Notes under the pieces: generated by a model
Databases searched by the model: none
What the model saw: only the letters and a program-made list of their open reading frames with translations
What the model was told of the DNA's origin: nothing
Assembly (NCBI GenBank): GCA_902544985.1
Contig: CACCFV010000001.1
Coordinates: 62,001 to 126,000, forward strand
Direction: 5' to 3'
DNA length: 64,000 nt
DNA from: an uncultured Pelagibacteraceae bacterium
Lineage (GTDB): Bacteria; Pseudomonadota; Alphaproteobacteria; Pelagibacterales; Pelagibacteraceae
Position numbers and translations under genes: made by a program
Shown here: piece after piece, positions 1 through 64,000 of the stretch
How the letters are laid out: each line of letters begins with the position of its first letter
Numbering within the stretch: the stretch's first letter is position 1

Positions 1-2820
1 AATATTTTAGGGTCAAATGAAGAATATTCTCCAACAAAAACTATTCCAAAAGACACTGAAAATTTGATTAAAGAAGCAGAAAAATCATTAGAAAAAAAAC
101 AAGAACAAATCATCCATACAAATAATATTGAGAGTAAAAAACCAGAGATAATTCAAGTAGTTAATGACAGCGATATTGATCCATTAGAAACTAGTGAATG
201 GTTAGAATCACTCACTGCAGTAATTCAGAAAGATGGAAATCAAAGAGCCCATTATTTAATAAGGGAATTAATTAATAAAGCTTATATGGAGGGTGCAAAT
301 ATTCCCTATACACAAAACACACCCTATATAAATACAATTCCAGCAAATGAGGAGAAAAAATCAAATGGTGATCAAAATATTGAGAGAAGAATCCGGTCAT
401 TGATAAGATGGAATTCCGCAGCAATGGTAGTTCGCGCAAATAAAAAATTTCCTGAACTTGGAGGACATATTGGAACATTTGCATCTGCAGCTACACTTTA
501 TGATGTAGGAATGAATCATTTTTGGAGAGCAAAAAACAATAAATTTGGAGGAGACTTAATTTATTTTCAAGGACATAGCGCTCCAGGTATGTACGCAAGA
601 GCATTTCTTGAGGGAAGACTTAATGAAAAACAATTAGATAGTTTTAGACAAGAAGTTAATCCAGGAGGTTTATCATCTTACCCACATCCTTGGCTCATGC
701 CAAACTTTTGGCAATTTCCTACAGTTTCAATGGGTTTAGGACCAATGTTGGCTATTTACCAAGCAAGATATATGAAATATTTGATTAACAGGGGTCTTAT
801 CAAAGATGAAGGACGAAAAGTTTGGGCTTTTTTAGGAGATGGGGAAATGGATGAACCGGAGTCTTTAGGAGCAATCGGTTTAGCAGCTAGAGAAAATTTA
901 GATAACCTAATATTTGTGATCAATTGTAATCTTCAAAGATTGGACGGGCCTGTAAGGGGTAATGGAAAAATCATACAAGAATTAGAGGGTATCTTTAGAG
1001 GAGCTGGATGGAATGTTATCAAAGTAATTTGGGGTTCTTATTGGGATCCGTTATTGGCTAACGATAAAACTGGCCATTTAATTAAAGTTATGAATGAAAC
1101 TGTCGATGGAGAATACCAAGCGATGAAAGCAAGAGATGGAGCTTATGTGCGAGAAAAGTTTTTTGGCAAATATCAAGAGACAAAAGAATTAGTTTCGAGT
1201 CTCTCAGACAAGGATATTTGGAGATTAAATAGAGGTGGCCACGATCCACACAAAGTTTTTGCAGCCTACGATAAAGCTTCAAAAAACGTTGGGAGTCCTA
1301 CAGTTGTAATAGCCAAAACTATTAAAGGTTATGGTATGGGTAAAAGTGGAGAAAGTGTAAACACAACTCACCAAACTAAAAAATTAGATATAGACGATTT
1401 AATGTATTACAGAGACAGGTTTGATGTTCCTTTAACTGATAAACAGGTGAAAAATATTGAGTATTATAAGCCAGACCAAAACTCACCTGAAATAAAATAT
1501 ATCAAAGAAAGAAGACTTCAATTAGGAGGATTTATCCCAGAGAGAACTACTTATGCAAAACCCATTAAAGCCCCTCCGAAAAACATTTTTGATAATATGA
1601 AAGAGTCTACAGGAGATAAAGAAATGTCGACTACGATGGCATTAGTAAGAATGCTTACTAATCTTCTGAGAGATAAAAATGTTGCCTCAAGATTAGTACC
1701 AATCATTCCTGACGAGGCAAGAACATTTGGTATGGAGGGTTTTTTTCAAAAAATTGGTATTTATGCTCACGAAGGACAAAAATATGAACCTGAGGACTCA
1801 GCACAATTAAGTTCATATAGAGAAGAAAAAAGCGGACAAGTTTTGGAGGAAGGAATTAACGAGGCAGGTGCAATGTCTTCATGGATTGCTGCAGGCACTT
1901 CATACACAAATCATGATATTGAAATGATCCCTATCTATCTTTTTTACTCAATGTTTGGTTTTCAAAGAATAGGTGATTTTGCTTGGGCAGGAGCAGACAG
2001 TCAATCAAGAGGGTTTTTAATTGGTGCTACTGCTGGGAGAACAACATTAGCGGGAGAGGGCTTACAGCACCAAGATGGACATAGTCATTTAATGGCATCT
2101 ACTATTCCAAACTGTAAGTCCTATGATCCAACATTTCATTATGAACTAGCAACAATCTTTAGAGAAGGATTGAAAAGAATGCATGAGAAGAAAGAAAATA
2201 TTTTTTATTACATTACAACAATGAACGAAAATTATCCTCATCCTGCCATGCCAACTGAAAAATCATGTGAAGAAGGCATTTTAAAAGGAATGTATAAAAT
2301 TAAAGAATTTAACAAATATAAAAAAACCAAAATTCAATTTTTAGGATCAGGCACAATTTTAAGAGAAATGATAGCTGGTGCGGAGATTCTACAAAAGGAA
2401 TATCAAATTGATAGTGAGGTTTGGAGCGTAACTAGTTTTAATGAATTAAGAAGAGATGGCTTAGAGGTAGAAAGATATAATTTATTAAATCCTGAAAAAG
2501 AACCGAAAAAATCATATGTTGAAAGCTGTTTAGACAAAACTGAAGGTCCAATTTTGGCTGCATCAGATTATATGAGGATGAATTCAGACCAAATTAGACC
2601 TTATATTAACAAGAGCTTTTACTCGTTAGGAACAGATGGATTTGGTCGAAGTGATACCAGAAAAAATTTGAGGAAGTTCTTTGAGGTTGATAAAGAACAT
2701 GTCGTTGCATATGGACTAAGTGTTTTAGCTAAAGAACAATTAATTGCATCTAAATATGCTCAAGAGGCAATAAAGAAGTATCAAATTGATAAAGATAAAC
2801 CAATGCCGACAAAATTATAA
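1..2820 (+). CDS. aceE: pyruvate dehydrogenase E1 component (homodimeric type), 5' end not in window
   Basis: E1 of the pyruvate dehydrogenase complex: thiamine-diphosphate-dependent decarboxylation of pyruvate and transfer of the acetyl group to the E2 lipoyl arm, in the cytoplasm. The homodimeric AceE family is recognised from the N-terminal DIDPLETSEWLES block, the TPP-binding GDGEMDEPES segment followed about 30 residues later by the CNLQRLDG block, and the C-terminal transketolase-like part. The frame is open from base 1, and the first possible start visible is TTG at 64 with no clear Shine-Dalgarno. Family homology begins only about 46 residues after that TTG. The two other forward frames carry stops in bases 8-20, so the bases left of 64 probably belong to this gene. 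It overlaps aceF by 1 base (TAATG). Family call very sure, start unknown. Confidence 0.95.
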   Translation, partial: NILGSNEEYSPTKTIPKDTENLIKEAEKSLEKKQEQIIHTNNIESKKPEIIQVVNDSDIDPLETSEWLESLTAVIQKDGNQRAHYLIRELINKAYMEGANIPYTQNTPYINTIPANEEKKSNGDQNIERRIRSLIRWNSAAMVVRANKKFPELGGHIGTFASAATLYDVGMNHFWRAKNNKFGGDLIYFQGHSAPGMYARAFLEGRLNEKQLDSFRQEVNPGGLSSYPHPWLMPNFWQFPTVSMGLGPMLAIYQARYMKYLINRGLIKDEGRKVWAFLGDGEMDEPESLGAIGLAARENLDNLIFVINCNLQRLDGPVRGNGKIIQELEGIFRGAGWNVIKVIWGSYWDPLLANDKTGHLIKVMNETVDGEYQAMKARDGAYVREKFFGKYQETKELVSSLSDKDIWRLNRGGHDPHKVFAAYDKASKNVGSPTVVIAKTIKGYGMGKSGESVNTTHQTKKLDIDDLMYYRDRFDVPLTDKQVKNIEYYKPDQNSPEIKYIKERRLQLGGFIPERTTYAKPIKAPPKNIFDNMKESTGDKEMSTTMALVRMLTNLLRDKNVASRLVPIIPDEARTFGMEGFFQKIGIYAHEGQKYEPEDSAQLSSYREEKSGQVLEEGINEAGAMSSWIAAGTSYTNHDIEMIPIYLFYSMFGFQRIGDFAWAGADSQSRGFLIGATAGRTTLAGEGLQHQDGHSHLMASTIPNCKSYDPTFHYELATIFREGLKRMHEKKENIFYYITTMNENYPHPAMPTEKSCEEGILKGMYKIKEFNKYKKTKIQFLGSGTILREMIAGAEILQKEYQIDSEVWSVTSFNELRRDGLEVERYNLLNPEKEPKKSYVESCLDKTEGPILAASDYMRMNSDQIRPYINKSFYSLGTDGFGRSDTRKNLRKFFEVDKEHVVAYGLSVLAKEQLIASKYAQEAIKKYQIDKDKPMPTKL

Positions 2821-4085
2821 TGTCAAAGAAAGATATAAAAGTTCCAAATATTGGAGAATTCAAAGATGTGGAAGTCATCGAAGTTTTAATTAAAAAAGGT
2901 CAAAAAATAAAAAAGAATGATCCACTGATAACTATAGAAAGTGATAAATCAAGTGTGGAAATACCATCCTCTGATGATGGAACCATAATTTCTTTGAATG
3001 TTAAAATTGGAGACAAGGTATCAGAAGGTGATAAAATTATTGAAATTGAAAGTGAGAAAGAAATAAAAGAAATAAGTGCTCAAGAATTACCAAAAAGTCA
3101 ATTACCAAAAGAAATAAAAAAAAATGATGTAAAAAAAACCAATGAGTCTGAAAATATAATAGTTAAAGATTTTTCTACAAAAGCTTCTGCTTCACCAAAA
3201 GTTAGAAAATTTGCGAGAGAGCTTGGAGTTAATATCAACAAAGTCCCAGGTAGTGAAAGACAAGGTAGGGTTACCGAGAGTGATGTAAAGTTATTTGTTG
3301 CAACTAAATCTGATAAAAATTTCAAAGATCAAAATACAACTGAACAAAAAATTGAACTAGAGTATTCCCATTCAGATTTTGGAGAAGTAGATATTAAAGA
3401 CATTCCTAGAGTGAAAAAGTTGTCGTCTAAATATTTAATGAACTCTTGGACAAAAATTCCTCATGTAACCAATCATGATGAAGCTGATATAACTGAATTA
3501 GAGGAATTTAGAACTTCTCTTACGGACGTATATACTGGTGAAAAAAAAAAAATTACACCATTAGCTTTCATCGTAAAAGCATTAACAACATCATTAAAAA
3601 AATTTCCAAATTTTAACACCTCAATCGATCAAATTGAAAACGGTAAAATGACTGTTAAAAAGTATTATCATGTTGGCATAGCAGTGGATACACCACATGG
3701 TTTGATGGTTCCTAAATTAAGAAATGCAGATAATAAAAATATTTCTTTAATAAGCACAGAATTAAAAAAAATCAGTCAGCAATGTAGAGATCTTAAAATT
3801 GATAAAAAAGAGTTTTTCGGAGGTTCTATGACGATAACTAGTTTAGGGGGAATTGGGGGATCTTTTTTTACACCAATTATAAATTATCCTGAGGTTGCTA
3901 TTTTAGGAGTAGGAAGAGCAGAAAAAAAACAAGTATTCATGGATGGAAAATTTGTAACGCGTACTATGTTGCCACTTTCACTATCTTATGATCATAGAAT
4001 TATTGATGGTGCGGAGGCAGCTCGATTTAATAATGATTTAAAAGAAAATCTTGGTAAAAATTTTGCTTATAAGTTAGCCGTTTGA
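2820..4085 (+). CDS. aceF: dihydrolipoamide acetyltransferase, E2 of pyruvate dehydrogenase
   Basis: E2 core of the pyruvate dehydrogenase complex, moving the acetyl group from E1 to CoA. Seen in order: one lipoyl domain (about residues 1-75, lipoyl Lys43 in ESDKSS), a linker rich in Lys, Glu and Ser, a peripheral-subunit-binding domain (about 122-157, ASPKVRKFARELGV), and the acyltransferase domain (about 195-421) with the catalytic SYDHRIIDG motif near the C terminus. At 421 aa it has a single lipoyl domain, against three in the long E. coli enzyme. Its pairing with aceE by a TAATG overlap supports AceF rather than the 2-oxoglutarate or branched-chain E2. No E3 (lpd) gene follows here. A run of 12 A lies at 3541-3552 inside the frame. 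Confidence 0.94.
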   Translation: MSKKDIKVPNIGEFKDVEVIEVLIKKGQKIKKNDPLITIESDKSSVEIPSSDDGTIISLNVKIGDKVSEGDKIIEIESEKEIKEISAQELPKSQLPKEIKKNDVKKTNESENIIVKDFSTKASASPKVRKFARELGVNINKVPGSERQGRVTESDVKLFVATKSDKNFKDQNTTEQKIELEYSHSDFGEVDIKDIPRVKKLSSKYLMNSWTKIPHVTNHDEADITELEEFRTSLTDVYTGEKKKITPLAFIVKALTTSLKKFPNFNTSIDQIENGKMTVKKYYHVGIAVDTPHGLMVPKLRNADNKNISLISTELKKISQQCRDLKIDKKEFFGGSMTITSLGGIGGSFFTPIINYPEVAILGVGRAEKKQVFMDGKFVTRTMLPLSLSYDHRIIDGAEAARFNNDLKENLGKNFAYKLAV

Positions 4086-4093
4086 TAAAAATT

Positions 4094-4990
4094 ATGTCTA
4101 AAAGCGTTTCATTGTTTAGTGCTTTGCTGTGTACATTTATTTGGGGAACTACATTTATTGCTCAAGACACTGGAATGGATGATATTGGTCCGTTTACATT
4201 TAATGCAGTAAGATTTTTTGTGGGTTTTTTGGCAATTCTTCCTTTAGCATTGTTATTTGAGACTAAAAAATTTAAATTAGAATTTAAAACTGGTTTTAGA
4301 TATTTTGCTATTCTATCTTTTTTAATAGGATTATCATTATTTTTAGGATCTGCATTGCAGCAAGTAGCTCTGCTATACACAGATGTAGCTAATGCTGCTT
4401 TCTTTACGATTTTTTATGTTCCGATGGTACCAATTATCATTTTTATATTTAAGAGGGACTCATTGCATTGGAGTGTATGGCCTTCAGTTATTTTATGTTT
4501 AATTGGTGGATATCTTTTAACCAATTTTTATGATGCCACAGTTAGACTTGGAGACACATTGGTTATTCTTGGAGCATTATTCTGGAGTACTCACATTATA
4601 TTTACTGGAATGATTGTTAAAACATATAACTTACCCTTAACATTAGGTGCAATCCAAACTTTATTAGTGGCTTTATTTTCTTTTATCATTGGTTTGATTT
4701 ATGAAGAATTTGTAATTGAAAATATTCTCAACGAGATAGACTCTATACTCTATGCAGGAATTTTATCAGGTGGTTTTGCATTCGTTTTACAAATTTACGC
4801 TCAAAAAAATATAACACCTGCACCAGCAGCCATAATTTTTTCATTAGAAGGTGTATTTGCAACTATCGCAGCATGGTTTTTATTAAGTCAAATTTTAGAT
4901 TTTAATAATATATTAGGGTGCTTGTTCATATTGTGTGGTGTTTTAATTTCTCAATTGTTACCCTTGATGAGGAAAATAAATTATCAATAA
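4094..4990 (+). CDS. EamA/DMT-family inner-membrane transporter
   Basis: A polytopic membrane protein of about 298 aa with roughly ten hydrophobic segments in two homologous halves, typical of the drug/metabolite transporter superfamily. The first helix holds FIWGTTFIAQ, close to the conserved WGSNF-like motif of EamA proteins, and the second half holds ALFWSTHIIF. Substrate cannot be deduced. An in-frame TTG exists at 4082, overlapping the aceF stop, but ATG 4094 fits the family N terminus better. The 3' end overlaps the convergent uppP gene by 33 bases. The gene follows aceF by 8 bases and is probably cotranscribed with it. Confidence 0.85.
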   Translation: MSKSVSLFSALLCTFIWGTTFIAQDTGMDDIGPFTFNAVRFFVGFLAILPLALLFETKKFKLEFKTGFRYFAILSFLIGLSLFLGSALQQVALLYTDVANAAFFTIFYVPMVPIIIFIFKRDSLHWSVWPSVILCLIGGYLLTNFYDATVRLGDTLVILGALFWSTHIIFTGMIVKTYNLPLTLGAIQTLLVALFSFIIGLIYEEFVIENILNEIDSILYAGILSGGFAFVLQIYAQKNITPAPAAIIFSLEGVFATIAAWFLLSQILDFNNILGCLFILCGVLISQLLPLMRKINYQ

Positions 4991-5737
4991 TAATACTAAA
5001 GCAATAATAATTCTATAAACTACGAATACAGTTAAAGAAAAATTCCTTACATATCTTATAAAATATTTGACTGTGATAAATGAGAAAATAAAAGAAAGAG
5101 TAACTGCAATTAATAATAAATAATTAAATTCAGTAGACTGTTGTACAGCATCTTGAAGACCTAAAAAACTTGCCCCTGCTAACGCGGGTATAGATAATAA
5201 AAAGGCGATTTTGCTTGAGTCAACTCTATTAAATTTTAGAAATCGAGCTGCTGTTAAAGTTATTCCTGCTCTGCTCACACCAGGGATGAGTGCTAAAATT
5301 TGAAATAAACCTATGAATAATATTGATTTTATATTTAAGTTGGTTGATATATTTTGATCAGTATCTCTTTTATCCGATAAAAATAGGGCTAAACCAAAAA
5401 ATAGAGTTGTCCATGCAATAATTTCTATATTTCTTAAAAGATTAATTATTTCGATCGAATATATTATATATCCAAAAATTATAAGAGGTATTGATCCAAC
5501 TAAAATCAAAACCAATAGTTTATGATTGTTTCTTAAATTTAGTAAATCTTTTTTAAAGTAATAGATTATTGCAAATAAAGAACCCAAGTGCAGACCAATA
5601 TCAATGAATAAAGAGCTTGAGCTAAAATCATAAAAATTTGATATCAAGATCAGATGGGCTGAGGAGCTAATAGGTAAAAATTCAGAAATTCCTTGGACCG
5701 CAGAAAGAATTAGTATTTCTATAAAATCTTGAAGCAT
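4958..5737 (-). CDS. uppP: undecaprenyl-diphosphatase
   Basis: Integral membrane phosphatase (BacA/UppP family) that dephosphorylates undecaprenyl diphosphate to recycle the lipid carrier of peptidoglycan and surface-polysaccharide synthesis. The first family motif is seen near the N terminus (QGISEFLPISSS, residues 15-26, with Glu19 and His28) and the second further on (PGVSRAGIT). The length of 259 aa and about eight hydrophobic segments fit the family. It is divergent from gltD and convergent with the EamA transporter, with a 33-base 3' overlap. The activity would also serve the polysaccharide genes elsewhere in the window, but there is no direct linkage. Confidence 0.93.
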   Translation of the reverse strand: MLQDFIEILILSAVQGISEFLPISSSAHLILISNFYDFSSSSLFIDIGLHLGSLFAIIYYFKKDLLNLRNNHKLLVLILVGSIPLIIFGYIIYSIEIINLLRNIEIIAWTTLFFGLALFLSDKRDTDQNISTNLNIKSILFIGLFQILALIPGVSRAGITLTAARFLKFNRVDSSKIAFLLSIPALAGASFLGLQDAVQQSTEFNYLLLIAVTLSFIFSFITVKYFIRYVRNFSLTVFVVYRIIIALVLLLIIYFPHQG

Positions 5738-5843
5738 AAAGATGTCGTAGCTTAAAAAATATTCATTTTAAACAATTCGATTTAATCATAATAGGTATGC
5801 AAAAAATAAATTTCTCGCATTTTATGCTAGATAAAGTTAATTA

Positions 5844-5864
5844 TAGGTCATAATTATTGACCTA
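5844..5864. promoter_or_regulatory. inverted repeat upstream of gltD, possible operator
   Basis: A perfect 7-base inverted repeat, TAGGTCA-N7-TGACCTA, lies 56 bases upstream of the gltD start in the 183-base divergent uppP/gltD spacer. Its size and symmetry suit a dimeric DNA-binding regulator, and the right arm overlaps a TTGACC that could act as a -35 hexamer. The TATAAA at 5876-5881 is too close (13 bases) for a normal promoter spacing. Function is inferred. No regulator gene is next to it. Confidence 0.4.
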
Positions 5865-5920
5865 AATAATACTTTTATAAATAAAAACAATGTGTAATTT
5901 GCCTAAATTTTAAGGATTTT

Positions 5921-7360
5921 ATGACTGATAAAATGTTAAAATTTGTGAAAATAGGTCAACAAACCCCACCTAAAAGAAAAATTGGCACAAGAAAAGAGGA
6001 TTTTAATGAGATCTATGACGAGTTTGTAACTAAAAAAGCTGAAGAACAATCAAGCAGATGTTCTCAATGTGGAGTTCCATTTTGCCAAGTACATTGTCCT
6101 TTAAGTAACAATATACCAGATTGGTTAAAACTTACAGCAGAGGGAAGATTAAAAGAGGCCTACGAATTATCTCAAAGTACCAACAATATGCCAGAGGTAT
6201 GTGGAAGAATTTGTCCTCAGGATAGACTATGTGAGGGTAACTGCGTTATTGAACAATCTGGACATGGAACAGTAACTATTGGTTCAGTTGAGAAATATAT
6301 TAATGATAAAGCGTGGGAACAAGGTTGGGTTAAACCAATTTCTTTAAAACATGAGAAAGAACAAAGTGTTGGAATAATTGGTGCTGGTCCAGCAGGTTTA
6401 GCTGCTGCTGAGCAGTTAAGAAAAAATGGATATAAAATTACTGTTTATGATCGATATGATCGCGCAGGTGGATTATTAATTTACGGTATTCCAAATTTTA
6501 AACTTGAAAAGCATGTAGTTGAGCGAAGAACAAAGTTATTAAAAGATGGTGGAATAGAATTTATTCAAAATTTTGAAGTTGGTAAAGATGCAACCCTAGA
6601 ACAGTTACGAAAAAAGCATGATGCAATTTTAATTGCTACTGGTGTATATAAACCAAGAGAAGTTGAATTACCCGGTAATGATTTAGGTAATATTTTTCCT
6701 GCAATGGAATTTTTGACAGCATCAAATAAAAAAGGTCTAGGTGATAAAGTGGAGTTGTTTGATAAAGGAACTTTGAATGCAGAAGGAAAAGATGTTGTTG
6801 TAATAGGTGGTGGCGACACGGCCATGGATTGCGTAAGAACTTCGGTAAGACAAAAAGCCAAATCGGTAAAATGTTTATATAGAAGAGATAAAGAAAATAT
6901 GCCTGGATCTGCTAGAGAAGTTGCAAATGCTGAGGAGGAGGGCGTAGAATTTGTTTGGCTTTCTAGTCCAAAAGAATTTAAAGGAAAAAATAAAATTGAA
7001 AATTTAGTTGTTAATCGAATTGAATTAGGTGAACCAGACGAGTCAGGAAGACGAAAACCAGAAATTAAAGAAGATTCAGAATTTACGGTCAAAGCTGATA
7101 TGGTAATCAAAGCTCTTGGATTTGATCCAGAAAATTTACCATTATTATTTGATGCACAAGATTTACAAGTAACAAAATGGGGAACAATTAAAACTGACTT
7201 TAATTCGATGGAAACAAATCTTAAAGGTGTTTTTGCTGCAGGAGACATTGTAAGAGGAGCGTCGTTAGTAGTATGGGCAATCAAAGATGGGAGAGATGCA
7301 GCTTCTTCTATGAAAAAATATTTAGAAAGTACGGAACTAAAAAAAACAAAAGTAGCATAA
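5921..7360 (+). CDS. gltD: glutamate synthase (NADPH) small subunit
   Basis: Small (beta) subunit of NADPH-GOGAT. It oxidises NADPH and passes electrons through FAD and Fe-S centres to GltB for glutamate formation. Seen: two N-terminal Cys clusters (CSQCGVPFCQVHC near residues 47-59, and CGRICPQDRLC near 91-101) for 4Fe-4S centres, the FAD motif GAGPAGLAAAE, the NADPH motif GGGDTAMDC, and a C-terminal FAD-closing segment FAAGDIVRGASLVVWAI. The 479-aa length is typical. An AAGGA-like ribosome site precedes ATG 5921. Gene order is gltD then gltB, the reverse of the enteric operon, with a TAATG junction to gltB. Confidence 0.96.
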   Translation: MTDKMLKFVKIGQQTPPKRKIGTRKEDFNEIYDEFVTKKAEEQSSRCSQCGVPFCQVHCPLSNNIPDWLKLTAEGRLKEAYELSQSTNNMPEVCGRICPQDRLCEGNCVIEQSGHGTVTIGSVEKYINDKAWEQGWVKPISLKHEKEQSVGIIGAGPAGLAAAEQLRKNGYKITVYDRYDRAGGLLIYGIPNFKLEKHVVERRTKLLKDGGIEFIQNFEVGKDATLEQLRKKHDAILIATGVYKPREVELPGNDLGNIFPAMEFLTASNKKGLGDKVELFDKGTLNAEGKDVVVIGGGDTAMDCVRTSVRQKAKSVKCLYRRDKENMPGSAREVANAEEEGVEFVWLSSPKEFKGKNKIENLVVNRIELGEPDESGRRKPEIKEDSEFTVKADMVIKALGFDPENLPLLFDAQDLQVTKWGTIKTDFNSMETNLKGVFAAGDIVRGASLVVWAIKDGRDAASSMKKYLESTELKKTKVA

Positions 7361-10300
7361 TGGAAAATTATAAAAAAAATTTAGAGTTACTTACAAAAAA
7401 CCATGTTTATTCAAAAGAGATGGAACATGATGCTTGTGGAGTAGGCTTAATCGCATCCACAGAAGGAAAAAAATCTAGGGCTATAGTTGAGTATGGAATT
7501 GAAGCTTTAAAAGCAGTTTGGCATAGGGGCGCTGTTGATGCAGATGGAAAAACGGGTGATGGAGCTGGAATCCATGTCGAAATTCCGAAAGATTTTTTTA
7601 TAGAAAAAATACAAGTTACTGGACACGATTATGATAATTCTGAAATTTGTGTGGGAATGATTTTTTTACCCAGAAATGACTATTTAGCACAAGAGAGTTG
7701 TAAAACAATTGTTGAGAGTGAACTAACAAAGAATAATTTTAGCATATATGGTTGGCGACAAGTGCCAGTTAACCCAAAAGTTTTGGGAGAAAAAGCTCTC
7801 CAAACTATGCCAGAAATTATACAAGTTCTTTTTAAATCTAATGATCCAAATTTATTAGATAAAAATTTAGAAAGAAAAATTTATGAAACAAGAAAGAGAA
7901 TTGAAAATAAAGCTTTTGATGCCTCATTGAATAATTTTTACATTTGTTCAATTAGTTCAAAATCTATAATCTATAAAGGGCTATATTTAGCAGAAGCAAT
8001 ATCTGACTTTTATCTAGATCTTAAAGACACAAGATTCATTTCAAGATATGCAATTTTTCATCAAAGATTTTCAACAAATACTGCTCCAAGCTGGAGCTTA
8101 GCTCAACCATTTAGAGCCATAGCACACAACGGTGAAATAAATACTTATAAAGGAAATAAAAACTGGATGAAAGTTCATGAACAGGAAATGAGCAGTCCAC
8201 TTTTTGATAATATTGAGAATTTAAAACCAGTTATCCAAAAAGGAGTTTCTGATTCTGCAGCTTTAGATAATGTGTTTGAATTATTGAATAAATCAGGTCA
8301 ATCGGCACCATTAGCTAAATTGATGTTAGTGCCTGATGCATGGTCAAAAAAAAATAAGACACTATCAAAAAGTCATCAACAATTATTTAATTTTTTGAAT
8401 AGTACAATGGAACCTTGGGACGGACCTGCTGCAATTGCAGCCACAGATAATGAGTGGGTTATAGCTGCAAATGATAGAAACGGTCTTAGACCTTTAAGAT
8501 ATGCAATTACAAAAGATAAAATGCTTTTCGCAGGTTCTGAAACCGGAATGATAGAATTAAATGAGAAAAAAATTTTAACCAAAGGTAGATTAGGTCCTGG
8601 TGAAATAATTGGAGTTAGAATTGAAAAGGGTAAAGTTTTTTCAAATAGTCAAATCAAAGATTATTTAGCAAAAGAATTTAAACATTTTAATTCTCAAATA
8701 ATTGATTTAGACGAAAAATTATCAATCTCTAATGAAAAACATAATTTTGATGGCGAAAGTTTAAGAAGAAGGCAATACACTTTCGGAATAAGTTTAGAAG
8801 ATCTTGAGCTCATTTTACATCCAATGGCAGAAGATGCAAAAGAAGCAACTGGCTCAATGGGTGATGATACTCCATTAGCAGTACTATCTGATAAGTACAG
8901 ACCACTCTATCACTTTTTTAGACAAAATTTTAGTCAAGTAACAAATCCACCAATTGATTCCTTGAGGGAAAATAAAGTAATGAGTTTAAAAACTAGATTT
9001 GGAAATTTAGGCAACATTCTTGATTTTGATACTTTAACGAAAGAGAATATTTATGTTTTAAACAGCCCTATTTTATCTAATTCACAATTTAATAAGTTCA
9101 CTAATTTTTTTGGTAAAAATTCAGTGACTATTGATTGTTCTTTTTTAAAAGAAGATAATTTGGCAGACTCTATCAATAGGATTCAAAAAGATTCAGAAAT
9201 TGCAGTTAGACAAGGTGTTACTCAGTTAATTTTAAGTGATAAAAATATCTCTTCTGAAAAATTACCAATGCCAATGTTATTATGTGTTGGAGCTATAAAT
9301 ACCTTTTTAATACAAAAAAAATTAAGAGGGTATGTTTCTATCAATGTCCAGTCTGGCGAAGCTATTGATACACATTCGTTTGCAACATTAATTGGAGTTG
9401 GTGCAACAACAGTAAATCCATATCTTGCTTTTGATAGCTTATATCAAAGATACAAAAAAAAACTTTTTGGTCAATTTAGTTTTGATGAGTGCGTACAACG
9501 ATATATAAATTCAGTGAATGCCGGTTTATTGAAAATTATGTCTAAAATGGGAATTTCTGTTTTGAGTTCTTATAGAGGAGGATGTAATTTTGAAACTGTT
9601 GGATTAAGCAGAACAGTTGTAGATGATTATTTTCCTGGAGTTACATCAAAAATTTCAGGCATTGGTCTGGTTGGAATTGAAAAAAAAATAAGACAAATTC
9701 ACAAAGAAGCATTTGAAAGCACAGAAACTGTATTGCCAATTGGAGGCATTTATAGATATAGAAAAAATGGAGAGACGCACCAATATCAAGGGAGGCTCAT
9801 TCATCTATTGCAGAGCGCAGTAGGCTCAAATTCATATGACGTATATAAAAAATATGTCGAGGGAATTTATAATTTACCACCGATTAACTTGAGAGATTTA
9901 GTTGATTTTAGAAAAAAAAAACTGGGTCCCTCAATAGACATATCTGAAGTTGAGCCAATAGAAAAAATATTAAAAAGATTTGGTAGTGGAAGTATGTCCC
10001 ATGGTGCTTTATCTAAAGAAGCACACGAAACACTTGCAATTGGAATGAATAGAATTAAAGGAGCCTCTTGCAGTGGTGAGGGAGGAGAAGATGCAGAAAG
10101 ATTCAAGATGATGGATAGTGGTGATAGTGCGAATTCTAGAGTTAAACAAATTGCATCAGCTAGATTTGGTGTGACTGTAAATTACTTAAATAATTGCAAT
10201 GAAATAGAAATTAAAATGGCCCAAGGCGCTAAACCAGGGGAAGGTGGACAGTTACCTGGCTTTAAAGTAACAGAGGAAATTGCGAGACTTAGACATTCAA

Positions 10301-11865
10301 CACCAGGAGTAACATTAATTTCTCCACCTCCACATCATGATATTTATTCGATAGAGGATTTGGCACAATTGATTTACGATTTAAAGCAAACAAATCCAAA
10401 AGCACGAGTTGGTGTTAAGTTAGTTGCATCATCTGGAATTGGAACCATTGCTGCAGGTGTAGCTAAAGCGAAAGCAGATATTATTTTAATCTCAGGCCAT
10501 AATGGAGGAACGGGAGCAACTCCTCAAACAAGTGTCAAATATGTTGGAATACCATGGGAGATGGGTTTAACTGAGGCAAATCAGGTTTTAACACTAAATA
10601 ATTTAAGACACAAAGTTACATTGAGAACTGATGGTGGTATTAAAACTGGAAGAGATGTTGTTATGGCTGCAATGATGGGAGCAGAGGAATATGGAGTTGC
10701 TACAACAGCTCTAGTGGCAATGGGATGTATAATGGTTAGACAGTGCCACTCAAATACTTGTCCAGTAGGTGTTTGTACGCAAGATGAAAAATTAAGAGAA
10801 AAATTCACTGGCACCCCGGACAAGGTTGTTAATTTATTCACTTTTATTGCCTCCGAAGTAAGAGAAATTTTAGCGGGACTAGGCTTTAAATCACTGAATG
10901 ATATTATTGGGAGAACTGATTTGCTAATGCAAGTTAATAAAGCATCACCAAATTTAGATGACTTAGACTTAAACCCATTATTTGTTCAGGCAGACCCTGG
11001 AAATAATAAAAGATACTGTGAGTCTTTAGAGATAAATAAAGTACCTGAAACATTAGATCAAGAAATTTGGCCTGAAATCGAAAAGTCTTTAGATAATTCG
11101 CAAAAGATTGAGAAAGAATTCATTATTAAAAATACTAACAGAGCAGTCGGTACGAGAATTTCGCACCATCTTTACAAAAAGTATGGTTATGAAAAACTAG
11201 ATGAAAATTTTTTAACACTAAATTTTAAAGGCTCCGCAGGTCAGTCTTTTGGAGCTTTTTCATCGAAAGGATTAAGATTAAATCTTAAAGGTGATGCAAA
11301 TGATTATGTTGGTAAAGGATTATCAGGTGCTACAATCTCAATAAAACTTTCGGATGAAAGTAATTTAGTTTCTAATGAAAATACAATCATTGGAAACACT
11401 GTACTTTATGGAGCTACTTCAGGTAAACTTTTTGCTGCAGGTCAAGCAGGCGATAGATTTGCTGTGAGAAATTCCGGCGCAACTACAGTTATTGAAGGAT
11501 GTGACTCAAATGGTTGTGAATATATGACCGGGGGAACGGTGGTTATTTTGGGAGATGTTGGAGATAATTTTGCAGCCGGTATGACTGGTGGTATGGCATT
11601 TATTTACGATAAATCTAATGAGTTCGAAAAAAAAGTAAATCCAGACTCAGTTATCTGGCAAAATGTTGAGACAGATTATTGGATCAGTTATTTAAAGGAA
11701 TTAATTTTGGAACATTCAAAAGAAACAGGTTCTTTGATATCAAAAAATATTTTTGAAAACTTTAAAATTGAAATTAAAAATTTTGTTCAAGTTTGTCCAA
11801 AAGAGATGATTAATAAACTTAAAAATCCTATTACCTTAAAGTCTAAGATAAAAGAAGTTAGCTAA
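7360..11865 (+). CDS. gltB: glutamate synthase (NADPH) large subunit
   Basis: Large subunit of GOGAT: it hydrolyses glutamine and transfers ammonia to 2-oxoglutarate, giving two glutamates. ATG 7360 overlaps the gltD stop. An open extension back to 7273 lies inside gltD and is rejected because ATG 7360 gives a normal propeptide. The nucleophile is Cys26 in HDACGVGLIAS, so a 25-residue propeptide is expected to be removed. Then come the class-II glutaminase domain, the central domain, the FMN/2-oxoglutarate synthase domain with its 3Fe-4S cluster (CHSNTCPVGVC), and a C-terminal Gly-rich beta-helix. The 1501-aa length is standard. The 3' end overlaps the convergent hydrolase gene by 8 bases. 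Confidence 0.96.
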   Translation: MENYKKNLELLTKNHVYSKEMEHDACGVGLIASTEGKKSRAIVEYGIEALKAVWHRGAVDADGKTGDGAGIHVEIPKDFFIEKIQVTGHDYDNSEICVGMIFLPRNDYLAQESCKTIVESELTKNNFSIYGWRQVPVNPKVLGEKALQTMPEIIQVLFKSNDPNLLDKNLERKIYETRKRIENKAFDASLNNFYICSISSKSIIYKGLYLAEAISDFYLDLKDTRFISRYAIFHQRFSTNTAPSWSLAQPFRAIAHNGEINTYKGNKNWMKVHEQEMSSPLFDNIENLKPVIQKGVSDSAALDNVFELLNKSGQSAPLAKLMLVPDAWSKKNKTLSKSHQQLFNFLNSTMEPWDGPAAIAATDNEWVIAANDRNGLRPLRYAITKDKMLFAGSETGMIELNEKKILTKGRLGPGEIIGVRIEKGKVFSNSQIKDYLAKEFKHFNSQIIDLDEKLSISNEKHNFDGESLRRRQYTFGISLEDLELILHPMAEDAKEATGSMGDDTPLAVLSDKYRPLYHFFRQNFSQVTNPPIDSLRENKVMSLKTRFGNLGNILDFDTLTKENIYVLNSPILSNSQFNKFTNFFGKNSVTIDCSFLKEDNLADSINRIQKDSEIAVRQGVTQLILSDKNISSEKLPMPMLLCVGAINTFLIQKKLRGYVSINVQSGEAIDTHSFATLIGVGATTVNPYLAFDSLYQRYKKKLFGQFSFDECVQRYINSVNAGLLKIMSKMGISVLSSYRGGCNFETVGLSRTVVDDYFPGVTSKISGIGLVGIEKKIRQIHKEAFESTETVLPIGGIYRYRKNGETHQYQGRLIHLLQSAVGSNSYDVYKKYVEGIYNLPPINLRDLVDFRKKKLGPSIDISEVEPIEKILKRFGSGSMSHGALSKEAHETLAIGMNRIKGASCSGEGGEDAERFKMMDSGDSANSRVKQIASARFGVTVNYLNNCNEIEIKMAQGAKPGEGGQLPGFKVTEEIARLRHSTPGVTLISPPPHHDIYSIEDLAQLIYDLKQTNPKARVGVKLVASSGIGTIAAGVAKAKADIILISGHNGGTGATPQTSVKYVGIPWEMGLTEANQVLTLNNLRHKVTLRTDGGIKTGRDVVMAAMMGAEEYGVATTALVAMGCIMVRQCHSNTCPVGVCTQDEKLREKFTGTPDKVVNLFTFIASEVREILAGLGFKSLNDIIGRTDLLMQVNKASPNLDDLDLNPLFVQADPGNNKRYCESLEINKVPETLDQEIWPEIEKSLDNSQKIEKEFIIKNTNRAVGTRISHHLYKKYGYEKLDENFLTLNFKGSAGQSFGAFSSKGLRLNLKGDANDYVGKGLSGATISIKLSDESNLVSNENTIIGNTVLYGATSGKLFAAGQAGDRFAVRNSGATTVIEGCDSNGCEYMTGGTVVILGDVGDNFAAGMTGGMAFIYDKSNEFEKKVNPDSVIWQNVETDYWISYLKELILEHSKETGSLISKNIFENFKIEIKNFVQVCPKEMINKLKNPITLKSKIKEVS

Positions 11866-12604
11866 TAATTATTTTTAACTCTTTTTTCAAAATATTTAAC
11901 CATTTTGGAGAAGATAGGCTGTGATCACCATTTTTAACGATAACTAGTTTTTTTTCAGAATTTACGAAAATTTTTAAAACTTTTTTTGAATAACTAACAG
12001 GAACAGACTCATCCTTTTCCCCATGAACCATGGTAACTTTTAATTTGTCATAAATTTTTTTATTTAATACTTTATTTTTTCGGCCATCTTTAATTAATTG
12101 TAAAGAAATCGGATATTCATATTTGCCATGCTTTAAATAAATTATTTTGTTTTGCGTTATTTCTTTTTTCATTTTTTTTGAAAATTTATTCCACATTAAC
12201 CCATCTAAAAATTGAGGTGCAGAACCTATTCCCAAAAAACCTACGATTTGTTTTTTAAAAAATTTAAATTGATTTAAAGAAATCCAAGATCCCATACTTG
12301 AACCGACTAAAATTACTTTATTTTTTTTAACAACTTTTTTGATTAATATAGTTGTTTCTCGAGTCCATTTTGTGATGTTCCCATTAGTAAATTTACCAGT
12401 TGATTTGCCGTGACCAGAGTATTCTAGCGCAAGAAAACCAAGTTTATTTTTTTTTGCAAAATTTAAAAAAGCTTTAGGTTTTTTTCCCTCTAAATCAGAC
12501 ATAAATCCATGTAAAAAAACAATATAAGTTGCATTTTTTTGGTTGTATTTTGAGTACCTGATTTTTTTAAATTTATTTATTTTAAGGTAACTGAATTTGT
12601 TCAT
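11858..12604 (-). CDS. alpha/beta hydrolase
   Basis: A 248-aa alpha/beta-hydrolase-fold protein. Visible are the oxyanion-side HGFMSDLEGKK, the GHGKSTG segment common in this subgroup, the nucleophile elbow GSSMG, and a late GDHSLS with the presumed catalytic His. A late HGEKDESVP segment could supply the Asp. No signal peptide is seen, so it is probably cytoplasmic. Family members are often esterase- or peptidase-like, but the substrate cannot be told from sequence. It is divergent from the glycosyltransferase gene at 12647 with only 42 bases between the starts. Confidence 0.8.
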   Translation of the reverse strand: MNKFSYLKINKFKKIRYSKYNQKNATYIVFLHGFMSDLEGKKPKAFLNFAKKNKLGFLALEYSGHGKSTGKFTNGNITKWTRETTILIKKVVKKNKVILVGSSMGSWISLNQFKFFKKQIVGFLGIGSAPQFLDGLMWNKFSKKMKKEITQNKIIYLKHGKYEYPISLQLIKDGRKNKVLNKKIYDKLKVTMVHGEKDESVPVSYSKKVLKIFVNSEKKLVIVKNGDHSLSSPKWLNILKKELKIIIS

Positions 12605-12632
12605 AAAAGTTTATTAGTTATCTCTATTATTA

Positions 12633-12638
12633 TATAAT
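12633..12638 (+). promoter_or_regulatory. candidate -10 box for the glycosyltransferase/thrS operon
   Basis: A perfect TATAAT ends 8 bases before the ATG at 12647, in the 42-base divergent spacer. No good -35 is seen. If used, the transcript would begin almost at the start codon and be nearly leaderless. In sequence this A+T-rich, such hexamers arise by chance, so support is weak. Confidence 0.3.
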
Positions 12639-12646
12639 CTTTTTAC

Positions 12647-13801
12647 ATGTCATCTAATATAAAAGTCTTACAAGTGATACCAAAATTAGGTTATGGAGGT
12701 GTAGAAACTGGATGTTATGATATTGCTCATTATTTACCAGAAAATGGGTGCGGGTCTTTTATAGTAACAAGCGGTGGTGAATTAACAAAATTTGTTGATA
12801 AAAAAAAAGTAAAATTAATTAAACTTCCAGTACACAGCAAAAATCCTTTATTGATTTTGATTAATACAATTTTATTGATTGGGATAATTTTGTTTTTTAA
12901 AATCTCAATTGTTCACGCAAGAAGTAGAGCACCGGCTTGGTCTTGTTTGTTTGCAACAAAGCTAACAAATAGAAAGTTTGTTACCACATTTCATGGCACT
13001 TATAATTTTAGTGGCAAGTTTAAAAAATTTTATAATTCAGTAATGGTAAGATCTGACTTAATAATTGCAGGATCAAATTTTATCTTTTCTCATATCAAAG
13101 AAAATTACTCTGAGTTTTTGTCAAATAAAAAAAAATTTTTAGTTATTTTTAGGGGAATAAATGTTGATTATTTTGACTCATCTACAAAATTAGAAAATGA
13201 TGAAAAAAATTTACTGCAAAAATGGAATATCAATGATAAAAAAAAAATAATTCTTTTGCCAGGTAGGCTTACTTCATGGAAAGGACAAGAATTATTTATT
13301 GAAGCGATTAATTTAGTTAAATTTGAACTAGGTTATGAAGCTTTCCACGCAGTTATACTTGGAAATGATCAAGGCAGAGATTTATATAAAAAAAAATTGA
13401 TTCGTCTCACAGAGCAATATCGTTTAACAAACCAAATCAAATTTATAGATCACTGTGAAGATATGGCCTTAGCCTATAAAGTTTCTAATATAATTGTATC
13501 AGCTTCAATAGAACCAGAAGCTTTTGGAAGAGTAGCAGTAGAAGCACAATCTATGGAAAAATTAATTATAGCTAGTAATATTGGAGGATCTAACGAAACA
13601 ATAAAAGATGAAAAAACAGGCTTTTTATTTAAATCGGGAGATGCAGATTCTTTAAGTAAAAAAATAATTCGTGGATTAACAATGGATGAAACAACTTTAA
13701 ATATAATGGGCAAAGAAGGAAGAAGTAACATAATAAAAAAATTTAATGTTGAAAAAATGTGTTTTTCTACATATTCAGAGTATAAAAGATTATTAAACTA
13801 A
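12647..13801 (+). CDS. GT4-family glycosyltransferase
   Basis: A GT-B-fold glycosyltransferase of 384 aa resembling the GT4 family. The N-terminal [13 protein letters not shown] is the typical acceptor-domain start, and the C-terminal half carries [13 protein letters not shown] and the donor-binding stretch [18 protein letters not shown], where the [10 protein letters not shown] segment matches the E-x7-E motif. It is likely a cytoplasmic or membrane-associated enzyme adding a sugar to a lipid-linked glycan such as LPS. Donor and acceptor are unknown. Its TAATG overlap with thrS puts a glycan gene at the head of a translation operon. Confidence 0.85.
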
Positions 13802-15720
13802 TGCCTATAATTACATTACCAGATGGTAAAAATATTGAATTTCCAAAAGAGGTTACAGGTTTAGACATTGCAGAAAAAATAAGTAAGTCATTATTAAAAC
13901 AAGCATTAATTATGAGCGTTGATGGTGAGCTAAAAGATTTATATTTTTCAATTAAAAAAGATTGCTCAGTAAAAATTTTTACTGCAAAAGACCCTGAAGG
14001 ACTTGAGGTTATTAGACATGATACCGCTCATATCATGGCGATGGCTGTTCAAGAATTATACCCTGGTACGCAAGTAACTATTGGACCTGTAATTGAAAAT
14101 GGTTTTTACTATGATTTTGCTCGTAAAGAACCCTTTACAGAGGATGATCTAGAAAAAATAGAAAAAAAAATGTCCGAAATAGTTGACAAAGATATAAAAA
14201 CAAAAAGAGAGGTTTGGAAAAGAGATAAAGCAATAAGCCATTTTAAAGAAATTGGTGAAAACTATAAAGCAGAAATAATAGAAAGCATTCCAGAGAGTGA
14301 GGAGCTAACCGTCTATCATCATGGTGATACTTGGTATGACTTATGTAGAGGTCCACATTTAGTTTCTTCTGGAAAAATTGGTAAAGCGTTTAAACTTACA
14401 AAAGTTGCTGGAGCATATTGGCGTGGAGATTCTAAAAATGAGATGTTACAAAGAATTTATGGAACTGGTTGGGCATCTCAAAAAGACTTGGATGATTATT
14501 TAAAAAGAATTGAGGAAGCGGAAAAAAGAGATCATAGGAAGCTTGGTAAAGAAATGGATTTATTTCATTTTAGAGAAGAGAGTCCAGGATCTGTTTTTTG
14601 GCACGAAAAGGGTTGGGCGTTATTTCAAAAATTGATTAATTACATGCGAGCACGCCAAGATGCAGCAGGATATAAAGAAGTAAATACTCCAGAGGTACTA
14701 GATAGATTGTTATGGGAAAAATCAGGACATTGGGAAAAATATGGAGAAAACATGTATACTTCCGAGACTCCTGACGAGAAAGTTTTTGCGATAAAACCAA
14801 TGAATTGTCCGGGTCATATACAAGTTTTTAATCAAGGTTTGAAAAGTTATAGAGATTTACCATTAAGAATAACAGAATTTGGTAAAGTACACAGATATGA
14901 ACCATCAGGAGCTTTGCATGGACTTCTTAGAGTGAGAGCTTTTACTCAGGACGATGCACATATTTTTTGTTCAGAAGATCAAATTACAAGTGAGTGTTTA
15001 AATGTAACTAATTTAATTTTAGATATTTATAAAGATTTAGGTTTTGAAAAGGTGGTGTTAAAATATGCTGACAGACCTGATGTAAGAGTGGGTGAAGATA
15101 AAGTTTGGGATAAAGCCGAGGCATCTTTATTAGAGGCAGTCAAGGCAACAAAATTAGAATACAGTATTAATAAGGGAGAAGGCGCCTTTTATGGTCCAAA
15201 AATAGAATTTGTATTAAGAGATGCAATTGGCAGAGATTGGCAATGCGGAACAGTACAAGTAGATTTAAACTTACCTGGAAGGTTAGATGCTACTTATGTT
15301 GACAAAGATGGAACAAAAAAAGTTCCTGTAATGTTACATAGAGCATTGTTTGGATCGCTTGAAAGGTTTATTGGAATTTTAATTGAGAATTATGCTGGAA
15401 AGTTTCCATTTTGGATATCTCCATTACAAACAGTAGTAATTCCTATCTCAGAAGATTTTGAGGAATATGCAAGTAAAGTTTCAAAAAAAATAAAAGAAGC
15501 TGGGATGAGTTCAATAGTCGATTTAAAAAATCATAACTTGAATTATAAAATAAGAGAACATTCTCTTGCAAAAGTCCCTATATTACTAATTTGTGGTAAA
15601 AAAGAAGTTGACAGTAACTCCGTAACCATTAGAAGATTGGATTCTAATAAACAAGAAAATATGGAATTAAATAAATTTTTAAAAACATTTTCTGCATTAA
15701 ATAAAGCATCCTCAATTTAA
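13801..15720 (+). CDS. thrS: threonyl-tRNA synthetase
   Basis: Class II aminoacyl-tRNA synthetase charging tRNA-Thr. Seen: the N-terminal TGS domain (residues 1-60), the editing-domain motifs [11 protein letters not shown] and a later CRGPHL, and the catalytic core with [10 protein letters not shown], the motif 2 region around [11 protein letters not shown], and the motif 3 neighbourhood [13 protein letters not shown]-terminal anticodon-binding domain follows. The zinc ligands Cys, His and His are supplied by the NCPGH segment and downstream His residues. The 639-aa length is standard. It starts inside the stop of the upstream glycosyltransferase gene and abuts infC with no spacer. Confidence 0.97.
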
Positions 15721-16266
15721 GTGGCAGATTTAAAGCAAAATTATTTCCAGAGAAGAACTAAAGATCGAGGTCCAAGATCTAACAACAGAATTTCGTCTCC
15801 AGAAGTTCAAGTTATAGGTAGTGATGGGGAAAATCTTGGAGTCATTAATACAAACGAGGCAATATCGATGGCAAGAAGTCAAGGTTTAGATTTAATCGAG
15901 ATAGCTCCGAATGCTAAACCACCAGTTTGTAAAATCATGGATATGGGAAAATTTAAGTATGATGCGCAAAAAAAAGCAAACCTCGCTAAAAAGAAACAAA
16001 AAATTATTGCATTAAAAGAAATTAAAATGAGACCTGTAACCGAGACACACGATTATGAGTTCAAGGTCAAAAACGCAAAAAAATTTATTGCTAAAGGTGA
16101 TAAAGTAAAATTTACAATAAGATTTAAAGGTAGAGAACTACAGCACTCACATTTAGGCAATGAATTAATGACTAAGATAAAAGAAGATATGAAGGAAATT
16201 GGTAAGGTAGAATTGCACCCAAAGTTTGATGGAAAACAAATGATAATGGTAATTCAGCCTTTATAA
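15721..16266 (+). CDS. infC: translation initiation factor IF-3
   Basis: IF-3 (181 aa) binds the 30S subunit, prevents premature 50S joining and checks the start codon. The N domain starts with RGPRSNNRI and the C domain contains ALKEIKMRP and RFKGRELQH, both family signatures. The start is GTG, directly after the thrS TAA, with no recognisable Shine-Dalgarno. The next in-frame ATG would remove 47 residues of conserved N domain, so GTG is the real start. A non-AUG start on this gene is noteworthy because IF-3 itself discriminates against such codons and uses this for autoregulation in E. coli (AUU there). Confidence 0.95.
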   Translation: MADLKQNYFQRRTKDRGPRSNNRISSPEVQVIGSDGENLGVINTNEAISMARSQGLDLIEIAPNAKPPVCKIMDMGKFKYDAQKKANLAKKKQKIIALKEIKMRPVTETHDYEFKVKNAKKFIAKGDKVKFTIRFKGRELQHSHLGNELMTKIKEDMKEIGKVELHPKFDGKQMIMVIQPL

Positions 16267-16279
16267 GCTTTAATAGTAG

Positions 16280-16308
16280 TTGTAAATTAATAACATTCTT
16301 TGTATAAA
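16280..16308 (+). promoter_or_regulatory. candidate sigma-70 promoter for rpmI-rplT
   Basis: TTGTAA (16280-16285) and TATAAA (16303-16308) are separated by exactly 17 bases, which is good sigma-70 spacing. The predicted start would lie about 5 bases before the rpmI ATG at 16320. This leaves no room for the structured L20-binding leader known in enterics. Inference from sequence only. Confidence 0.4.
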
Positions 16309-16319
16309 CTCGCAAAATT

Positions 16320-16526
16320 ATGCCAAAATTAAAAACAAAAAGCTCTGCAAAAAAAAGGTTTAAAATATCTGCAAAGGGAAAAGTAATAATGGCTCAAGCT
16401 GGTAAAAGACACGGCATGATAAAACGAACAAATTCTCAAATAAGAAAATTAAGGGGCACTACAACTATGTCGAAACAAGACGGTAAAATTGTTAAGTCAT
16501 ATATGCCTTACAGTCTAAGAGGTTAA
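16320..16526 (+). CDS. rpmI: 50S ribosomal protein L35
   Basis: A 68-aa basic protein of the large subunit beginning [14 protein letters not shown], the invariant L35 N terminus, with GKRHGMIKR in the middle. It sits between infC and rplT, as in most bacteria. A 53-base spacer separates it from infC, and only one base separates it from rplT. Confidence 0.97.
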
Positions 16527-16527
16527 T

Positions 16528-16884
16528 ATGGCAAGAGTTAAAAGAGGTGTAACTAGTAGAGCAAAACATAAAAAAGTTTTAAAAGCCGTTAAGGGCCAAT
16601 GGGGCAGAAGAAAAAATACTATCAGAGTTGCGAAGCAAGCCATGGAAAAAGCCATGCAATATGCTTACAGAGATCGTAGAAATAAGAAAAGAGATTTTAA
16701 ATCACTGTGGATACAAAGAATAAATGCTGGGGTGAGATCAGAAGGTTTGACATATTCTAAGTTTATTAATGGATTAAATAAATGTGGAATAAAAATTGAT
16801 CGAAAAATTCTAGCTGAGATAGCGTACGATAGTCCGGAAGCCTTTAAAACTATCGTTCAAAAAGCTCAATCTGCTTTAAATTAA
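16528..16884 (+). CDS. rplT: 50S ribosomal protein L20
   Basis: A 118-aa rRNA-binding protein needed early in 50S assembly. The N terminus [19 protein letters not shown] and the segment [13 protein letters not shown] are L20 signatures. It follows rpmI by one base. L20 represses its own operon in some bacteria through an mRNA structure, but I see no such leader here. A 43-base spacer leads to pheS. Confidence 0.97.
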
Positions 16885-16927
16885 TCTTCACTATTGTTTT
16901 ATTTCTCTGAAGAAATAATCTGTAAAA

Positions 16928-17995
16928 ATGACAGATCTTAAAAAAATAAAAGATGAATTTCTCTTAAAATTAAAGAGAAAATTAGATATTTCAGAAATTA
17001 ACCAAATTAAATCTGATCTATTTGGCAAAAGTGGATTGATTTCAGCTCAATTTAAAAAGATTGGAACAATAGCAGAGTCAGAAAGAAAAAAATTTGCCTC
17101 TGACTTAAACATCATAAAAGATGAACTCCAGGATTTAATAAGCTCAAAAATAAATGAAGTAGAAAATGCTGAAATTAACAAAAAATTAGAAAAAGAAAAA
17201 ATTGACATTACTTTACCTGAGAGATCATTTGTTCGAGGAAAAATTCATCCAGTCTCGCAAACGATCGATGAAATATCATCAATTTTCTCTGAAATAGGTT
17301 TTAGTGTAGAGGAAGGGCCAGACGTCGAGAATGAATATAACAATTTTACAGCATTAAATACTCCTGAAAATCATCCAGCTAGAGATATGCATGATACTTT
17401 CTATTTAGATGAAAAAAAACAAAAACTATTACGCACACATACTTCTCCAGTTCAAATTAGAACCATGCTGAAAGACAAACCACCATTTAAAATTATTGCA
17501 CCTGGAAGAACTTACAGATCAGATAGTGACCAAACTCATTCTCCAATGTTCCATCAAGTTGAAGGACTTCATATTGATAAGAATATAAATATGGGTCACT
17601 TAAAAGGGTGTTTGAATTATTTTATCAAAGAGTTTTTTGAAGTAGATAAAATTCAAATGAGATTTAGACCAAGCCATTTTCCTTTTACAGAACCATCTGC
17701 TGAAGTTGATATTGGGTATGAGATGAAGGATGGAAAAATTGTGATAGGAGAAGGCAATCAATGGTTAGAGATTTTAGGATGCGGAATGGTTCATCCAAAC
17801 GTCTTAAAGAACGTTAAAGTAGACCCAACAAAGTTTCAGGGATACGCATTTGGTATTGGGATTGATAGACTTGCTATGCTGAAATATGGGATAAACGATT
17901 TAAGAGCTTTTTTTGATTGTGATTACAGATGGTTAAATCATTTTGGATTTGACCCTTTAGACGTACCTACGAATTATAGAGGTCTTAGTCGATGA
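16928..17995 (+). CDS. pheS: phenylalanyl-tRNA synthetase alpha subunit
   Basis: Catalytic alpha subunit of the alpha2beta2 PheRS. An N-terminal coiled coil (about residues 1-95) binds tRNA, and the class II core follows with [23 protein letters not shown], motif 2 around [19 protein letters not shown], and the motif 3 segment [12 protein letters not shown]-like ([13 protein letters not shown]). The 355-aa length is normal. The stop overlaps the pheT start by 4 bases (ATGA), consistent with coupled synthesis of the two subunits. Confidence 0.97.
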
Positions 17996-20397
17996 AAATA
18001 ACATTTGATTGGTTAAGAGATCATTTAAAGACAAATTTGAAAGAAAAAAATCTTTTAGAGCAACTTACCAATATTGGTCTAGAAGTAGAAAGTGTAGAAA
18101 GTCTTTCTGCTGATAACGAATTATTTAAAGTAGCTGAAATTATAAAAACTGAAAAACACCCAAATGCAGATCGACTAAAAGTGTGTGATGTAAATATTGG
18201 AAAAAATGAAATTAAAAAAGTTGTATGTGGTGCTGCTAATGCTAAAGAGGGGTTACTTACTATATACGCTCCTCCAGGTGCAATAATACCCAAAACAAAG
18301 ATGAAGTTAGTAGTTGCTAAAATTAGAGGCGTTACCTCTTACGGAATGCTTTGTTCTGAATCTGAATTAAATTTGTCTGATGAGAGCGACGGAATTATCG
18401 AATTACCAATGAGATATAAAAAGAATATTGGTAAAAGTTATTTTTCAAAATCAAAATCAAATCTTATTGATTTATCTATAACACCCAATAGACCAGATTG
18501 TCTTGGAATTAGAGGAATTGCTAGAGATCTGGCTGCATCAGGTTTTGGAAAATTAGTAGATTTTAAAGAAAAAAAAATTCATTCAAAAAATAAACACACT
18601 TTAAATGTAAAAATTAATAAAGAAAAAGGACAAGGATGCACTGCTTTTGGAAGTTGTTTAATAACAAATGTGAAAAATTCTGAAAGCCCTCAATGGCTTA
18701 AAGATAAATTAATTTCTATTGGTCAAAAACCAATCTCAGCAATAGTTGACATTACAAACTATGTTATGCTCGATATTAATCGTCCATTACATGCTTATGA
18801 TGCTGATAAAATTGAAAAAGGTATAATTGTTCGAAACTCTAAGTCTGGTGAAGAGTTTACAGCACTTGATAATAAAAATTATAAACTGGATAGTGGCATG
18901 TGTGTTATTAGCGATAATAAAGGTGTTTTAGGACTTGGAGGAATAATTGGTGGTACAAGATCTGGCACAGAATTTAATACAAAAAATGTATTACTTGAGT
19001 CTGCTTATTTTGAACCGGGATCAATAAGAAATACGGCAAAAAAATTAAATCTTGATACTGATGCAAAGTTTAGATTTGAAAGAGGTATAGATCCTTTATC
19101 AATCGAAGATGGTTTGAATAAAGCTGCAAAATTAATAATAGAGATTTGTGGCGGTGAAATTAGCAAAATTGATATTCAAAAAATAGAAACCTACAAAATA
19201 AAAAAAATTACATTTGATCCAAATATTTTTGAAAAATTATCTGGTTTTAAAATTTCTTTAAAAGAAATGATTAAAATTTTGGAGGATCTTGGTTTTGAAG
19301 TAAAAAATGATAAGAAAAGACTTAAATTAATTGTTCCTTCATGGAGACCAGATATTTCACAGGAAGTAGATATTGTTGAAGAGTTGGTAAGAATAAGTGG
19401 TTACGAAAAGATAAAGTATATAGAGCCAATTAAACAAAGAAAAAAACCTACTTTAAATAAACTTCAGAAATTATTTCATTTTTTACAAAGATCAGTTGCC
19501 TCCAAAGGTTATGTGGAGGCAATAACCTGGTCGTTTACAGACCAACGTTATAATGACCATTTTAGAGATACAAAAAAAGAGATTAAGATTATTAATCCTA
19601 TTAGTTCGGAATTAGGTGTTTTGAGAAATTCGATATTTTCTAATTTAATCATGTACATGAATAAAAATCTCGATAGAGGTTTTAAGGATTTATCGATATT
19701 TGAAATAGGTCCAATTTTTAATGGTTCTAATCCTGGTGAACAGAATACAGTAGTTAGTGGTTTATCAGCTGGGAAAAAATCAAGATTATCATGGATTGAA
19801 AAAGAAAGAAACGTAGATGTGTTTGACGTTAAAAGAGACGTAATCCAAACTTTAGTTGAAGCTGGTTATGACTCTCAAAAATTTTTTATTGATAGTAAAA
19901 CACCTAATTATTATCATCCAGGTAAATCAGGGAGATTATTTTTAAACAATGAAAAAAATCAAATGGCAGCATATTTTGGAGAAATACATCCTAATATTCT
20001 AAAGCAGATTGATATGAAAACCGAGTCTTTAGTTGGTTTTGAGATTTTTTTGGATAATTTAACATTAGCAGAAAAAACTCTAAATGATCTGAAGGTAAAA
20101 TTTTTATTTTCTGATTATCAAAAATCTGAAAGAGATTTTGCGTTTATCGTTAACAAAGATGTGAATGCCCAAGATTTGATAAATTCTATTTCTAGTATTG
20201 ATGAAAGTTTAGTGAAAGATGTTAAAGTTTTTGATGTTTATCAAGGCGATAATATTCCTGAAAACCAAAAATCAATTGCAATAAGTGTAACAATACAATC
20301 GTTTGAAAAAACTCTAAATGAGACTGATTTAGAGAAAATTAACAACTTGATAATTAAAACAGTTGAAAATAAAACTGGCGCCAAAATTCGATCTTAA
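17992..20397 (+). CDS. pheT: phenylalanyl-tRNA synthetase beta subunit
   Basis: Large beta subunit of PheRS (801 aa), including editing of mischarged Tyr-tRNA. Domains in order: an EMAP/tRNA-binding OB domain (about 40-155, [12 protein letters not shown]), the B3/B4 editing region (about 205-400, [21 protein letters not shown]), B5, the catalytically inactive core, and a C-terminal ferredoxin-like anticodon-binding domain (about 705-801, from [15 protein letters not shown]). Length and order are standard. Coupled to pheS by ATGA; lepA follows after 7 bases. Confidence 0.96.
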
Positions 20398-20404
20398 TAC
20401 TTAG

Positions 20405-22213
20405 ATGAGCACTATTGATAATATTAGAAATTTTGCAATTATTGCTCACATCGATCATGGTAAATCAACCATAGCTGATAGAATTATTCATAAGTGTGGT
20501 GGTCTCACTGAAAGAGAAATGAAAGCACAAGTTTTAGACTCCATGGATATTGAGAGAGAAAGGGGCATCACAATTAAAGCTCAAACTGTAAAATTGAATT
20601 ATAAAGCAAAAAATGGCAAAGAATATATTTTAAATATTATAGATACCCCTGGTCATGTCGACTTTAGTTATGAGGTAAGCAGGTCTCTCTATGCTTGTGA
20701 GGGATCAATATTAATTGTTGATAGTACCCAGGGAGTTGAAGCTCAGACATTAGCCAATGTTTATCAAGCTTTAGATATCAATCATGAAATAATTCCTGTA
20801 TTAAATAAAATAGATTTACCTGCATCTGATTTAGATAAAACAAATAAACAAATCGAGGATGTTATCGGAATAGATACGGAAAATGCAGTTCCTTGTTCGG
20901 GTAAAACTGGTGAGGGTATTGAGGAGATTCTAGAGCAAATTATAAATCAATTACCAGGTCCAAAAGGAAAACCAAATGATGATTTAAAATGTTTACTAGT
21001 TGATAGTTGGTACGACACTTATTTAGGGGTAGTGATATTAGTTAGAGTAATCAATGGCAAAATAATAAAAAATATGAAGATTAAAATGCTGTCTACCGAT
21101 CAAGATTATATCGTTGAGAAAGTTGGAGTTTTTACTCCTAAAGCGAGAGATATAAATGAATTAAACACTGGTGAGATTGGTTTTATAACTACTGGAATAA
21201 AAGTTTTATCTGAAACAAAAGTTGGTGACACGATTTGTGATGCATCTAAACCAAAAGTTGACCCTTTGCCAGGATTTAAACCTAGTAAACCAGTGGTATT
21301 TTGTGGTCTTTTTCCTGTAGATAGTTCTGAGTATCAAAAATTAAAGGATGGACTAGCTAAATTACAACTTAATGATGCAAGCTTCTCTTTTGAAGCTGAG
21401 TCGTCATCTGCTTTAGGTTTGGGGTTTAGATGTGGTTTTTTGGGATTACTTCATCTTGAAATAATTACAGAAAGACTTGAAAGAGAATTTGATGTTAATT
21501 TACTGACTACAACTCCTGGTGTTGTATATAAAGTAAATTTAAATAATGGAGATATTATAGATTTACAAAATCCCTCCAGTCTTCCAGATCCAACTTTCAT
21601 AAAATTTATTGAAGAACCTTGGATCAAAGCAACCATAATAACTCCAGATGAATATTTAGGTTCAATAATAAAGTTATGTCAGGATAAAAGAGGAATTCAA
21701 ACAAATTTGACTTATTCAGGTAACAGAGCTGTGCTTAGTTATGAGCTTCCATTAAATGAAGTAGTTTTTGACTTTAATGACCGAATTAAATCAATGACGA
21801 GTGGTTATGCTAGTTTTGATTATGAGATAATTGAGCATAGAGAAGGTGATCTAGTAAAGCTTGGAATACTAGTTAATGGAGAACCAGTTGATGCTTTAGC
21901 AATGATGATCCATAAAGATTTTGCTCAAAGAACAGGAAGAGAGGTATGTGAAAAATTAAAAGATTTAATACCAAGACATAACTTTATGATACCAGTTCAA
22001 GCTGCAATCGGTGGAAAAATTATTGCTAGAGAGACTATTAAAGGTTTTAAAAAAGATGTTCTTACAAAAATACATGGTGGAGGGGCTACTGACAGAAAAA
22101 GAAAATTACTTGAAAAACAAAAAAAAGGTAAAGCCAGGTCCAAACAATTTGGAAGAGTTGAGATACCACAAGAAGCTTTTATTGGAGTTTTAAAAATTAA
22201 TAAAGAAAAATAA
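20405..22213 (+). CDS. lepA: elongation factor 4 (LepA), back-translocating GTPase
   Basis: A ribosome-associated translational GTPase of 602 aa. G motifs: AHIDHGKST (G1), the effector RERGITI (G2), DTPGHVDF (G3), NKIDLP (G4). EF-G-like domains II, III and V follow, then the LepA-specific C-terminal domain with [19 protein letters not shown]. That last domain separates it from EF-G and TypA. It starts 7 bases after pheT. Its stop is immediately followed, with no spacer, by the first gene of the accessory glycan region, so the boundary between conserved and accessory DNA falls at 22213/22214. Confidence 0.97.
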
Positions 22214-23029
22214 ATGAAAATATTTGATTGTTTTTCATATTTAGATGAAGATCTTTTATTAGAACTAAGATTGAATATATTAAATAAATATATTGATCAT
22301 TTTGTTATCGTTGAAGGAAATAAAACTTGGCAAAATAATCCAAAAAAATTAAAATTTGATATTAATAAATTTCAAAAATTTAAAGATAAAATTATATATA
22401 TACCTGTAGAGGACATGCCAGATGGAGATAATCCATATTTAAGAGAAAATTTTCAAAGAAATTGTATTTTAAGAGGTCTTACTAATGCAGAGAATAATGA
22501 TTTAATAATCATATCTGATTTAGATGAAATCCCAAATCCAAAAAATTTAGATAAATTTGACACAAATATGAGATATGCTGTATTTAAACAATTACATTTC
22601 TATTATAAATTCAATTTACAAAGTCAAAAAAATACACATTGGTATGGAAGCAGAATATGTGTAAAAAAATATTTAAAATCTCCACAATGGTTAAGAAATT
22701 TAAAATTTAAAAAAAGACCATTTTGGAGGATTGATAAATTAAGATTAAATAATATTCTTGAGAATGGTGGATGGCATTTTTGCAATTTAAAAAATCCAAA
22801 TGATTTGTTGTATAAGTATAAAAATTTGTGTGAGACTAATGATCCATATAGTTTCAATGAAAAAATTGATGAAAAATATTTAAATATTCATGAAATTGAG
22901 AATAGAGTAAAACTCGGTTTAGATATAATCGGAAGAGATGAGATTTATAAAGTTAAGAAATTAAATGAAGAATTTCCAGAATATTTACTAAAAAATCTAA
23001 CAAGATATAAGGATTGGTTTGCTAATTGA
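22214..23029 (+). CDS. GT17-like glycosyltransferase
   Basis: A 271-aa protein that starts MKIFDCFSYLDEDLLLELR and has HFVIVEGNKTW, a DLDEIPNP acid motif suited to metal/nucleotide-sugar binding, and WHFCNLKNPND. This arrangement matches glycosyltransferase family 17, first known for beta-1,4-N-acetylglucosaminyl transfer and common in bacterial and viral glycan clusters. Sugar and acceptor are unknown. It follows lepA without a spacer and may be read through from that operon. It is richer in A+T and Lys/Asn than lepA, as expected of a variable surface-glycan region. Confidence 0.75.
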   Translation: MKIFDCFSYLDEDLLLELRLNILNKYIDHFVIVEGNKTWQNNPKKLKFDINKFQKFKDKIIYIPVEDMPDGDNPYLRENFQRNCILRGLTNAENNDLIIISDLDEIPNPKNLDKFDTNMRYAVFKQLHFYYKFNLQSQKNTHWYGSRICVKKYLKSPQWLRNLKFKKRPFWRIDKLRLNNILENGGWHFCNLKNPNDLLYKYKNLCETNDPYSFNEKIDEKYLNIHEIENRVKLGLDIIGRDEIYKVKKLNEEFPEYLLKNLTRYKDWFAN

Positions 23030-23041
23030 TTCAATAAATTT

Positions 23042-23848
23042 ATGTCAAATTTGAAAATTTTTTGTGTAACCGATAAAGAATTAGATTTTTTAGCTGAATC
23101 TAAATATAGCATTGGTTGGGTAGGTAAAAAAATACCACCAAAACATTACATTACTTGCAACAAAGACAAAAATATTTTTTCAAAAGAAAAACATTACTCA
23201 GAATTAACATTCCATTATTGGTATTGGAAAAATAAACTTGATTTAAATGATAAAAATTGGCTTGGGTTTTGTCAAAAGAGAAGATATTGGATAAAAAAAA
23301 ACTCTATAGGTAAATCAATTAATAAGACAAATATCAATCAGCATATTTTAACAAATGCACCAGAAGAATGGAATGAATATGATGCAATAATTTGTGAACC
23401 TATATATGTTAACAAAGTTAAAAAGATAAAAATGTTAAAAAGGGGCTTCAGATCACTTTTGCAACAACCAGAAATTTTTTTTAATGAAAATAAGCAAACA
23501 CTTTTATTTCATTTTGACATGCATCACGGATTTGGAAACTTAAAAAAAGCTATTCAGCTTGTAAATTCCGAAGATAGAGACGAATTTTTCAATTACGTAA
23601 ACTATTCGACTTCATACAATCCTCATATTATGTTTATTGCGAAACCCAGTATAGCTAATAAATGGTTTGAAGCAGTATTTTCTTGGCTTTTTAAGTGTGA
23701 AGAGCTTTTTGGTTTTGAGAACTTAAAAGGATATGACACACAGAGATTATATGCATATTTGGCTGAAAGGTACTTGTCATTTTGGTTTAACAAATATACT
23801 AAAACCAAAACATGGCCATGGACTTTGATAGATTATAACAGAATTTAA
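23042..23848 (+). CDS. DUF4422-like protein, probable glycosyltransferase
   Basis: A 268-aa protein with ELTFHYWYWKN followed by WLGFCQKRRYW, resembling the DUF4422 pattern of an E-x-TA-x-YW-W-KN block and then a GL-HYRRYF block. The C-terminal half has DTQRLYAYLAERYLSFWF, also like the family's closing ERL motif. DUF4422 proteins occur in polysaccharide clusters and are thought to be glycosyltransferases; this role is inferred. The gene is 12 bases after the GT17-like gene and ends one base before the convergent aminotransferase. No signal peptide is seen. Confidence 0.6.
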   Translation: MSNLKIFCVTDKELDFLAESKYSIGWVGKKIPPKHYITCNKDKNIFSKEKHYSELTFHYWYWKNKLDLNDKNWLGFCQKRRYWIKKNSIGKSINKTNINQHILTNAPEEWNEYDAIICEPIYVNKVKKIKMLKRGFRSLLQQPEIFFNENKQTLLFHFDMHHGFGNLKKAIQLVNSEDRDEFFNYVNYSTSYNPHIMFIAKPSIANKWFEAVFSWLFKCEELFGFENLKGYDTQRLYAYLAERYLSFWFNKYTKTKTWPWTLIDYNRI

Positions 23849-23849
23849 A

Positions 23850-24965
23850 TTAAATTTTATTAAGTAATTTTATAATTTTTTTAATTTTTGAGTTTTCTAT
23901 GGTTGGATAAGTGGGTAATGAAAAAATTTTTTTTGAATATTTTTCGGTGACTCTAAGATCTTTATAAGAACTATTTTTATAAGCTAACATTTTATGTAAT
24001 GGATATGGATATTGAACACCCAAAAAAATATTAAATTTTTTTAATTTTTTAAAAATAATGTCTCTATTTATATTTTTATGTGCAACAACATAAAGATGAT
24101 AAACATGAAATTTACCTTTTTTTTTGATAGGTTTTATTAGATTGGGATTTTTTAAGCCTTTATCGTACATTTCTGCGATTTCACGTCTTCTTTTAATATA
24201 ATTATCTAAACTTTTAATTTTAACATTCAGAATTGCTCCCTGGATTTCACTCAATCTTGAATTTGTTCCATTATCAACAGCAAAATATTTATTATTCCAC
24301 CATTTGCTGGGATCAAGTTGTTCCATTCCATAAAATCTTAGTCGTCTTAATTTTTTAAAAATTCTCTTATCATTAGTTGTAATAAATCCACCATCTCCAT
24401 ATGCGCCTAATATTTTTGTTGGATAAAATGAAAAGCAACCTGTTACTCCAAAATTACCAACTTTTTTTTTATTAAATAACGCCCCCTGAGCTTGTGCACA
24501 ATCCTCTATTACTTTTATATTATATTTTTTTGCAATTTTTATAATTTTATCCATACAACATGATTGACCATAAAGATGAACAGGTATTATTGCTTTTGTT
24601 TTTTTTGTAATTATTTTTTCAATTTTTTCAGGATCCATTAGATAGTCGTCTTTAATATCTACAAACTTTACTGAAGCACCTGTATTCACAATCGCCGATA
24701 CTGTTGGAATAGCTGTATTTGCCACAGTTATGACCTCATCATTTTTTCCTATATTTAATGCTTTTAAGGAGAGATAGATTGCATCTGTTCCACTTGCGAC
24801 TGACAAGCCATATCTTGATTTATTTTTTTTTAAAAACTCTTTCTCAAACTTTAAAACTTCATGCCCAAAGAATAATTTTCCACTTCTCAAGGTTTTATCA
24901 ATTGAAAAAATTATTCTTTTTTTTAATAGACTATATTCTTTTTTATAATCCCAACTTTTTATCAT
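23850..24965 (-). CDS. DegT/DnrJ/EryC1-family sugar aminotransferase, FdtB/QdtB-like
   Basis: A PLP-dependent aminotransferase of nucleotide-sugar biosynthesis, 371 aa. Seen: SGTDAIYLSL in the cofactor-binding part, EDCAQAQGA (Asp155 facing the PLP nitrogen), and the Schiff-base Lys184 in SFYPTKILGAYGDGG. The sequence best fits enzymes that aminate dTDP-3-keto-6-deoxyhexoses (FdtB/QdtB). This agrees with the FdtA-like ketoisomerase four genes upstream in the same operon. It is the last gene of a six-gene minus-strand operon and overlaps its upstream neighbour by 4 bases. The exact sugar (Fuc3N or Qui3N type) cannot be fixed from sequence. Confidence 0.85.
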   Translation of the reverse strand: MIKSWDYKKEYSLLKKRIIFSIDKTLRSGKLFFGHEVLKFEKEFLKKNKSRYGLSVASGTDAIYLSLKALNIGKNDEVITVANTAIPTVSAIVNTGASVKFVDIKDDYLMDPEKIEKIITKKTKAIIPVHLYGQSCCMDKIIKIAKKYNIKVIEDCAQAQGALFNKKKVGNFGVTGCFSFYPTKILGAYGDGGFITTNDKRIFKKLRRLRFYGMEQLDPSKWWNNKYFAVDNGTNSRLSEIQGAILNVKIKSLDNYIKRRREIAEMYDKGLKNPNLIKPIKKKGKFHVYHLYVVAHKNINRDIIFKKLKKFNIFLGVQYPYPLHKMLAYKNSSYKDLRVTEKYSKKIFSLPTYPTIENSKIKKIIKLLNKI

Positions 24966-25681
24966 TTTAATAATTTATTCATTTTTTTTAAACTCATAAA
25001 TGGATTTAGTGGAAATTTTCCTTTGAATGTTTTTTTTGCAAAAATCTTCTTTACGTCTTTTTTATTTTTTTTTGCAAAATTAAAAATTGTTTTCACTGGT
25101 CCTCCCAAATTTATTACACCTTTTTTATTTAAAAGTTTTTTAAATATTGGAACTACTTCATCATGAAAAATAAAATTTGTTTTTACATCAGCAAATGCCT
25201 CCTTATGTACAAAAGGTTTCTCAGTCATACAAATTCTTAATATTAAGGAGTTTTTATACATATGAACTGATGTCTCTCCACCAAGTTTTGACCAGCCATA
25301 ATTATTAAATGGTAATAACGCATCTTCTTCAGTGTAATTACCTTTTTTACAAGGATAAACGTAAAGGGTTGAAAAATAGATTAATTTAATATTATATTTT
25401 GCGCACATCATAGTTATATTTGCTGTACCAGAAATATTTAAATTAATACTTTTAATTGGATTTTGATCATGGATCTTCATCGGCCTAGAGAGGCCTGCCA
25501 TATGTACTAAAATTTTAGGTTTTACTTTTTTTAGATATCTTTCAATTGATTTAAGACTTGTAATATCTAGCTGTCTTTTATTTGGGAATAAAGTTTTAAA
25601 TTTGAAATTACTTTCTTGTAATACCCTGCCAAATCTTCCGCTGCCTCCAGTAAATACGATTTTGTGTTTAGATTTTAACAT
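24962..25681 (-). CDS. NAD(P)-dependent sugar reductase/epimerase, RmlD-like SDR
   Basis: A 239-aa short extended-SDR protein. The Rossmann motif is FTGGSGRFGRVLQ near the N terminus, HMAGLSRP follows, and the catalytic Tyr-Lys pair is probably in NNYGWSKLGGE (YxxxK). It resembles dTDP-4-dehydrorhamnose reductase and related sugar-nucleotide reductases, but it is shorter than RmlD (about 290 aa), with a small C-terminal substrate domain. Substrate unknown. It overlaps the upstream methyltransferase gene by 14 bases. Confidence 0.7.
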   Translation of the reverse strand: MLKSKHKIVFTGGSGRFGRVLQESNFKFKTLFPNKRQLDITSLKSIERYLKKVKPKILVHMAGLSRPMKIHDQNPIKSINLNISGTANITMMCAKYNIKLIYFSTLYVYPCKKGNYTEEDALLPFNNYGWSKLGGETSVHMYKNSLILRICMTEKPFVHKEAFADVKTNFIFHDEVVPIFKKLLNKKGVINLGGPVKTIFNFAKKNKKDVKKIFAKKTFKGKFPLNPFMSLKKMNKLLK

Positions 25682-26867
25682 GGGAAATCCATTCTCTCTT
25701 TTTTTCTGTGAAAACTGATTCTTTTTTTAGAATTTCATCTTTATGATTCCAGGCAAATAAATATACGATTTCAGCATCATCTTTCCTAAAGTTTTCAACA
25801 CTAACAATTGGAATATGCATTCCAGGGGAAAATTTACCAATTTTTTCTTTTGTTGTATCACAAATGTAATCAATGATATTTGAATCTATATTACAATAAT
25901 TCAATATTGTTGTACTTTTTGATGTCGCTCCATATCCAACAATTCTTTTTCCCTCTGAAATGTTTTTCTTTAATAATTGAACTAGTTTAAGTTTTGAATT
26001 TTCACAATTTTTTTTAAAATTTATGCAGGACTCAATGTTATCCAAATTATTTCTTTTTTCTTCATCTAATATTTTATTAACATTTTTGCTTATCTTAAAT
26101 TTATTTTTTCTTCCAATAACATATCTCATAGATCCCCCATGAGTTTCTTGTTTTATCATATCTATTAATTCCATATCATATAAATCAAAAATTTTTTGAA
26201 CGGAAGTTCCAGAAAAAATAAAAATATGTTCGTCATAAATTTGATCATAAGAAGTTTTTTCAAACATTGATCCTAAATATGGTTCTTCAAATATAAAAAC
26301 ACCATCTTTTGCCAACAATTTATCTAGGGTTTTAATTAAATTATTCAATTCTGGTATATGACATATAACATTTGCGGCGAAAACAGCTGATGTACTACCA
26401 ATAAAGTTTTTTATGAACTCCAAGTTTTCACTATTAAAAAATTTATTAATTGTTTTTACGCCATTTTTATTTGCTAAATCTGCAACATTTTTTGATGGTT
26501 CGAAACCTACATAATTTAAATTACTATCTTTAAAATTACTTAAGAATGTTCCATCATTTGATCCTATTTCAATAATATTTGAGTTGTTTTTTATGTATTC
26601 TTTTTTAATAAATTCTGAATATTTCTTAAAATGTAATTTCATAAATTCAGAACTTCCTGTAAAAAAAGGATAATTTTGATTAAACATTTGATCAGGGGTC
26701 GGATGCTCATTTAATTGAAATAAAGAGCATTTTTCTGAAAATCCAACCTCAAGATTAAAGAAAAATTCTTTATTAAAATTTTCTTTTTCTAAAAAACCAT
26801 TAGCGATAGGCATTTTTCCGAATGACATAAACGGATAAAGTTGTGAGTTAGTTATTTTACAATGCAT
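25668..26867 (-). CDS. SAM-dependent methyltransferase of the sugar C-methyltransferase type
   Basis: A 399-aa protein laid out like NDP-hexose C-methyltransferases (Methyltransf_13 / class I MTase / Methyltransf_14). An N-terminal domain corresponds to the Zn-binding part (FGKMPIANGFL), the SAM motif NIIEIGSNDGTFLS lies near residue 95, and a C-terminal domain has IVGYGATSKSTTIL. The N-terminal Cys set looks reduced (Cys3 and one in SEKCSLF), so zinc binding may be altered. It suggests a branched, C-methylated or otherwise methylated sugar. Adjacent genes overlap at both ends. Confidence 0.75.
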   Translation of the reverse strand: MHCKITNSQLYPFMSFGKMPIANGFLEKENFNKEFFFNLEVGFSEKCSLFQLNEHPTPDQMFNQNYPFFTGSSEFMKLHFKKYSEFIKKEYIKNNSNIIEIGSNDGTFLSNFKDSNLNYVGFEPSKNVADLANKNGVKTINKFFNSENLEFIKNFIGSTSAVFAANVICHIPELNNLIKTLDKLLAKDGVFIFEEPYLGSMFEKTSYDQIYDEHIFIFSGTSVQKIFDLYDMELIDMIKQETHGGSMRYVIGRKNKFKISKNVNKILDEEKRNNLDNIESCINFKKNCENSKLKLVQLLKKNISEGKRIVGYGATSKSTTILNYCNIDSNIIDYICDTTKEKIGKFSPGMHIPIVSVENFRKDDAEIVYLFAWNHKDEILKKESVFTEKKREWISHVKI

Positions 26868-27793
26868 TATTTTATATTTTTAAATAAATTTAGCGTATTG
26901 GCAATATCTCGATCAAGATTAGAATTCAAATACAATCCTTTAGCAGATAATTTTTTTTTACTCACGTGATATGACAAATGATTCATTATTGGAGAATATA
27001 CATTAGAAATTTTGATATTTTTTCTATATTTTCTTATTTTTTTAATAATCTCGTAAACAGTATAATTGTTTGAGACAACATTATAAATATCGTTTTCATA
27101 AAAATTTTTTTCTATTGTGAATTTAAAAAGTTTAAAAACATCCCCAAGAGATAAGTAAGGTCTAAATTGATGCAATGCTGTTTTATATACTTTTATGCTT
27201 TCTCCCAAGGCAACACTTAGGCAAAAATTATTAACAGCTGTATGAAATCTTATTCCTTTGGATACCCCAGCGATAGTGCCTAATCTAAATGTATTATATT
27301 TTAATTTTTTTCCTAAATTTTTTAAGATTTTTTCTTCTATGAGTTTAATTTTTGCATATGGGCTTTGTGGTTTTAAATATTTTTTTTCACAATTTTCATC
27401 CACCAAACTGGTATTTTTAGTATAAACACTAGTGGTTGAAACATGAATTAATTTAACTCGATTTTTTTTACAAAAATTAATTACAGTTTTAAAAGAATTC
27501 AAATTATTCGAATACATCTCTTTTCTCAACTTAAAACTTTTTGCTGCATTAGTCATTGATGCTAAATGAATAACTAAATTAATATTCTTAAAACCTTTAA
27601 GGGATTTTGGATCAGTCAAATCTCTTTTGAAAAACTCAATTTTATTTTTTTTTTTATAATTAAATAAAGTATCTAGCCTGTTAGATTCTAAATTATCTAT
27701 AAGGAATGCTTTTTTTACTTTTTTAATCTTATGTAGATTTTCTACTAAATAGGATCCAATATGGCCACAAGCTCCTGTAATCAAAATATTCAT
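26867..27793 (-). CDS. NAD-dependent sugar epimerase/dehydratase (extended SDR)
   Basis: A 308-aa extended SDR with the N-terminal Rossmann motif TGACGHIGSYL, the HLASMTNAA segment, and the active-site YAKIKLIEE (YxxxK) following SPYAK. This family includes UDP-glucose 4-epimerase-like and dTDP-sugar-modifying enzymes. The specific reaction cannot be assigned. Its start overlaps the FdtA-like gene by 4 bases, and its stop touches the methyltransferase start, consistent with translational coupling through the operon. Confidence 0.78.
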   Translation of the reverse strand: MNILITGACGHIGSYLVENLHKIKKVKKAFLIDNLESNRLDTLFNYKKKNKIEFFKRDLTDPKSLKGFKNINLVIHLASMTNAAKSFKLRKEMYSNNLNSFKTVINFCKKNRVKLIHVSTTSVYTKNTSLVDENCEKKYLKPQSPYAKIKLIEEKILKNLGKKLKYNTFRLGTIAGVSKGIRFHTAVNNFCLSVALGESIKVYKTALHQFRPYLSLGDVFKLFKFTIEKNFYENDIYNVVSNNYTVYEIIKKIRKYRKNIKISNVYSPIMNHLSYHVSKKKLSAKGLYLNSNLDRDIANTLNLFKNIK

Positions 27794-28194
27794 TTAATTT
27801 TCAAAATCTTTTTAAATTCAGCATATTTTTCTATATAATCCTTAAATTCATATTTTCTGTCACATAAAACCAAAACAATAGAGTTTTTTGTTAAAAATTT
27901 TAATCTACACCAAACCAAATTGGAGACTAAAACACCAATATTTTTTTTTGGACTTAGATTAATTTTCCTATTTTGATCTTTTGATTTTAGAATTAAGGAA
28001 ATATTTCCTGAAATCGGTATAAAAAGTTGTTTACACTTTTTATGTGCATGATCACCTCTGTACTCATTTTTTTTTCCAAAAATATAAAAAATTCTCTTTA
28101 CATTAATAGGGAACTTTTTATCAAAGCTTATAGGAATTAGTTTACCACTTTTTTTTTTGTACGATCTAAGCTTAATTGTTTTTATCTTACTCAT
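27790..28194 (-). CDS. FdtA/QdtA-like sugar 3,4-ketoisomerase (WxcM cupin)
   Basis: A 134-aa single-domain cupin. The signature RGDHAHKKCKQLFIPISG matches the WxcM/FdtA pattern (RG-HAHK-C-Q), in which a His acts as general base to move the keto group between C4 and C3 of dTDP-4-keto-6-deoxyglucose. Its product would be the substrate of the FdtB-like aminotransferase encoded at the end of this operon. Distinguishing the 3,4-ketoisomerases that give Fuc3N from those that give Qui3N is not possible here. It lies next to, without overlap, the operon's first gene. Confidence 0.8.
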   Translation of the reverse strand: MSKIKTIKLRSYKKKSGKLIPISFDKKFPINVKRIFYIFGKKNEYRGDHAHKKCKQLFIPISGNISLILKSKDQNRKINLSPKKNIGVLVSNLVWCRLKFLTKNSIVLVLCDRKYEFKDYIEKYAEFKKILKIK

Positions 28195-28938
28195 TTAATA
28201 TTTTTTATGGTTAAAAAAATAATTTTTTAGTTTCCGATAGAAAAATAGTTTAGTCTTTTTAAAAAAGTTTTGTTTATATTTCTTCCCATTAGTGCCAATA
28301 TATCCTTCTATGTCAGCATAAATTGGGGTGTTAGATAAAATTAAACCTTCAGAAATAGCTTTCAATGTGGCATTAGCAACACAATTTTCAAAAATTTTAT
28401 TCATTTTGTCATTTGTTTTTTTTGTTTCAGGAATTAAATAATCTAAGAAAAATTTTTTCGATCCTCCATATATATTACAATCTGCAAATTTAAGGTTATT
28501 TGTAATATTTACATAAATATCAGCATTACAATTGAATATGTGTTTGATAATGTTGTCAAAATTTTTTACACGATGTCTGCCTGTTACATCTATAAAATAA
28601 TCTGTTTTTTTTGCTATGGTTGATTTTTCGAAAACCTCTTTTAAACAAAGATATTGACCATATCCTTTGCCAAGTTCTTTGTTAAAAGAATTATTAGAGT
28701 TAGATGAAATTATTTCAATTTCTTTATTAGGAACATCTTTAGTAACATTTTTAAAATAGGTCAAATCGTAATTGGAATTCTCAATAAGGATTAATTTTTT
28801 TATAAAATCATTTTTCACCCAAAAATTAAAAGATTTTTTATAATCCTCTAGCCTAATATCAATATTAGATCTGACCAGGTTTGGCATATCCCCAGGATCA
28901 ATTGTACAAGTTAAAATCAATGAAAAATCCTTCGACAT
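28195..28938 (-). CDS. hypothetical protein, possible GT-A-like glycosyltransferase
   Basis: A 247-aa protein of no family I recognise with certainty. It begins with SLILTCTIDPGD and has LILIENSNYD, KELGKGYGQYLCLKEVF, and DYFIDVTGRHRVKNFD. The last arrangement (an acidic residue before TGR, then a placement segment) resembles small GT-A-like sugar transferases in polysaccharide clusters. It is the first gene of the six-gene minus-strand operon, so its promoter lies in the 59-base divergent spacer 28939-28997. No signal peptide or membrane span is evident. Function inferred only from context. Confidence 0.5.
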   Translation of the reverse strand: MSKDFSLILTCTIDPGDMPNLVRSNIDIRLEDYKKSFNFWVKNDFIKKLILIENSNYDLTYFKNVTKDVPNKEIEIISSNSNNSFNKELGKGYGQYLCLKEVFEKSTIAKKTDYFIDVTGRHRVKNFDNIIKHIFNCNADIYVNITNNLKFADCNIYGGSKKFFLDYLIPETKKTNDKMNKIFENCVANATLKAISEGLILSNTPIYADIEGYIGTNGKKYKQNFFKKTKLFFYRKLKNYFFNHKKY

Positions 28939-28997
28939 AATAAAATTTTAATATCAATTTTTTTATTTAATTATATATTAACCTTTAAATTTGTCCT

Positions 28998-29816
28998 ATG
29001 CTTAAATTATCAGATAAGGTTGTTAATTCTCTATTCAAATCAAAATTACTAAATTTTATACCTAAAAGAGTCATCAAACGTTTAATTAAAAAAAATAAGA
29101 TTTTTTTCATTCAAACTTCTTTAAAAAATCTACCGTCAAATAATTATCCATTTCTTTTATCTTTAGAGGATTTAGATAAAAAAAAAGATATCTATTCGAA
29201 TGATGAGACAAAAATCCCTACAAATGAGTTTCCTTATTTAGGTTTAATTTTAAAATTGATATTTTATGAAAAAGAAAAATTTAGATTTTTAGATTTTGGA
29301 GCACAATATATTGATAATTATCTTTTTTTGAAAAATAAAAATCGAAATATTGAATATTTTTATCATGATTTAGTTGAGAATAATAAAATTGTCCAAGAAT
29401 TTGTTAATTTTAACAATTTAGAAAATATTGAAGTTTTAAATAATTTGGAAGATATAAACAAAAAAGAATATGACTTTATTTACTTTGGATCAGTAATTCA
29501 ATATGTAAATGAATTTAAAAAGTTATTACAAGAGATTCTTAAAAAAAAACCAAAATATATATATTTTTCTGGATTAAATATTTATCAAAAAAATACAAAC
29601 AATTTTATAATTTGCAAACAATTCAATGTTTTTCCACAGATGAATTATTGTTATTTTTTTAAATTTGATTATTTGGTTGATTTAATCTGCTCTAAAAATT
29701 ACGACTTATTATATTGCACTCAGAATCCAAATTCAAAAATTAACTATTCTCATATTAACAGTCATTTGAATGAAAATTGTCAATATTTGGATTTATTTTT
29801 TAAGATTAAAAATTAA
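28998..29816 (+). CDS. TIGR04325-like SAM methyltransferase
   Basis: A 272-aa protein whose middle reads FRFLDFGAQYIDNYLFL, then EYFYHDLVENNKIV, then FIYFGSVIQYVNEF. This matches the order in the TIGR04325 family of putative methyltransferases found in surface-glycan clusters: an LDFGG-like SAM loop, a W-VVE-like strand, and an S-LQY segment. The SAM loop lacks the usual second Gly (FGAQ in place of FGG-G), so activity is uncertain. It is divergent from the sugar operon and ends 3 bases before tRNA-Ser, marking the right edge of the accessory region. Confidence 0.55.
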   Translation: MLKLSDKVVNSLFKSKLLNFIPKRVIKRLIKKNKIFFIQTSLKNLPSNNYPFLLSLEDLDKKKDIYSNDETKIPTNEFPYLGLILKLIFYEKEKFRFLDFGAQYIDNYLFLKNKNRNIEYFYHDLVENNKIVQEFVNFNNLENIEVLNNLEDINKKEYDFIYFGSVIQYVNEFKKLLQEILKKKPKYIYFSGLNIYQKNTNNFIICKQFNVFPQMNYCYFFKFDYLVDLICSKNYDLLYCTQNPNSKINYSHINSHLNENCQYLDLFFKIKN

Positions 29817-29819
29817 ATT

Positions 29820-29909
29820 GGAGAGATGGCCGAGTGGTTTAAGGCGCACGCTTGGAAAGTGTGTAAAGGAGCAATCCTTTCATGGGTTCGAATCCCATTC
29901 TCTCCGCCA
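29820..29909 (+). tRNA. tRNA-Ser (anticodon GGA)
   Basis: A 90-base class II tRNA. The acceptor GGAGAGA (29820-29826) pairs with TCTCTCC (29899-29905), with G73 and encoded CCA. The anticodon arm is CACGC-TTGGAAA-GTGTG with anticodon GGA. A long variable arm follows, and the T-loop is the standard TTCGAAT. It lies between the glycan island and gyrB. Confidence 0.97.
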
Positions 29910-29991
29910 TCAAATTCGCCAGATTTTTCAATGTTTATTTAAAGAATTTCAGTTTTTTTTGTGAAGATAAATCAGCATTTTCTTTAAAAAA

Positions 29992-30000
29992 TGTTATAAT
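29992..30000 (+). promoter_or_regulatory. candidate extended -10 promoter for gyrB
   Basis: TGTTATAAT is a perfect TATAAT with an upstream TGn extension, 22 bases before the gyrB ATG. The expected start would be near 30007, giving a short leader. No good -35 is seen, which is acceptable for extended -10 promoters. It lies in the 113-base spacer after tRNA-Ser, where I see no other feature. Confidence 0.4.
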
Positions 30001-30016
30001 TATCCCTTTCCAATAA

Positions 30017-32080
<2,064 letters not shown>

Positions 32081-32083
32081 AGC

Positions 32084-33364
32084 ATGAAGTTTTTTGAAAC
32101 TTCTAAATTTCACACTTTAAAAAAATCTACTTATATTTCTTTAAGATGGATTGGTATAATAGGTCAATTAATTTCAGTTTACATTGTTTATTTTTTCTTA
32201 AATTTTAATTTTAATTTTATTCTATCAAATTTAATTATCTTTATTGGAATTTTAAGTAATTTTTATTTGATTTTTATTTACGATAAAACACAACTTTCCG
32301 ATAGATCAGCACTAATTTTTTTGATGATTGATATATTTCAATTAGGTTCATTAATATATTTAACAGGAGGTATCGTAAATCCTTTTGTAATTTTTTTATT
32401 AATACCTAGTGTGTTTGCGTCATCAAATTTAGGCATTAGAACTAATTTATTTCTCGTTATTACAACAATATTAATGATTACATTTCTGACATTTTATTCG
32501 GAGGATTTACCTGAGCCTTTAAACAACCACTTTCATGTTGATCTTTATTATTATTATTCAATTCCAATCGCTTTTATAATTGCTCTTATCTTTTTAAATT
32601 ATTTTGCGATAGTATTTGGCTCAGAGTCTAGAAAAAGAAAAGAAGCTTTAAGTAAAATGGAGGAAATTATGGCTCAAGAACATGAGATGCTATCTTTAGG
32701 AGGTCAAGCAGCAGCAGCAGCTCATTCTCTTGGAACCCCTTTATCCACAATTAAAATTATCTCACAAGAGTTAAAACAACAGTTGAAGGACCGTAAAGAA
32801 CTGACCTCGGACGTAGAATTATTATCAAGTCAGGTTGAAAGATGTAATCAAATTTTAAAAAGGTTGTCTCTAAATCCTATTGAAGAAGACGATTTTATAG
32901 ATGAGGATTTAGATTTTAAAAAATATATCAATCAAATAGTTAATTCATTTGAAGAAACAAGTAATAAAAAATTTATCTTAAATTTTGATCAAGACTCAAA
33001 TCCTAGAAAAATTCCAAAATCAATCGAGATTATATATGGTTTGAGAAATTTTATTGGAAATGCAAATAAATTTGCTAAAGAAAAAATATTTATAACCCTC
33101 AAGAGCAATAATGAATATACAGAAATTACTATCGAAGATGATGGTGAAGGATATCCTGGTGAGATATTGTCAAAAATAGGTGAACCTTATTTAAGATCAC
33201 TTAAGAATAAAGACAAGAATCAATCTGGTCTAGGTCTGGGAATATTTATAGGTAAAAACTTACTTGAAAAAAATTTTGCTTCTTTAAATTGTCAAAATTC
33301 TAAAACAAGAACTGGTGCTGAAGTAAATATAAGATGGAAAAACCAAGATTTAAAAAAAATTTAA
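32084..33364 (+). CDS. regB: RegB/PrrB-type redox-sensing histidine kinase
   Basis: A 426-aa membrane sensor kinase. The N-terminal about 180 residues hold around six hydrophobic segments. TGGIVNPF at 94-101 matches the GGxxNPF quinone-site motif of RegB. The H-box [14 protein letters not shown] has His214 as phospho-acceptor. Cys254 lies exactly 40 residues later in [10 protein letters not shown], the same spacing as the redox-active Cys265 after His225 in Rhodobacter RegB. The C-terminal ATPase domain has an N-box ([13 protein letters not shown]), EDDGEGYP and GLGLGIF. In known systems RegB senses redox state through quinone and Cys and phosphorylates RegA. No regulator gene is adjacent. 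It overlaps the convergent cobT-like gene by 4 bases. Confidence 0.88.
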
Positions 33365-35160
33365 TGTAATTTTACTTTTTTATCAAATAATGAACTTAAT
33401 TGGGAAATCATTACATCACCAAGTTCATTTACATCAGTGATCTTAATTGCTCTTTTATAATATCTAGAAACATCATGACCAATCCCTATAGCTAAAATTT
33501 CTATTTCAGATTTATCCTCTATAAACTTAACCATTTTTTTTAAATGTTTCTCTAAAAAATCTCCTGAATTTACTGATAAGGTTGAGTCATCAACTGGCGC
33601 ACCATCTGAAATTACCATTAAAATTTTTCTTTCCTCTTTTCTTTTCTTTATTCTATTGAAAGCCCATGTTATAGCCTCCCCATCTATATTTTCTTTTAGT
33701 AAACCTTCTTTTAACATTAGCCCAAGGTTATCTTTTGCCTGCCTCCAATGAGTATCAGCTCCTTTATAAATAATATGTCTTAAATCATTCAATCTTCCAG
33801 GAGTTTTCGGTTTATTATTTTTATTCCATAACTCTCTACTTTGGCCACCTTTCCAATTTTTTGTTGTAAACCCTAATATTTCTACTTTCACCGAACAACG
33901 TTCTAAAGTTCTAGATAGAATATCAGCGCAAATAGCTGCAATAGTAATTGGTCTACCTCTCATTGAACCCGAGTTGTCAATTAGAAGTGTTACCACCGTG
34001 TCCTTAAAGTCTAAATCCTTTTCTTTCTTAAAAGATAATGAATTATATGGATCAATTATAATTCTTGGTAATTTTGAACTATCAAGTAATCCTTCTTCCA
34101 AATCAAATTCCCAAGCTCTATTTTGTTTTGCCAATAATTGTCTTTGAAGTTTATTAGCAAGTTTAGTTATAACATCTTGAAAACCAATTAATTGTTGATC
34201 CAAAGCTTTTCTAAGCTTATTTGCTTCATCTGCGTTTTCAAGATTTTCAGCTTTCGTAATTTCATCAAACTGGGTAGTAAAAATTTTATAATCTACATTG
34301 GAATCTTTTAAATTTTTCTTTTGAATAACTTGTTCAGAGTTTTGCTCATCTGACTCCGTATCTACAAGTTGTTCATCTAATTTATATTCATCAATGTTAT
34401 AATCTGAATCTAAACTTGCTTCTGACTCATCTTGCTTATCAGGATCTTTTTTGTCCTCATCCTCACTATCATCATTTTCACTTGACTGATTTTCTTGATT
34501 ATCCTCTGGGTTTTCATCCTTTTTTTCCTCATTTTCTTCTGATTGAAAAATGTCCATTTCTTGTATTATCTGGGAAAACTTAGAACTATAAACATTTTGA
34601 TCTTCTAAATTTTTTTTAAAAAAATCTATATGTTCAAAAATTGATTTATCAAAATCTTTTTCCCAGAAGTTTAACATTTTTGATGTTAATGCATTGAGTT
34701 TGATATCGTGGAAGTTTTTCAGCATATATAATTCAAAAGCCTCAACTATAGGCACATCATCTTTGGATTTAATTTGATCTTTTCTTTTGTGATTAATTAG
34801 TTGAGTATAGTTATCTCTTAAATTTTTATCTATTCCTTTTAACATTTTTGATCCCAATTTTTCATATCTTATTTTCTCTGTAATTGTATAAAGTGATTTA
34901 CATGACGAGCTAGATGGTAAATTTTTCTTAAATATTGACTCATTAGAAAATTTTTTTTTAAGAGCCTTCGAATCTGTTTCCGCTCTAGCCTTTATAAAAT
35001 CGTTTTTTGAATTTAAATTTTCTAGTTCAATTAGATCTTGTTTTTCAGAAATTTTAGTATTTTTTTTAGGATTGATTCCCAAATCATCTGAGATTACGCG
35101 TGCTGTAGAAGATAAAGCTTGTCTAAGCTTTTCCTTTAAACTCTCTGTTTTGTTATTCAT
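33361..35160 (-). CDS. cobT: CobT-like VWA-domain protein (cobaltochelatase subunit family)
   Basis: A 599-aa member of the CobT family. The C-terminal von Willebrand A domain has an intact MIDAS motif DNSGSMRG (DxSxS), then [12 protein letters not shown] and [11 protein letters not shown]. An acidic low-complexity stretch (about residues 215-285, rich in Glu, Asp, Asn, Ser and Lys) separates it from the N-terminal part. In B12 makers CobT works with CobS and CobN to insert cobalt aerobically. No cobN and no other cobalamin gene is in this window, so the pair may serve another MoxR/VWA-type metal-insertion or chaperone task. It follows cobS with a 1-base overlap. Confidence 0.85.
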
Positions 35161-36134
35161 TAAATTTGAATATTTAGCAAGGACTCTGGTAATTCCTCAC
35201 CGAAACATCTTTGGTAATACTCTGCAATTATATTTTTTTCAATTTCATCACACTTATTTAAAAACGTCACTCTAAAAGCATAACCTGTATCTTTAAAAAT
35301 TTCTGCATTTTCAGCCCAGTGTAAAACTGTTCGTGGACTCATCACTGTAGATATATCTCCAGCTATAAATCCTTTTCTAGTTAATGATGCAACTTTAATC
35401 ATATTTGAAACTTTTTCTTTGCCTTTTGCATTATCTAAACTTTTATTTTTTGCTAAGATTATTTCCATTTCTTTATCAAGGCTAAGATAATTTAAAGTTG
35501 TAACAATATTCCATCTATCCATTTGTCCTTGATTTATTTGTTGAGTGCCATGGTAAAGTCCTGTTGTATCTCCTAAACCAACAGTATTAGAGGTTGCAAA
35601 TAATCTAAAAAATTTATTTTGTTTGATAACTTTATTTTTATCTAAAAGCGTAAAATTACCTTCTGCTTCAAGCACTCTTTGGATAACAAACATCACATCA
35701 GGTCTTCCTGCATCATATTCGTCAAATACTAGTGCAACGGGGTTTTGTATCGACCAAGGCAAAATCCCTTCATTAAATTGTGTAACTTGCTTACCATCTT
35801 TCAAAACAATTGCATCCTTACCTATCAAATCTATACGACTTATATGACTGTCTAAATTTACTCTGATGCATGGCCAATTTAACCTCGCAGCAATTTGTTC
35901 TATATGTGTAGATTTCCCTGTGCCATGATAACCTTGAACCAAAACTCTCTTATTAAAAGCAAAACCTGAAATGATTGCCAAAGTAGTATCTCGATCAAAT
36001 TTATAATTTTTGTCTATTTCTGGCACATATTCGCTTTTTTTAGAAAATGCATCCACCTCCATATTTGAGTCTATCCCAAAAGTCTGTTTTATTGAGAGTT
36101 TTATATCAGGTTGGTTATTTATATTTGGTGTCAA
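35160..36134 (-). CDS. cobS: CobS-like MoxR-type AAA+ ATPase
   Basis: A 324-aa AAA+ protein with Walker [16 protein letters not shown] near residue 67, Walker [10 protein letters not shown], sensor segment [15 protein letters not shown], and a C-terminal CYQRC-like tail ([10 protein letters not shown]). This matches the CobS cobaltochelatase ATPase. AAA+/VWA pairs of this kind act as ATP-driven remodelling or metal-insertion machines. It overlaps the cobT-like gene by 1 base and the J-protein gene by 4 bases, so all three are probably translated as a coupled unit. Whether the partner is CobN or another protein cannot be settled from this window. Confidence 0.87.
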
Positions 36135-36652
36135 TTTTTTTCTCTATAAGTATTTTTTAACTGGGTGTAAGCCAAAGTTATTGATTTAAGTTTTTCTTCA
36201 AATTTCTTATCACCGAAATTCATATCAGGGTGAAATTTTTTAACAAGTATTTTAAATCTATCATAAATTTTTTCCCATTTAGATCCTACTGAAATCCCCA
36301 ATATTTCAAATGCTTTGATGTCTTTATGATTATATCTAAATTGTCCCATGTGATTAAAATCACTTTTTAACTTTTCTTTATCAAGTTCGTCTCTCAAAGT
36401 ATTATTCCACAAAACTTTGAAAAAATTATCTGAAGAACTAAAACTCTGAGTAGGTTTATGCCAAACCATATCTGACTTCAAAAAATCAATCACTTGATCA
36501 TCATTCATACCTGAAAAATAATTCCAATTTTTATTGAATTCCTTGACATGATTTAAACATAATAACCTAAATTTTTTACTATTATCTTTTTCAACTGGTG
36601 CTTTGTATTCACCAATTTCATTGCAATTATTCCAGTCACAGAGATTTTTCAT
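36131..36652 (-). CDS. J-domain protein linked to cobS/cobT
   Basis: A 173-aa protein with a C-terminal J domain (about residues 115-173). [15 protein letters not shown] leads into [16 protein letters not shown], in which the HPD motif that stimulates Hsp70 ATPase is intact. The N-terminal part has [15 protein letters not shown] and [11 protein letters not shown], a possible four-Cys/His metal site. J-proteins of this type sit beside cobS in many alphaproteobacteria. It suggests that DnaK assists folding or assembly of the CobS/CobT machine. It heads this minus-strand three-gene unit, whose promoter lies in the 16-base divergent gap to bolA or just inside it. Confidence 0.85.
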
Positions 36653-36668
36653 GATATAATTATATCAA

Positions 36669-36929
36669 ATGAATATAGATGAATTAATCACAAACGTAAA
36701 AAAAAAAATAAAAAAAAATATTAATATCAAAAATATTTTAATAGAAGACAAAACATTTTTACATAAAAATCATCCAGGACACGAAAGTAATAAATTTCAT
36801 TTAAAAATAACCATAGAGTCTGAAGAGCTTAAGAAATTAAATAAAATAGAAAGTAATAAAAAAATTTATAAAGTATTAGATAAGGAATTAAAAAATTGTA
36901 TTCACTCTTTGCAAATTTTAATTAATTAG
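36669..36929 (+). CDS. bolA: BolA-family protein
   Basis: An 86-aa BolA-like protein. The family core NKFHLKITIESEELKKLNKIE is followed by KIYKVLDKELKNCIHSLQI, with the conserved late His thought to join a Cys ligand in a shared [2Fe-2S] centre with a monothiol glutaredoxin. BolA proteins act in Fe-S and iron regulation or as transcription factors. No glutaredoxin is adjacent. It is divergent from the J-protein gene (16 bases) and overlaps convergent aroB by 12 bases. Its place next to cobS/cobT is common in alphaproteobacteria. Confidence 0.88.
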   Translation: MNIDELITNVKKKIKKNINIKNILIEDKTFLHKNHPGHESNKFHLKITIESEELKKLNKIESNKKIYKVLDKELKNCIHSLQILIN

Positions 36930-38024
36930 TCTCTTTTTAAAAAAAAGGTTCATAGTAGCTTTAGAAAATTCCTTTTCAATTATTGGACCACCAATTTTTT
37001 TAATAAGCATAATCTTGATACTTTTAGAATTATTTTTTTTGTCCCTCATCATAAAGGATATGATTTGATTAATTCTTTTTATTGTAAAATAATTTTTAAT
37101 AGAGTCTGGAAAATGAGAATTATTAAGATGTTTAAATGCAGAATCAAATTCTTTTGAGGTAATCATTTTTTTATTATGACTTAATTCAAACGCTGATTTC
37201 ATACCTAGAATTACTGCCTCTCCATGATTCAATCTTTTAGAGAAGTTTAAACTTGCCTCGTATGCATGAGCAAAAGTATGACCAAAATTTAAAATTTTTC
37301 TAAGATTTTTTTCTTTTTCATCCTTTTCAACTATTATTTTTTTGACTTTGCAACTCTCATAAATAGATTTTTCAATAGATGGAGATTGAAGTTTAAGTAT
37401 TTCATTAATATTCTTATCCAAGAAATTATAAAATTTTTTATTTGCAATTATTGCATGTTTTACTATTTCTGCGTAACCACAAACTATTTCTCTAAAAGGA
37501 AGACTTTTCAAAAAGTCTACATCACTGATAACAATTTTAGGTTGATAAAAACTTCCAATTAAATTCTTGCCTTGAGATGTGTTAATACCTGTTTTACCAC
37601 CAACAGATGAATCAACTTGTGACAACAATGTTGTTGGAATATTTACAAACTTTAGACCCCTTTTGAATAAACTTGCAGCAAAACCTGCTACATCACCTGT
37701 AATTCCTCCTCCAATAGATATCAAACAGTCATCTCTTGAAAAATTTTTTTTAAGTAGAAGATCTAAAATTTTATTTACATTTTTCTGATTTTTATTTTTC
37801 TCATTGGCATCGTAAATAAATTTGTAAAGCTCATATCTCTTGAGGGAGTTTGAAATTTCTTTGATATATTTATTTGGAATATTTTTATCTAAAACTAAAA
37901 AACATTTTTTAAAGCTAATAGAATTTTTTTTTAATATTTGTGATAAATTAGAAATTAAATTTCTACCAATTATTACAGGATATTTTTCAGAATTAGTTTT
38001 AATTATCAGTTTAATTGGTCTCAT
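36918..38024 (-). CDS. aroB: 3-dehydroquinate synthase
   Basis: Second enzyme of the shikimate pathway, NAD- and metal-dependent cyclisation of DAHP to 3-dehydroquinate. Seen: GGGITGDVAGFAASLFKRG (NAD-binding Gly-rich segment), TTLLSQVDSSVGGKTGIN, and metal ligands in the CGYAEIVKH (Glu), GHTFAHA (His) and LNHGEAV (His) blocks. The 368-aa length is standard. It overlaps the upstream aroK by 14 bases, so the two shikimate genes are coupled, as in many proteobacteria. Confidence 0.96.
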   Translation of the reverse strand: MRPIKLIIKTNSEKYPVIIGRNLISNLSQILKKNSISFKKCFLVLDKNIPNKYIKEISNSLKRYELYKFIYDANEKNKNQKNVNKILDLLLKKNFSRDDCLISIGGGITGDVAGFAASLFKRGLKFVNIPTTLLSQVDSSVGGKTGINTSQGKNLIGSFYQPKIVISDVDFLKSLPFREIVCGYAEIVKHAIIANKKFYNFLDKNINEILKLQSPSIEKSIYESCKVKKIIVEKDEKEKNLRKILNFGHTFAHAYEASLNFSKRLNHGEAVILGMKSAFELSHNKKMITSKEFDSAFKHLNNSHFPDSIKNYFTIKRINQIISFMMRDKKNNSKSIKIMLIKKIGGPIIEKEFSKATMNLFFKKRLIN

Positions 38025-38523
38025 AAATATCTATGATTTTTTTTGCAATTTGTTGTTTTGTAAAATTCTCACAATTTATTTTATATAGTGCTTTAGAATA
38101 AATAACTGAACGTTTTTTTATGATTTCTATTAGCTCATTTTTAGTAGAATTAACTGCTAATGGCCTTTTTTTGCTGTTTTTAATTCTATTAACCAATGTA
38201 TCGATATTCCAATTAAGCCAAAATGATAAGTGACTTTCTAGAACTTCATTTTTAATTGCTCGAGTTATAAATGCTCCTCCACCAAGCGCAATTACACCTT
38301 GTTTGTTTTTTAATATATTAAGAGTTATCTTTTTTTCAATATTTCTAAAAGAATTTTCTCCTTTTATTTCAAAGATTTTTGATATTTTCATTTTTTGATC
38401 ATTTTCAATTAATTGATCAATATCAAAAAAGTTAAGATTTAGTTTTTTTGAAACTATAGAGCCAATAGAACTCTTTCCAGAACCCATCATTCCAATAAAA
38501 ACTAAATTTTTCTTTGATTTCAT
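38011..38523 (-). CDS. aroK: shikimate kinase
   Basis: Phosphorylates shikimate at O3 with ATP. The P-loop GMMGSGKSS lies near the N terminus, the shikimate-binding DIDQLIE (Asp) next, then GGGAFITR and the lid KKRPLA. Translation could begin at 38586, but ATG 38523 gives a normal 170-aa protein starting MKSKKNLVFIG just ahead of the P-loop, so it is preferred. The extra 21 residues would also overlap the divergent small gene at 38581. It overlaps aroB by 14 bases. Confidence 0.94.
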   Translation of the reverse strand: MKSKKNLVFIGMMGSGKSSIGSIVSKKLNLNFFDIDQLIENDQKMKISKIFEIKGENSFRNIEKKITLNILKNKQGVIALGGGAFITRAIKNEVLESHLSFWLNWNIDTLVNRIKNSKKRPLAVNSTKNELIEIIKKRSVIYSKALYKINCENFTKQQIAKKIIDIYETN

Positions 38524-38580
38524 AAGTTTATATATTGAAAAAACACAAATATGTCTTAATTTGAAATTAATTAAACCTAT

Positions 38581-38760
38581 ATGCAATTTACAAGAAAAAC
38601 AAGTTATAGCAAAAGTATTATTGGATTATTAGTTAAGTTATTTGTAGTCGCAATTGTATTTATTGGAATAGTTTTTCTTTTAAATAAATTAGACTTTCCA
38701 GCACCAAAAAAATCAATTGAAAAAATAATCCCTAATGAAAATTTTAAAATTGTTAAATAA
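38581..38760 (+). CDS. small single-span membrane protein, 59 aa
   Basis: ATG at 38581 opens a 59-codon frame ending in TAA 38758-38760. The product has a short basic N terminus (MQFTRKTSYSKS), one strongly hydrophobic segment (about residues 13-33, IIGLLVKLFVVAIVFIGIVF), and a basic tail with PAPKKSIEKIIPN. This suggests a single inner-membrane anchor with the tail outside. Its last 26 bases overlap the start of the downstream exported protein in another frame, which implies coupled translation and a joint envelope role. No family recognised. The coherent topology and absence of stops in A+T-rich DNA make it a likely real gene. Confidence 0.65.
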   Translation: MQFTRKTSYSKSIIGLLVKLFVVAIVFIGIVFLLNKLDFPAPKKSIEKIIPNENFKIVK

Positions 38761-40507
38761 AACTTATTTATCAATTCTATTTATTTTTTTTTTTTCGATA
38801 ACTAATTCTTTTTCACAAGATGAACCTGTGGATATATGGAATATTGATAAAGATCAAATACAAGAAAATTCTGAAAATAAGGAATTAATTTCAATTACCG
38901 AAAGTGAACTTGAAACTGAAAAAATTGATGTTTTTAATATGCAAACTAAAGATAGATCAGATTCAATTAAAGTTGATGAAACTTTAAATTCTAAAGAAAT
39001 TAAAATAATAGGTCTCTACGACCCTGAAGATTTTGGATTAAAAATTGATATGTGGTCGAATTCTAATGGTGATCAATTAAAATACCTTTTCTCTAATTTA
39101 GCTAAAATAAGCTTATCACAAGATGCTTCAGAACTTATGAACATTGTTTTATTAACTAATGCTTATTATCCCAAAAAAAATATTAGTGAAAAGGAATTTT
39201 TAAATATCAAATCAGATTGGCTGATAAAACATAATAACTTAGAGCTGATAGAGGAGTATTTAATCAAGAATGATATTATAAATTTACACCCTAAGTTAAG
39301 TAAATATTTAGTTGATAAGCATTTATCTGAGTCTCAGCTTGATAAAGCTTGTAAAATCTTTTTAAATAATTCAGAACCAATAAAAAACAATTATTTATCA
39401 AAGTTTAATATCTATTGTTTGATTAACAATGGAAAAAAAGATGAAGCACAATTAATTTTTGATTTAAAAAAGGAATTAGGTTTTAAAGAAGAATATTTTG
39501 AAAATAAATTAGATTATCTTTTTGGATATACAAATGAAATTGATAAAACTATCTCTGAAAAAAGTGTCCTAGAGTTTCATTTGGCACATAAAACAAACCC
39601 AGAATTTTCTTTTGAACCAAAAGAAAATACTAATCCACTAATATGGAAATATTTAGCTGCTTCAAATTTATTATACCAGACTAATGAAATTGACTTGGAT
39701 GAATTAGAAAAAATTGAATTAATTGAGTATGCCACACATAACAAGAATTATCTTGAAGATGATTTATTTCAAATTTATAAAAGGTTTCAGTTTACGATTG
39801 ATCAATTTCTGAACGTTAAAACAGTATTCAAATCTTTAACTAATATTGAGAGTAGGGCACTTTTATACCAAAGTGTTTTACTAGAGTCAGACATAAATAA
39901 AAAGATAGAGTTAATGAAACTTTTAAAAGAAGTATTCATCAAAGATAAAATTGGTAATGCTTTTGATGAAAAACTAAAAGACCTGTTACAAGATATTGAA
40001 TTAGATCAAATTTCCTCAAAGTATACTAGTTTTTATTTAGAAAATATTAGTATTGATGAAAAAAAACAAACTAAAATAAAATATAATGATGATCTTTTAC
40101 ATCAATCAAAACTTATAAAATATTTTATCGGAGATTATAATCAGACAATAATAGAAAAAGATCTTAACAACTTTCTTAAAAAGATAAAAAGGGATAAAAA
40201 GTATCTAATTTCAAAAAAAGATATTATTTTAATCGAGTCATTAAAATCAGATGGTATAAAAATCGACAAGAAATATGAAAATTTATATAAAATTCTAGAC
40301 TATGAAATGCCAACAGATATTCAAGTCATGATAAATAATAATGAGCCAGCCTCAACAATTTTAAGAATTATAGAGGTTATTGGTCAAGATGAGCTGAGTA
40401 CTTTAGATGACGATACCCTATTTTTTATAATTAGTGCACTTAATCAATTAAACATAGACTCTATACGTAATAAAATTTTATTAAAAGTTCTTCCTTTAAA
40501 AGTTTAA
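38735..40507 (+). CDS. exported protein of unknown function, 590 aa
   Basis: Begins with a classical signal peptide (MKILKLLNKTYLSILFIFFF, then SITNSFSQDEP; likely cleaved near the Ser-Gln), so the mature protein is expected in the periplasm. The rest is hydrophilic and predicted alpha-helical, rich in Leu, Lys, Asp and Asn, without Cys-rich motifs or an enzyme signature I know. It could be a helical-repeat scaffold, but I see no clear periodic repeat by eye. It overlaps the 59-aa membrane protein gene and is 23 bases ahead of def. Function unknown. Confidence 0.8.
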   Translation: MKILKLLNKTYLSILFIFFFSITNSFSQDEPVDIWNIDKDQIQENSENKELISITESELETEKIDVFNMQTKDRSDSIKVDETLNSKEIKIIGLYDPEDFGLKIDMWSNSNGDQLKYLFSNLAKISLSQDASELMNIVLLTNAYYPKKNISEKEFLNIKSDWLIKHNNLELIEEYLIKNDIINLHPKLSKYLVDKHLSESQLDKACKIFLNNSEPIKNNYLSKFNIYCLINNGKKDEAQLIFDLKKELGFKEEYFENKLDYLFGYTNEIDKTISEKSVLEFHLAHKTNPEFSFEPKENTNPLIWKYLAASNLLYQTNEIDLDELEKIELIEYATHNKNYLEDDLFQIYKRFQFTIDQFLNVKTVFKSLTNIESRALLYQSVLLESDINKKIELMKLLKEVFIKDKIGNAFDEKLKDLLQDIELDQISSKYTSFYLENISIDEKKQTKIKYNDDLLHQSKLIKYFIGDYNQTIIEKDLNNFLKKIKRDKKYLISKKDIILIESLKSDGIKIDKKYENLYKILDYEMPTDIQVMINNNEPASTILRIIEVIGQDELSTLDDDTLFFIISALNQLNIDSIRNKILLKVLPLKV

Positions 40508-40530
40508 AAATTAGTTTATTTATTTATCTA

Positions 40531-41055
40531 ATGAGCATTAAAGATATAATTACAGTTCCCGACGAAACTTTAAAAAAAATCTCAGAACCATTAGAAAAAG
40601 TAAGTGATAACGAAAAAAAACTTATTAAAGATTTATTTGATACAATGTACGCCTCAAAAGGTATCGGATTAGCTGCAGTACAAATAGGTATTTTGAAAAG
40701 AATTTTAGTAATTGATGTGTCTACTAAAGATGAAAAGAAGGAGCCTTTAAGTTTCATAAATCCTGTTATCAAAAAAGTTAGTGATGAAACCTCAATTTAT
40801 GAAGAGGGTTGTTTATCAATTCCAGATACATTTATAGAAATTGAAAGGCCAAAAATTTGTGAAGTGGAATATATCAATATAAATGGAGAAAAAAAAAATT
40901 TAAAATGTGACGGTCTTTTATCAACTTGTTTACAGCACGAAATTAATCATTTAGACGGAAAATTGATAATTGACCACTTATCAAAGTTAAAAAGAGATAT
41001 CATCATCAAAAAAATTTCAAAAACAAAAAAAAATCCTGACAGAATATTAGTTTAG
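40531..41055 (+). CDS. def: peptide deformylase
   Basis: Removes the formyl group from the N-terminal Met of new proteins; metal-dependent. All three family motifs are present: GIGLAAVQIG, EEGCLSIP, and the metal-binding QHEINHLDG (HExxH). The 174-aa length is normal. Two bases separate it from fmt, which makes the formyl-Met-tRNA whose formyl group it later removes, so the pair is functionally coupled. Confidence 0.97.
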   Translation: MSIKDIITVPDETLKKISEPLEKVSDNEKKLIKDLFDTMYASKGIGLAAVQIGILKRILVIDVSTKDEKKEPLSFINPVIKKVSDETSIYEEGCLSIPDTFIEIERPKICEVEYININGEKKNLKCDGLLSTCLQHEINHLDGKLIIDHLSKLKRDIIIKKISKTKKNPDRILV

Positions 41056-41057
41056 AA

Positions 41058-41990
41058 ATGCCTAAAAAAATCATTTTTATGGGTACACCCATGTTTGCAG
41101 TTCCAATATTGAAATCACTCTATCAAAATGGTTTTCCAATAAATTTGGTTTATACTCAACCACCTCAAAAATCTCACCGAGGTCAGAGGATAAATAAATC
41201 ACCAGTCCAAGGTATATCGGAAACTTTAAATATAGAATTTAGATCTCCACAGAACTTGAAAAACAACAATGAGGAATATGAGTTTTTAAAAAAAATGGAG
41301 GCTGATCTTGCAATTGTTGTAGCCTATGGACAAATAATTCCTAAAGAATTCTTAAGTTTAACAAAAAAAGGTTTTATAAATATTCATGCATCTATACTCC
41401 CAAAATGGAGAGGAGCTGCACCTATTCAGAGAGCAATAATGAATTTAGATACAGAAACAGGGATCAGTGTAATGAAAATTAATGAAGAATTGGATAGCGG
41501 ACCTGTAAGTAACACTTATAAAATAAAACTTGATCAAAGTCTCAATGCAAAAGAGGTCTCAGAAAAACTTGCTTTAATAGCAGCGGATAAAATTTTAGAT
41601 GTTGTAGATGAAATTTTTGAGGGTAAATCAAATTTTGTTGATCAAGATAATTCTAAAGCTACTTATGCAAAAAAAATTACTAAAAATGAAGGGCAAATAG
41701 ACTGGAAAAGCGATGCTTTAAAAATAATTGGAAAAATTAATGGCTTATATCCCTCCCCGGGGGCTTTTTTCAATTTTAACGGACAAAGATATAAGATTTT
41801 AAAAGCAGAAATTGGAAATGGGATTGGTAATAATGGTGAGGTTATATCAGACGATCTTGAAATAGCGTGTGGGGGTGAAAAATCTATTAAAGTTGTTGAA
41901 ATACAGAGAGAGGGGAAAAAGGCTCAAAAAATTGGAGAGTTTATGCTTGGATCTCAAATCAGAAAAGGCTCAATTATATCTAATGTTTAG
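41058..41990 (+). CDS. fmt: methionyl-tRNA formyltransferase
   Basis: Transfers a formyl group from 10-formyl-THF to initiator Met-tRNA. N-terminal Rossmann-like domain: IFMGTPMFAVPIL, VVAYGQIIP, and the catalytic segment NIHASILPKWRGAAPIQRAI. The C-terminal OB domain contains GLYPSPGAFF. 310 aa, standard. The stop overlaps the truA start by 8 bases in another frame. Confidence 0.97.
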   Translation: MPKKIIFMGTPMFAVPILKSLYQNGFPINLVYTQPPQKSHRGQRINKSPVQGISETLNIEFRSPQNLKNNNEEYEFLKKMEADLAIVVAYGQIIPKEFLSLTKKGFINIHASILPKWRGAAPIQRAIMNLDTETGISVMKINEELDSGPVSNTYKIKLDQSLNAKEVSEKLALIAADKILDVVDEIFEGKSNFVDQDNSKATYAKKITKNEGQIDWKSDALKIIGKINGLYPSPGAFFNFNGQRYKILKAEIGNGIGNNGEVISDDLEIACGGEKSIKVVEIQREGKKAQKIGEFMLGSQIRKGSIISNV

Positions 41991-42723
41991 ATATCAAATA
42001 TTGATAGAGTATGTAGGCACCAATTTTAGAGGTTGGCAAATTCAAACAAAGGGCAAAACTATACAAGGATTTATCCAAGAGAGAATTTCTAAATTATTAA
42101 AAGAAAAAATTATTTTGTTTGGCGCTGGTAGATTAGACAAAGGAGTGCACGCACTTGAACAATCTGCTCATTTTGAGTGTAAAAAAAAAGTTGAAAATTT
42201 AAATAAGTTTGTCAAATCTTTAAATCATTTTTTAAATAAGGAAATGATTTCAATCATTAAAATTAAGAAAAGAGGTAATGATTTCCACGCAAGATTTTCT
42301 GCAAGAATGAGAATATATAAGTATATAATCATTAATCGCTCTAGTAGACCGGTAATAGATGAAAATAGAGGATGGCACATTATTAATAAACTTGATTTAA
42401 AAGTAATGAAAAAAGCTGCAAAAAAATTAGTTGGCACTAAAGATTTTTCTACCTTCAGAGCTTCAAGCTGTAGAGCCAAAAGTCCGGTCAAAACAATGAA
42501 ATCAGTTAAAATAAAATCTAGAAATAGTAAAATAGAGATAGAATTTCAATCTCAATCTTTTCTACAACAACAGGTTCGTTCAATGGTTGGTTGTTTAAAA
42601 TATGTAGGTGAAAAAAAATGGACTTTAAAAAAATTCAATTTTATTATGAACTCAAAAAAACGGATTTTATGTGCGCCGCCAGCACCACCTGAGGGACTTT
42701 ATTTAGCAAGAGTTATTTATTAA
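41983..42723 (+). CDS. truA: tRNA pseudouridine(38-40) synthase
   Basis: Makes pseudouridine at positions 38-40 of tRNA anticodon stems. The catalytic Asp is Asp52 in GAGRLDKGVHA. The usual Thr before Asp (GRTD) is Leu here, a variant to note. Later motifs are YIIINRSSRP and FLQQQVRSMVG. ATG 41983 is chosen because it gives the canonical N terminus FRYQILIEYVGTNFRGWQ and 246 aa. The frame is open further upstream, but only inside fmt. The 3' end overlaps the convergent SET gene by 21 bases. Confidence 0.95.
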   Translation: MFRYQILIEYVGTNFRGWQIQTKGKTIQGFIQERISKLLKEKIILFGAGRLDKGVHALEQSAHFECKKKVENLNKFVKSLNHFLNKEMISIIKIKKRGNDFHARFSARMRIYKYIIINRSSRPVIDENRGWHIINKLDLKVMKKAAKKLVGTKDFSTFRASSCRAKSPVKTMKSVKIKSRNSKIEIEFQSQSFLQQQVRSMVGCLKYVGEKKWTLKKFNFIMNSKKRILCAPPAPPEGLYLARVIY

Positions 42724-43194
42724 TTTTTTCTTGTTACTCATTGCAAACTTTTTATTTATTCTCCATCTAGACTCTGCTCTTACAATATAACCACAGCAAT
42801 TTTTTGAACCACATTTGCAAGGAAATTGTTTATAGTCTTCATCATAACCAAATCCATAATCACACGTAAACTCTTCTCCTTTTTTAATATCCCGAATTGC
42901 AGTAATCCATACTTTTAGACCTTTACCATTATAATCACAGTTATTATTGCAACTATGGTTTACTAGACCTGCAATATTCCATGAAAAATCCCCATCAAGG
43001 GTATATTTTTTGTTTAAAGTGAATAAGTAAATGGGTTTTTTATTATCAAACTTAGTTGACTCATCTACCTCTTTATTTGTAATAATTTTCCCAACATAAT
43101 TTATTATTTTCGTTCCCTCTTTAATATCGCGTGTAGCATAAAGGCCTCGTCCCCTCTTATCAATTTTTGATCTTTTAATTCTGTAAAGTTTCAT
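42703..43194 (-). CDS. SET-domain protein, putative protein lysine methyltransferase
   Basis: A 163-aa SET-domain protein. An early segment RGRGLYATRDIKEG matches the SET N motif, NHSCNNNC at 79-86 is the SAM/knot motif, and GEEFTCDYGFGY (106-117) supplies the catalytic Tyr. A post-SET CxCx4C (Cys126, Cys128, Cys133) follows; with a Cys from the knot it can bind zinc. SET enzymes methylate protein lysine with SAM; the bacterial target is unknown. It lies 30 bases downstream of a histone-deacetylase-family gene on the same strand, so the two may be cotranscribed. No pre-SET domain is present. Compact SET genes like this are patchy in bacteria. Confidence 0.88.
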   Translation of the reverse strand: MKLYRIKRSKIDKRGRGLYATRDIKEGTKIINYVGKIITNKEVDESTKFDNKKPIYLFTLNKKYTLDGDFSWNIAGLVNHSCNNNCDYNGKGLKVWITAIRDIKKGEEFTCDYGFGYDEDYKQFPCKCGSKNCCGYIVRAESRWRINKKFAMSNKKKLINNSC

Positions 43195-43224
43195 GTGAGA
43201 GATTTATTATTTACTAAATTGCAA

Positions 43225-44148
43225 TCAATTGAATTCTACAAGTGCGTTAACATGTTCATTAGCACTTTCAGATAACGCATTTAAATCATAACCACCTTCA
43301 AGAATAGAAATAACTTTTCCTTTAGTAAACTCGTTGGTAGCAGTTAAGGTTCTTCTCGTAATTTCGTAGAAGTCTTTTGAGCTTAGTTTAAATTGAGCTA
43401 AAGGGTCATCTTTATGTGCATCAAAACCGGCTGAGAATATAAGAAAATCAGGTTTATAATTGACCAATCTATCTAAAACTCTATCGAATGCATTGAAATA
43501 TTCCTCTGAGTTTGTGCCTGCTGGCAAAGGTATATTTAAAGAATTATTAAAATCACCTTTATCTTTGTCCGTACCTCCTCCGGGATAAAAGGGATACTGA
43601 TGTGTTGATATATATAACGAATTTTTATTATTACGCATGACATCATAATTTCCATTTCCCCAATGCACATCGAAATCTACACATGCTACTCTCTTATATT
43701 TATAATTTTTAACTAAATAATTAGTGGCTACCCCAGCATTTGATATACAACAAAATCCCATTGCCTTATCCTTTTCTGCGTGATGTCCAGGAGGCCTTGC
43801 TAGACAAAATGCATTCTTAAATTCTTTATTTTCAATTCCATCTATCGCCCTAATTGTTGAGCCAGCAGCATCAAATACTGCTTTTTTACTGTCCGGTGAT
43901 ATGACAGTATCTCCATCTAAAAACTTTAGACCTTGTCGTGGAAAGGAATTATTCAATTTACGAATATATTCTTTTGAGTGTGTCATTACCAATATATCAT
44001 CAGGCACACTATCTGGTTTTTCCCAAATTAGATCACTTCTTTTTTTTAATTTTTCTTTTATTGCAATTACTCTTTTAGGTTGTTCAGGATGGCCATTACC
44101 AGTGTCATGTTTTTCATAAGAGTCAGAATTTATAATCGCTGTATTCAT
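43225..44148 (-). CDS. histone deacetylase-family (acetylpolyamine/protein deacetylase) protein
   Basis: A 307-aa zinc-dependent deacylase of the arginase/deacetylase fold. Seen: GNGHPEQPKR near the N terminus, the charge-relay pair RPPGHHAE (His122-His123), the zinc site DFDVHWGNG (Asp160, His162), and a second zinc Asp in FSAGFDAHKDDP. Bacterial members act on acetylpolyamines, acetyl-lysine or acetoin-linked targets, and the substrate is not evident. No histone gene is visible here. The start overlaps dapE by 4 bases, so expression is probably tied to the dap genes upstream. Confidence 0.92.
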   Translation of the reverse strand: MNTAIINSDSYEKHDTGNGHPEQPKRVIAIKEKLKKRSDLIWEKPDSVPDDILVMTHSKEYIRKLNNSFPRQGLKFLDGDTVISPDSKKAVFDAAGSTIRAIDGIENKEFKNAFCLARPPGHHAEKDKAMGFCCISNAGVATNYLVKNYKYKRVACVDFDVHWGNGNYDVMRNNKNSLYISTHQYPFYPGGGTDKDKGDFNNSLNIPLPAGTNSEEYFNAFDRVLDRLVNYKPDFLIFSAGFDAHKDDPLAQFKLSSKDFYEITRRTLTATNEFTKGKVISILEGGYDLNALSESANEHVNALVEFN

Positions 44149-45302
44149 TTGAAATAATTTTTTAAAATACTTTCATAAATTTTAGTTAGATTTTTTAAAT
44201 CTTTTAAAGACACTGCTTCATCAACTTTATGCATAGTTTTTCCTACTAAACCAAATTCAAGACCAGGACATATAGTTCTTATAAATCTTAAGTCTGAAGT
44301 TCCACCTGTTGTAGATAATTTTGGTTTTAACTTTGTTATTTTTTTAATGACATTTTGTATCATAAATGTCGTTTTATTGGGTTTTGTTAAAAAAGCTTCA
44401 CCAGAAACTCTATACTCAATTTTAAATTTTGATTTATGTTTTTTAGTTATTTTTGTGAAAATCTTATTTAGTTTTTTTTTAAGAGAAGTTGATGAATGTT
44501 TATTGTTAAATCTTATGTTAAATGTTGCTTCAGCTGTTGCCGGAACAACGTTATCTGCAGCATTATTTATATTTATTCGAGTAACTTCTAAGTTTGTAGG
44601 CTGAAAATCTTTAGTTCCTTTATCAAACTTAATATCTTTCAGTTCTTTTAAAATATTAACAATTATAGTTGAAGGATTATTTGCTCTAGCAGGATATGCA
44701 ACATGACCCTGTAAACCAAATATAATTAATTTACCAGTCAAACTTCCCCTACGCCCAATTTTAATCATCTCACCTAATTTATTTGGATTAGTTGGTTCAC
44801 CAACAAGACAAAAATTTATTTTCTCTCTTTTTTTTTTTAAATATTCTACAACTTTTTTGGTACCATTTATTGCATCACCCTCTTCATCTCCAGTAATTAA
44901 TAGACTAATTGATCCATCAAATTTTTCATTTTTTGATAAAAAATTGCTTACAGCAGAAACAAAAGCTGCAACAGAACTTTTCATATCATTTGCACCTCTT
45001 CCAATTAAATGATTATTTTTTATAGATGGTTTAAATGGATTTATCGTCCAATCTTTTATATTACCCGGGGGAACAACATCTAGGTGACCTGCATAACAAA
45101 AATTAGGTCCTTTTCTTCCCAACCTTGCATATAAATTTTTAACTGGTTTGAAATCTTTCTCTTTAAATTCAAGTAATTTTGTTTTGAAACCAAGTTTTTT
45201 CAATTTTTTTTCTAAAAATTTCATCACCCCAGCGTCTACGGGAGTAACAGTTGGAAATCTTATTAGCTCTTTAGCTAATTGTAATTCATTAATTTTTTGC
45301 AT
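44145..45302 (-). CDS. dapE: succinyl-diaminopimelate desuccinylase
   Basis: An M20-family dinuclear-metal hydrolase of the succinylase branch of lysine/DAP synthesis. It removes succinate from N-succinyl-LL-DAP. Seen: the metal-binding YAGHLDVVPPG, GRGANDMKSSVAAFV, and the general-base GDEEGDAINGT. 385 aa. It follows dapD by 2 bases and overlaps the deacetylase gene by 4 bases. The dapD-dapE pairing supports DapE over other M20 peptidases. Confidence 0.95.
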   Translation of the reverse strand: MQKINELQLAKELIRFPTVTPVDAGVMKFLEKKLKKLGFKTKLLEFKEKDFKPVKNLYARLGRKGPNFCYAGHLDVVPPGNIKDWTINPFKPSIKNNHLIGRGANDMKSSVAAFVSAVSNFLSKNEKFDGSISLLITGDEEGDAINGTKKVVEYLKKKREKINFCLVGEPTNPNKLGEMIKIGRRGSLTGKLIIFGLQGHVAYPARANNPSTIIVNILKELKDIKFDKGTKDFQPTNLEVTRININNAADNVVPATAEATFNIRFNNKHSSTSLKKKLNKIFTKITKKHKSKFKIEYRVSGEAFLTKPNKTTFMIQNVIKKITKLKPKLSTTGGTSDLRFIRTICPGLEFGLVGKTMHKVDEAVSLKDLKNLTKIYESILKNYFK

Positions 45303-45304
45303 TT

Positions 45305-46132
45305 TTAATCTCTTAAAAGATCATTGATTGATGTCTTTGATCTAGTCTTTTCGTCTACTTGCTTGATTATTACTGCACAGCTTAGTGATGGAGCAGATGG
45401 ATTTTTTTTATCAGGAAGAGAACCTGGTACAACAACTGAGTATGGAGGAATTTTTCCATACGTGATCTCACCGGTTGATCTATTTACAATTTTTGTAGAT
45501 TGTGTAATCAGCATTCCCATGCTTAGCACAGATCCTTCTCCAACAATCACTCCTTCAACCACCTCAGACATTGCTCCTAAAAATACATTATCTTCTATTA
45601 TTGTGGGTAATGCTTGAGCAGGTTCTAGCACCCCCCCAACTCCTGACCCAGCAGATATATGGCAATTCTCCCCAATCTGGCAACAACTACCAGCACGACT
45701 GAATGTATCCATCATCGTTTTAGCTCCGATGTAAGCGCCAATGTTTACATAACATGGCATAAGAACAGCATCTTTACCAACGAATGATCCTCTTCTAACA
45801 GGCGAATTTGGAACCATTCTAAAACCTGCTCTTTCATGATCCTCTTTTGTCCAGCCAGCTGTTTTTCCTTTTAACAAATGTGCCTTATCATACCAACTGG
45901 AATAAGGTCCATTTAAATTTTCCATTGGATAGATTCTAAAGCTTAGCATAATTGCTTTCTTTAGGTGTTGATGAGTTACCCATTCTCCATTTATTTTTTC
46001 AGCAACTCTAGATTTACCACTATCCAAGTCACCTATTACTTGATTGATTGCATCCTTTAAAGATTGATCCGAATTTGAATTTACTTTATCTTTGTTTTCC
46101 CAAGCATCATTTATAATTTTTTCTATAGACAT
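45305..46132 (-). CDS. dapD: 2,3,4,5-tetrahydropyridine-2,6-dicarboxylate N-succinyltransferase
   Basis: A left-handed beta-helix acyltransferase (275 aa) that succinylates tetrahydrodipicolinate in the DAP/lysine pathway. The hexapeptide repeat region is seen as GKDAVLMPCYVNIGAYIGAK and GENCHISAGSGVGGVLEPAQ, then EDNVFLGAMSEVVEGVIVGEG. N-terminal NPSPVRRGSF-like and C-terminal segments fit the family. It lies between the HAD gene (3 bases) and dapE (2 bases). Confidence 0.96.
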   Translation of the reverse strand: MSIEKIINDAWENKDKVNSNSDQSLKDAINQVIGDLDSGKSRVAEKINGEWVTHQHLKKAIMLSFRIYPMENLNGPYSSWYDKAHLLKGKTAGWTKEDHERAGFRMVPNSPVRRGSFVGKDAVLMPCYVNIGAYIGAKTMMDTFSRAGSCCQIGENCHISAGSGVGGVLEPAQALPTIIEDNVFLGAMSEVVEGVIVGEGSVLSMGMLITQSTKIVNRSTGEITYGKIPPYSVVVPGSLPDKKNPSAPSLSCAVIIKQVDEKTRSKTSINDLLRD

Positions 46133-46135
46133 AAT

Positions 46136-46828
46136 TTATTGACTTTTTAATAACCTTATTTCCTTAAGAAATAAAGACAGATTTTCAATTTTATGAGAAA
46201 TATAATCTTTATCAGAATCCATCTTACCAAAATGTTCATCATTAATTAACCAAACAGTTGCACATCCTCTTTCATAACCAATACTAAGGTTTTTTGCGAT
46301 ATCTTCTACATAAATTGTTTCTTTTGGATTTAATCCAAATTTTTTAACCATTAAATCAAAAGTTTTAGCCTCAGGTTTTGGAACATACCCTGCATCTTTT
46401 ATATCAAAAACTTTATCTCTTCCAAAAAGATCATATACTCCTAAATGGGTTAAAATATTTTTAGCATGTTCGGCGCTCCCATTTGTAAAAATAAATTTTT
46501 CCATATCTAATTTTTCAAGTTCATTTCTCATGATTTTGTCCTCTTTCATAAATGAAAGATCTATTGTGTGAACATATTTTAGGAATTCTTCCGGGGGTAT
46601 ATCATGATGTATCATTAAACCATTTAAACTAGTATTGTATTTGTAAAAATAATCAGTCTGTAATTTTTTTGCATCTTCCATATTTATTTGCAGTCTCTCA
46701 GATATGAACATCGTCATTCTTTGTGATACTTGACCAAACACTTTCTCCAAAGAGTAGTTATTGTGTTTACCGTAACAAACTCCATCAAGATCTAACAGAA
46801 GATATTTCATTTCTTTAAAATTTTTCAT
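46136..46828 (-). CDS. HAD-family hydrolase, pyrimidine 5'-nucleotidase-like
   Basis: A 230-aa haloacid-dehalogenase-superfamily phosphatase: motif I LLDLDGVCYG (DxD), motif II FTNGSAEHA, motif III Lys near VPKPEAKTF, and motif IV YVEDIAKNL. Its fit is to the SDT1/pyrimidine 5'-nucleotidase subgroup, which occurs next to argB in many alphaproteobacteria. The physiological substrate is uncertain. It overlaps argB by 4 bases and lies 3 bases from dapD. Confidence 0.85.
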   Translation of the reverse strand: MKNFKEMKYLLLDLDGVCYGKHNNYSLEKVFGQVSQRMTMFISERLQINMEDAKKLQTDYFYKYNTSLNGLMIHHDIPPEEFLKYVHTIDLSFMKEDKIMRNELEKLDMEKFIFTNGSAEHAKNILTHLGVYDLFGRDKVFDIKDAGYVPKPEAKTFDLMVKKFGLNPKETIYVEDIAKNLSIGYERGCATVWLINDEHFGKMDSDKDYISHKIENLSLFLKEIRLLKSQ

Positions 46829-47673
46829 CTTCTAATCAAAGTCCCAGAGCCCTTGTCGGAAAAAATTTCAAATAATATAGAGTGTTGTTTTCTTCCATCA
46901 ATTATTCCAACTGCTGTTACTCCATTATTTACAGCATCCAAACAAGTATTAATTTTAGGTATCATACCCTCGGTAATTGTATTATCCTCAATCATTTTCA
47001 AAATTTCCGATGAAGAGATTTCATCAATCAGTTTTTTGTTTTTATCTAAAACACCTTCGACGTTGGTCATTAATAGTAATCTTCGAGATCTTAATGACTT
47101 CGCTATTGCACCTGCGGTTGTATCTCCATTGATATTATATGAATGATTGTCATTTCCTAAACCTAATGGTGAAATTATTGGGACTTGTTTTTTATTAAGA
47201 ATTTTCTCAATCAGACTATTATCAATTTGATTAGGTATCCCTACAAATCCAAGCTCTTTAGCCTCTGGAGTTACTTTAATAATATTATTTTTTCTTGTAT
47301 GGATTGAGACAGCATCAGTTCCAAACTTTTTCAAAGAGTCGACAATATCATTATTAAAATCAATTAAAACTGACTCAACGATGTTTATAATTTTTTTATC
47401 AGTTACTCTTAAGCCTCTGATGAATTTTGATTGAATATTTGATTTGTCTAGTTCTCTTTTTATTCTAGGACCTCCTCCGTGAACAACTGTAAAAGAGATA
47501 CCTAATTTATTCAGTATGTTTATATCTTTTATAAAATTATCAAAGATTTTTCTGTCTATAAAAACATTTCCTCCGTATTTTATTACGATGAGATCATTTT
47601 TATATTTTTCTATGTATTTTGAAACCTCATCTATTGGCGGTCCATCTTTGGGAAGTATTTTTTCTAAATCCAT
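46825..47673 (-). CDS. argB: acetylglutamate kinase
   Basis: An amino-acid-kinase-family enzyme (282 aa) phosphorylating N-acetylglutamate in arginine synthesis. Seen: VIKYGGNVF near residue 32, VHGGGPRIKRE, the substrate-binding NINGDTTAGAIAK, and GVLDKNKKLIDEI. It overlaps the HAD gene. Upstream, only 29 bases separate it from yidC. In many alphaproteobacteria the GTPase gene engB (ysxC) sits in this gap, and it is absent here. Confidence 0.96.
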   Translation of the reverse strand: MDLEKILPKDGPPIDEVSKYIEKYKNDLIVIKYGGNVFIDRKIFDNFIKDINILNKLGISFTVVHGGGPRIKRELDKSNIQSKFIRGLRVTDKKIINIVESVLIDFNNDIVDSLKKFGTDAVSIHTRKNNIIKVTPEAKELGFVGIPNQIDNSLIEKILNKKQVPIISPLGLGNDNHSYNINGDTTAGAIAKSLRSRRLLLMTNVEGVLDKNKKLIDEISSSEILKMIEDNTITEGMIPKINTCLDAVNNGVTAVGIIDGRKQHSILFEIFSDKGSGTLIRR

Positions 47674-47702
47674 TAATTTATTGTCTTATGATAATTAATT
47701 AT

Positions 47703-49382
47703 TTAAGTGACAGTCTTAACAGTTGTTCTTTTCATAATGAACACTTGTTGAGCCATAGTTAGTATATTATTCACGGTCCAATAAATTACCAAACCACTAG
47801 GGAAGGGCGCTAGTATTACAGTCAAAAAAAGTGGAAAGAACATGAATATTTTAGCTTGCATAGGATCAGTAGGAGCAGGATTTAATTTTTGTTGTACCCA
47901 CATTGAAACTCCCATTGCAACTGGCCAAGCTCCAATCATTAAAAATGATGGTACATCATAAGGTAGCAACCCAAATAGATTGAATATACTTGTGGGATCA
48001 CGTTCACTTAAATCATGAATCCATCCATAAAAAGGCATATGTCTCATTTCAATCGTAACAAATAAAACCTTATACAAAGCAAAAAAAACTGGTATTTGAA
48101 CAAGGATTGGAAGACAACCAGACATTGGGTTGACCTTTTCCTTTTTATAAAGAGCCATCATTTCTTGTTGTAATTTCATTTTATCATTCTTATGGAGTTC
48201 TTTTAATCTTACCATTTCAGGAGTAAGCGCTTTCATTTTCGCCATGCTTCTGAAAGAAAAATTTGCCAAAGGAAAGAAGACCAATCGAATACAAATTGTT
48301 ATTGCTATAATTGCTAATCCATAATTTCCAAGTAATTTAAAGAAATAATCAATACCAAAAAATAGGGGTTTTGTTATGAAATATAAAAAACCCCAATCAA
48401 TAACTAAGTCAAACTTATCAATAGACAAACTTTTTGCATAGCCATCAATAACATCCACTCTTTTAGCAGCAACTATTATTTGTAAATTTTCTTCAATAAA
48501 ACTATTTGGACCTAATTCAAGAGGTTCAGTTGCAATAAAATTAGCTCTAAATTTATCTTTATAATCAAATGTTGTTTTAAATTCTTTATTTTTTGGAGGT
48601 ATTAATGATGTAATCCAATATTTATCACTTATGCCCAACCAACCTTTTTGGGATGTTTTTGTAAATTTTTTTTCTTGAATATCATCATAATCTTTCTCAA
48701 TTAATTCATCATCTAAAGTTGCAATTAAACCTTCATGAAGAATTAAAAAGTCTATTATTTCTGGGATCTCATTTCTTATAATTTGACCATAAGAATAAAA
48801 GTCATATTTTCCGTTTGTTTTGTTAATAACTCTTTGTTTTATTGAAAATAGATATTTATCATCTAAAGAAATTTCTTTTTCAAAGGTAATTCCTTGATCA
48901 TTAGTCCAGAATAACTTAATTGGAGAATTTTCAGTTAATTTTCTATTTCCTTTAATAGACCAAACAGTCTCTGATGTGGGGATGTCTATATTTTTATCTG
49001 ATGTTACAAATCCACTCTCAATTAAATAACCATCTTTAATATTTCTTGGTCCTAATAGAGTTATTTTTTCATTACTCTCTAGCTCCACATTATATTTTTT
49101 AAAAGTTAGATCATCTATTGCTGCACCTTTTAAAGATATTGAACCAACTACATTAGGATTTTCAAAATCAACTCTTTCACTTTCAGTTAAAGCTTCTTTT
49201 CTCGAAATCTCAATAAAAGTATCTTTTTGTTCTAAGCTTGGAGTATCAGTGCTTTGTTCAATCTTTTCTTTTTCAACTAGACTTTGATCTATTGTTGATT
49301 TTTCAGGAACAAAAAATAATGAATATAAAACAATTACTGCTGAGGATAATGCAATAGCTGCTATTGTATTTTTTGAGTCCAT
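47703..49382 (-). CDS. yidC: membrane protein insertase YidC
   Basis: Inner-membrane insertase of the Oxa1/YidC family (559 aa). The N-terminal helix is IAAIALSSAVIVLYSLFF, followed by a large periplasmic beta-rich domain (about 60-340). The conserved insertase helices come next: SFRSMAKMKALTPEMVRL with the cytoplasmic hairpin, GCLPILVQIPVFFALYKVLF, and a C-terminal YWTVNNILTMAQQ. Typical of Gram-negative YidC. Its first base overlaps the yidD stop. Part of the conserved rpmH-rnpA-yidD-yidC order. Confidence 0.96.
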   Translation of the reverse strand: MDSKNTIAAIALSSAVIVLYSLFFVPEKSTIDQSLVEKEKIEQSTDTPSLEQKDTFIEISRKEALTESERVDFENPNVVGSISLKGAAIDDLTFKKYNVELESNEKITLLGPRNIKDGYLIESGFVTSDKNIDIPTSETVWSIKGNRKLTENSPIKLFWTNDQGITFEKEISLDDKYLFSIKQRVINKTNGKYDFYSYGQIIRNEIPEIIDFLILHEGLIATLDDELIEKDYDDIQEKKFTKTSQKGWLGISDKYWITSLIPPKNKEFKTTFDYKDKFRANFIATEPLELGPNSFIEENLQIIVAAKRVDVIDGYAKSLSIDKFDLVIDWGFLYFITKPLFFGIDYFFKLLGNYGLAIIAITICIRLVFFPLANFSFRSMAKMKALTPEMVRLKELHKNDKMKLQQEMMALYKKEKVNPMSGCLPILVQIPVFFALYKVLFVTIEMRHMPFYGWIHDLSERDPTSIFNLFGLLPYDVPSFLMIGAWPVAMGVSMWVQQKLNPAPTDPMQAKIFMFFPLFLTVILAPFPSGLVIYWTVNNILTMAQQVFIMKRTTVKTVT

Positions 49383-49621
49383 TATTTTTTTACTTTCATT
49401 TCTTTTTTAACTGGATCAAATCCACTATTTCCCCAAGGATGGCATGACAAAATTCTTTTGAAACTAAGCATAAGTCCCTTAAAAAAACCATAAGTTCTGA
49501 GAGCTTCAATACTATACTCGGAGCAGGTTGGTAGGTATCTACATGAGGGTCCAATTAAAGGACTGATTAAATATTTATAGATTTTGATAAATTGGATCAA
49601 TATATGTGTAAAAATAATCAT
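49382..49621 (-). CDS. yidD: membrane protein insertion efficiency factor YidD
   Basis: A 79-aa protein with the family pattern [22 protein letters not shown] and [12 protein letters not shown]. YidD is a small membrane-associated factor that assists YidC. It overlaps rnpA by 4 bases and touches yidC by 1 base. Some YidD annotations call this family haemolysin, which is misleading. Confidence 0.95.
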
Positions 49622-49962
49622 TTATTAATCTTATTAAATTCTTGAAATAAAGTTTCTTTTATTAATTTAAATTCATTATTTAGCATAGTTGACTTAGCAA
49701 TAACAAGGTATGAATAATTCAAATTTATTGATATTTTTTTAAATGCATCACTCATTATATTTCTAAGACGTCTTTTTATTTTATTTCTTTTTACTGCATT
49801 TCCGATTTTTTTCTTTGTAACAAATGAAATGTTCAAACTATTTTTATTTTTATCATTTAAATAACCAAAAAAAATTGTGACATATTTATTTGACACTTTT
49901 TTTTGCTGAAGTAATTTTCTAAATTCCTCGTTTTTTGAAAGAGCAAGTATTTTGCTTTTCAT
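49618..49962 (-). CDS. rnpA: ribonuclease P protein component
   Basis: A 114-aa basic protein cofactor of RNase P that helps the RNA process tRNA 5' ends. The signature [20 protein letters not shown] is seen in the centre (the RNR-like motif). It sits between rpmH (3 bases) and yidD (4-base overlap), the near-universal order. Confidence 0.96.
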
Positions 49963-49965
49963 TGA

Positions 49966-50106
49966 TTAACCAGATATAGTTAATGATTTTCTGCCTCTTG
50001 CTCTTCGTCTGGCTAGAAGTTTTTTGCCGCCCTTAGTTTTCATTTTTGAACGGAAACCATGCTTTCTAGCTCTTTTTATTTTAGAAGGTTGGTATGTTCT
50101 TTTCAT
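49966..50106 (-). CDS. rpmH: 50S ribosomal protein L34
   Basis: A 46-aa protein with the invariant N terminus MKRTYQPSK and core [12 protein letters not shown], ending [12 protein letters not shown]. The start at 50106 is chosen over an open extension to 50172 because L34 begins at MKRT. It heads the rpmH-rnpA-yidD-yidC-argB-HAD-dapD-dapE-HDAC run on the minus strand, all with gaps of 30 bases or less. Confidence 0.97.
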
Positions 50107-50137
50107 AAAGCGATTTAAATTTATTAAAATTTCGATC

Positions 50138-50166
50138 TTTATAGTAATTAAATATATAAATAGCAA
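50138..50166 (-). promoter_or_regulatory. candidate sigma-70 promoter for the rpmH operon
   Basis: Read on the minus strand, TTGCTA (50166-50161) and TATAAA (50143-50138) are separated by exactly 17 bases. The start point would be near 50131, about 25 bases ahead of the rpmH ATG. It lies in the 91-base divergent spacer to the TVP38-like gene. Confidence 0.45.
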
Positions 50167-50197
50167 ATACAAGATTTTGCAAATACAATAATTAATA

Positions 50198-50920
50198 ATG
50201 GAAAAAACTAAAAAAATTAAATTATTTATAGGTTTATCTTACTTAGCTCTAGTAATTATATTTTTATTATTGTTTTTTTCAAAATTTAGTCTTCAAGAAA
50301 TAACATCATATGAATTTATCAAAGAAAATAGATTATATTTTCTTAAATTAAAAAGTTCTAATTTAATTTTGATATCTTTAATTTTTTTATTCTCAACAAT
50401 ATTATGGGTATTCCCTTTTTTGGGATTTGGTTCACCAATTGCTCTTTTAGGTGGTTTTATTTTAGGTAAATGGATAGGGACCATTACAGTGGTTTTAGGT
50501 TTAAGTGTAGGTGCAACTTTTCTTTATATATTTGGGAATTACTTTTTAAAAGATATTATTAGAGAGAAATTTTTAAATAGATTTAAAAATCTCGAAGCTA
50601 AATTTAAAAATTCAGAATTTATTTACTTGTTGATTTATCGATTTATTGGAGGTGTCCCTTGGCAACTGAGTTGTCTTTTACCAACCCTTTTTAATGTGAA
50701 AATATCTAATTTTTTCTTTGCAACACTTATTGGAATTATGCCTCAAATTTTTTTAACAGTTTCAATCGGAGCTGGTCTGGAAAGAATTATTGAGGAAAAT
50801 AATGATGTTCCAAAATTTGTTGACATTATTTCTTCTAGCGAAATATATATTCCGATTTTAGTATTTATCAGCTTGGTATTAATTACAATTTTTCTTAGAA
50901 AATTATTTTATAAAGGTTAA
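50198..50920 (+). CDS. TVP38/TMEM64-family (DedA-like VTT) membrane protein
   Basis: A 240-aa polytopic inner-membrane protein. The VTT/SNARE-associated core is recognised from [37 protein letters not shown] and a following [16 protein letters not shown], which give the re-entrant-helix pattern of the DedA superfamily. Members are linked to lipid scrambling or carrier recycling across membranes. The specific substrate is unknown. It is divergent from rpmH and ends one base before tRNA-Thr, which is on the opposite strand. Confidence 0.85.
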
Positions 50921-50994
50921 TGGTGCTCCCACCCTGTACTGACCAGGGAATTAGTCCTTACCAAGGACTTGTTATGCCATTTAACTACAGGAGC
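50921..50994 (-). tRNA. tRNA-Thr (anticodon GGT) with unusual T-loop
   Basis: 74 bases on the minus strand with encoded CCA. Acceptor GCTCCTG pairs TGGGAGC (two wobble pairs), and the D-arm is GTTA-AATGGCA-TAAC. The anticodon arm AGTCC-TTGGTAA-GGACT gives anticodon GGT. The variable loop is 4 bases, and the T-arm is CCCTG-GTCAGTA-CAGGG. The T-loop has G54 and G58 where almost all tRNAs have T54 and A58, but all stems are intact. Confidence 0.93.
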
Positions 50995-51092
50995 AATAAT
51001 TACAAATTGTATTTTACGAATAATAGAGCATTTTTTCAAATTATTGCCTTAATTTTTTGTTTAATATGATTTATATCTAGTAAGGAAATTTT

Positions 51093-51296
51093 ATGGGTAT
51101 TCATTACGATTATAAGTCAACTAAAAGCGCTAAACTTATGGAGAAGCAAGCCAAGAGAGAAAAAAAACTTGCTGAAAAAAAAGCAAAACGTTTAGCAAAA
51201 GAAGGCGCTAAAAAAGATAATAATAAAAAAGAAAAAGTCTTAGATGCATCTAAACCAATTACTTTAGATTTTCTTACAAATCCAAATAAAGAATGA
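51093..51296 (+). CDS. small Lys-rich protein of unknown function, 67 aa
   Basis: A very basic, helical protein starting MGIHYDYKSTKSAKLMEKQ with repeated KK and AK blocks (about residues 20-50, coiled-coil-like) and a less charged tail ending [12 protein letters not shown]. It has a good ribosome site (TAAGGAAA, ATG about 7 bases later). No family recognised; nucleic-acid binding is possible from charge alone. Its TGA overlaps the ATG of the next small ORF by 4 bases (ATGA). The 98 bases upstream, after tRNA-Thr, show no other feature. Confidence 0.75.
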   Translation: MGIHYDYKSTKSAKLMEKQAKREKKLAEKKAKRLAKEGAKKDNNKKEKVLDASKPITLDFLTNPNKE

Positions 51297-51394
51297 TTGT
51301 AAAAGACAAAAATGAGCGATTAAGTTCAGCTCTTAAAAAGAATTTAAAAAAAAGAAAACTTTTTCAAAAAAGAAATAAGAAGAAAAATAAATAA
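51293..51394 (+). CDS. very small basic ORF coupled to both neighbours, 33 aa
   Basis: ATG 51293 overlaps the stop of the upstream small gene (ATGA), and its own TAA (51392-51394) overlaps the dcd ATG (TAATG). The product starts [17 protein letters not shown] and ends in a basic Lys/Arg/Asn-rich tail. Both junctions have the form seen throughout this genome between coupled genes, which supports real translation. It could be a tiny RNA-binding protein or serve only to carry ribosomes to dcd. No family recognised. Confidence 0.55.
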
Positions 51395-51954
51395 TGTCTA
51401 TCCAGCCTGATTCTTGGATAAAAAAAATGTGTAAAGAACACAATATGATTGAACCATTCTTAGATCATCAAGTTTCGGAGGGAAAAATATCTTATGGGCT
51501 CAGTAGCATGGGTTATGATGTCAGAATCTCAGATGAGTACAGAATATTTACCAATGTAAACAATTCTTTGGTAGATCCTAAAAATTTTTCTGATGATAAT
51601 TTTATAGAGAGAAAAGGACCTCACTGTATTATTCCTCCAAATTCATTTGTTTTAGCAAAAACTGTCGAGTATTTCAGAATACCAAAAGATGTATTGTGTA
51701 TTTGTGTTGGAAAAAGTACCTATGCTCGAACAGGTATTATTTGTAATGTAACACCAATCGAAAATGAATTTGAAGGAAATATAGTTATAGAATTAAGCAA
51801 TACGACACCCAATCCAGCTAAGATATATTCCAATGAAGGCATTGCTCAATTTTTATTTTTTAAATCAGATACTCAACCAGAGACAACATATAAGTCTAAG
51901 AATGGAAAATATCAGGGTCAAACTACAATCCAAGTAGCAAAAATTAAAAAATAA
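51394..51954 (+). CDS. dcd: dCTP deaminase
   Basis: Converts dCTP to dUTP for dTTP synthesis. A 186-aa dUTPase-fold protein. Seen: [12 protein letters not shown], a catalytic region [19 protein letters not shown] with the conserved Arg and Glu, and [16 protein letters not shown]. The C-terminal segment KYQGQTTIQ is typical of Dcd. It starts on the stop of the 33-aa ORF and is 3 bases from murA. Confidence 0.95.
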
Positions 51955-51957
51955 TTT

Positions 51958-53220
51958 ATGGATAAGTTTTCTATTGAGGGCCCAAGTAGAATAAAGGGAG
52001 AGGTTGAAATCTCAGGATCGAAAAATTCTTCACTTCCAATTTTAGCAGCTACTATACTTTTTAATAAACCAGTTGTGGTAAAAAATTTACCAAGAGTAAA
52101 AGATATCAATACAATGATAAATTTATTGAGATCACTAGGCTCAAAAATTATTTTATCTAAAGATAGAAGGACTGCTACCATACATAATGAAATAAAATTA
52201 AAAACATTTGCAAGCTATTCCCTTGTCAAAACAATGAGAGGTTCAATTTTAGTATTAGGCCCCTTAATTGCAAAATACTATAAATCAAAAATTTCTTTAC
52301 CTGGTGGCTGTCTTATTGGAGCAAGACCAATAAACTATCACTTAGACTCTTTAAAAAAACTTGGGATGAGCTATGACTTAAAAGATGGCTATATTTTAGC
52401 TAAATCAAAAGGCAAATTGAAAGGAACAATTATAAAGTTTCCTAGATTAACTGTGGGAGCTACAGAAAATTCTATAATTGCTGCTTGTTTAGCTAAAGGC
52501 ACTACTATTTTAAAAAATTGTGCTATCGAACCTGAAATAAAAGATTTGACAAATTTTTTAAATTTAGCAGGAGCAAAGATTTCCTGGGTTGGAAGAACAT
52601 GTAAAGTTATCGGAGTAGATAAATTGAACTCAACAGAATACTCGGTTATGGCTGATAGAATAGAAGCTGGAACTTTTTGTGTAGCAGCAACATTGGCAAA
52701 AGGAAATTTGAAGATATTGAATTTTGATGCAAAAATTATCAAAACCGAATTAGAATTACTTAAAAGGTTTGGTGCAAAAATAAAACTATATAAAAAAAAA
52801 ATTTTTATCAAAGGTCCAGAAAAAATTAGATCCATTAAAAATATTAAAACCAAAGAATACCCAGGTGTAGCAACTGATTTACAATCACAACTTATGGTTT
52901 TGATGTGTAAAGCAAATGGAAAAGGTTCTGTCACTGAAAATATATTTGAAAATAGATTTATGCACGTTGCAGAACTGCGAAGACTTGGTGCAAAAATAAA
53001 TGTAAAGAATAATAAAGCTTACATTTATGGAAATACTAAATTTATAGGTGCTGAATTAATGTCTAGCGATTTAAGAGCATCGGTTTCATTAGTATTAGCA
53101 GCAATGGTTTCAAAAGGTAAATCAATAATCAATAGAATTTATCATTTGGACCGTGGCTATGAAAATATAGAGCATAAATTAAAAAAAATTGGGGTCAAAA
53201 TAAAAAGATTGAAGCAGTGA
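51958..53220 (+). CDS. murA: UDP-N-acetylglucosamine 1-carboxyvinyltransferase
   Basis: First committed step of peptidoglycan synthesis, adding enolpyruvate to UDP-GlcNAc. A 420-aa EPSP-synthase-fold protein. Seen: SGSKNSSLPILAA (Lys22-Asn23), the active-site loop LPGGCLIGARP with the nucleophilic Cys118 that fosfomycin targets, and C-terminal DLRASVSLVLAAM. Standard length. Its stop overlaps the following GTG by 4 bases. Confidence 0.97.
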   Translation: MDKFSIEGPSRIKGEVEISGSKNSSLPILAATILFNKPVVVKNLPRVKDINTMINLLRSLGSKIILSKDRRTATIHNEIKLKTFASYSLVKTMRGSILVLGPLIAKYYKSKISLPGGCLIGARPINYHLDSLKKLGMSYDLKDGYILAKSKGKLKGTIIKFPRLTVGATENSIIAACLAKGTTILKNCAIEPEIKDLTNFLNLAGAKISWVGRTCKVIGVDKLNSTEYSVMADRIEAGTFCVAATLAKGNLKILNFDAKIIKTELELLKRFGAKIKLYKKKIFIKGPEKIRSIKNIKTKEYPGVATDLQSQLMVLMCKANGKGSVTENIFENRFMHVAELRRLGAKINVKNNKAYIYGNTKFIGAELMSSDLRASVSLVLAAMVSKGKSIINRIYHLDRGYENIEHKLKKIGVKIKRLKQ

Positions 53221-53609
53221 GTAGATATTTAGCTAAAATTATTGCAAATGATCAAGAGGGATTACAGATGATTTCGGCATGCGTTTCTGGCTCAAAAACA
53301 AATGTTGATAATATCAAGTATTTGGCGTCAAGCAAAGTTTTTTTATTATCTATTGAAAGAAATAAAATTGAGTCTGATCAAACAAACAAAAAAATAAACA
53401 GTGTTTGTAGATTTGAATTTGTTGACAAGGTTAAGTCCAAAAATATTGATCAAGCAAATAAAGAAAAAATATTAAATTTAATTGGTATAGATTATTTGAA
53501 AAATAAAGATGATTATGAAATAAATTTGATTTTTGACAATAATAGTCACATTGTTTTGACTACAGAAACAATTGAAGTAAGGTTAGAAGATCAAAATGAG
53601 ATTAAATAA
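53217..53609 (+). CDS. DUF2948-family protein
   Basis: A 130-aa protein with the DUF2948 pattern: KIIANDQEGLQMISACVSGS, then VDNIKYLASSKVFLLSIERNK, then VCRFEFVDKVKS. Function unknown. The family lies between murA and hisD in many alphaproteobacteria, as here. The start is GTG, overlapping the murA TGA (GTGA). Two bases separate it from hisD. Confidence 0.85.
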   Translation: MSRYLAKIIANDQEGLQMISACVSGSKTNVDNIKYLASSKVFLLSIERNKIESDQTNKKINSVCRFEFVDKVKSKNIDQANKEKILNLIGIDYLKNKDDYEINLIFDNNSHIVLTTETIEVRLEDQNEIK

Positions 53610-53611
53610 AT

Positions 53612-54895
53612 ATGAAAATATTAAACAGTAAATCAAGAAATTTTAATAAAAAGTTAGATAAATTATTATTAAAAAGGAAAGCCAAAGTTCAAACGAACTC
53701 TGTATCTGTTATAAAAATAATTGAAGATGTAAAAAAAAATGGTGACAAAGCATTGTTAAAGTATGAGAAAAAATTTAATCAAAACAGAATAATTAAACCA
53801 AGCTTGAGACAAATTACACGATCTATTAAATCTTTAGATCCTAAAGTAAAAAATGCCATCGATTTTGCTTATTCAAGAATCTACAAGTTTCATTCATTAC
53901 AAAAATTTAAAAATATTTCTTACACAGATAAATTTAAAAATAAACTAGAATACAAGTATTTACCAATCGAGTCAGTTGCAATTTATGTACCAGGATCATC
54001 CGCATCTTATCCTTCAAGTGTTTTAATGAATGCTATCCCTGGGATAGTTGCAGGAGTAAAAAGAATAATTATGATTAATCCAGGATATAAAGGAAAACAA
54101 AATCCAGCTGTATTATATGCAGCTAAAAAATGTAAAATCAAAGAAATATATTCTATTGGTGGTCCATCAGCGATTGCAGCAGTTGCTTATGGAACAAAAA
54201 AAATCAAAAGAGTAAATAAGATTGTGGGTCCTGGTAATATTTATGTGGCAGCCGCAAAAAAGGAAGTTTTTGGAGATGTTGGTGTTGAAGGAATGATAGC
54301 TGGACCATCAGAAGTAACCGTTGTTGGTGATAGATTTTCAAATCCAAACTGGATAGCAAGTGATCTTATTGGTCAAGCAGAGCACGATGAACTCGCTCAA
54401 TGTATATTAATTTCAAAAAGTAAAGATTTGATAATTCAAACTAGAGATGAAATCTCCAAACAATTAAAAAAGATTCCAAGAACAGCTATCGCAAGAAAAA
54501 GTTTATCAAATAATGGAATTTTAATTCAAGTAAGCTCAGATAAACAAATAATTGATATCGTGAATAAAATCGCCCCTGAGCATTTAGAATTAAATGTAAA
54601 AAATTATAAATCTTTTATTTCAAGAATTAAAAATGCTGGTTCTATTTGTTTGGGAAAATATGCTGTGATGGCAATGACTGACTATAATGCTGGTTCAAAC
54701 CATATATTACCAACTAATGGTTCAGCCAGATTTTCAAGTGGTATAAGTGTTAATGAATTTTACAAAAGAATTTCATACATAAACTTATCAAAAAAGGGTA
54801 TTGAAAAGCTTGGACCATCAGTTATAACACTTGCAAATTATGAAGGGTTGGCTGGACATGCTCAATCTGTGAAAGAAAGAATTAGGAGAAAATAA
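53612..54895 (+). CDS. hisD: histidinol dehydrogenase
   Basis: Last two oxidation steps of histidine synthesis (L-histidinol to L-histidine), NAD- and Zn-dependent. 427 aa. Seen: [47 protein letters not shown], and [14 protein letters not shown] with zinc-site residues. The C-terminal segment [18 protein letters not shown] is diagnostic. Two bases separate it from infA. Other his genes (hisSZG) lie 1 kb downstream. Confidence 0.97.
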
Positions 54896-54897
54896 AT

Positions 54898-55113
54898 TTG
54901 TCAAAACAAGATTTACTTGAATTTAAAGGTAAAGTAACTGACTTGTTACCTAACGCTATGTTTAGAGTTCAATTAGAAAACGGTCATGTGGTGACGGCAC
55001 ACACTGCAGGTAAGTTAAGAAAAAATCGAATTCGAGTATTACAGGGTGATAATGTGACTGTGGAGATGACACCTTATGACCTTACTAAAGGCAGAATTAT
55101 CTTTAGAGGGTAA
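54898..55113 (+). CDS. infA: translation initiation factor IF-1
   Basis: A 71-aa OB-fold factor that occupies the 30S A site during initiation. Core [19 protein letters not shown] and end [15 protein letters not shown] are nearly invariant. The start is TTG 54898. The next in-frame ATG would remove 20 residues of the conserved fold, so TTG is real. No strong ribosome site is seen. Six bases separate the stop from tRNA-Phe, so the tRNA may be on the same transcript. Confidence 0.96.
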
Positions 55114-55119
55114 CTTTTT

Positions 55120-55194
55120 GCCTCGGTAGCTCAGGAGTAGAGCAGAGCCCTGAAAAGGCTTGTGTCGGAGGTGCGAATCCTTCCCGAGGCACCA
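55120..55194 (+). tRNA. tRNA-Phe (anticodon GAA)
   Basis: 75 bases with encoded CCA. Acceptor GCCTCGG pairs CCGAGGC, the D-arm is GCTC-AGGAGTA-GAGC, and the anticodon arm is GAGCC-CTGAAAA-GGCTT (GAA). The T-arm is GGAGG-TGCGAAT-CCTTC. The T-loop carries G at 55 in place of the usual T (pseudouridine 55). CCA is followed directly by a second CCA. Confidence 0.95.
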
Positions 55195-55269
55195 CCAAAA
55201 CATCTTGAAATTAATAAACAAAGAAATTAACTTCTATGAATAATAAATAACAAAAGGACGAGTAAAAAG

Positions 55270-55482
55270 ATGAGTACAATTCAAGGAAAAGTAAAATGGT
55301 TTAATGGCAAAAAAGGGTATGGATTTATTGAAAGAGACGATAAAGAAAAAGATGCTTTTGTTCATGCCAGCGCAGTAAAAGCTGCCGGAATGAGATTTCT
55401 AAATGAAGGAGATAAATTAGAATTTACATTAGAGGATGGTCCAAAAGGCCCCTCAGCAGTAAACTTAAAAAAATTAGATTAA
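55270..55482 (+). CDS. cold shock protein (CspA family)
   Basis: A 70-aa single-stranded-nucleic-acid-binding protein with one cold-shock OB domain. It has the RNP1-like KKGYGFIE and RNP2-like DAFVHASAV, and opens with [14 protein letters not shown]. An AAAGGA ribosome site lies about 10 bases ahead of the ATG. It is followed by the only clear intrinsic terminator in the window. The 75-base gap after tRNA-Phe probably holds its promoter. CspA-family proteins act as RNA chaperones; cold induction cannot be read from this sequence. Confidence 0.95.
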
Positions 55483-55498
55483 TTTAAATATTTTATAA

Positions 55499-55539
55499 GG
55501 GCGTTTACTTAGAAATAAGAAAACGTCCTTTTCTTTTTA
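55499..55539 (+). terminator. intrinsic terminator after the cold-shock gene
   Basis: GGGCGTTT (55499-55506) pairs AAACGTCC-side bases (55521-55528) to give an 8-bp stem with one G-T wobble and a 14-base loop. A T-rich run (TTTTCTTTTT) follows directly. It lies 17 bases after the csp stop. Confidence 0.8.
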
Positions 55540-55577
55540 GGGTTGAATAATTTCAATTTTTGTCTAAAACGCTGCTC

Positions 55578-55679
55578 ATGAATAAAAATGAGACAATTTA
55601 CAAACTAAACCCAGGTACTCTTAGACTTGCTCTTAGAGGAACTAATAGAGGTGTGCACGCTCATTTCCACGCTGGCTAA
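55578..55679 (+). CDS. possible 33-aa leader peptide with clustered His codons
   Basis: ATG 55578 to TAA 55677-55679, with no stop for 33 codons. The product is MNKNETIYKLNPG..., ending RGVHAHFHAG, with His27, His29 and His31 near the end. A hairpin GCTGGC-taaa-GCTAGC spans the stop codon. Another hairpin (CTCAT / ATGAG, 55575-55592) holds the start codon. The block sits between the csp terminator and tRNA-His/hisS/hisZ/hisG. It could be a His-sensing leader or a small structured RNA read as an ORF by chance. A TATAAT at 55703-55708 might start the tRNA-His transcript after it. No Shine-Dalgarno seen. Low certainty. Confidence 0.4.
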   Translation: MNKNETIYKLNPGTLRLALRGTNRGVHAHFHAG

Positions 55680-55748
55680 AGCTAGCGAATAATCATTTAT
55701 ATTATAATTTTAAATAACAACAAAATAAGATAAAACAAAAAAGGATAT

Positions 55749-55822
55749 GCCTTGATGGTGAAATAGTATCACGTCGGTTTGTGGATCCGAAGTCGTAGGA
55801 GCGTAACCTACTCAAGGTACCA
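55749..55822 (+). tRNA. tRNA-His (anticodon GTG), A73, no encoded G-1, unusual D- and T-loops
   Basis: 74 bases with encoded CCA. Acceptor GCCTTGA pairs TCAAGGT (G1-T72 wobble), A73, with T at -1. The D-arm is GTGA-AATAGTA-TCAC, and the D-loop lacks the G18-G19 pair. The anticodon arm TCGGT-TTGTGGA-TCCGA has a T-T mismatch at 31-39. The T-arm GTAGG-AGCGTAA-CCTAC has A54, G55 and T58 in place of T54, T55 and A58. It ends 4 bases before the hisS ATG, which marks it as tRNA-His despite the odd loops. Confidence 0.88.
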
Positions 55823-55826
55823 AAAA

Positions 55827-57224
55827 ATGAATAAAGAAAATAAATTAATTCCTGGATTACCCTCAGGTTTTGAAGATAGATGGAATAAAAAATTACTTCT
55901 TAAAAAAAGATTATTAGGGGTTATTGAGAAAAATTTTATTAAATATGGATTTAATCCATTGGAAACACCATCATTTGAAATTAGTGAAAATATAGGTTCT
56001 TTTCTAGCAGAGGATCAGAATAATCCTATGTCTGATGTGTTTACATTTGATGATGGTGAAAAGAATATTACTTTAAGATATGATTTATCAAGTCCACTTG
56101 CTAGATTTGTTGCACAGAATAATCAAGAGCTTCCTTCAATATATAAAAGATATGCAATTCAAAATGTATTCAGAAATGAAAAATCTGGAAATGCCAGGTA
56201 CAGGGAATTTACTCAAGCAGATTGTGATATAGTTGGAAACGTTAATCCTGCACAAGCTAATGCCGAACTGTGTAATTTGATCTCAAATACTTTAGAAGAT
56301 TGTGGTTTAAAAAAAGATCAGTTTACTATCAATGTCAGTAATAGAAAAATCGTTCAAGGTTTAATCGAGGATTTAAAAATTGAAAAAAATAAACAAATTA
56401 AAGTAATGAGAGCTATAGATAAACTTGATAAACCTGGGTTTGGTTTAAAGGGCGTTGAAGAATTATTGAAAAAAGAGAGAAAAGATAAAAGTGGAGCCAT
56501 AACAAAAGGAGCAAACTTAAGTGATGAACAAGCTTCAAAAATCTTAAATTTTTTAAAGATTAATGATTTAAAAGAACTTAAAGAAAATTTTAAAAATCCT
56601 ATTACTCAAGAGGGTATTAAAGAATTAGAAGAATTATTCGGAGTATTAAATTTTGGAAATTATTATGATCAAGTAAAAACTAATTTTACCATAGTTAGAG
56701 GTTTAGATTATTACGATGGGTTTTGTGTTGAAACAAATCTAAATTTCAAAGCAAAAAATATTAAGGGTAAGGAAGTTGATATTGGAAGTATTTGCTCAGG
56801 TGGACAGTATAATAAATTAATTTCAAGATTTAAGGGTGTAGATATTCCAGGAACAGGTGTGAGCATTGGTGTTGATAGATTGCTATTTGCAATGATGCAA
56901 TTAAATCAAATAGAAGTTGATACACAAAATCCAGTTATTGTTTGTGTAATGGATGAAAAGTATTTAAAAAATTATTACGGAATTTTAGATAATTTAAGAA
57001 AAAATAATATCAATTCTGAAATATTTTTGGATAGTAAAAAAAATCTAGGTAAGCAACTTACTTATGCTAACAAAAGAGAATGTCCAGTCGCAGTTATCTG
57101 TGGTGAAAATGAATTTAAAGATAATAAAATAACATTAAAGAATTTACTCGGGGCTAAAGGGGAGAATAACCAAATTACATTTCCAAAAGAAAATTTAATA
57201 AATGAAATCAAAAAATTTATCTAA
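55827..57224 (+). CDS. hisS: histidyl-tRNA synthetase
   Basis: Class II synthetase charging tRNA-His (465 aa). Motif 1 region GFNPLETPSFE, motif 2 FRNEKSGNARYREFTQADCD, the His-binding RGLDYYDGFC, motif 3 near GTGVSIGVDRLLFAM, and a C-terminal anticodon domain. ATG 55827 is preferred to an open extension back to 55779 because that stretch is tRNA-His. It lies 4 bases after tRNA-His. HisRS and its tRNA as direct neighbours are unusual and suggest joint transcription. It overlaps hisZ by 23 bases. Confidence 0.96.
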   Translation: MNKENKLIPGLPSGFEDRWNKKLLLKKRLLGVIEKNFIKYGFNPLETPSFEISENIGSFLAEDQNNPMSDVFTFDDGEKNITLRYDLSSPLARFVAQNNQELPSIYKRYAIQNVFRNEKSGNARYREFTQADCDIVGNVNPAQANAELCNLISNTLEDCGLKKDQFTINVSNRKIVQGLIEDLKIEKNKQIKVMRAIDKLDKPGFGLKGVEELLKKERKDKSGAITKGANLSDEQASKILNFLKINDLKELKENFKNPITQEGIKELEELFGVLNFGNYYDQVKTNFTIVRGLDYYDGFCVETNLNFKAKNIKGKEVDIGSICSGGQYNKLISRFKGVDIPGTGVSIGVDRLLFAMMQLNQIEVDTQNPVIVCVMDEKYLKNYYGILDNLRKNNINSEIFLDSKKNLGKQLTYANKRECPVAVICGENEFKDNKITLKNLLGAKGENNQITFPKENLINEIKKFI

Positions 57225-58260
57225 CAAAATCCTTAGATCTGTTCAGTCTAAAGGATTTAAATATATTGAATTACCATCAGTTATTGAGACTAATCATATA
57301 GTTCAAAGATCTGGTGAAAGTTTTAGAAAATTTATTTTTTCATTTACAGATCAGACAGGTAATGAATTATGTTTGAGACCTGACCTTACCATTGCTTCTT
57401 GTCTTAGATACTTAGAAAACAATTTAAAAGGCAAAGAAAAAATATTTTATAGCGGACAGGCTTATAGAAAATCTCAAAATAAAAAGGACTCTATAATTCA
57501 AAATCAAGTTGGTTTTGAGATTATAGGATCAAAAGATGAAAAAAATGATGACAAAGAAATAATAAATACATCAATTAATTCACTAAAAAATTTGAAATAC
57601 TCAACTGGCACACTTACTATTGGCAATGTGGAAATTTTTAATCTTTTAATATCTAAATTAGATATACCAAAAAGATGGAAATTAAGACTTACAAGACATT
57701 TTTGGCGAGAAGATTATTTCAGTGATTTACTAAAAAGATTAGAGACAAATTCTGATGTAGATCCAACTATTGTTGAAGTTGATAAAAGACGATATTTAAA
57801 AATGTTAAAGGATAATCAATCATCAATTGTTGCAGGTAGAACATTAAAAGAAATTTTAGAAAGGTTTGATAAAAAAATAAAGGATCCAAGAAGAGCAAGT
57901 AAGGGAAGTAATACATCGAAAATCATTAAAGAGTTTCTAAAAATTAAATGTCCGATAAATAAAGCTGCAAAGGAATTAAATAAATTCTTTAAAAAACATA
58001 AAATAAACCTTTTTGTTGATCAGAGATATTTTCCTATCTCAAAAAATAAAATATCTAAATTGAATGTGGTTTTCTCATCAGCCTTTGGTAGACAATTAGA
58101 GTATTACACGGGTATAGTTTTTAAAATAGACATCAAAACAAAGTCAAAAATTGTTAATTGTTGTAATGGTGGTCGTTATGACAAATTGATTTCTGATCTT
58201 GGCTCAAAAAAATACGTACCTGCAGTTGGAGCAGCTCTAAACTTAAATCCTCAATTATGA
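57202..58260 (+). CDS. hisZ: ATP phosphoribosyltransferase regulatory subunit (HisRS paralogue)
   Basis: A 352-aa HisRS-like protein without aminoacylation function. It joins the short-form HisG, enabling ATP phosphoribosyltransferase activity and histidine feedback. Seen: FIELPSVIE-like N terminus (YIELPSVIET), LCLRPDLTIASCLRYL, FYSGQAYRKSQ, and a late GGRYDKLISDLG. It lacks the HisRS anticodon domain. It starts inside hisS and overlaps hisG by 4 bases (ATGA). Its presence is expected because HisG here is the short form. Confidence 0.93.
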   Translation: MKSKNLSNKILRSVQSKGFKYIELPSVIETNHIVQRSGESFRKFIFSFTDQTGNELCLRPDLTIASCLRYLENNLKGKEKIFYSGQAYRKSQNKKDSIIQNQVGFEIIGSKDEKNDDKEIINTSINSLKNLKYSTGTLTIGNVEIFNLLISKLDIPKRWKLRLTRHFWREDYFSDLLKRLETNSDVDPTIVEVDKRRYLKMLKDNQSSIVAGRTLKEILERFDKKIKDPRRASKGSNTSKIIKEFLKIKCPINKAAKELNKFFKKHKINLFVDQRYFPISKNKISKLNVVFSSAFGRQLEYYTGIVFKIDIKTKSKIVNCCNGGRYDKLISDLGSKKYVPAVGAALNLNPQL

Positions 58261-58943
58261 AAAATTTAATAAATATAGGAATACCTAGTAAGGGACGGTT
58301 AAGAAAAGATGTTTTAAAAATTTTCACTAAAAAAAAATTAAAGCTTATTTCAGAGAGAGGAGAAAGAGATCTGATAGGTTCAATAAAAAATAAATCAAAC
58401 GTAAAGATCTTATATTTGCACGCTAGGGAAATTATTGAAAGATTAGGAGATGGCTCTTTAGATATTGGCTTTTCTGGTTTTGATTTATTAAAAGAAAGTG
58501 AGATAAATACTCAAAACAAGATAAATGTTATTAAAAAACTTGATTTTGGAAATGCTAATCTGGTTGTAGCTATACCTGATCCTTGGATTGATGTTCAAAC
58601 AATAGCTGACCTAGAAGAAATTGCATTTGAATTTAGAGATAAAAAGAAAAAAAGATTAAGAGTTGCAACTAAGTATCCAAATTTAACTAGGGATTTTTTA
58701 TTTTCAAAAGGTGTTACACAATTTAAATTGGTTGATAGTTTAGGAGCAACTGAGGCGTACCCTTTTACTGGTTCAGCTGAATTAATTACCGACATAACAT
58801 CTACAGGTGAGACTCTTAGAGCGAATAACCTACGTATATTAAAAGATGGAGAAATCTTAAAATCTCAAGCTTGTATTTTTACTTCAAAAAAAAATAGTAA
58901 AAAAAAGGGTTTAAAAAACTTTGTTAAATTACTTTCTAAGTAA
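58257..58943 (+). CDS. hisG: ATP phosphoribosyltransferase, short form
   Basis: First step of histidine synthesis, ATP + PRPP to phosphoribosyl-ATP. A 228-aa short-form HisG without the C-terminal regulatory domain, which is why HisZ is needed. Seen: IGIPSKGRLRKD at the N terminus, GDGSLDIGFSGFDLL, RVATKYPNLTRDF, and the PRPP-type loop TDITSTGETLRANNL. Coupled to hisZ by ATGA. The following 146-base spacer holds a candidate promoter for rmuC. Confidence 0.95.
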   Translation: MKNLINIGIPSKGRLRKDVLKIFTKKKLKLISERGERDLIGSIKNKSNVKILYLHAREIIERLGDGSLDIGFSGFDLLKESEINTQNKINVIKKLDFGNANLVVAIPDPWIDVQTIADLEEIAFEFRDKKKKRLRVATKYPNLTRDFLFSKGVTQFKLVDSLGATEAYPFTGSAELITDITSTGETLRANNLRILKDGEILKSQACIFTSKKNSKKKGLKNFVKLLSK

Positions 58944-59069
58944 TTCATCTTTAAAGTATATGAGAAAAATTTTGATAATATCTTAATCTCGCATTTCTAC
59001 ATAATTAGCTATTAGAAACCCTATTCCAAAAATAACTTTAAAATAAGATATAATTCCATAAAAATCCCT

Positions 59070-59075
59070 TATAAT
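59070..59075 (+). promoter_or_regulatory. candidate -10 box for the rmuC group
   Basis: A perfect TATAAT lies 14 bases before the rmuC ATG in the 146-base hisG/rmuC spacer. No good -35 is seen. I see no other gene or RNA in this spacer. Weak support in A+T-rich sequence. Confidence 0.3.
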
Positions 59076-59089
59076 ACAAGTTACGAATC

Positions 59090-60181
59090 ATGGACACAAT
59101 TTTATTAATAATTTTGATTTTAATGTTTGGAGCAATCTTGGCTATTTTGTATTTAAATATAAAGTCCAAGAAAGAGATCAGAGCTGATGAGACTAATGAA
59201 ATAGCAAATTTGAATGCGGAAATTATTAGATTAAAAGATAGCTTAAACTCTACAATCAATACATCTCTAAATTCGATGTCTACCTCATTTAACTCTTTAT
59301 CAACTGGGGTTACAAAGGATATGACCGAGGCACTTACTAAAGTTGATGAGAAGGTTGGTAATTTTAATGAGCAAGTAAAGCTCCTAAATCAAAGTCAAGA
59401 GGGAATTACTAAAATTTTAGCTGGGGTCAAAAAATATGGAACTCTAGCTGAGTATTCTTTGGATGCTCTAATTAAAGATTTATTACCTGCGTCTCAATAT
59501 ATGACAAATGTCAAAATGAAAGAAGATACAAGTGAAAACGTAGAATTTGCAATCAAGCTTCAAGGAGATGTTTTGGTTCCGGTAGACTCCCATTTTCCAG
59601 TAGAAAAATTTAAGGCAATTACAGATGCCCACGAGGCAGATGATAAAAAGGCAGTTGCTGATGCTAGAACAAAATTAGCAAGTGCATTTAAGGCTAAAGC
59701 AAAAAGTGTCATGGAAAAATATATTGTTCCACCTAAAACTTCAAATTTTGCAATAGTGTATGCTCCTACAGAAAGTCTTTATAAAGAATTAACTGAATAT
59801 CAAGACCCAAGCAGTAAAGAGCTATTAACTCAAGAATTAATGAAAAAATATAAAATAGTAATTTGTGGCCCAAATACTCTTTCAGCTTATTTACAGTCTT
59901 TACACATGGGCTTTCAGTCTCTTAAAATTTCAAAACACGCAACAGAGATTTATGATCATTTAAAAACTATAAGTACAAGATTTTCTAGTCATTTTGATAA
60001 TATTTATAAATTAAGAAAAAAACTTGAAGAGGCTATGACAGTTGTTGATAGTTTTGGAAAAGATGCAAGATCAATTACTAGGACTTTAGAAAATATAAAA
60101 GATCCCGAGCAAGTTGAAAAAGCTGTTCTAACAGAGAACGTTGAGAGTTTTGTTGAAAGAAATAAACAAGTCAAAAAATAA
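59090..60181 (+). CDS. rmuC: DNA recombination protein RmuC
   Basis: A 363-aa RmuC-family protein. An N-terminal membrane anchor (about residues 2-24, TILLIILILMFGAILAILYL) is followed by a coiled coil (about 30-115) and the conserved nuclease-like core: LKDLLPASQYMTNV-like start, VEFAIKLQGDVLVPVDSHFPVE, and FAIVYAPTESLYKEL. RmuC suppresses inversions and other rearrangements and has a predicted endonuclease-like fold. It is followed by a PD-(D/E)XK nuclease and exonuclease I genes, making a DNA-processing group. Confidence 0.93.
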   Translation: MDTILLIILILMFGAILAILYLNIKSKKEIRADETNEIANLNAEIIRLKDSLNSTINTSLNSMSTSFNSLSTGVTKDMTEALTKVDEKVGNFNEQVKLLNQSQEGITKILAGVKKYGTLAEYSLDALIKDLLPASQYMTNVKMKEDTSENVEFAIKLQGDVLVPVDSHFPVEKFKAITDAHEADDKKAVADARTKLASAFKAKAKSVMEKYIVPPKTSNFAIVYAPTESLYKELTEYQDPSSKELLTQELMKKYKIVICGPNTLSAYLQSLHMGFQSLKISKHATEIYDHLKTISTRFSSHFDNIYKLRKKLEEAMTVVDSFGKDARSITRTLENIKDPEQVEKAVLTENVESFVERNKQVKK

Positions 60182-60218
60182 TTTCTTTTTTTAGATAATA
60201 ACGACTATAAGAAATCAC

Positions 60219-60905
60219 ATGCGTTGGAACAAAAAATATGACTATCCTACAAGTTCAAGAGCGACAGAAGATGGAATAAGAAGATACGTATTAGGAGAAG
60301 CAAAGTTACCGAGTGTAACTTCAATACTTGATGCAACTAAATCCGAGGAAGATAAAGCAGCTTTAGCAAACTGGAGAGAGAGAACCGGTCACAAAGAAGC
60401 TGAAGCTATAACAAAGGCAGCAAGTAGTAGAGGTTCTCAAATGCACAGCTATTTAGAGTCGTTTCTTTTAGGAAGAGAAAATTTGAGTTTCTTTGAGGAC
60501 AATGAGCAATATAAAAAAATGGCAAAAGAAATTATTGATAAGGGTTTAACAAATAGATTAGAGGAAATATATGGTGTGGAGTGCACTATGCATTATCCTG
60601 AAAGATATGCAGGCACAGCAGATTGTGTGGGTGTTTATGAGGGAAAAGAAACAATAATTGATTTCAAGCAGTCCAACAAACCAAAAAAAGCTGAATACAT
60701 AGATTCTTGGTTTTTACAAACTGCGGCTTACTCTTTAGCGCATAATGTTGTTTACAATTCAAACATTAATGCATGTGTTATTCTAGTTTGCACAGTTGAT
60801 AATTTGTTTCAAGAGTTTAAGATTCAAGGGCCCGAACTAATAACATATCAAAATTTGTTTTTAGGTAGATTAAAAAAGTTTAATGAAATAAATAATTTAG
60901 TTTAA
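60219..60905 (+). CDS. PD-(D/E)XK nuclease-superfamily protein, MGME1/phage-exonuclease-like
   Basis: A 228-aa predicted nuclease. It carries LPSVTSILDAT, RGSQMHSYLE (His76, Glu80), and the core acid pair GTADCVG (Asp135) with IIDFKQS (Asp148, Lys150), then LQTAAYSLA. This order matches single-strand exonucleases of the MGME1/RecB-like type often found in phages. The spacing supports an active nuclease. It lies 37 bases after rmuC and 6 before exonuclease I. Whether it is host-maintenance or phage-derived is not clear, but base composition is like the neighbours. Confidence 0.75.
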   Translation: MRWNKKYDYPTSSRATEDGIRRYVLGEAKLPSVTSILDATKSEEDKAALANWRERTGHKEAEAITKAASSRGSQMHSYLESFLLGRENLSFFEDNEQYKKMAKEIIDKGLTNRLEEIYGVECTMHYPERYAGTADCVGVYEGKETIIDFKQSNKPKKAEYIDSWFLQTAAYSLAHNVVYNSNINACVILVCTVDNLFQEFKIQGPELITYQNLFLGRLKKFNEINNLV

Positions 60906-60911
60906 TAAAAA

Positions 60912-62348
60912 ATGGAGAGAATTGTAATTTACGATACCGAAACTACAAATTCAACAATATGGGGATCCATAATTGAAGTTGGAGCTGTTGTAGTTGATAA
61001 AAATTTAAAAGAAATTGGGAAGTTAAATATAAGAGGACGAATGCCAGAAGGTGAGGTGCCAAGTGCAAAGGCTTTACTTGTAAATTCAACCAGTATTGAT
61101 TTATTAACTAAAGGCAACTATTCACATTATGATTTCTTAGGTGCTGTTGAAAATTTTTTCTTAAAATGTGCCCCAGCAATGTTTATGGGGTGGTCAAATT
61201 TAAATTTTGATCGAAGGATGTTCCATTTCAATTTTTTTAAGGGTAATCGTTATCCTTACGCTACTCACTCATCACCCAACAGTGAACATGATGGTTTGCA
61301 TATAGCTAGGGCAGCGCAAACTTTAAATTCTGAAACTTTAAAAACAGAATTAACTGAAGCAGGAAACCCAAGCCTAGCATTAGAATCTTTATCAAGAATG
61401 CAAGGTTTCGACACCTCAGCAAGTCACACTGCTTATGTAGATGCTCAAAATTCATTAAAGGTCCTTCGAATTATTAAAGATAAACATAAAGAAAATTGGG
61501 AAACATTTTTAAAAACATCAACTAAAACAAGCGTAGAAACATTTTTAAAAAATGAAGGCATATATTCTATTTTTGAAAATGTGAAAGGTAGAAATATGAT
61601 GTATCTCACTAGCACACTACATCCTAATCACTGTTTTCATCCATCTTATGCATCGTGGGGATATGTTTGGGATTTAAGAAGAGATCCAGAACCACTATTA
61701 AACCTACCAGTTAATCAATTAAGAGATATTTTAAAAAAATATAGTCCTAAGGCTTTAAGAGTTTTAAAGACTAATAAAGCTCCAGTAATTTTGGACAAAG
61801 AGTTTGCCTTAAAACAAAAACCTTATTTAGATTTAGATTTAGAAACAATTAAAAAACGTGCACAAATGGTGAGAAACAGTGAAAATTTTTGTAAAAATAT
61901 ACAAATTATAAATAGAGAGGCTGCAGAGGAAAAAGAGCAAACTAAAACACAAGAAGATCTATTACCTGAAGAAACTTTGTATGAAAAATTTATTCCTAAT
62001 AAAGATACTGCTCTTTTTAAAACCTGGCACAGCTCATCTTGGGAAGATAAGTTGAGATTACTAGATAAATTTCAAGATAAAAGATGTAGTTGGTTTGGCC
62101 AAAAAATAATTTATCAAGAGGCACCGCAAATTTTACCACCCGATTTATATAAAAATATTAAAAGTGAAATTGCTAGACGTATACTAAGTAAGAATAAGGA
62201 GAAGTGGCAAACAGTAAATATGGCATATAATGAGATCGACTATTTGAGAGATCAAGCAGATAAAAGAGATGATAAAATTGAATTAAATAAACTAGATGAA
62301 ATTAACGATTTTATTATGTCTATTGAAAAGAAATATGAAATTGCCTAG
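60912..62348 (+). CDS. sbcB: exodeoxyribonuclease I
   Basis: A 3'-5' single-strand DNA exonuclease (478 aa) of the DEDD type. Motif ExoI IVIYDTETTN (Asp8, Glu10), WSNLNFDRRMFH, and the DEDDh His-Asp near SHTAYVDAQNS are seen. The downstream ExoI-specific helical part contains LTSTLHPNHCF. It helps in mismatch repair and recombination. Six bases separate it from the upstream nuclease gene. Confidence 0.9.
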   Translation: MERIVIYDTETTNSTIWGSIIEVGAVVVDKNLKEIGKLNIRGRMPEGEVPSAKALLVNSTSIDLLTKGNYSHYDFLGAVENFFLKCAPAMFMGWSNLNFDRRMFHFNFFKGNRYPYATHSSPNSEHDGLHIARAAQTLNSETLKTELTEAGNPSLALESLSRMQGFDTSASHTAYVDAQNSLKVLRIIKDKHKENWETFLKTSTKTSVETFLKNEGIYSIFENVKGRNMMYLTSTLHPNHCFHPSYASWGYVWDLRRDPEPLLNLPVNQLRDILKKYSPKALRVLKTNKAPVILDKEFALKQKPYLDLDLETIKKRAQMVRNSENFCKNIQIINREAAEEKEQTKTQEDLLPEETLYEKFIPNKDTALFKTWHSSSWEDKLRLLDKFQDKRCSWFGQKIIYQEAPQILPPDLYKNIKSEIARRILSKNKEKWQTVNMAYNEIDYLRDQADKRDDKIELNKLDEINDFIMSIEKKYEIA

Positions 62349-62382
62349 TTGACTTTAAGATACAAGTTTATAGAAAGGATTT

Positions 62383-62700
62383 ATGCTTATAGATTTTAAA
62401 GATGAAGATTTTGAAAACAAAATCAAAAGTGAAGACGTTTCAGTAATTCAGTTTAGTGCAGCTTGGTGTGGCCCTTGTAAGTCTTTAAAACCAATTATGG
62501 ATAAACTTGCAGTTGAGTATAAGGACAAAGCTGGTTTTTATTACGCCGATATAGAAGATGGTGGTATTAATACGGGAAGCGCTGCAGGAATAAGAGGTGT
62601 TCCAACAGTGATAATCTATAAAAAAGGCGTTGAGGTTGATAGAAAAGTTGGTGGAGTTCCTGAAAGCCATATGAAAGAGTTTTTAGAAAAAAATATCTAA
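62383..62700 (+). CDS. trxA: thioredoxin
   Basis: A 105-aa thioredoxin-fold protein with the redox motif AAWCGPCKSL (Cys29, Cys32), the cis-Pro loop GIRGVPTVIIY, and no signal peptide, so it is cytoplasmic. It reduces disulfides of enzymes such as ribonucleotide reductase. The length is standard. An AAGGA ribosome site lies ahead of ATG 62383. The 3' end overlaps the convergent folC by 4 bases. Confidence 0.9.
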   Translation: MLIDFKDEDFENKIKSEDVSVIQFSAAWCGPCKSLKPIMDKLAVEYKDKAGFYYADIEDGGINTGSAAGIRGVPTVIIYKKGVEVDRKVGGVPESHMKEFLEKNI

Positions 62701-63962
62701 TTTAAGTTTAATATTTCACCGGCCAAATACAAAGAACCTGTAATTATTAAAATATCATTTTTTTCAAGTGATAAACTTTTAATTGCTCTCTCAATGTTTT
62801 CTTCACATTTAACATTTAAAACATTCCTAAATTTTTCTTTTAATTTTTTACCACTAATAGCATTTGGTTGATTTGGTATATCAACAGTAGTTAGAGACGA
62901 AATATCTTTAAAGTGGCTAATATATTCTTCATGATTTTTATTAGACATCATTCCTATAATAAAATGTTTATTACAATCTAAGGTTTGGAGATATTCATTT
63001 AAAACTCTAGCACCATCTTCATTATGACTTCCATCTAACAATAATCGGTTATTTTTGATTAGATCTTTAATTTTTCCAGACTTTATTTCTTGTAATCTTC
63101 CAATACTCTCAATTTTGGTAATTGCATTTTTTATATCATCATCTTTAACTTCTAAATTTAACTGTCTTATTGTTGCTATTGCTGTTGAAATATTTTCTAA
63201 CTGAAATTGTCCAAGAATATTTGGTAACGGTAGTTTTAAGCCACCAAATTTATCTTCATAATAAAAAAAACCATTTTCTCCATTAGAATAACTATAATCT
63301 TCATTAAAAAACAATTTATTAGATAAGTTTTGTGAAATAGATTTTTTGATACTTTCAGTTGTTTTAATCGAGTTTTGTTTAGATACAATTATATTAGAAT
63401 TTAAAAGAGAGGATGTTTTTTCAAATACAATTTTTTCTATAGTTTGTTGACCCTTTGGTAACCAATCGAGATGATCTTTACTAATAGAGCATACAATACT
63501 TGCTAAATTATTTTTTAGTATATTGGTGGCGTCAAACCTATGAAACAAACCCGCCTCTATTAAATTAATATTATTGGGATATTGAGCAGCCTTATAGAAA
63601 TAACAAGCAGATAAAGCCTCAAAAAAAGTTAAAGGATTTTGATCATTTATTTTTTCAACTTCTTCAAAAAGATCAATTAATTCATCATCACTAAGCATAT
63701 TATTATTAAAAACAAATCTCTCATTAATTTTTTGAATGTGAGGACTCGTATATACATTGCATTTTACTTTTGCTTCTTTAAGAATCGAAAAAATTGCATT
63801 AATGGTAGATTGCTTACCATTTGTCCCTACTACTGATATTGCTTTTATTTTTTCTTGAGGATTACCTAATTTTTCACAAAGAATCTTTATACGATCTAAA
63901 CTTAAATCTATTTCTTTAGGATGCAGCTTTTGTAAGTGACTGACTATCTTCTGAAGTTTCAT
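62697..63962 (-). CDS. folC: dihydrofolate synthase/folylpolyglutamate synthase
   Basis: A Mur-ligase-fold enzyme that adds Glu to dihydropteroate or folates (421 aa). The P-loop is VVGTNGKQST (residues 44-53). The usual GTNGKGS has Gly where this has Gln51, a notable change. Other features are FEALSACYFY, EAGLFHRFDATN, and LLDGSHNEDGA. It follows the presumed accD tail with an overlap of 47 bases and is convergent with trxA. The accD-folC order is common in proteobacteria. Confidence 0.93.
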   Translation of the reverse strand: MKLQKIVSHLQKLHPKEIDLSLDRIKILCEKLGNPQEKIKAISVVGTNGKQSTINAIFSILKEAKVKCNVYTSPHIQKINERFVFNNNMLSDDELIDLFEEVEKINDQNPLTFFEALSACYFYKAAQYPNNINLIEAGLFHRFDATNILKNNLASIVCSISKDHLDWLPKGQQTIEKIVFEKTSSLLNSNIIVSKQNSIKTTESIKKSISQNLSNKLFFNEDYSYSNGENGFFYYEDKFGGLKLPLPNILGQFQLENISTAIATIRQLNLEVKDDDIKNAITKIESIGRLQEIKSGKIKDLIKNNRLLLDGSHNEDGARVLNEYLQTLDCNKHFIIGMMSNKNHEEYISHFKDISSLTTVDIPNQPNAISGKKLKEKFRNVLNVKCEENIERAIKSLSLEKNDILIITGSLYLAGEILNLN

Positions 63963-64000
63963 TTTCTTCAGTGCTTATAACAGGTTTCTTATTTAATAGA
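63916..64000 (-). CDS. accD: C-terminal tail of an upstream gene, probably acetyl-CoA carboxylase beta subunit
   Basis: Read leftward from the right edge, one frame stays open for 27 codons to TAA at 63918-63916, inside folC. The peptide starts LLNKKPVISTEENETSEDS and ends LTKAAS. The acidic, low-complexity tail is not diagnostic. accD lies directly ahead of folC in many proteobacteria, which is the only basis for the name. The overlap with folC is 47 bases. The alternative is that the open frame is a chance one and the upstream gene ends elsewhere. Confidence 0.45.
   Translation of the reverse strand, partial: LLNKKPVISTEENETSEDSQSLTKAAS

Follow-up and report, generated by a model that had tools for sequence, protein, structure and literature searches.

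A variable sugar-gene island between lepA and gyrB of Pelagibacteraceae, very probably exchanged by homologous recombination through its flanks

The closest described counterparts of the island analysed here come from SAR11 and from the Methylophilaceae, bacteria distant from SAR11. HVR2 is reported as a 48-kb region between the 23S and 5S rRNA genes in HTCC1062 (PMC2217521, PMC11898729). Among replacement flexible genomic islands, one SAR11 case has been interpreted as an rRNA operon moving together with its island (PMC4033161), and fGI-1 of the Methylophilaceae is assigned to phage avoidance (PMC10872708). We compared these systems to a locus in a 64,000-nucleotide stretch of an uncultured Pelagibacteraceae genome (the window). 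Here, positions 22214-29816 hold nine ORFs of 134-399 amino acids between lepA and tRNA-Ser(GGA). The placement of HVR2 is not matched, as the flanks are lepA and tRNA-Ser/gyrB. The features are as follows:

lepA, 20405..22213, plus strand: left flank, with recombination breakpoints placed inside lepA or at the pheT/lepA border
g1, 22214..23029, plus strand: glycosyltransferase family 17 (PF04724, E 1.8e-20)
g2, 23042..23848, plus strand: DUF4422 protein (PF14393, E 4.9e-22), which we take to be a putative glycosyltransferase
g3, 23850..24965, minus strand: DegT/DnrJ/EryC1 sugar aminotransferase, QdtB-related (Pfam E 3.5e-101)
g4, 24962..25681, minus strand: RmlD-like short-chain dehydrogenase, probable 4-ketoreductase (Pfam E 5e-26)
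g5, 25668..26867, minus strand: sugar C-methyltransferase, TcaB9 type (PF08484, E 7.2e-48)
g6, 26867..27793, minus strand: NAD-dependent epimerase/dehydratase (Pfam E 4.1e-29)
g7, 27790..28194, minus strand: FdtA/QdtA-type dTDP-4-keto-6-deoxyhexose 3,4-ketoisomerase (PF05523, E 1.8e-31)
g8, 28195..28938, minus strand: no Pfam family, probable glycosyltransferase (weak GT-A-like predicted fold)
g9, 28998..29816, plus strand: possible methyltransferase (TIGR04325, 39.3 bits against a cut-off of 80)
tRNA-Ser(GGA), 29820..29909, plus strand: sits within the exchanged block
gyrB, 30023..32080, plus strand: right flank, with recombination breakpoints placed inside gyrB or at the gyrB/HK border

The left edge is exact, as the initial annotation had stated: the ATG of g1 directly abuts the lepA stop codon TAA (22211-22213). 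The proposed right edge at tRNA-Ser holds in the window, where the g9 stop at 29816 is followed by the tRNA at 29820, but it is not a fixed one, with more than 500 bp between tRNA-Ser and gyrB in 14 of 67 relatives; the variable unit is therefore lepA-tRNA-Ser-gyrB. The lower G+C noted earlier is borne out (24.2% in the island, 29.8% in the remainder of the window), and only one of 564 sliding windows (7.6 kb in 100-bp steps, island-overlapping ones counted) is equally low. The island proteins, described as rich in Lys and Asn, have a K+N+I content of 29-40%, but this range overlaps the 21-36% of the eleven flanking genes measured. Pfam detects no integrase family among the nine proteins, and in the genome itself, which is 77% complete, the sole PF00589 match found is on a different contig (C9). 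Within 9 kb of the tRNA, no exact repeat of any part of its 3' half exceeds 11 bp, which is control level (reversed sequence, 71 loci, mean 9.5, maximum 14). Both absences had been claimed before.

All nine genes had been annotated as acting in sugar modification and transfer. Glycan-type Pfam families support this for seven of them, but g8 has no family and g9 only the sub-threshold match. The best PDB match of g3 is 7b0d, named scyllo-inositol transaminase (1.1e-95), and QdtB (3frk) is matched at 1.2e-73. The g5 protein is a full-length three-domain match (PF08421, PF13489, PF08484) and aligns over residues 2-397 with the sugar 3-C-methyltransferase 5t64 (2e-91). For g7, the PF05523 match spans the full length, and we predict an FdtA/QdtA 3,4-ketoisomerase. 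No PDB chain matched g6 at 1e-20, and none matched g9 even at E 1. The predicted g8 structure (pLDDT 74.5) gave a top fold-search hit at E 1.4e-6, with TM-scores to the query of at most 0.53 among the 50 hits listed; g8 is probably a glycosyltransferase. Contig C8 of the same genome carries RmlB above cut-off and an RmlA-like gene slightly under cut-off. The substrate of the g3-g7 enzymes may thus be dTDP-4-keto-6-deoxyglucose, supplied by genes outside the island, and their product a 3-amino and/or 3-C-methyl deoxysugar, to be transferred by g1, g2 and probably g8, with a possible methylation step by g9. As predicted from these families, the nine genes would make and attach unusual sugars. 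The sugars may be displayed on the cell surface, and phage selection may act on the island.

We surveyed 80 Pelagibacteraceae lepA loci from mostly incomplete genomes, one per species. Gene content was compared in the 67 loci that reach gyrB, the 13 without gyrB being excluded from interval counts. ORFs were called with ATG starts only and a minimum of 90 amino acids, so short genes and fragments are missed. The site, suspected in the initial annotation of varying between strains, ranges from 0.2 to 7.8 kb, is empty (<300 bp) in 12 of the 67 intervals and shows 45 distinct gene line-ups in 68 intervals, window included. One locus with gyrB split into two matches (L061) is counted as empty; its 110-residue 'cargo' cluster proved to be a piece of gyrB and was discarded. 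Cargo exceeding 500 bp lies left of tRNA-Ser in 49 of 67 intervals, right of it in 14 and on both sides in 10; L042 and L047, in which blastn found no tRNA and ARAGORN does, enter neither the left nor the right count. The families visible by Pfam among the cargo cluster representatives, in lists of up to 25 families, are mostly glycan-modifying. None of the 67 complete intervals contains the nine-gene set of the window, which recurs in the same order at the same site in a single further genome, G094; it is not a set kept in order throughout the relatives. Other genomes carry different genes rather than deletion derivatives, and some line-ups are mosaic, with single genes in common. Different genes of similar function at the same position are what characterizes a replacement flexible genomic island.

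We next consider the flanks, using 96 close pairs of genomes with a third-position divergence p <0.15 in a reference region 6.5-9.6 kb upstream. On the left, mean divergence in these pairs rises from ~0.08 in the reference to 0.12 in pheT and 0.275 in the last 67 codons of lepA; on the right, it falls from 0.20 at the start of gyrB to 0.15 by the end of the gene in the 63 pairs that include gyrB. Left-hand island content is known for 87 of the 96 pairs, nine being excluded because the L079 and L081 intervals are incomplete. At the lepA end, 23 same-content pairs diverge by 0.170 on average and 64 different-content pairs by 0.307, with 66 of the 87 pairs coming from one 12-genome group and two four-genome groups holding no same-content pairs. 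None of 2000 within-group permutations matched this contrast. Same- and different-content pairs are equal in the reference (0.079 versus 0.075) and in pheT (0.118 versus 0.117), and the permutation test found no content-linked divergence in either. The content contrast on the right-hand side of the island is weak, being matched by 100 of 2000 permutations in the first half of gyrB, 943 in the second half, 256 in HK and 240 in d33. Divergence peaks tied to exchange, a second property of replacement islands, are thus clear on the left and weaker on the right. L037 shows a two-sided divergence tract against L020, L022 and L035, probably the result of a single event. A counterexample is provided by L020 and L035, which have four cargo clusters in common, yet are 0.40 apart at the lepA end.

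A direct case is the pair formed by the window and G094, whose nine genes are 88-97% identical. Four other relatives (L018, L039, L054, L067) have a background third-position divergence of 0.18-0.27 from the window and differ by 0.41-0.44 in lepA, and by 0.36-0.43 in gyrB in the three that have it. An ancient, vertically inherited island lost from most relatives would account for the retention of all nine genes in order in G094. Yet such descent fits poorly with the different gene sets of other genomes and with a flank divergence that depends on island content. In addition, lepA (0.12) and gyrB (0.14) of the window and G094 are closer than their background genes u12 and u13 (0.24), while g5, g8 and g9 stand at 0.21-0.24. 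We regard vertical inheritance as highly improbable.

Edge divergence that tracks island content, with far flanks that do not, instead argues for exchange through the flanks, as the initial annotation had favoured. We conclude with high confidence that the locus is a replacement flexible genomic island whose block is swapped by homologous recombination; its variable content, the existence of empty sites and the content-linked divergence peaks were computed directly. Crossovers in or beside lepA and gyrB would replace the block in one piece from the DNA of other SAR11 cells, in many cases together with tRNA-Ser and large parts of lepA and gyrB. Homologous recombination accounts for the spread of block variants, not for the entry of new genes, and it leaves unexplained the cargo on either side of the tRNA and the presence of g3-g7 at other loci. 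This five-gene sugar cassette was followed in eight of the 12 other genomes with g6. In G181 it adjoins tRNA-Met; in G071, four of the five genes adjoin tRNA-Leu. At seven cassette loci, Rfam detected no rRNA nearby, and these copies are for this reason not placed at HVR2. Mosaic line-ups, cargo both left and right of the tRNA and a cassette at several loci would also be expected if genes were illegitimately inserted and deleted one by one at a tolerant spot, the flank signals being incidental. That model does not predict content-linked divergence over hundreds of lepA and gyrB codons, and we consider it unlikely; weak as a sole cause, gene-by-gene change is probably a slower source of novelty.

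Site-specific integration at tRNA-Ser, in the manner of tycheposons or satellites whose integrase has been lost or works in trans, would be consistent with the cassette copies beside other tRNAs and with repeats in two relatives. G069 (L144) carries a T5orf172 gene in a 1.3-kb insertion bounded by the intact tRNA-Ser and by an 80-bp repeat of the tRNA 3' part, and L086 has two genes bounded by tRNA-Ser and a T-arm remnant (18 bp exact). The earlier judgement against site-specific insertion thus stands for the window, where neither integrase nor repeat was found, but does not extend to these two loci. The gyrB side holds both repeats, however, and only these two of 73 loci (window included) exceed the best control; the window and G094 do not. 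The window's cargo lies 5' of tRNA-Ser, where 3'-end integration would not put it. Thirty genus integrases, taken from the PF00589 matches listed, matched none of the 81 loci by tblastn at E 1e-3; other integrase types could escape this search, as well as the Pfam lists of cargo representatives, which stop at 25 families. The flank divergence tracts moreover require homologous recombination. Site-specific integration is disfavoured as the origin of the window's island, and we hold it to be improbable. The tRNA-Ser sequence itself is 82-100% identical to the window's copy among relatives, with divergent forms in L008, L013, L032, L042, L043 and L047; we dropped this as special evidence of integration because tRNA-Phe, far from the island, likewise varies strongly (101 genus genomes sampled). 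Matches of 44 bp to the tRNA-Ser 3' half in at least six genomes were considered as att remnants and rejected, the three checked being tRNA-Ser(GCT) genes. A phage origin, checked for g1 and g5, was also rejected. GT17 occurs in seven phage records, which at 27-30% identity are too distant to be the source of g1. A search of viral_contigs with g1 and g5 confirmed no relative (three and 11 pattern matches, respectively).

With homologous recombination as the preferred reading, we tentatively suggest, as a possibility rather than an expectation, that lepA-tRNA-Ser-gyrB serves as a double-sided dock. Whole-block swaps under surface-sugar selection would drag lepA and gyrB alleles between lineages, small tRNA-directed elements would load the gyrB side, and g3-g7 would move between docks, two of them beside other tRNAs. 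The SAR11 surface would then be a combinatorial product of HVR2 and several other, small sites. SAR11 in any case gains a small, tractable hypervariable glycan site with natural empty alleles, and the sequences of lepA and gyrB, both essential, keep a record of exchanges. As gyrB, which serves as a marker gene, moves with the island, SAR11 gyrB trees may partly follow it. If phage choice is the driver, cells differing by a few kilobases at this site would allow for a simple comparison.

The island is of a known kind, at a site that is apparently undescribed, as we found no description of it in the literature. It has tycheposon-like features, with cargo adjoining a tRNA gene and tRNA-end repeats in two relatives, but unlike tycheposons as outlined in PMC10872708, no tyrosine recombinase or att repeat was detected in the window's island. 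Unlike HVR2 with its 48 kb, the lepA-gyrB site spans at most 7.8 kb and is found empty; both concern the same order, carry surface-glycan genes and show replacement-type variability, for which homologous recombination was proposed in the accounts of HVR2 (PMC2217521, PMC11898729). The Methylophilaceae fGI-1 is likewise a replacement island bordered by tRNA-Ser(gga) with dS peaks at its borders, but its other end is tRNA-Arg, a tmRNA lies in its middle, and lepA and gyrB are absent from the text (PMC10872708). The replacement flexible genomic islands of PMC4033161 occupy another site, and the sections available mention no empty alleles. They share with the present island surface functions, predicted here, and border peaks of divergence that is mostly synonymous, and tRNA-Ser moves with the lepA-gyrB block as the rRNA operon was inferred to do in their SAR11 case.

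We compared the interval between lepA and gyrB, which in the window contains a nine-gene island (g1-g9), among relatives, using the best 80 Pelagibacteraceae matches from a lepA search of genome_contigs. gyrB is reached in 67 of these loci, at a distance of 200 to 7679 bp from lepA (median 2881). Comparison of the locus between strains had been suggested in the initial annotation as a check for a hypervariable site, and its content is indeed variable: 45 distinct line-ups of genes are present in 68 intervals (the 67 and the window), and 12 of the 67 are empty except for the tRNA (<300 bp). Cargo of more than 500 bp is located on the lepA-tRNA side in 49/67 intervals, on the tRNA-gyrB side in 14/67, and on both in 10/67. 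The interval ORFs form 65 clusters, one being a gyrB piece. Representatives of 62 were scanned for families, and the remaining three, which are window proteins, were scanned separately. Among the families listed for the representatives (25 of 29, of 42, and of 37), most are sugar-nucleotide enzymes, glycosyltransferases, and methyl-, sulfo-, formyl- or acyltransferases, together with some oxidoreductases. No relatives of 30 integrases of the genus were found in 81 loci. In one locus (L085:11839-13107), a 423-amino acid minus-strand ORF with no Pfam family overlaps tRNA-Ser; in another (L061:12080-14123), the gyrB match falls into two parts (residues 3-287 and 286-685), possibly reflecting a frame break or an assembly error.

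The island of the window is bordered as follows.
20405-22213, lepA, left neighbor of the nine ORFs
22214-29816, nine ORFs, from left to right two on the plus, six on the minus, and one on the plus strand
29820-29909, tRNA-Ser(GGA), right neighbor of the nine ORFs

The first island start codon abuts the lepA stop, and the gap between the last stop and the tRNA is three bases. The G+C content is 24.2% versus 29.8% in the rest of the window, a value matched by 1 of 564 sliding windows of equal size. Pfam matches comprise GT17, DUF4422, a DegT aminotransferase, an RmlD-like SDR, a three-domain sugar C-methyltransferase, a second SDR, and an FdtA ketoisomerase; Pfam searches with g8 and g9 returned no family. 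g9 has only a sub-threshold methyltransferase match, and the predicted g8 model (pLDDT 74.5, built from five sequences) appears weakly similar to GT-A-type nucleotide-sugar enzymes (TM to query ≤0.53 among the matches listed). By sequence match, g7 resembles FdtA/QdtA ketoisomerases, g3 QdtB-type aminotransferases, and g5, over its full length, sugar 3-C-methyltransferases (TcaB9). RmlB is encoded on contig C8 of the same genome (411 bits, above cut-off), adjoined by an RmlA-like gene (352.6 bits versus a cut-off of 360.65). It is likely, judging from these sequences, that the product is a dTDP-linked 3-amino and/or 3-C-methyl deoxysugar, for which we can only infer the number of sugars (one or two) and the sequence of reactions. 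Family searches of the nine proteins revealed no polymerase or flippase, and thus the island products probably decorate a glycan whose assembly takes place elsewhere, perhaps through the HVR2 cluster. The genome also contains another GT17-like gene (G000:C5:7832-8480; L002, L003), 65-74% identical in DNA to parts of g1.

A search of the genus with g6 matched 13 of 201 genomes, including that of the window, and loci were retrieved for 8 of the 12 others. G094 contains all nine island genes in the same order and at the same site (88-97% identity). In G025, g7-g6-g5-g4-g3 are placed, with order kept, between tRNA-Ser and gyrB. The five g3-g7 genes also occur in order in G181, where the cassette end adjoins tRNA-Met (L098:8492-12900), and in G042, on a stretch without a tRNA. 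g3-g5-g6-g7 adjoin tRNA-Leu in G071, with g4 slightly away (L099:2292-6070), and lie close to a Xer-like gene in G008. Rearranged copies of five (G040) and four (G009) cassette genes are found on stretches without a tRNA. As g3-g7 are found at differing loci in these eight genomes, they behave as a module present at several chromosomal places. In G008 (L096:5291-6762), an IMES-2 RNA, a 323-amino acid Xer-like recombinase, and the cassette copy are all adjacent. In five further loci (L103, L104, L110, L111, L112), ORFs near the only Xer-like recombinase gene of the respective genomes match lepA-gyrB cargo (24-47% identity), and such a gene may therefore mark another variable sugar site.

We determined third-codon-position divergence per gene from 10 kb upstream of the island to past gyrB. 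In 96 close pairs, defined as genomes near each other in a reference segment 6.5-9.6 kb upstream, divergence on the left flank climbs toward the island, from 0.08 to 0.12 in pheT and 0.275 over the final 67 lepA codons; on the right it is 0.20 at the start and 0.15 at the end of gyrB (63 pairs). Distant pairs, with pheT as reference, show no rise toward the island, and hence the segment is not simply fast-evolving. The lepA-end mean is 0.170 for pairs with the same left content (n = 23) versus 0.307 for pairs with different content (n = 64), at equal background. When content was shuffled within close-genome groups, this contrast was reached in 0/2000 trials, compared with 42/2000 for the first two thirds of lepA, 100/2000 and 943/2000 for the first and second halves of gyrB, and 256/2000 and 240/2000 for HK and d33 beyond it; pheT, pheS, and the reference showed no content effect. 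The left border is thus clear in this test and the right border weak. Divergence of L037 from L020, L022, and L035 rises within lepA and returns within gyrB (background 0.06-0.08), a tract that is probably one event seen in three comparisons. Contrary to exchange, L020 and L035, with four cargo clusters in common, are 0.40 apart at the end of lepA.

Against G094, the window shows a background of 0.24 in u12 and u13, and 0.12 in lepA and 0.14 in gyrB. Against L018, L039, L054, and L067, the background is 0.18-0.27 and pheT 0.22-0.25, lepA jumps to 0.41-0.44, gyrB is at 0.36-0.43 (L039 has no gyrB in reach), and values drop again in HK or d33. Since lepA and gyrB are low in the one comparison and high in the others at similar backgrounds, lepA, island, and gyrB behave as one block. 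Island genes give mixed values against G094 (0.125 to 0.243), and we therefore make no claim of recent transfer between the two genomes.

In 73 loci, we looked for a further copy of either half of the tRNA-Ser belonging to that locus, and only L144 and L086 exceeded the best control; the window and G094 contain no copy above control. In L144 (4844-6301; genome G069), an exact 80-bp copy (positions 11-90) closes a 1.3-kb insertion, in which a single T5orf172/MUG113 gene (287 amino acids), found in 1/201 genus genomes, G069 alone, lies between the intact tRNA-Ser and the 3'-part copy. By eye, similar short GACGACAAG-like motifs are located close to both ends. In L086 (11812-13975), tRNA-Ser and a T-arm remnant (18 bp exact) enclose two genes, one of which encodes a methyltransferase; the arrangement is att-like, and no integrase was seen in this insertion. 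Both insertions are on the gyrB side of tRNA-Ser, and tRNA-directed insertion is a side process at the lepA-gyrB site.

We found no description of the lepA/gyrB site in the open-access literature, an earlier notice elsewhere being possible. The known SAR11 glycan region is HVR2 at the rRNA genes (PMC2217521, PMC11898729); further reports for comparison are PMC7318151, PMC7542561, PMC12421898, and PMC7029224. Divergence peaks at borders are described as marking replacement islands (PMC4033161, PMC10872708), one of which, in Methylophilaceae, is bordered by tRNA-Ser(gga) (PMC10872708).
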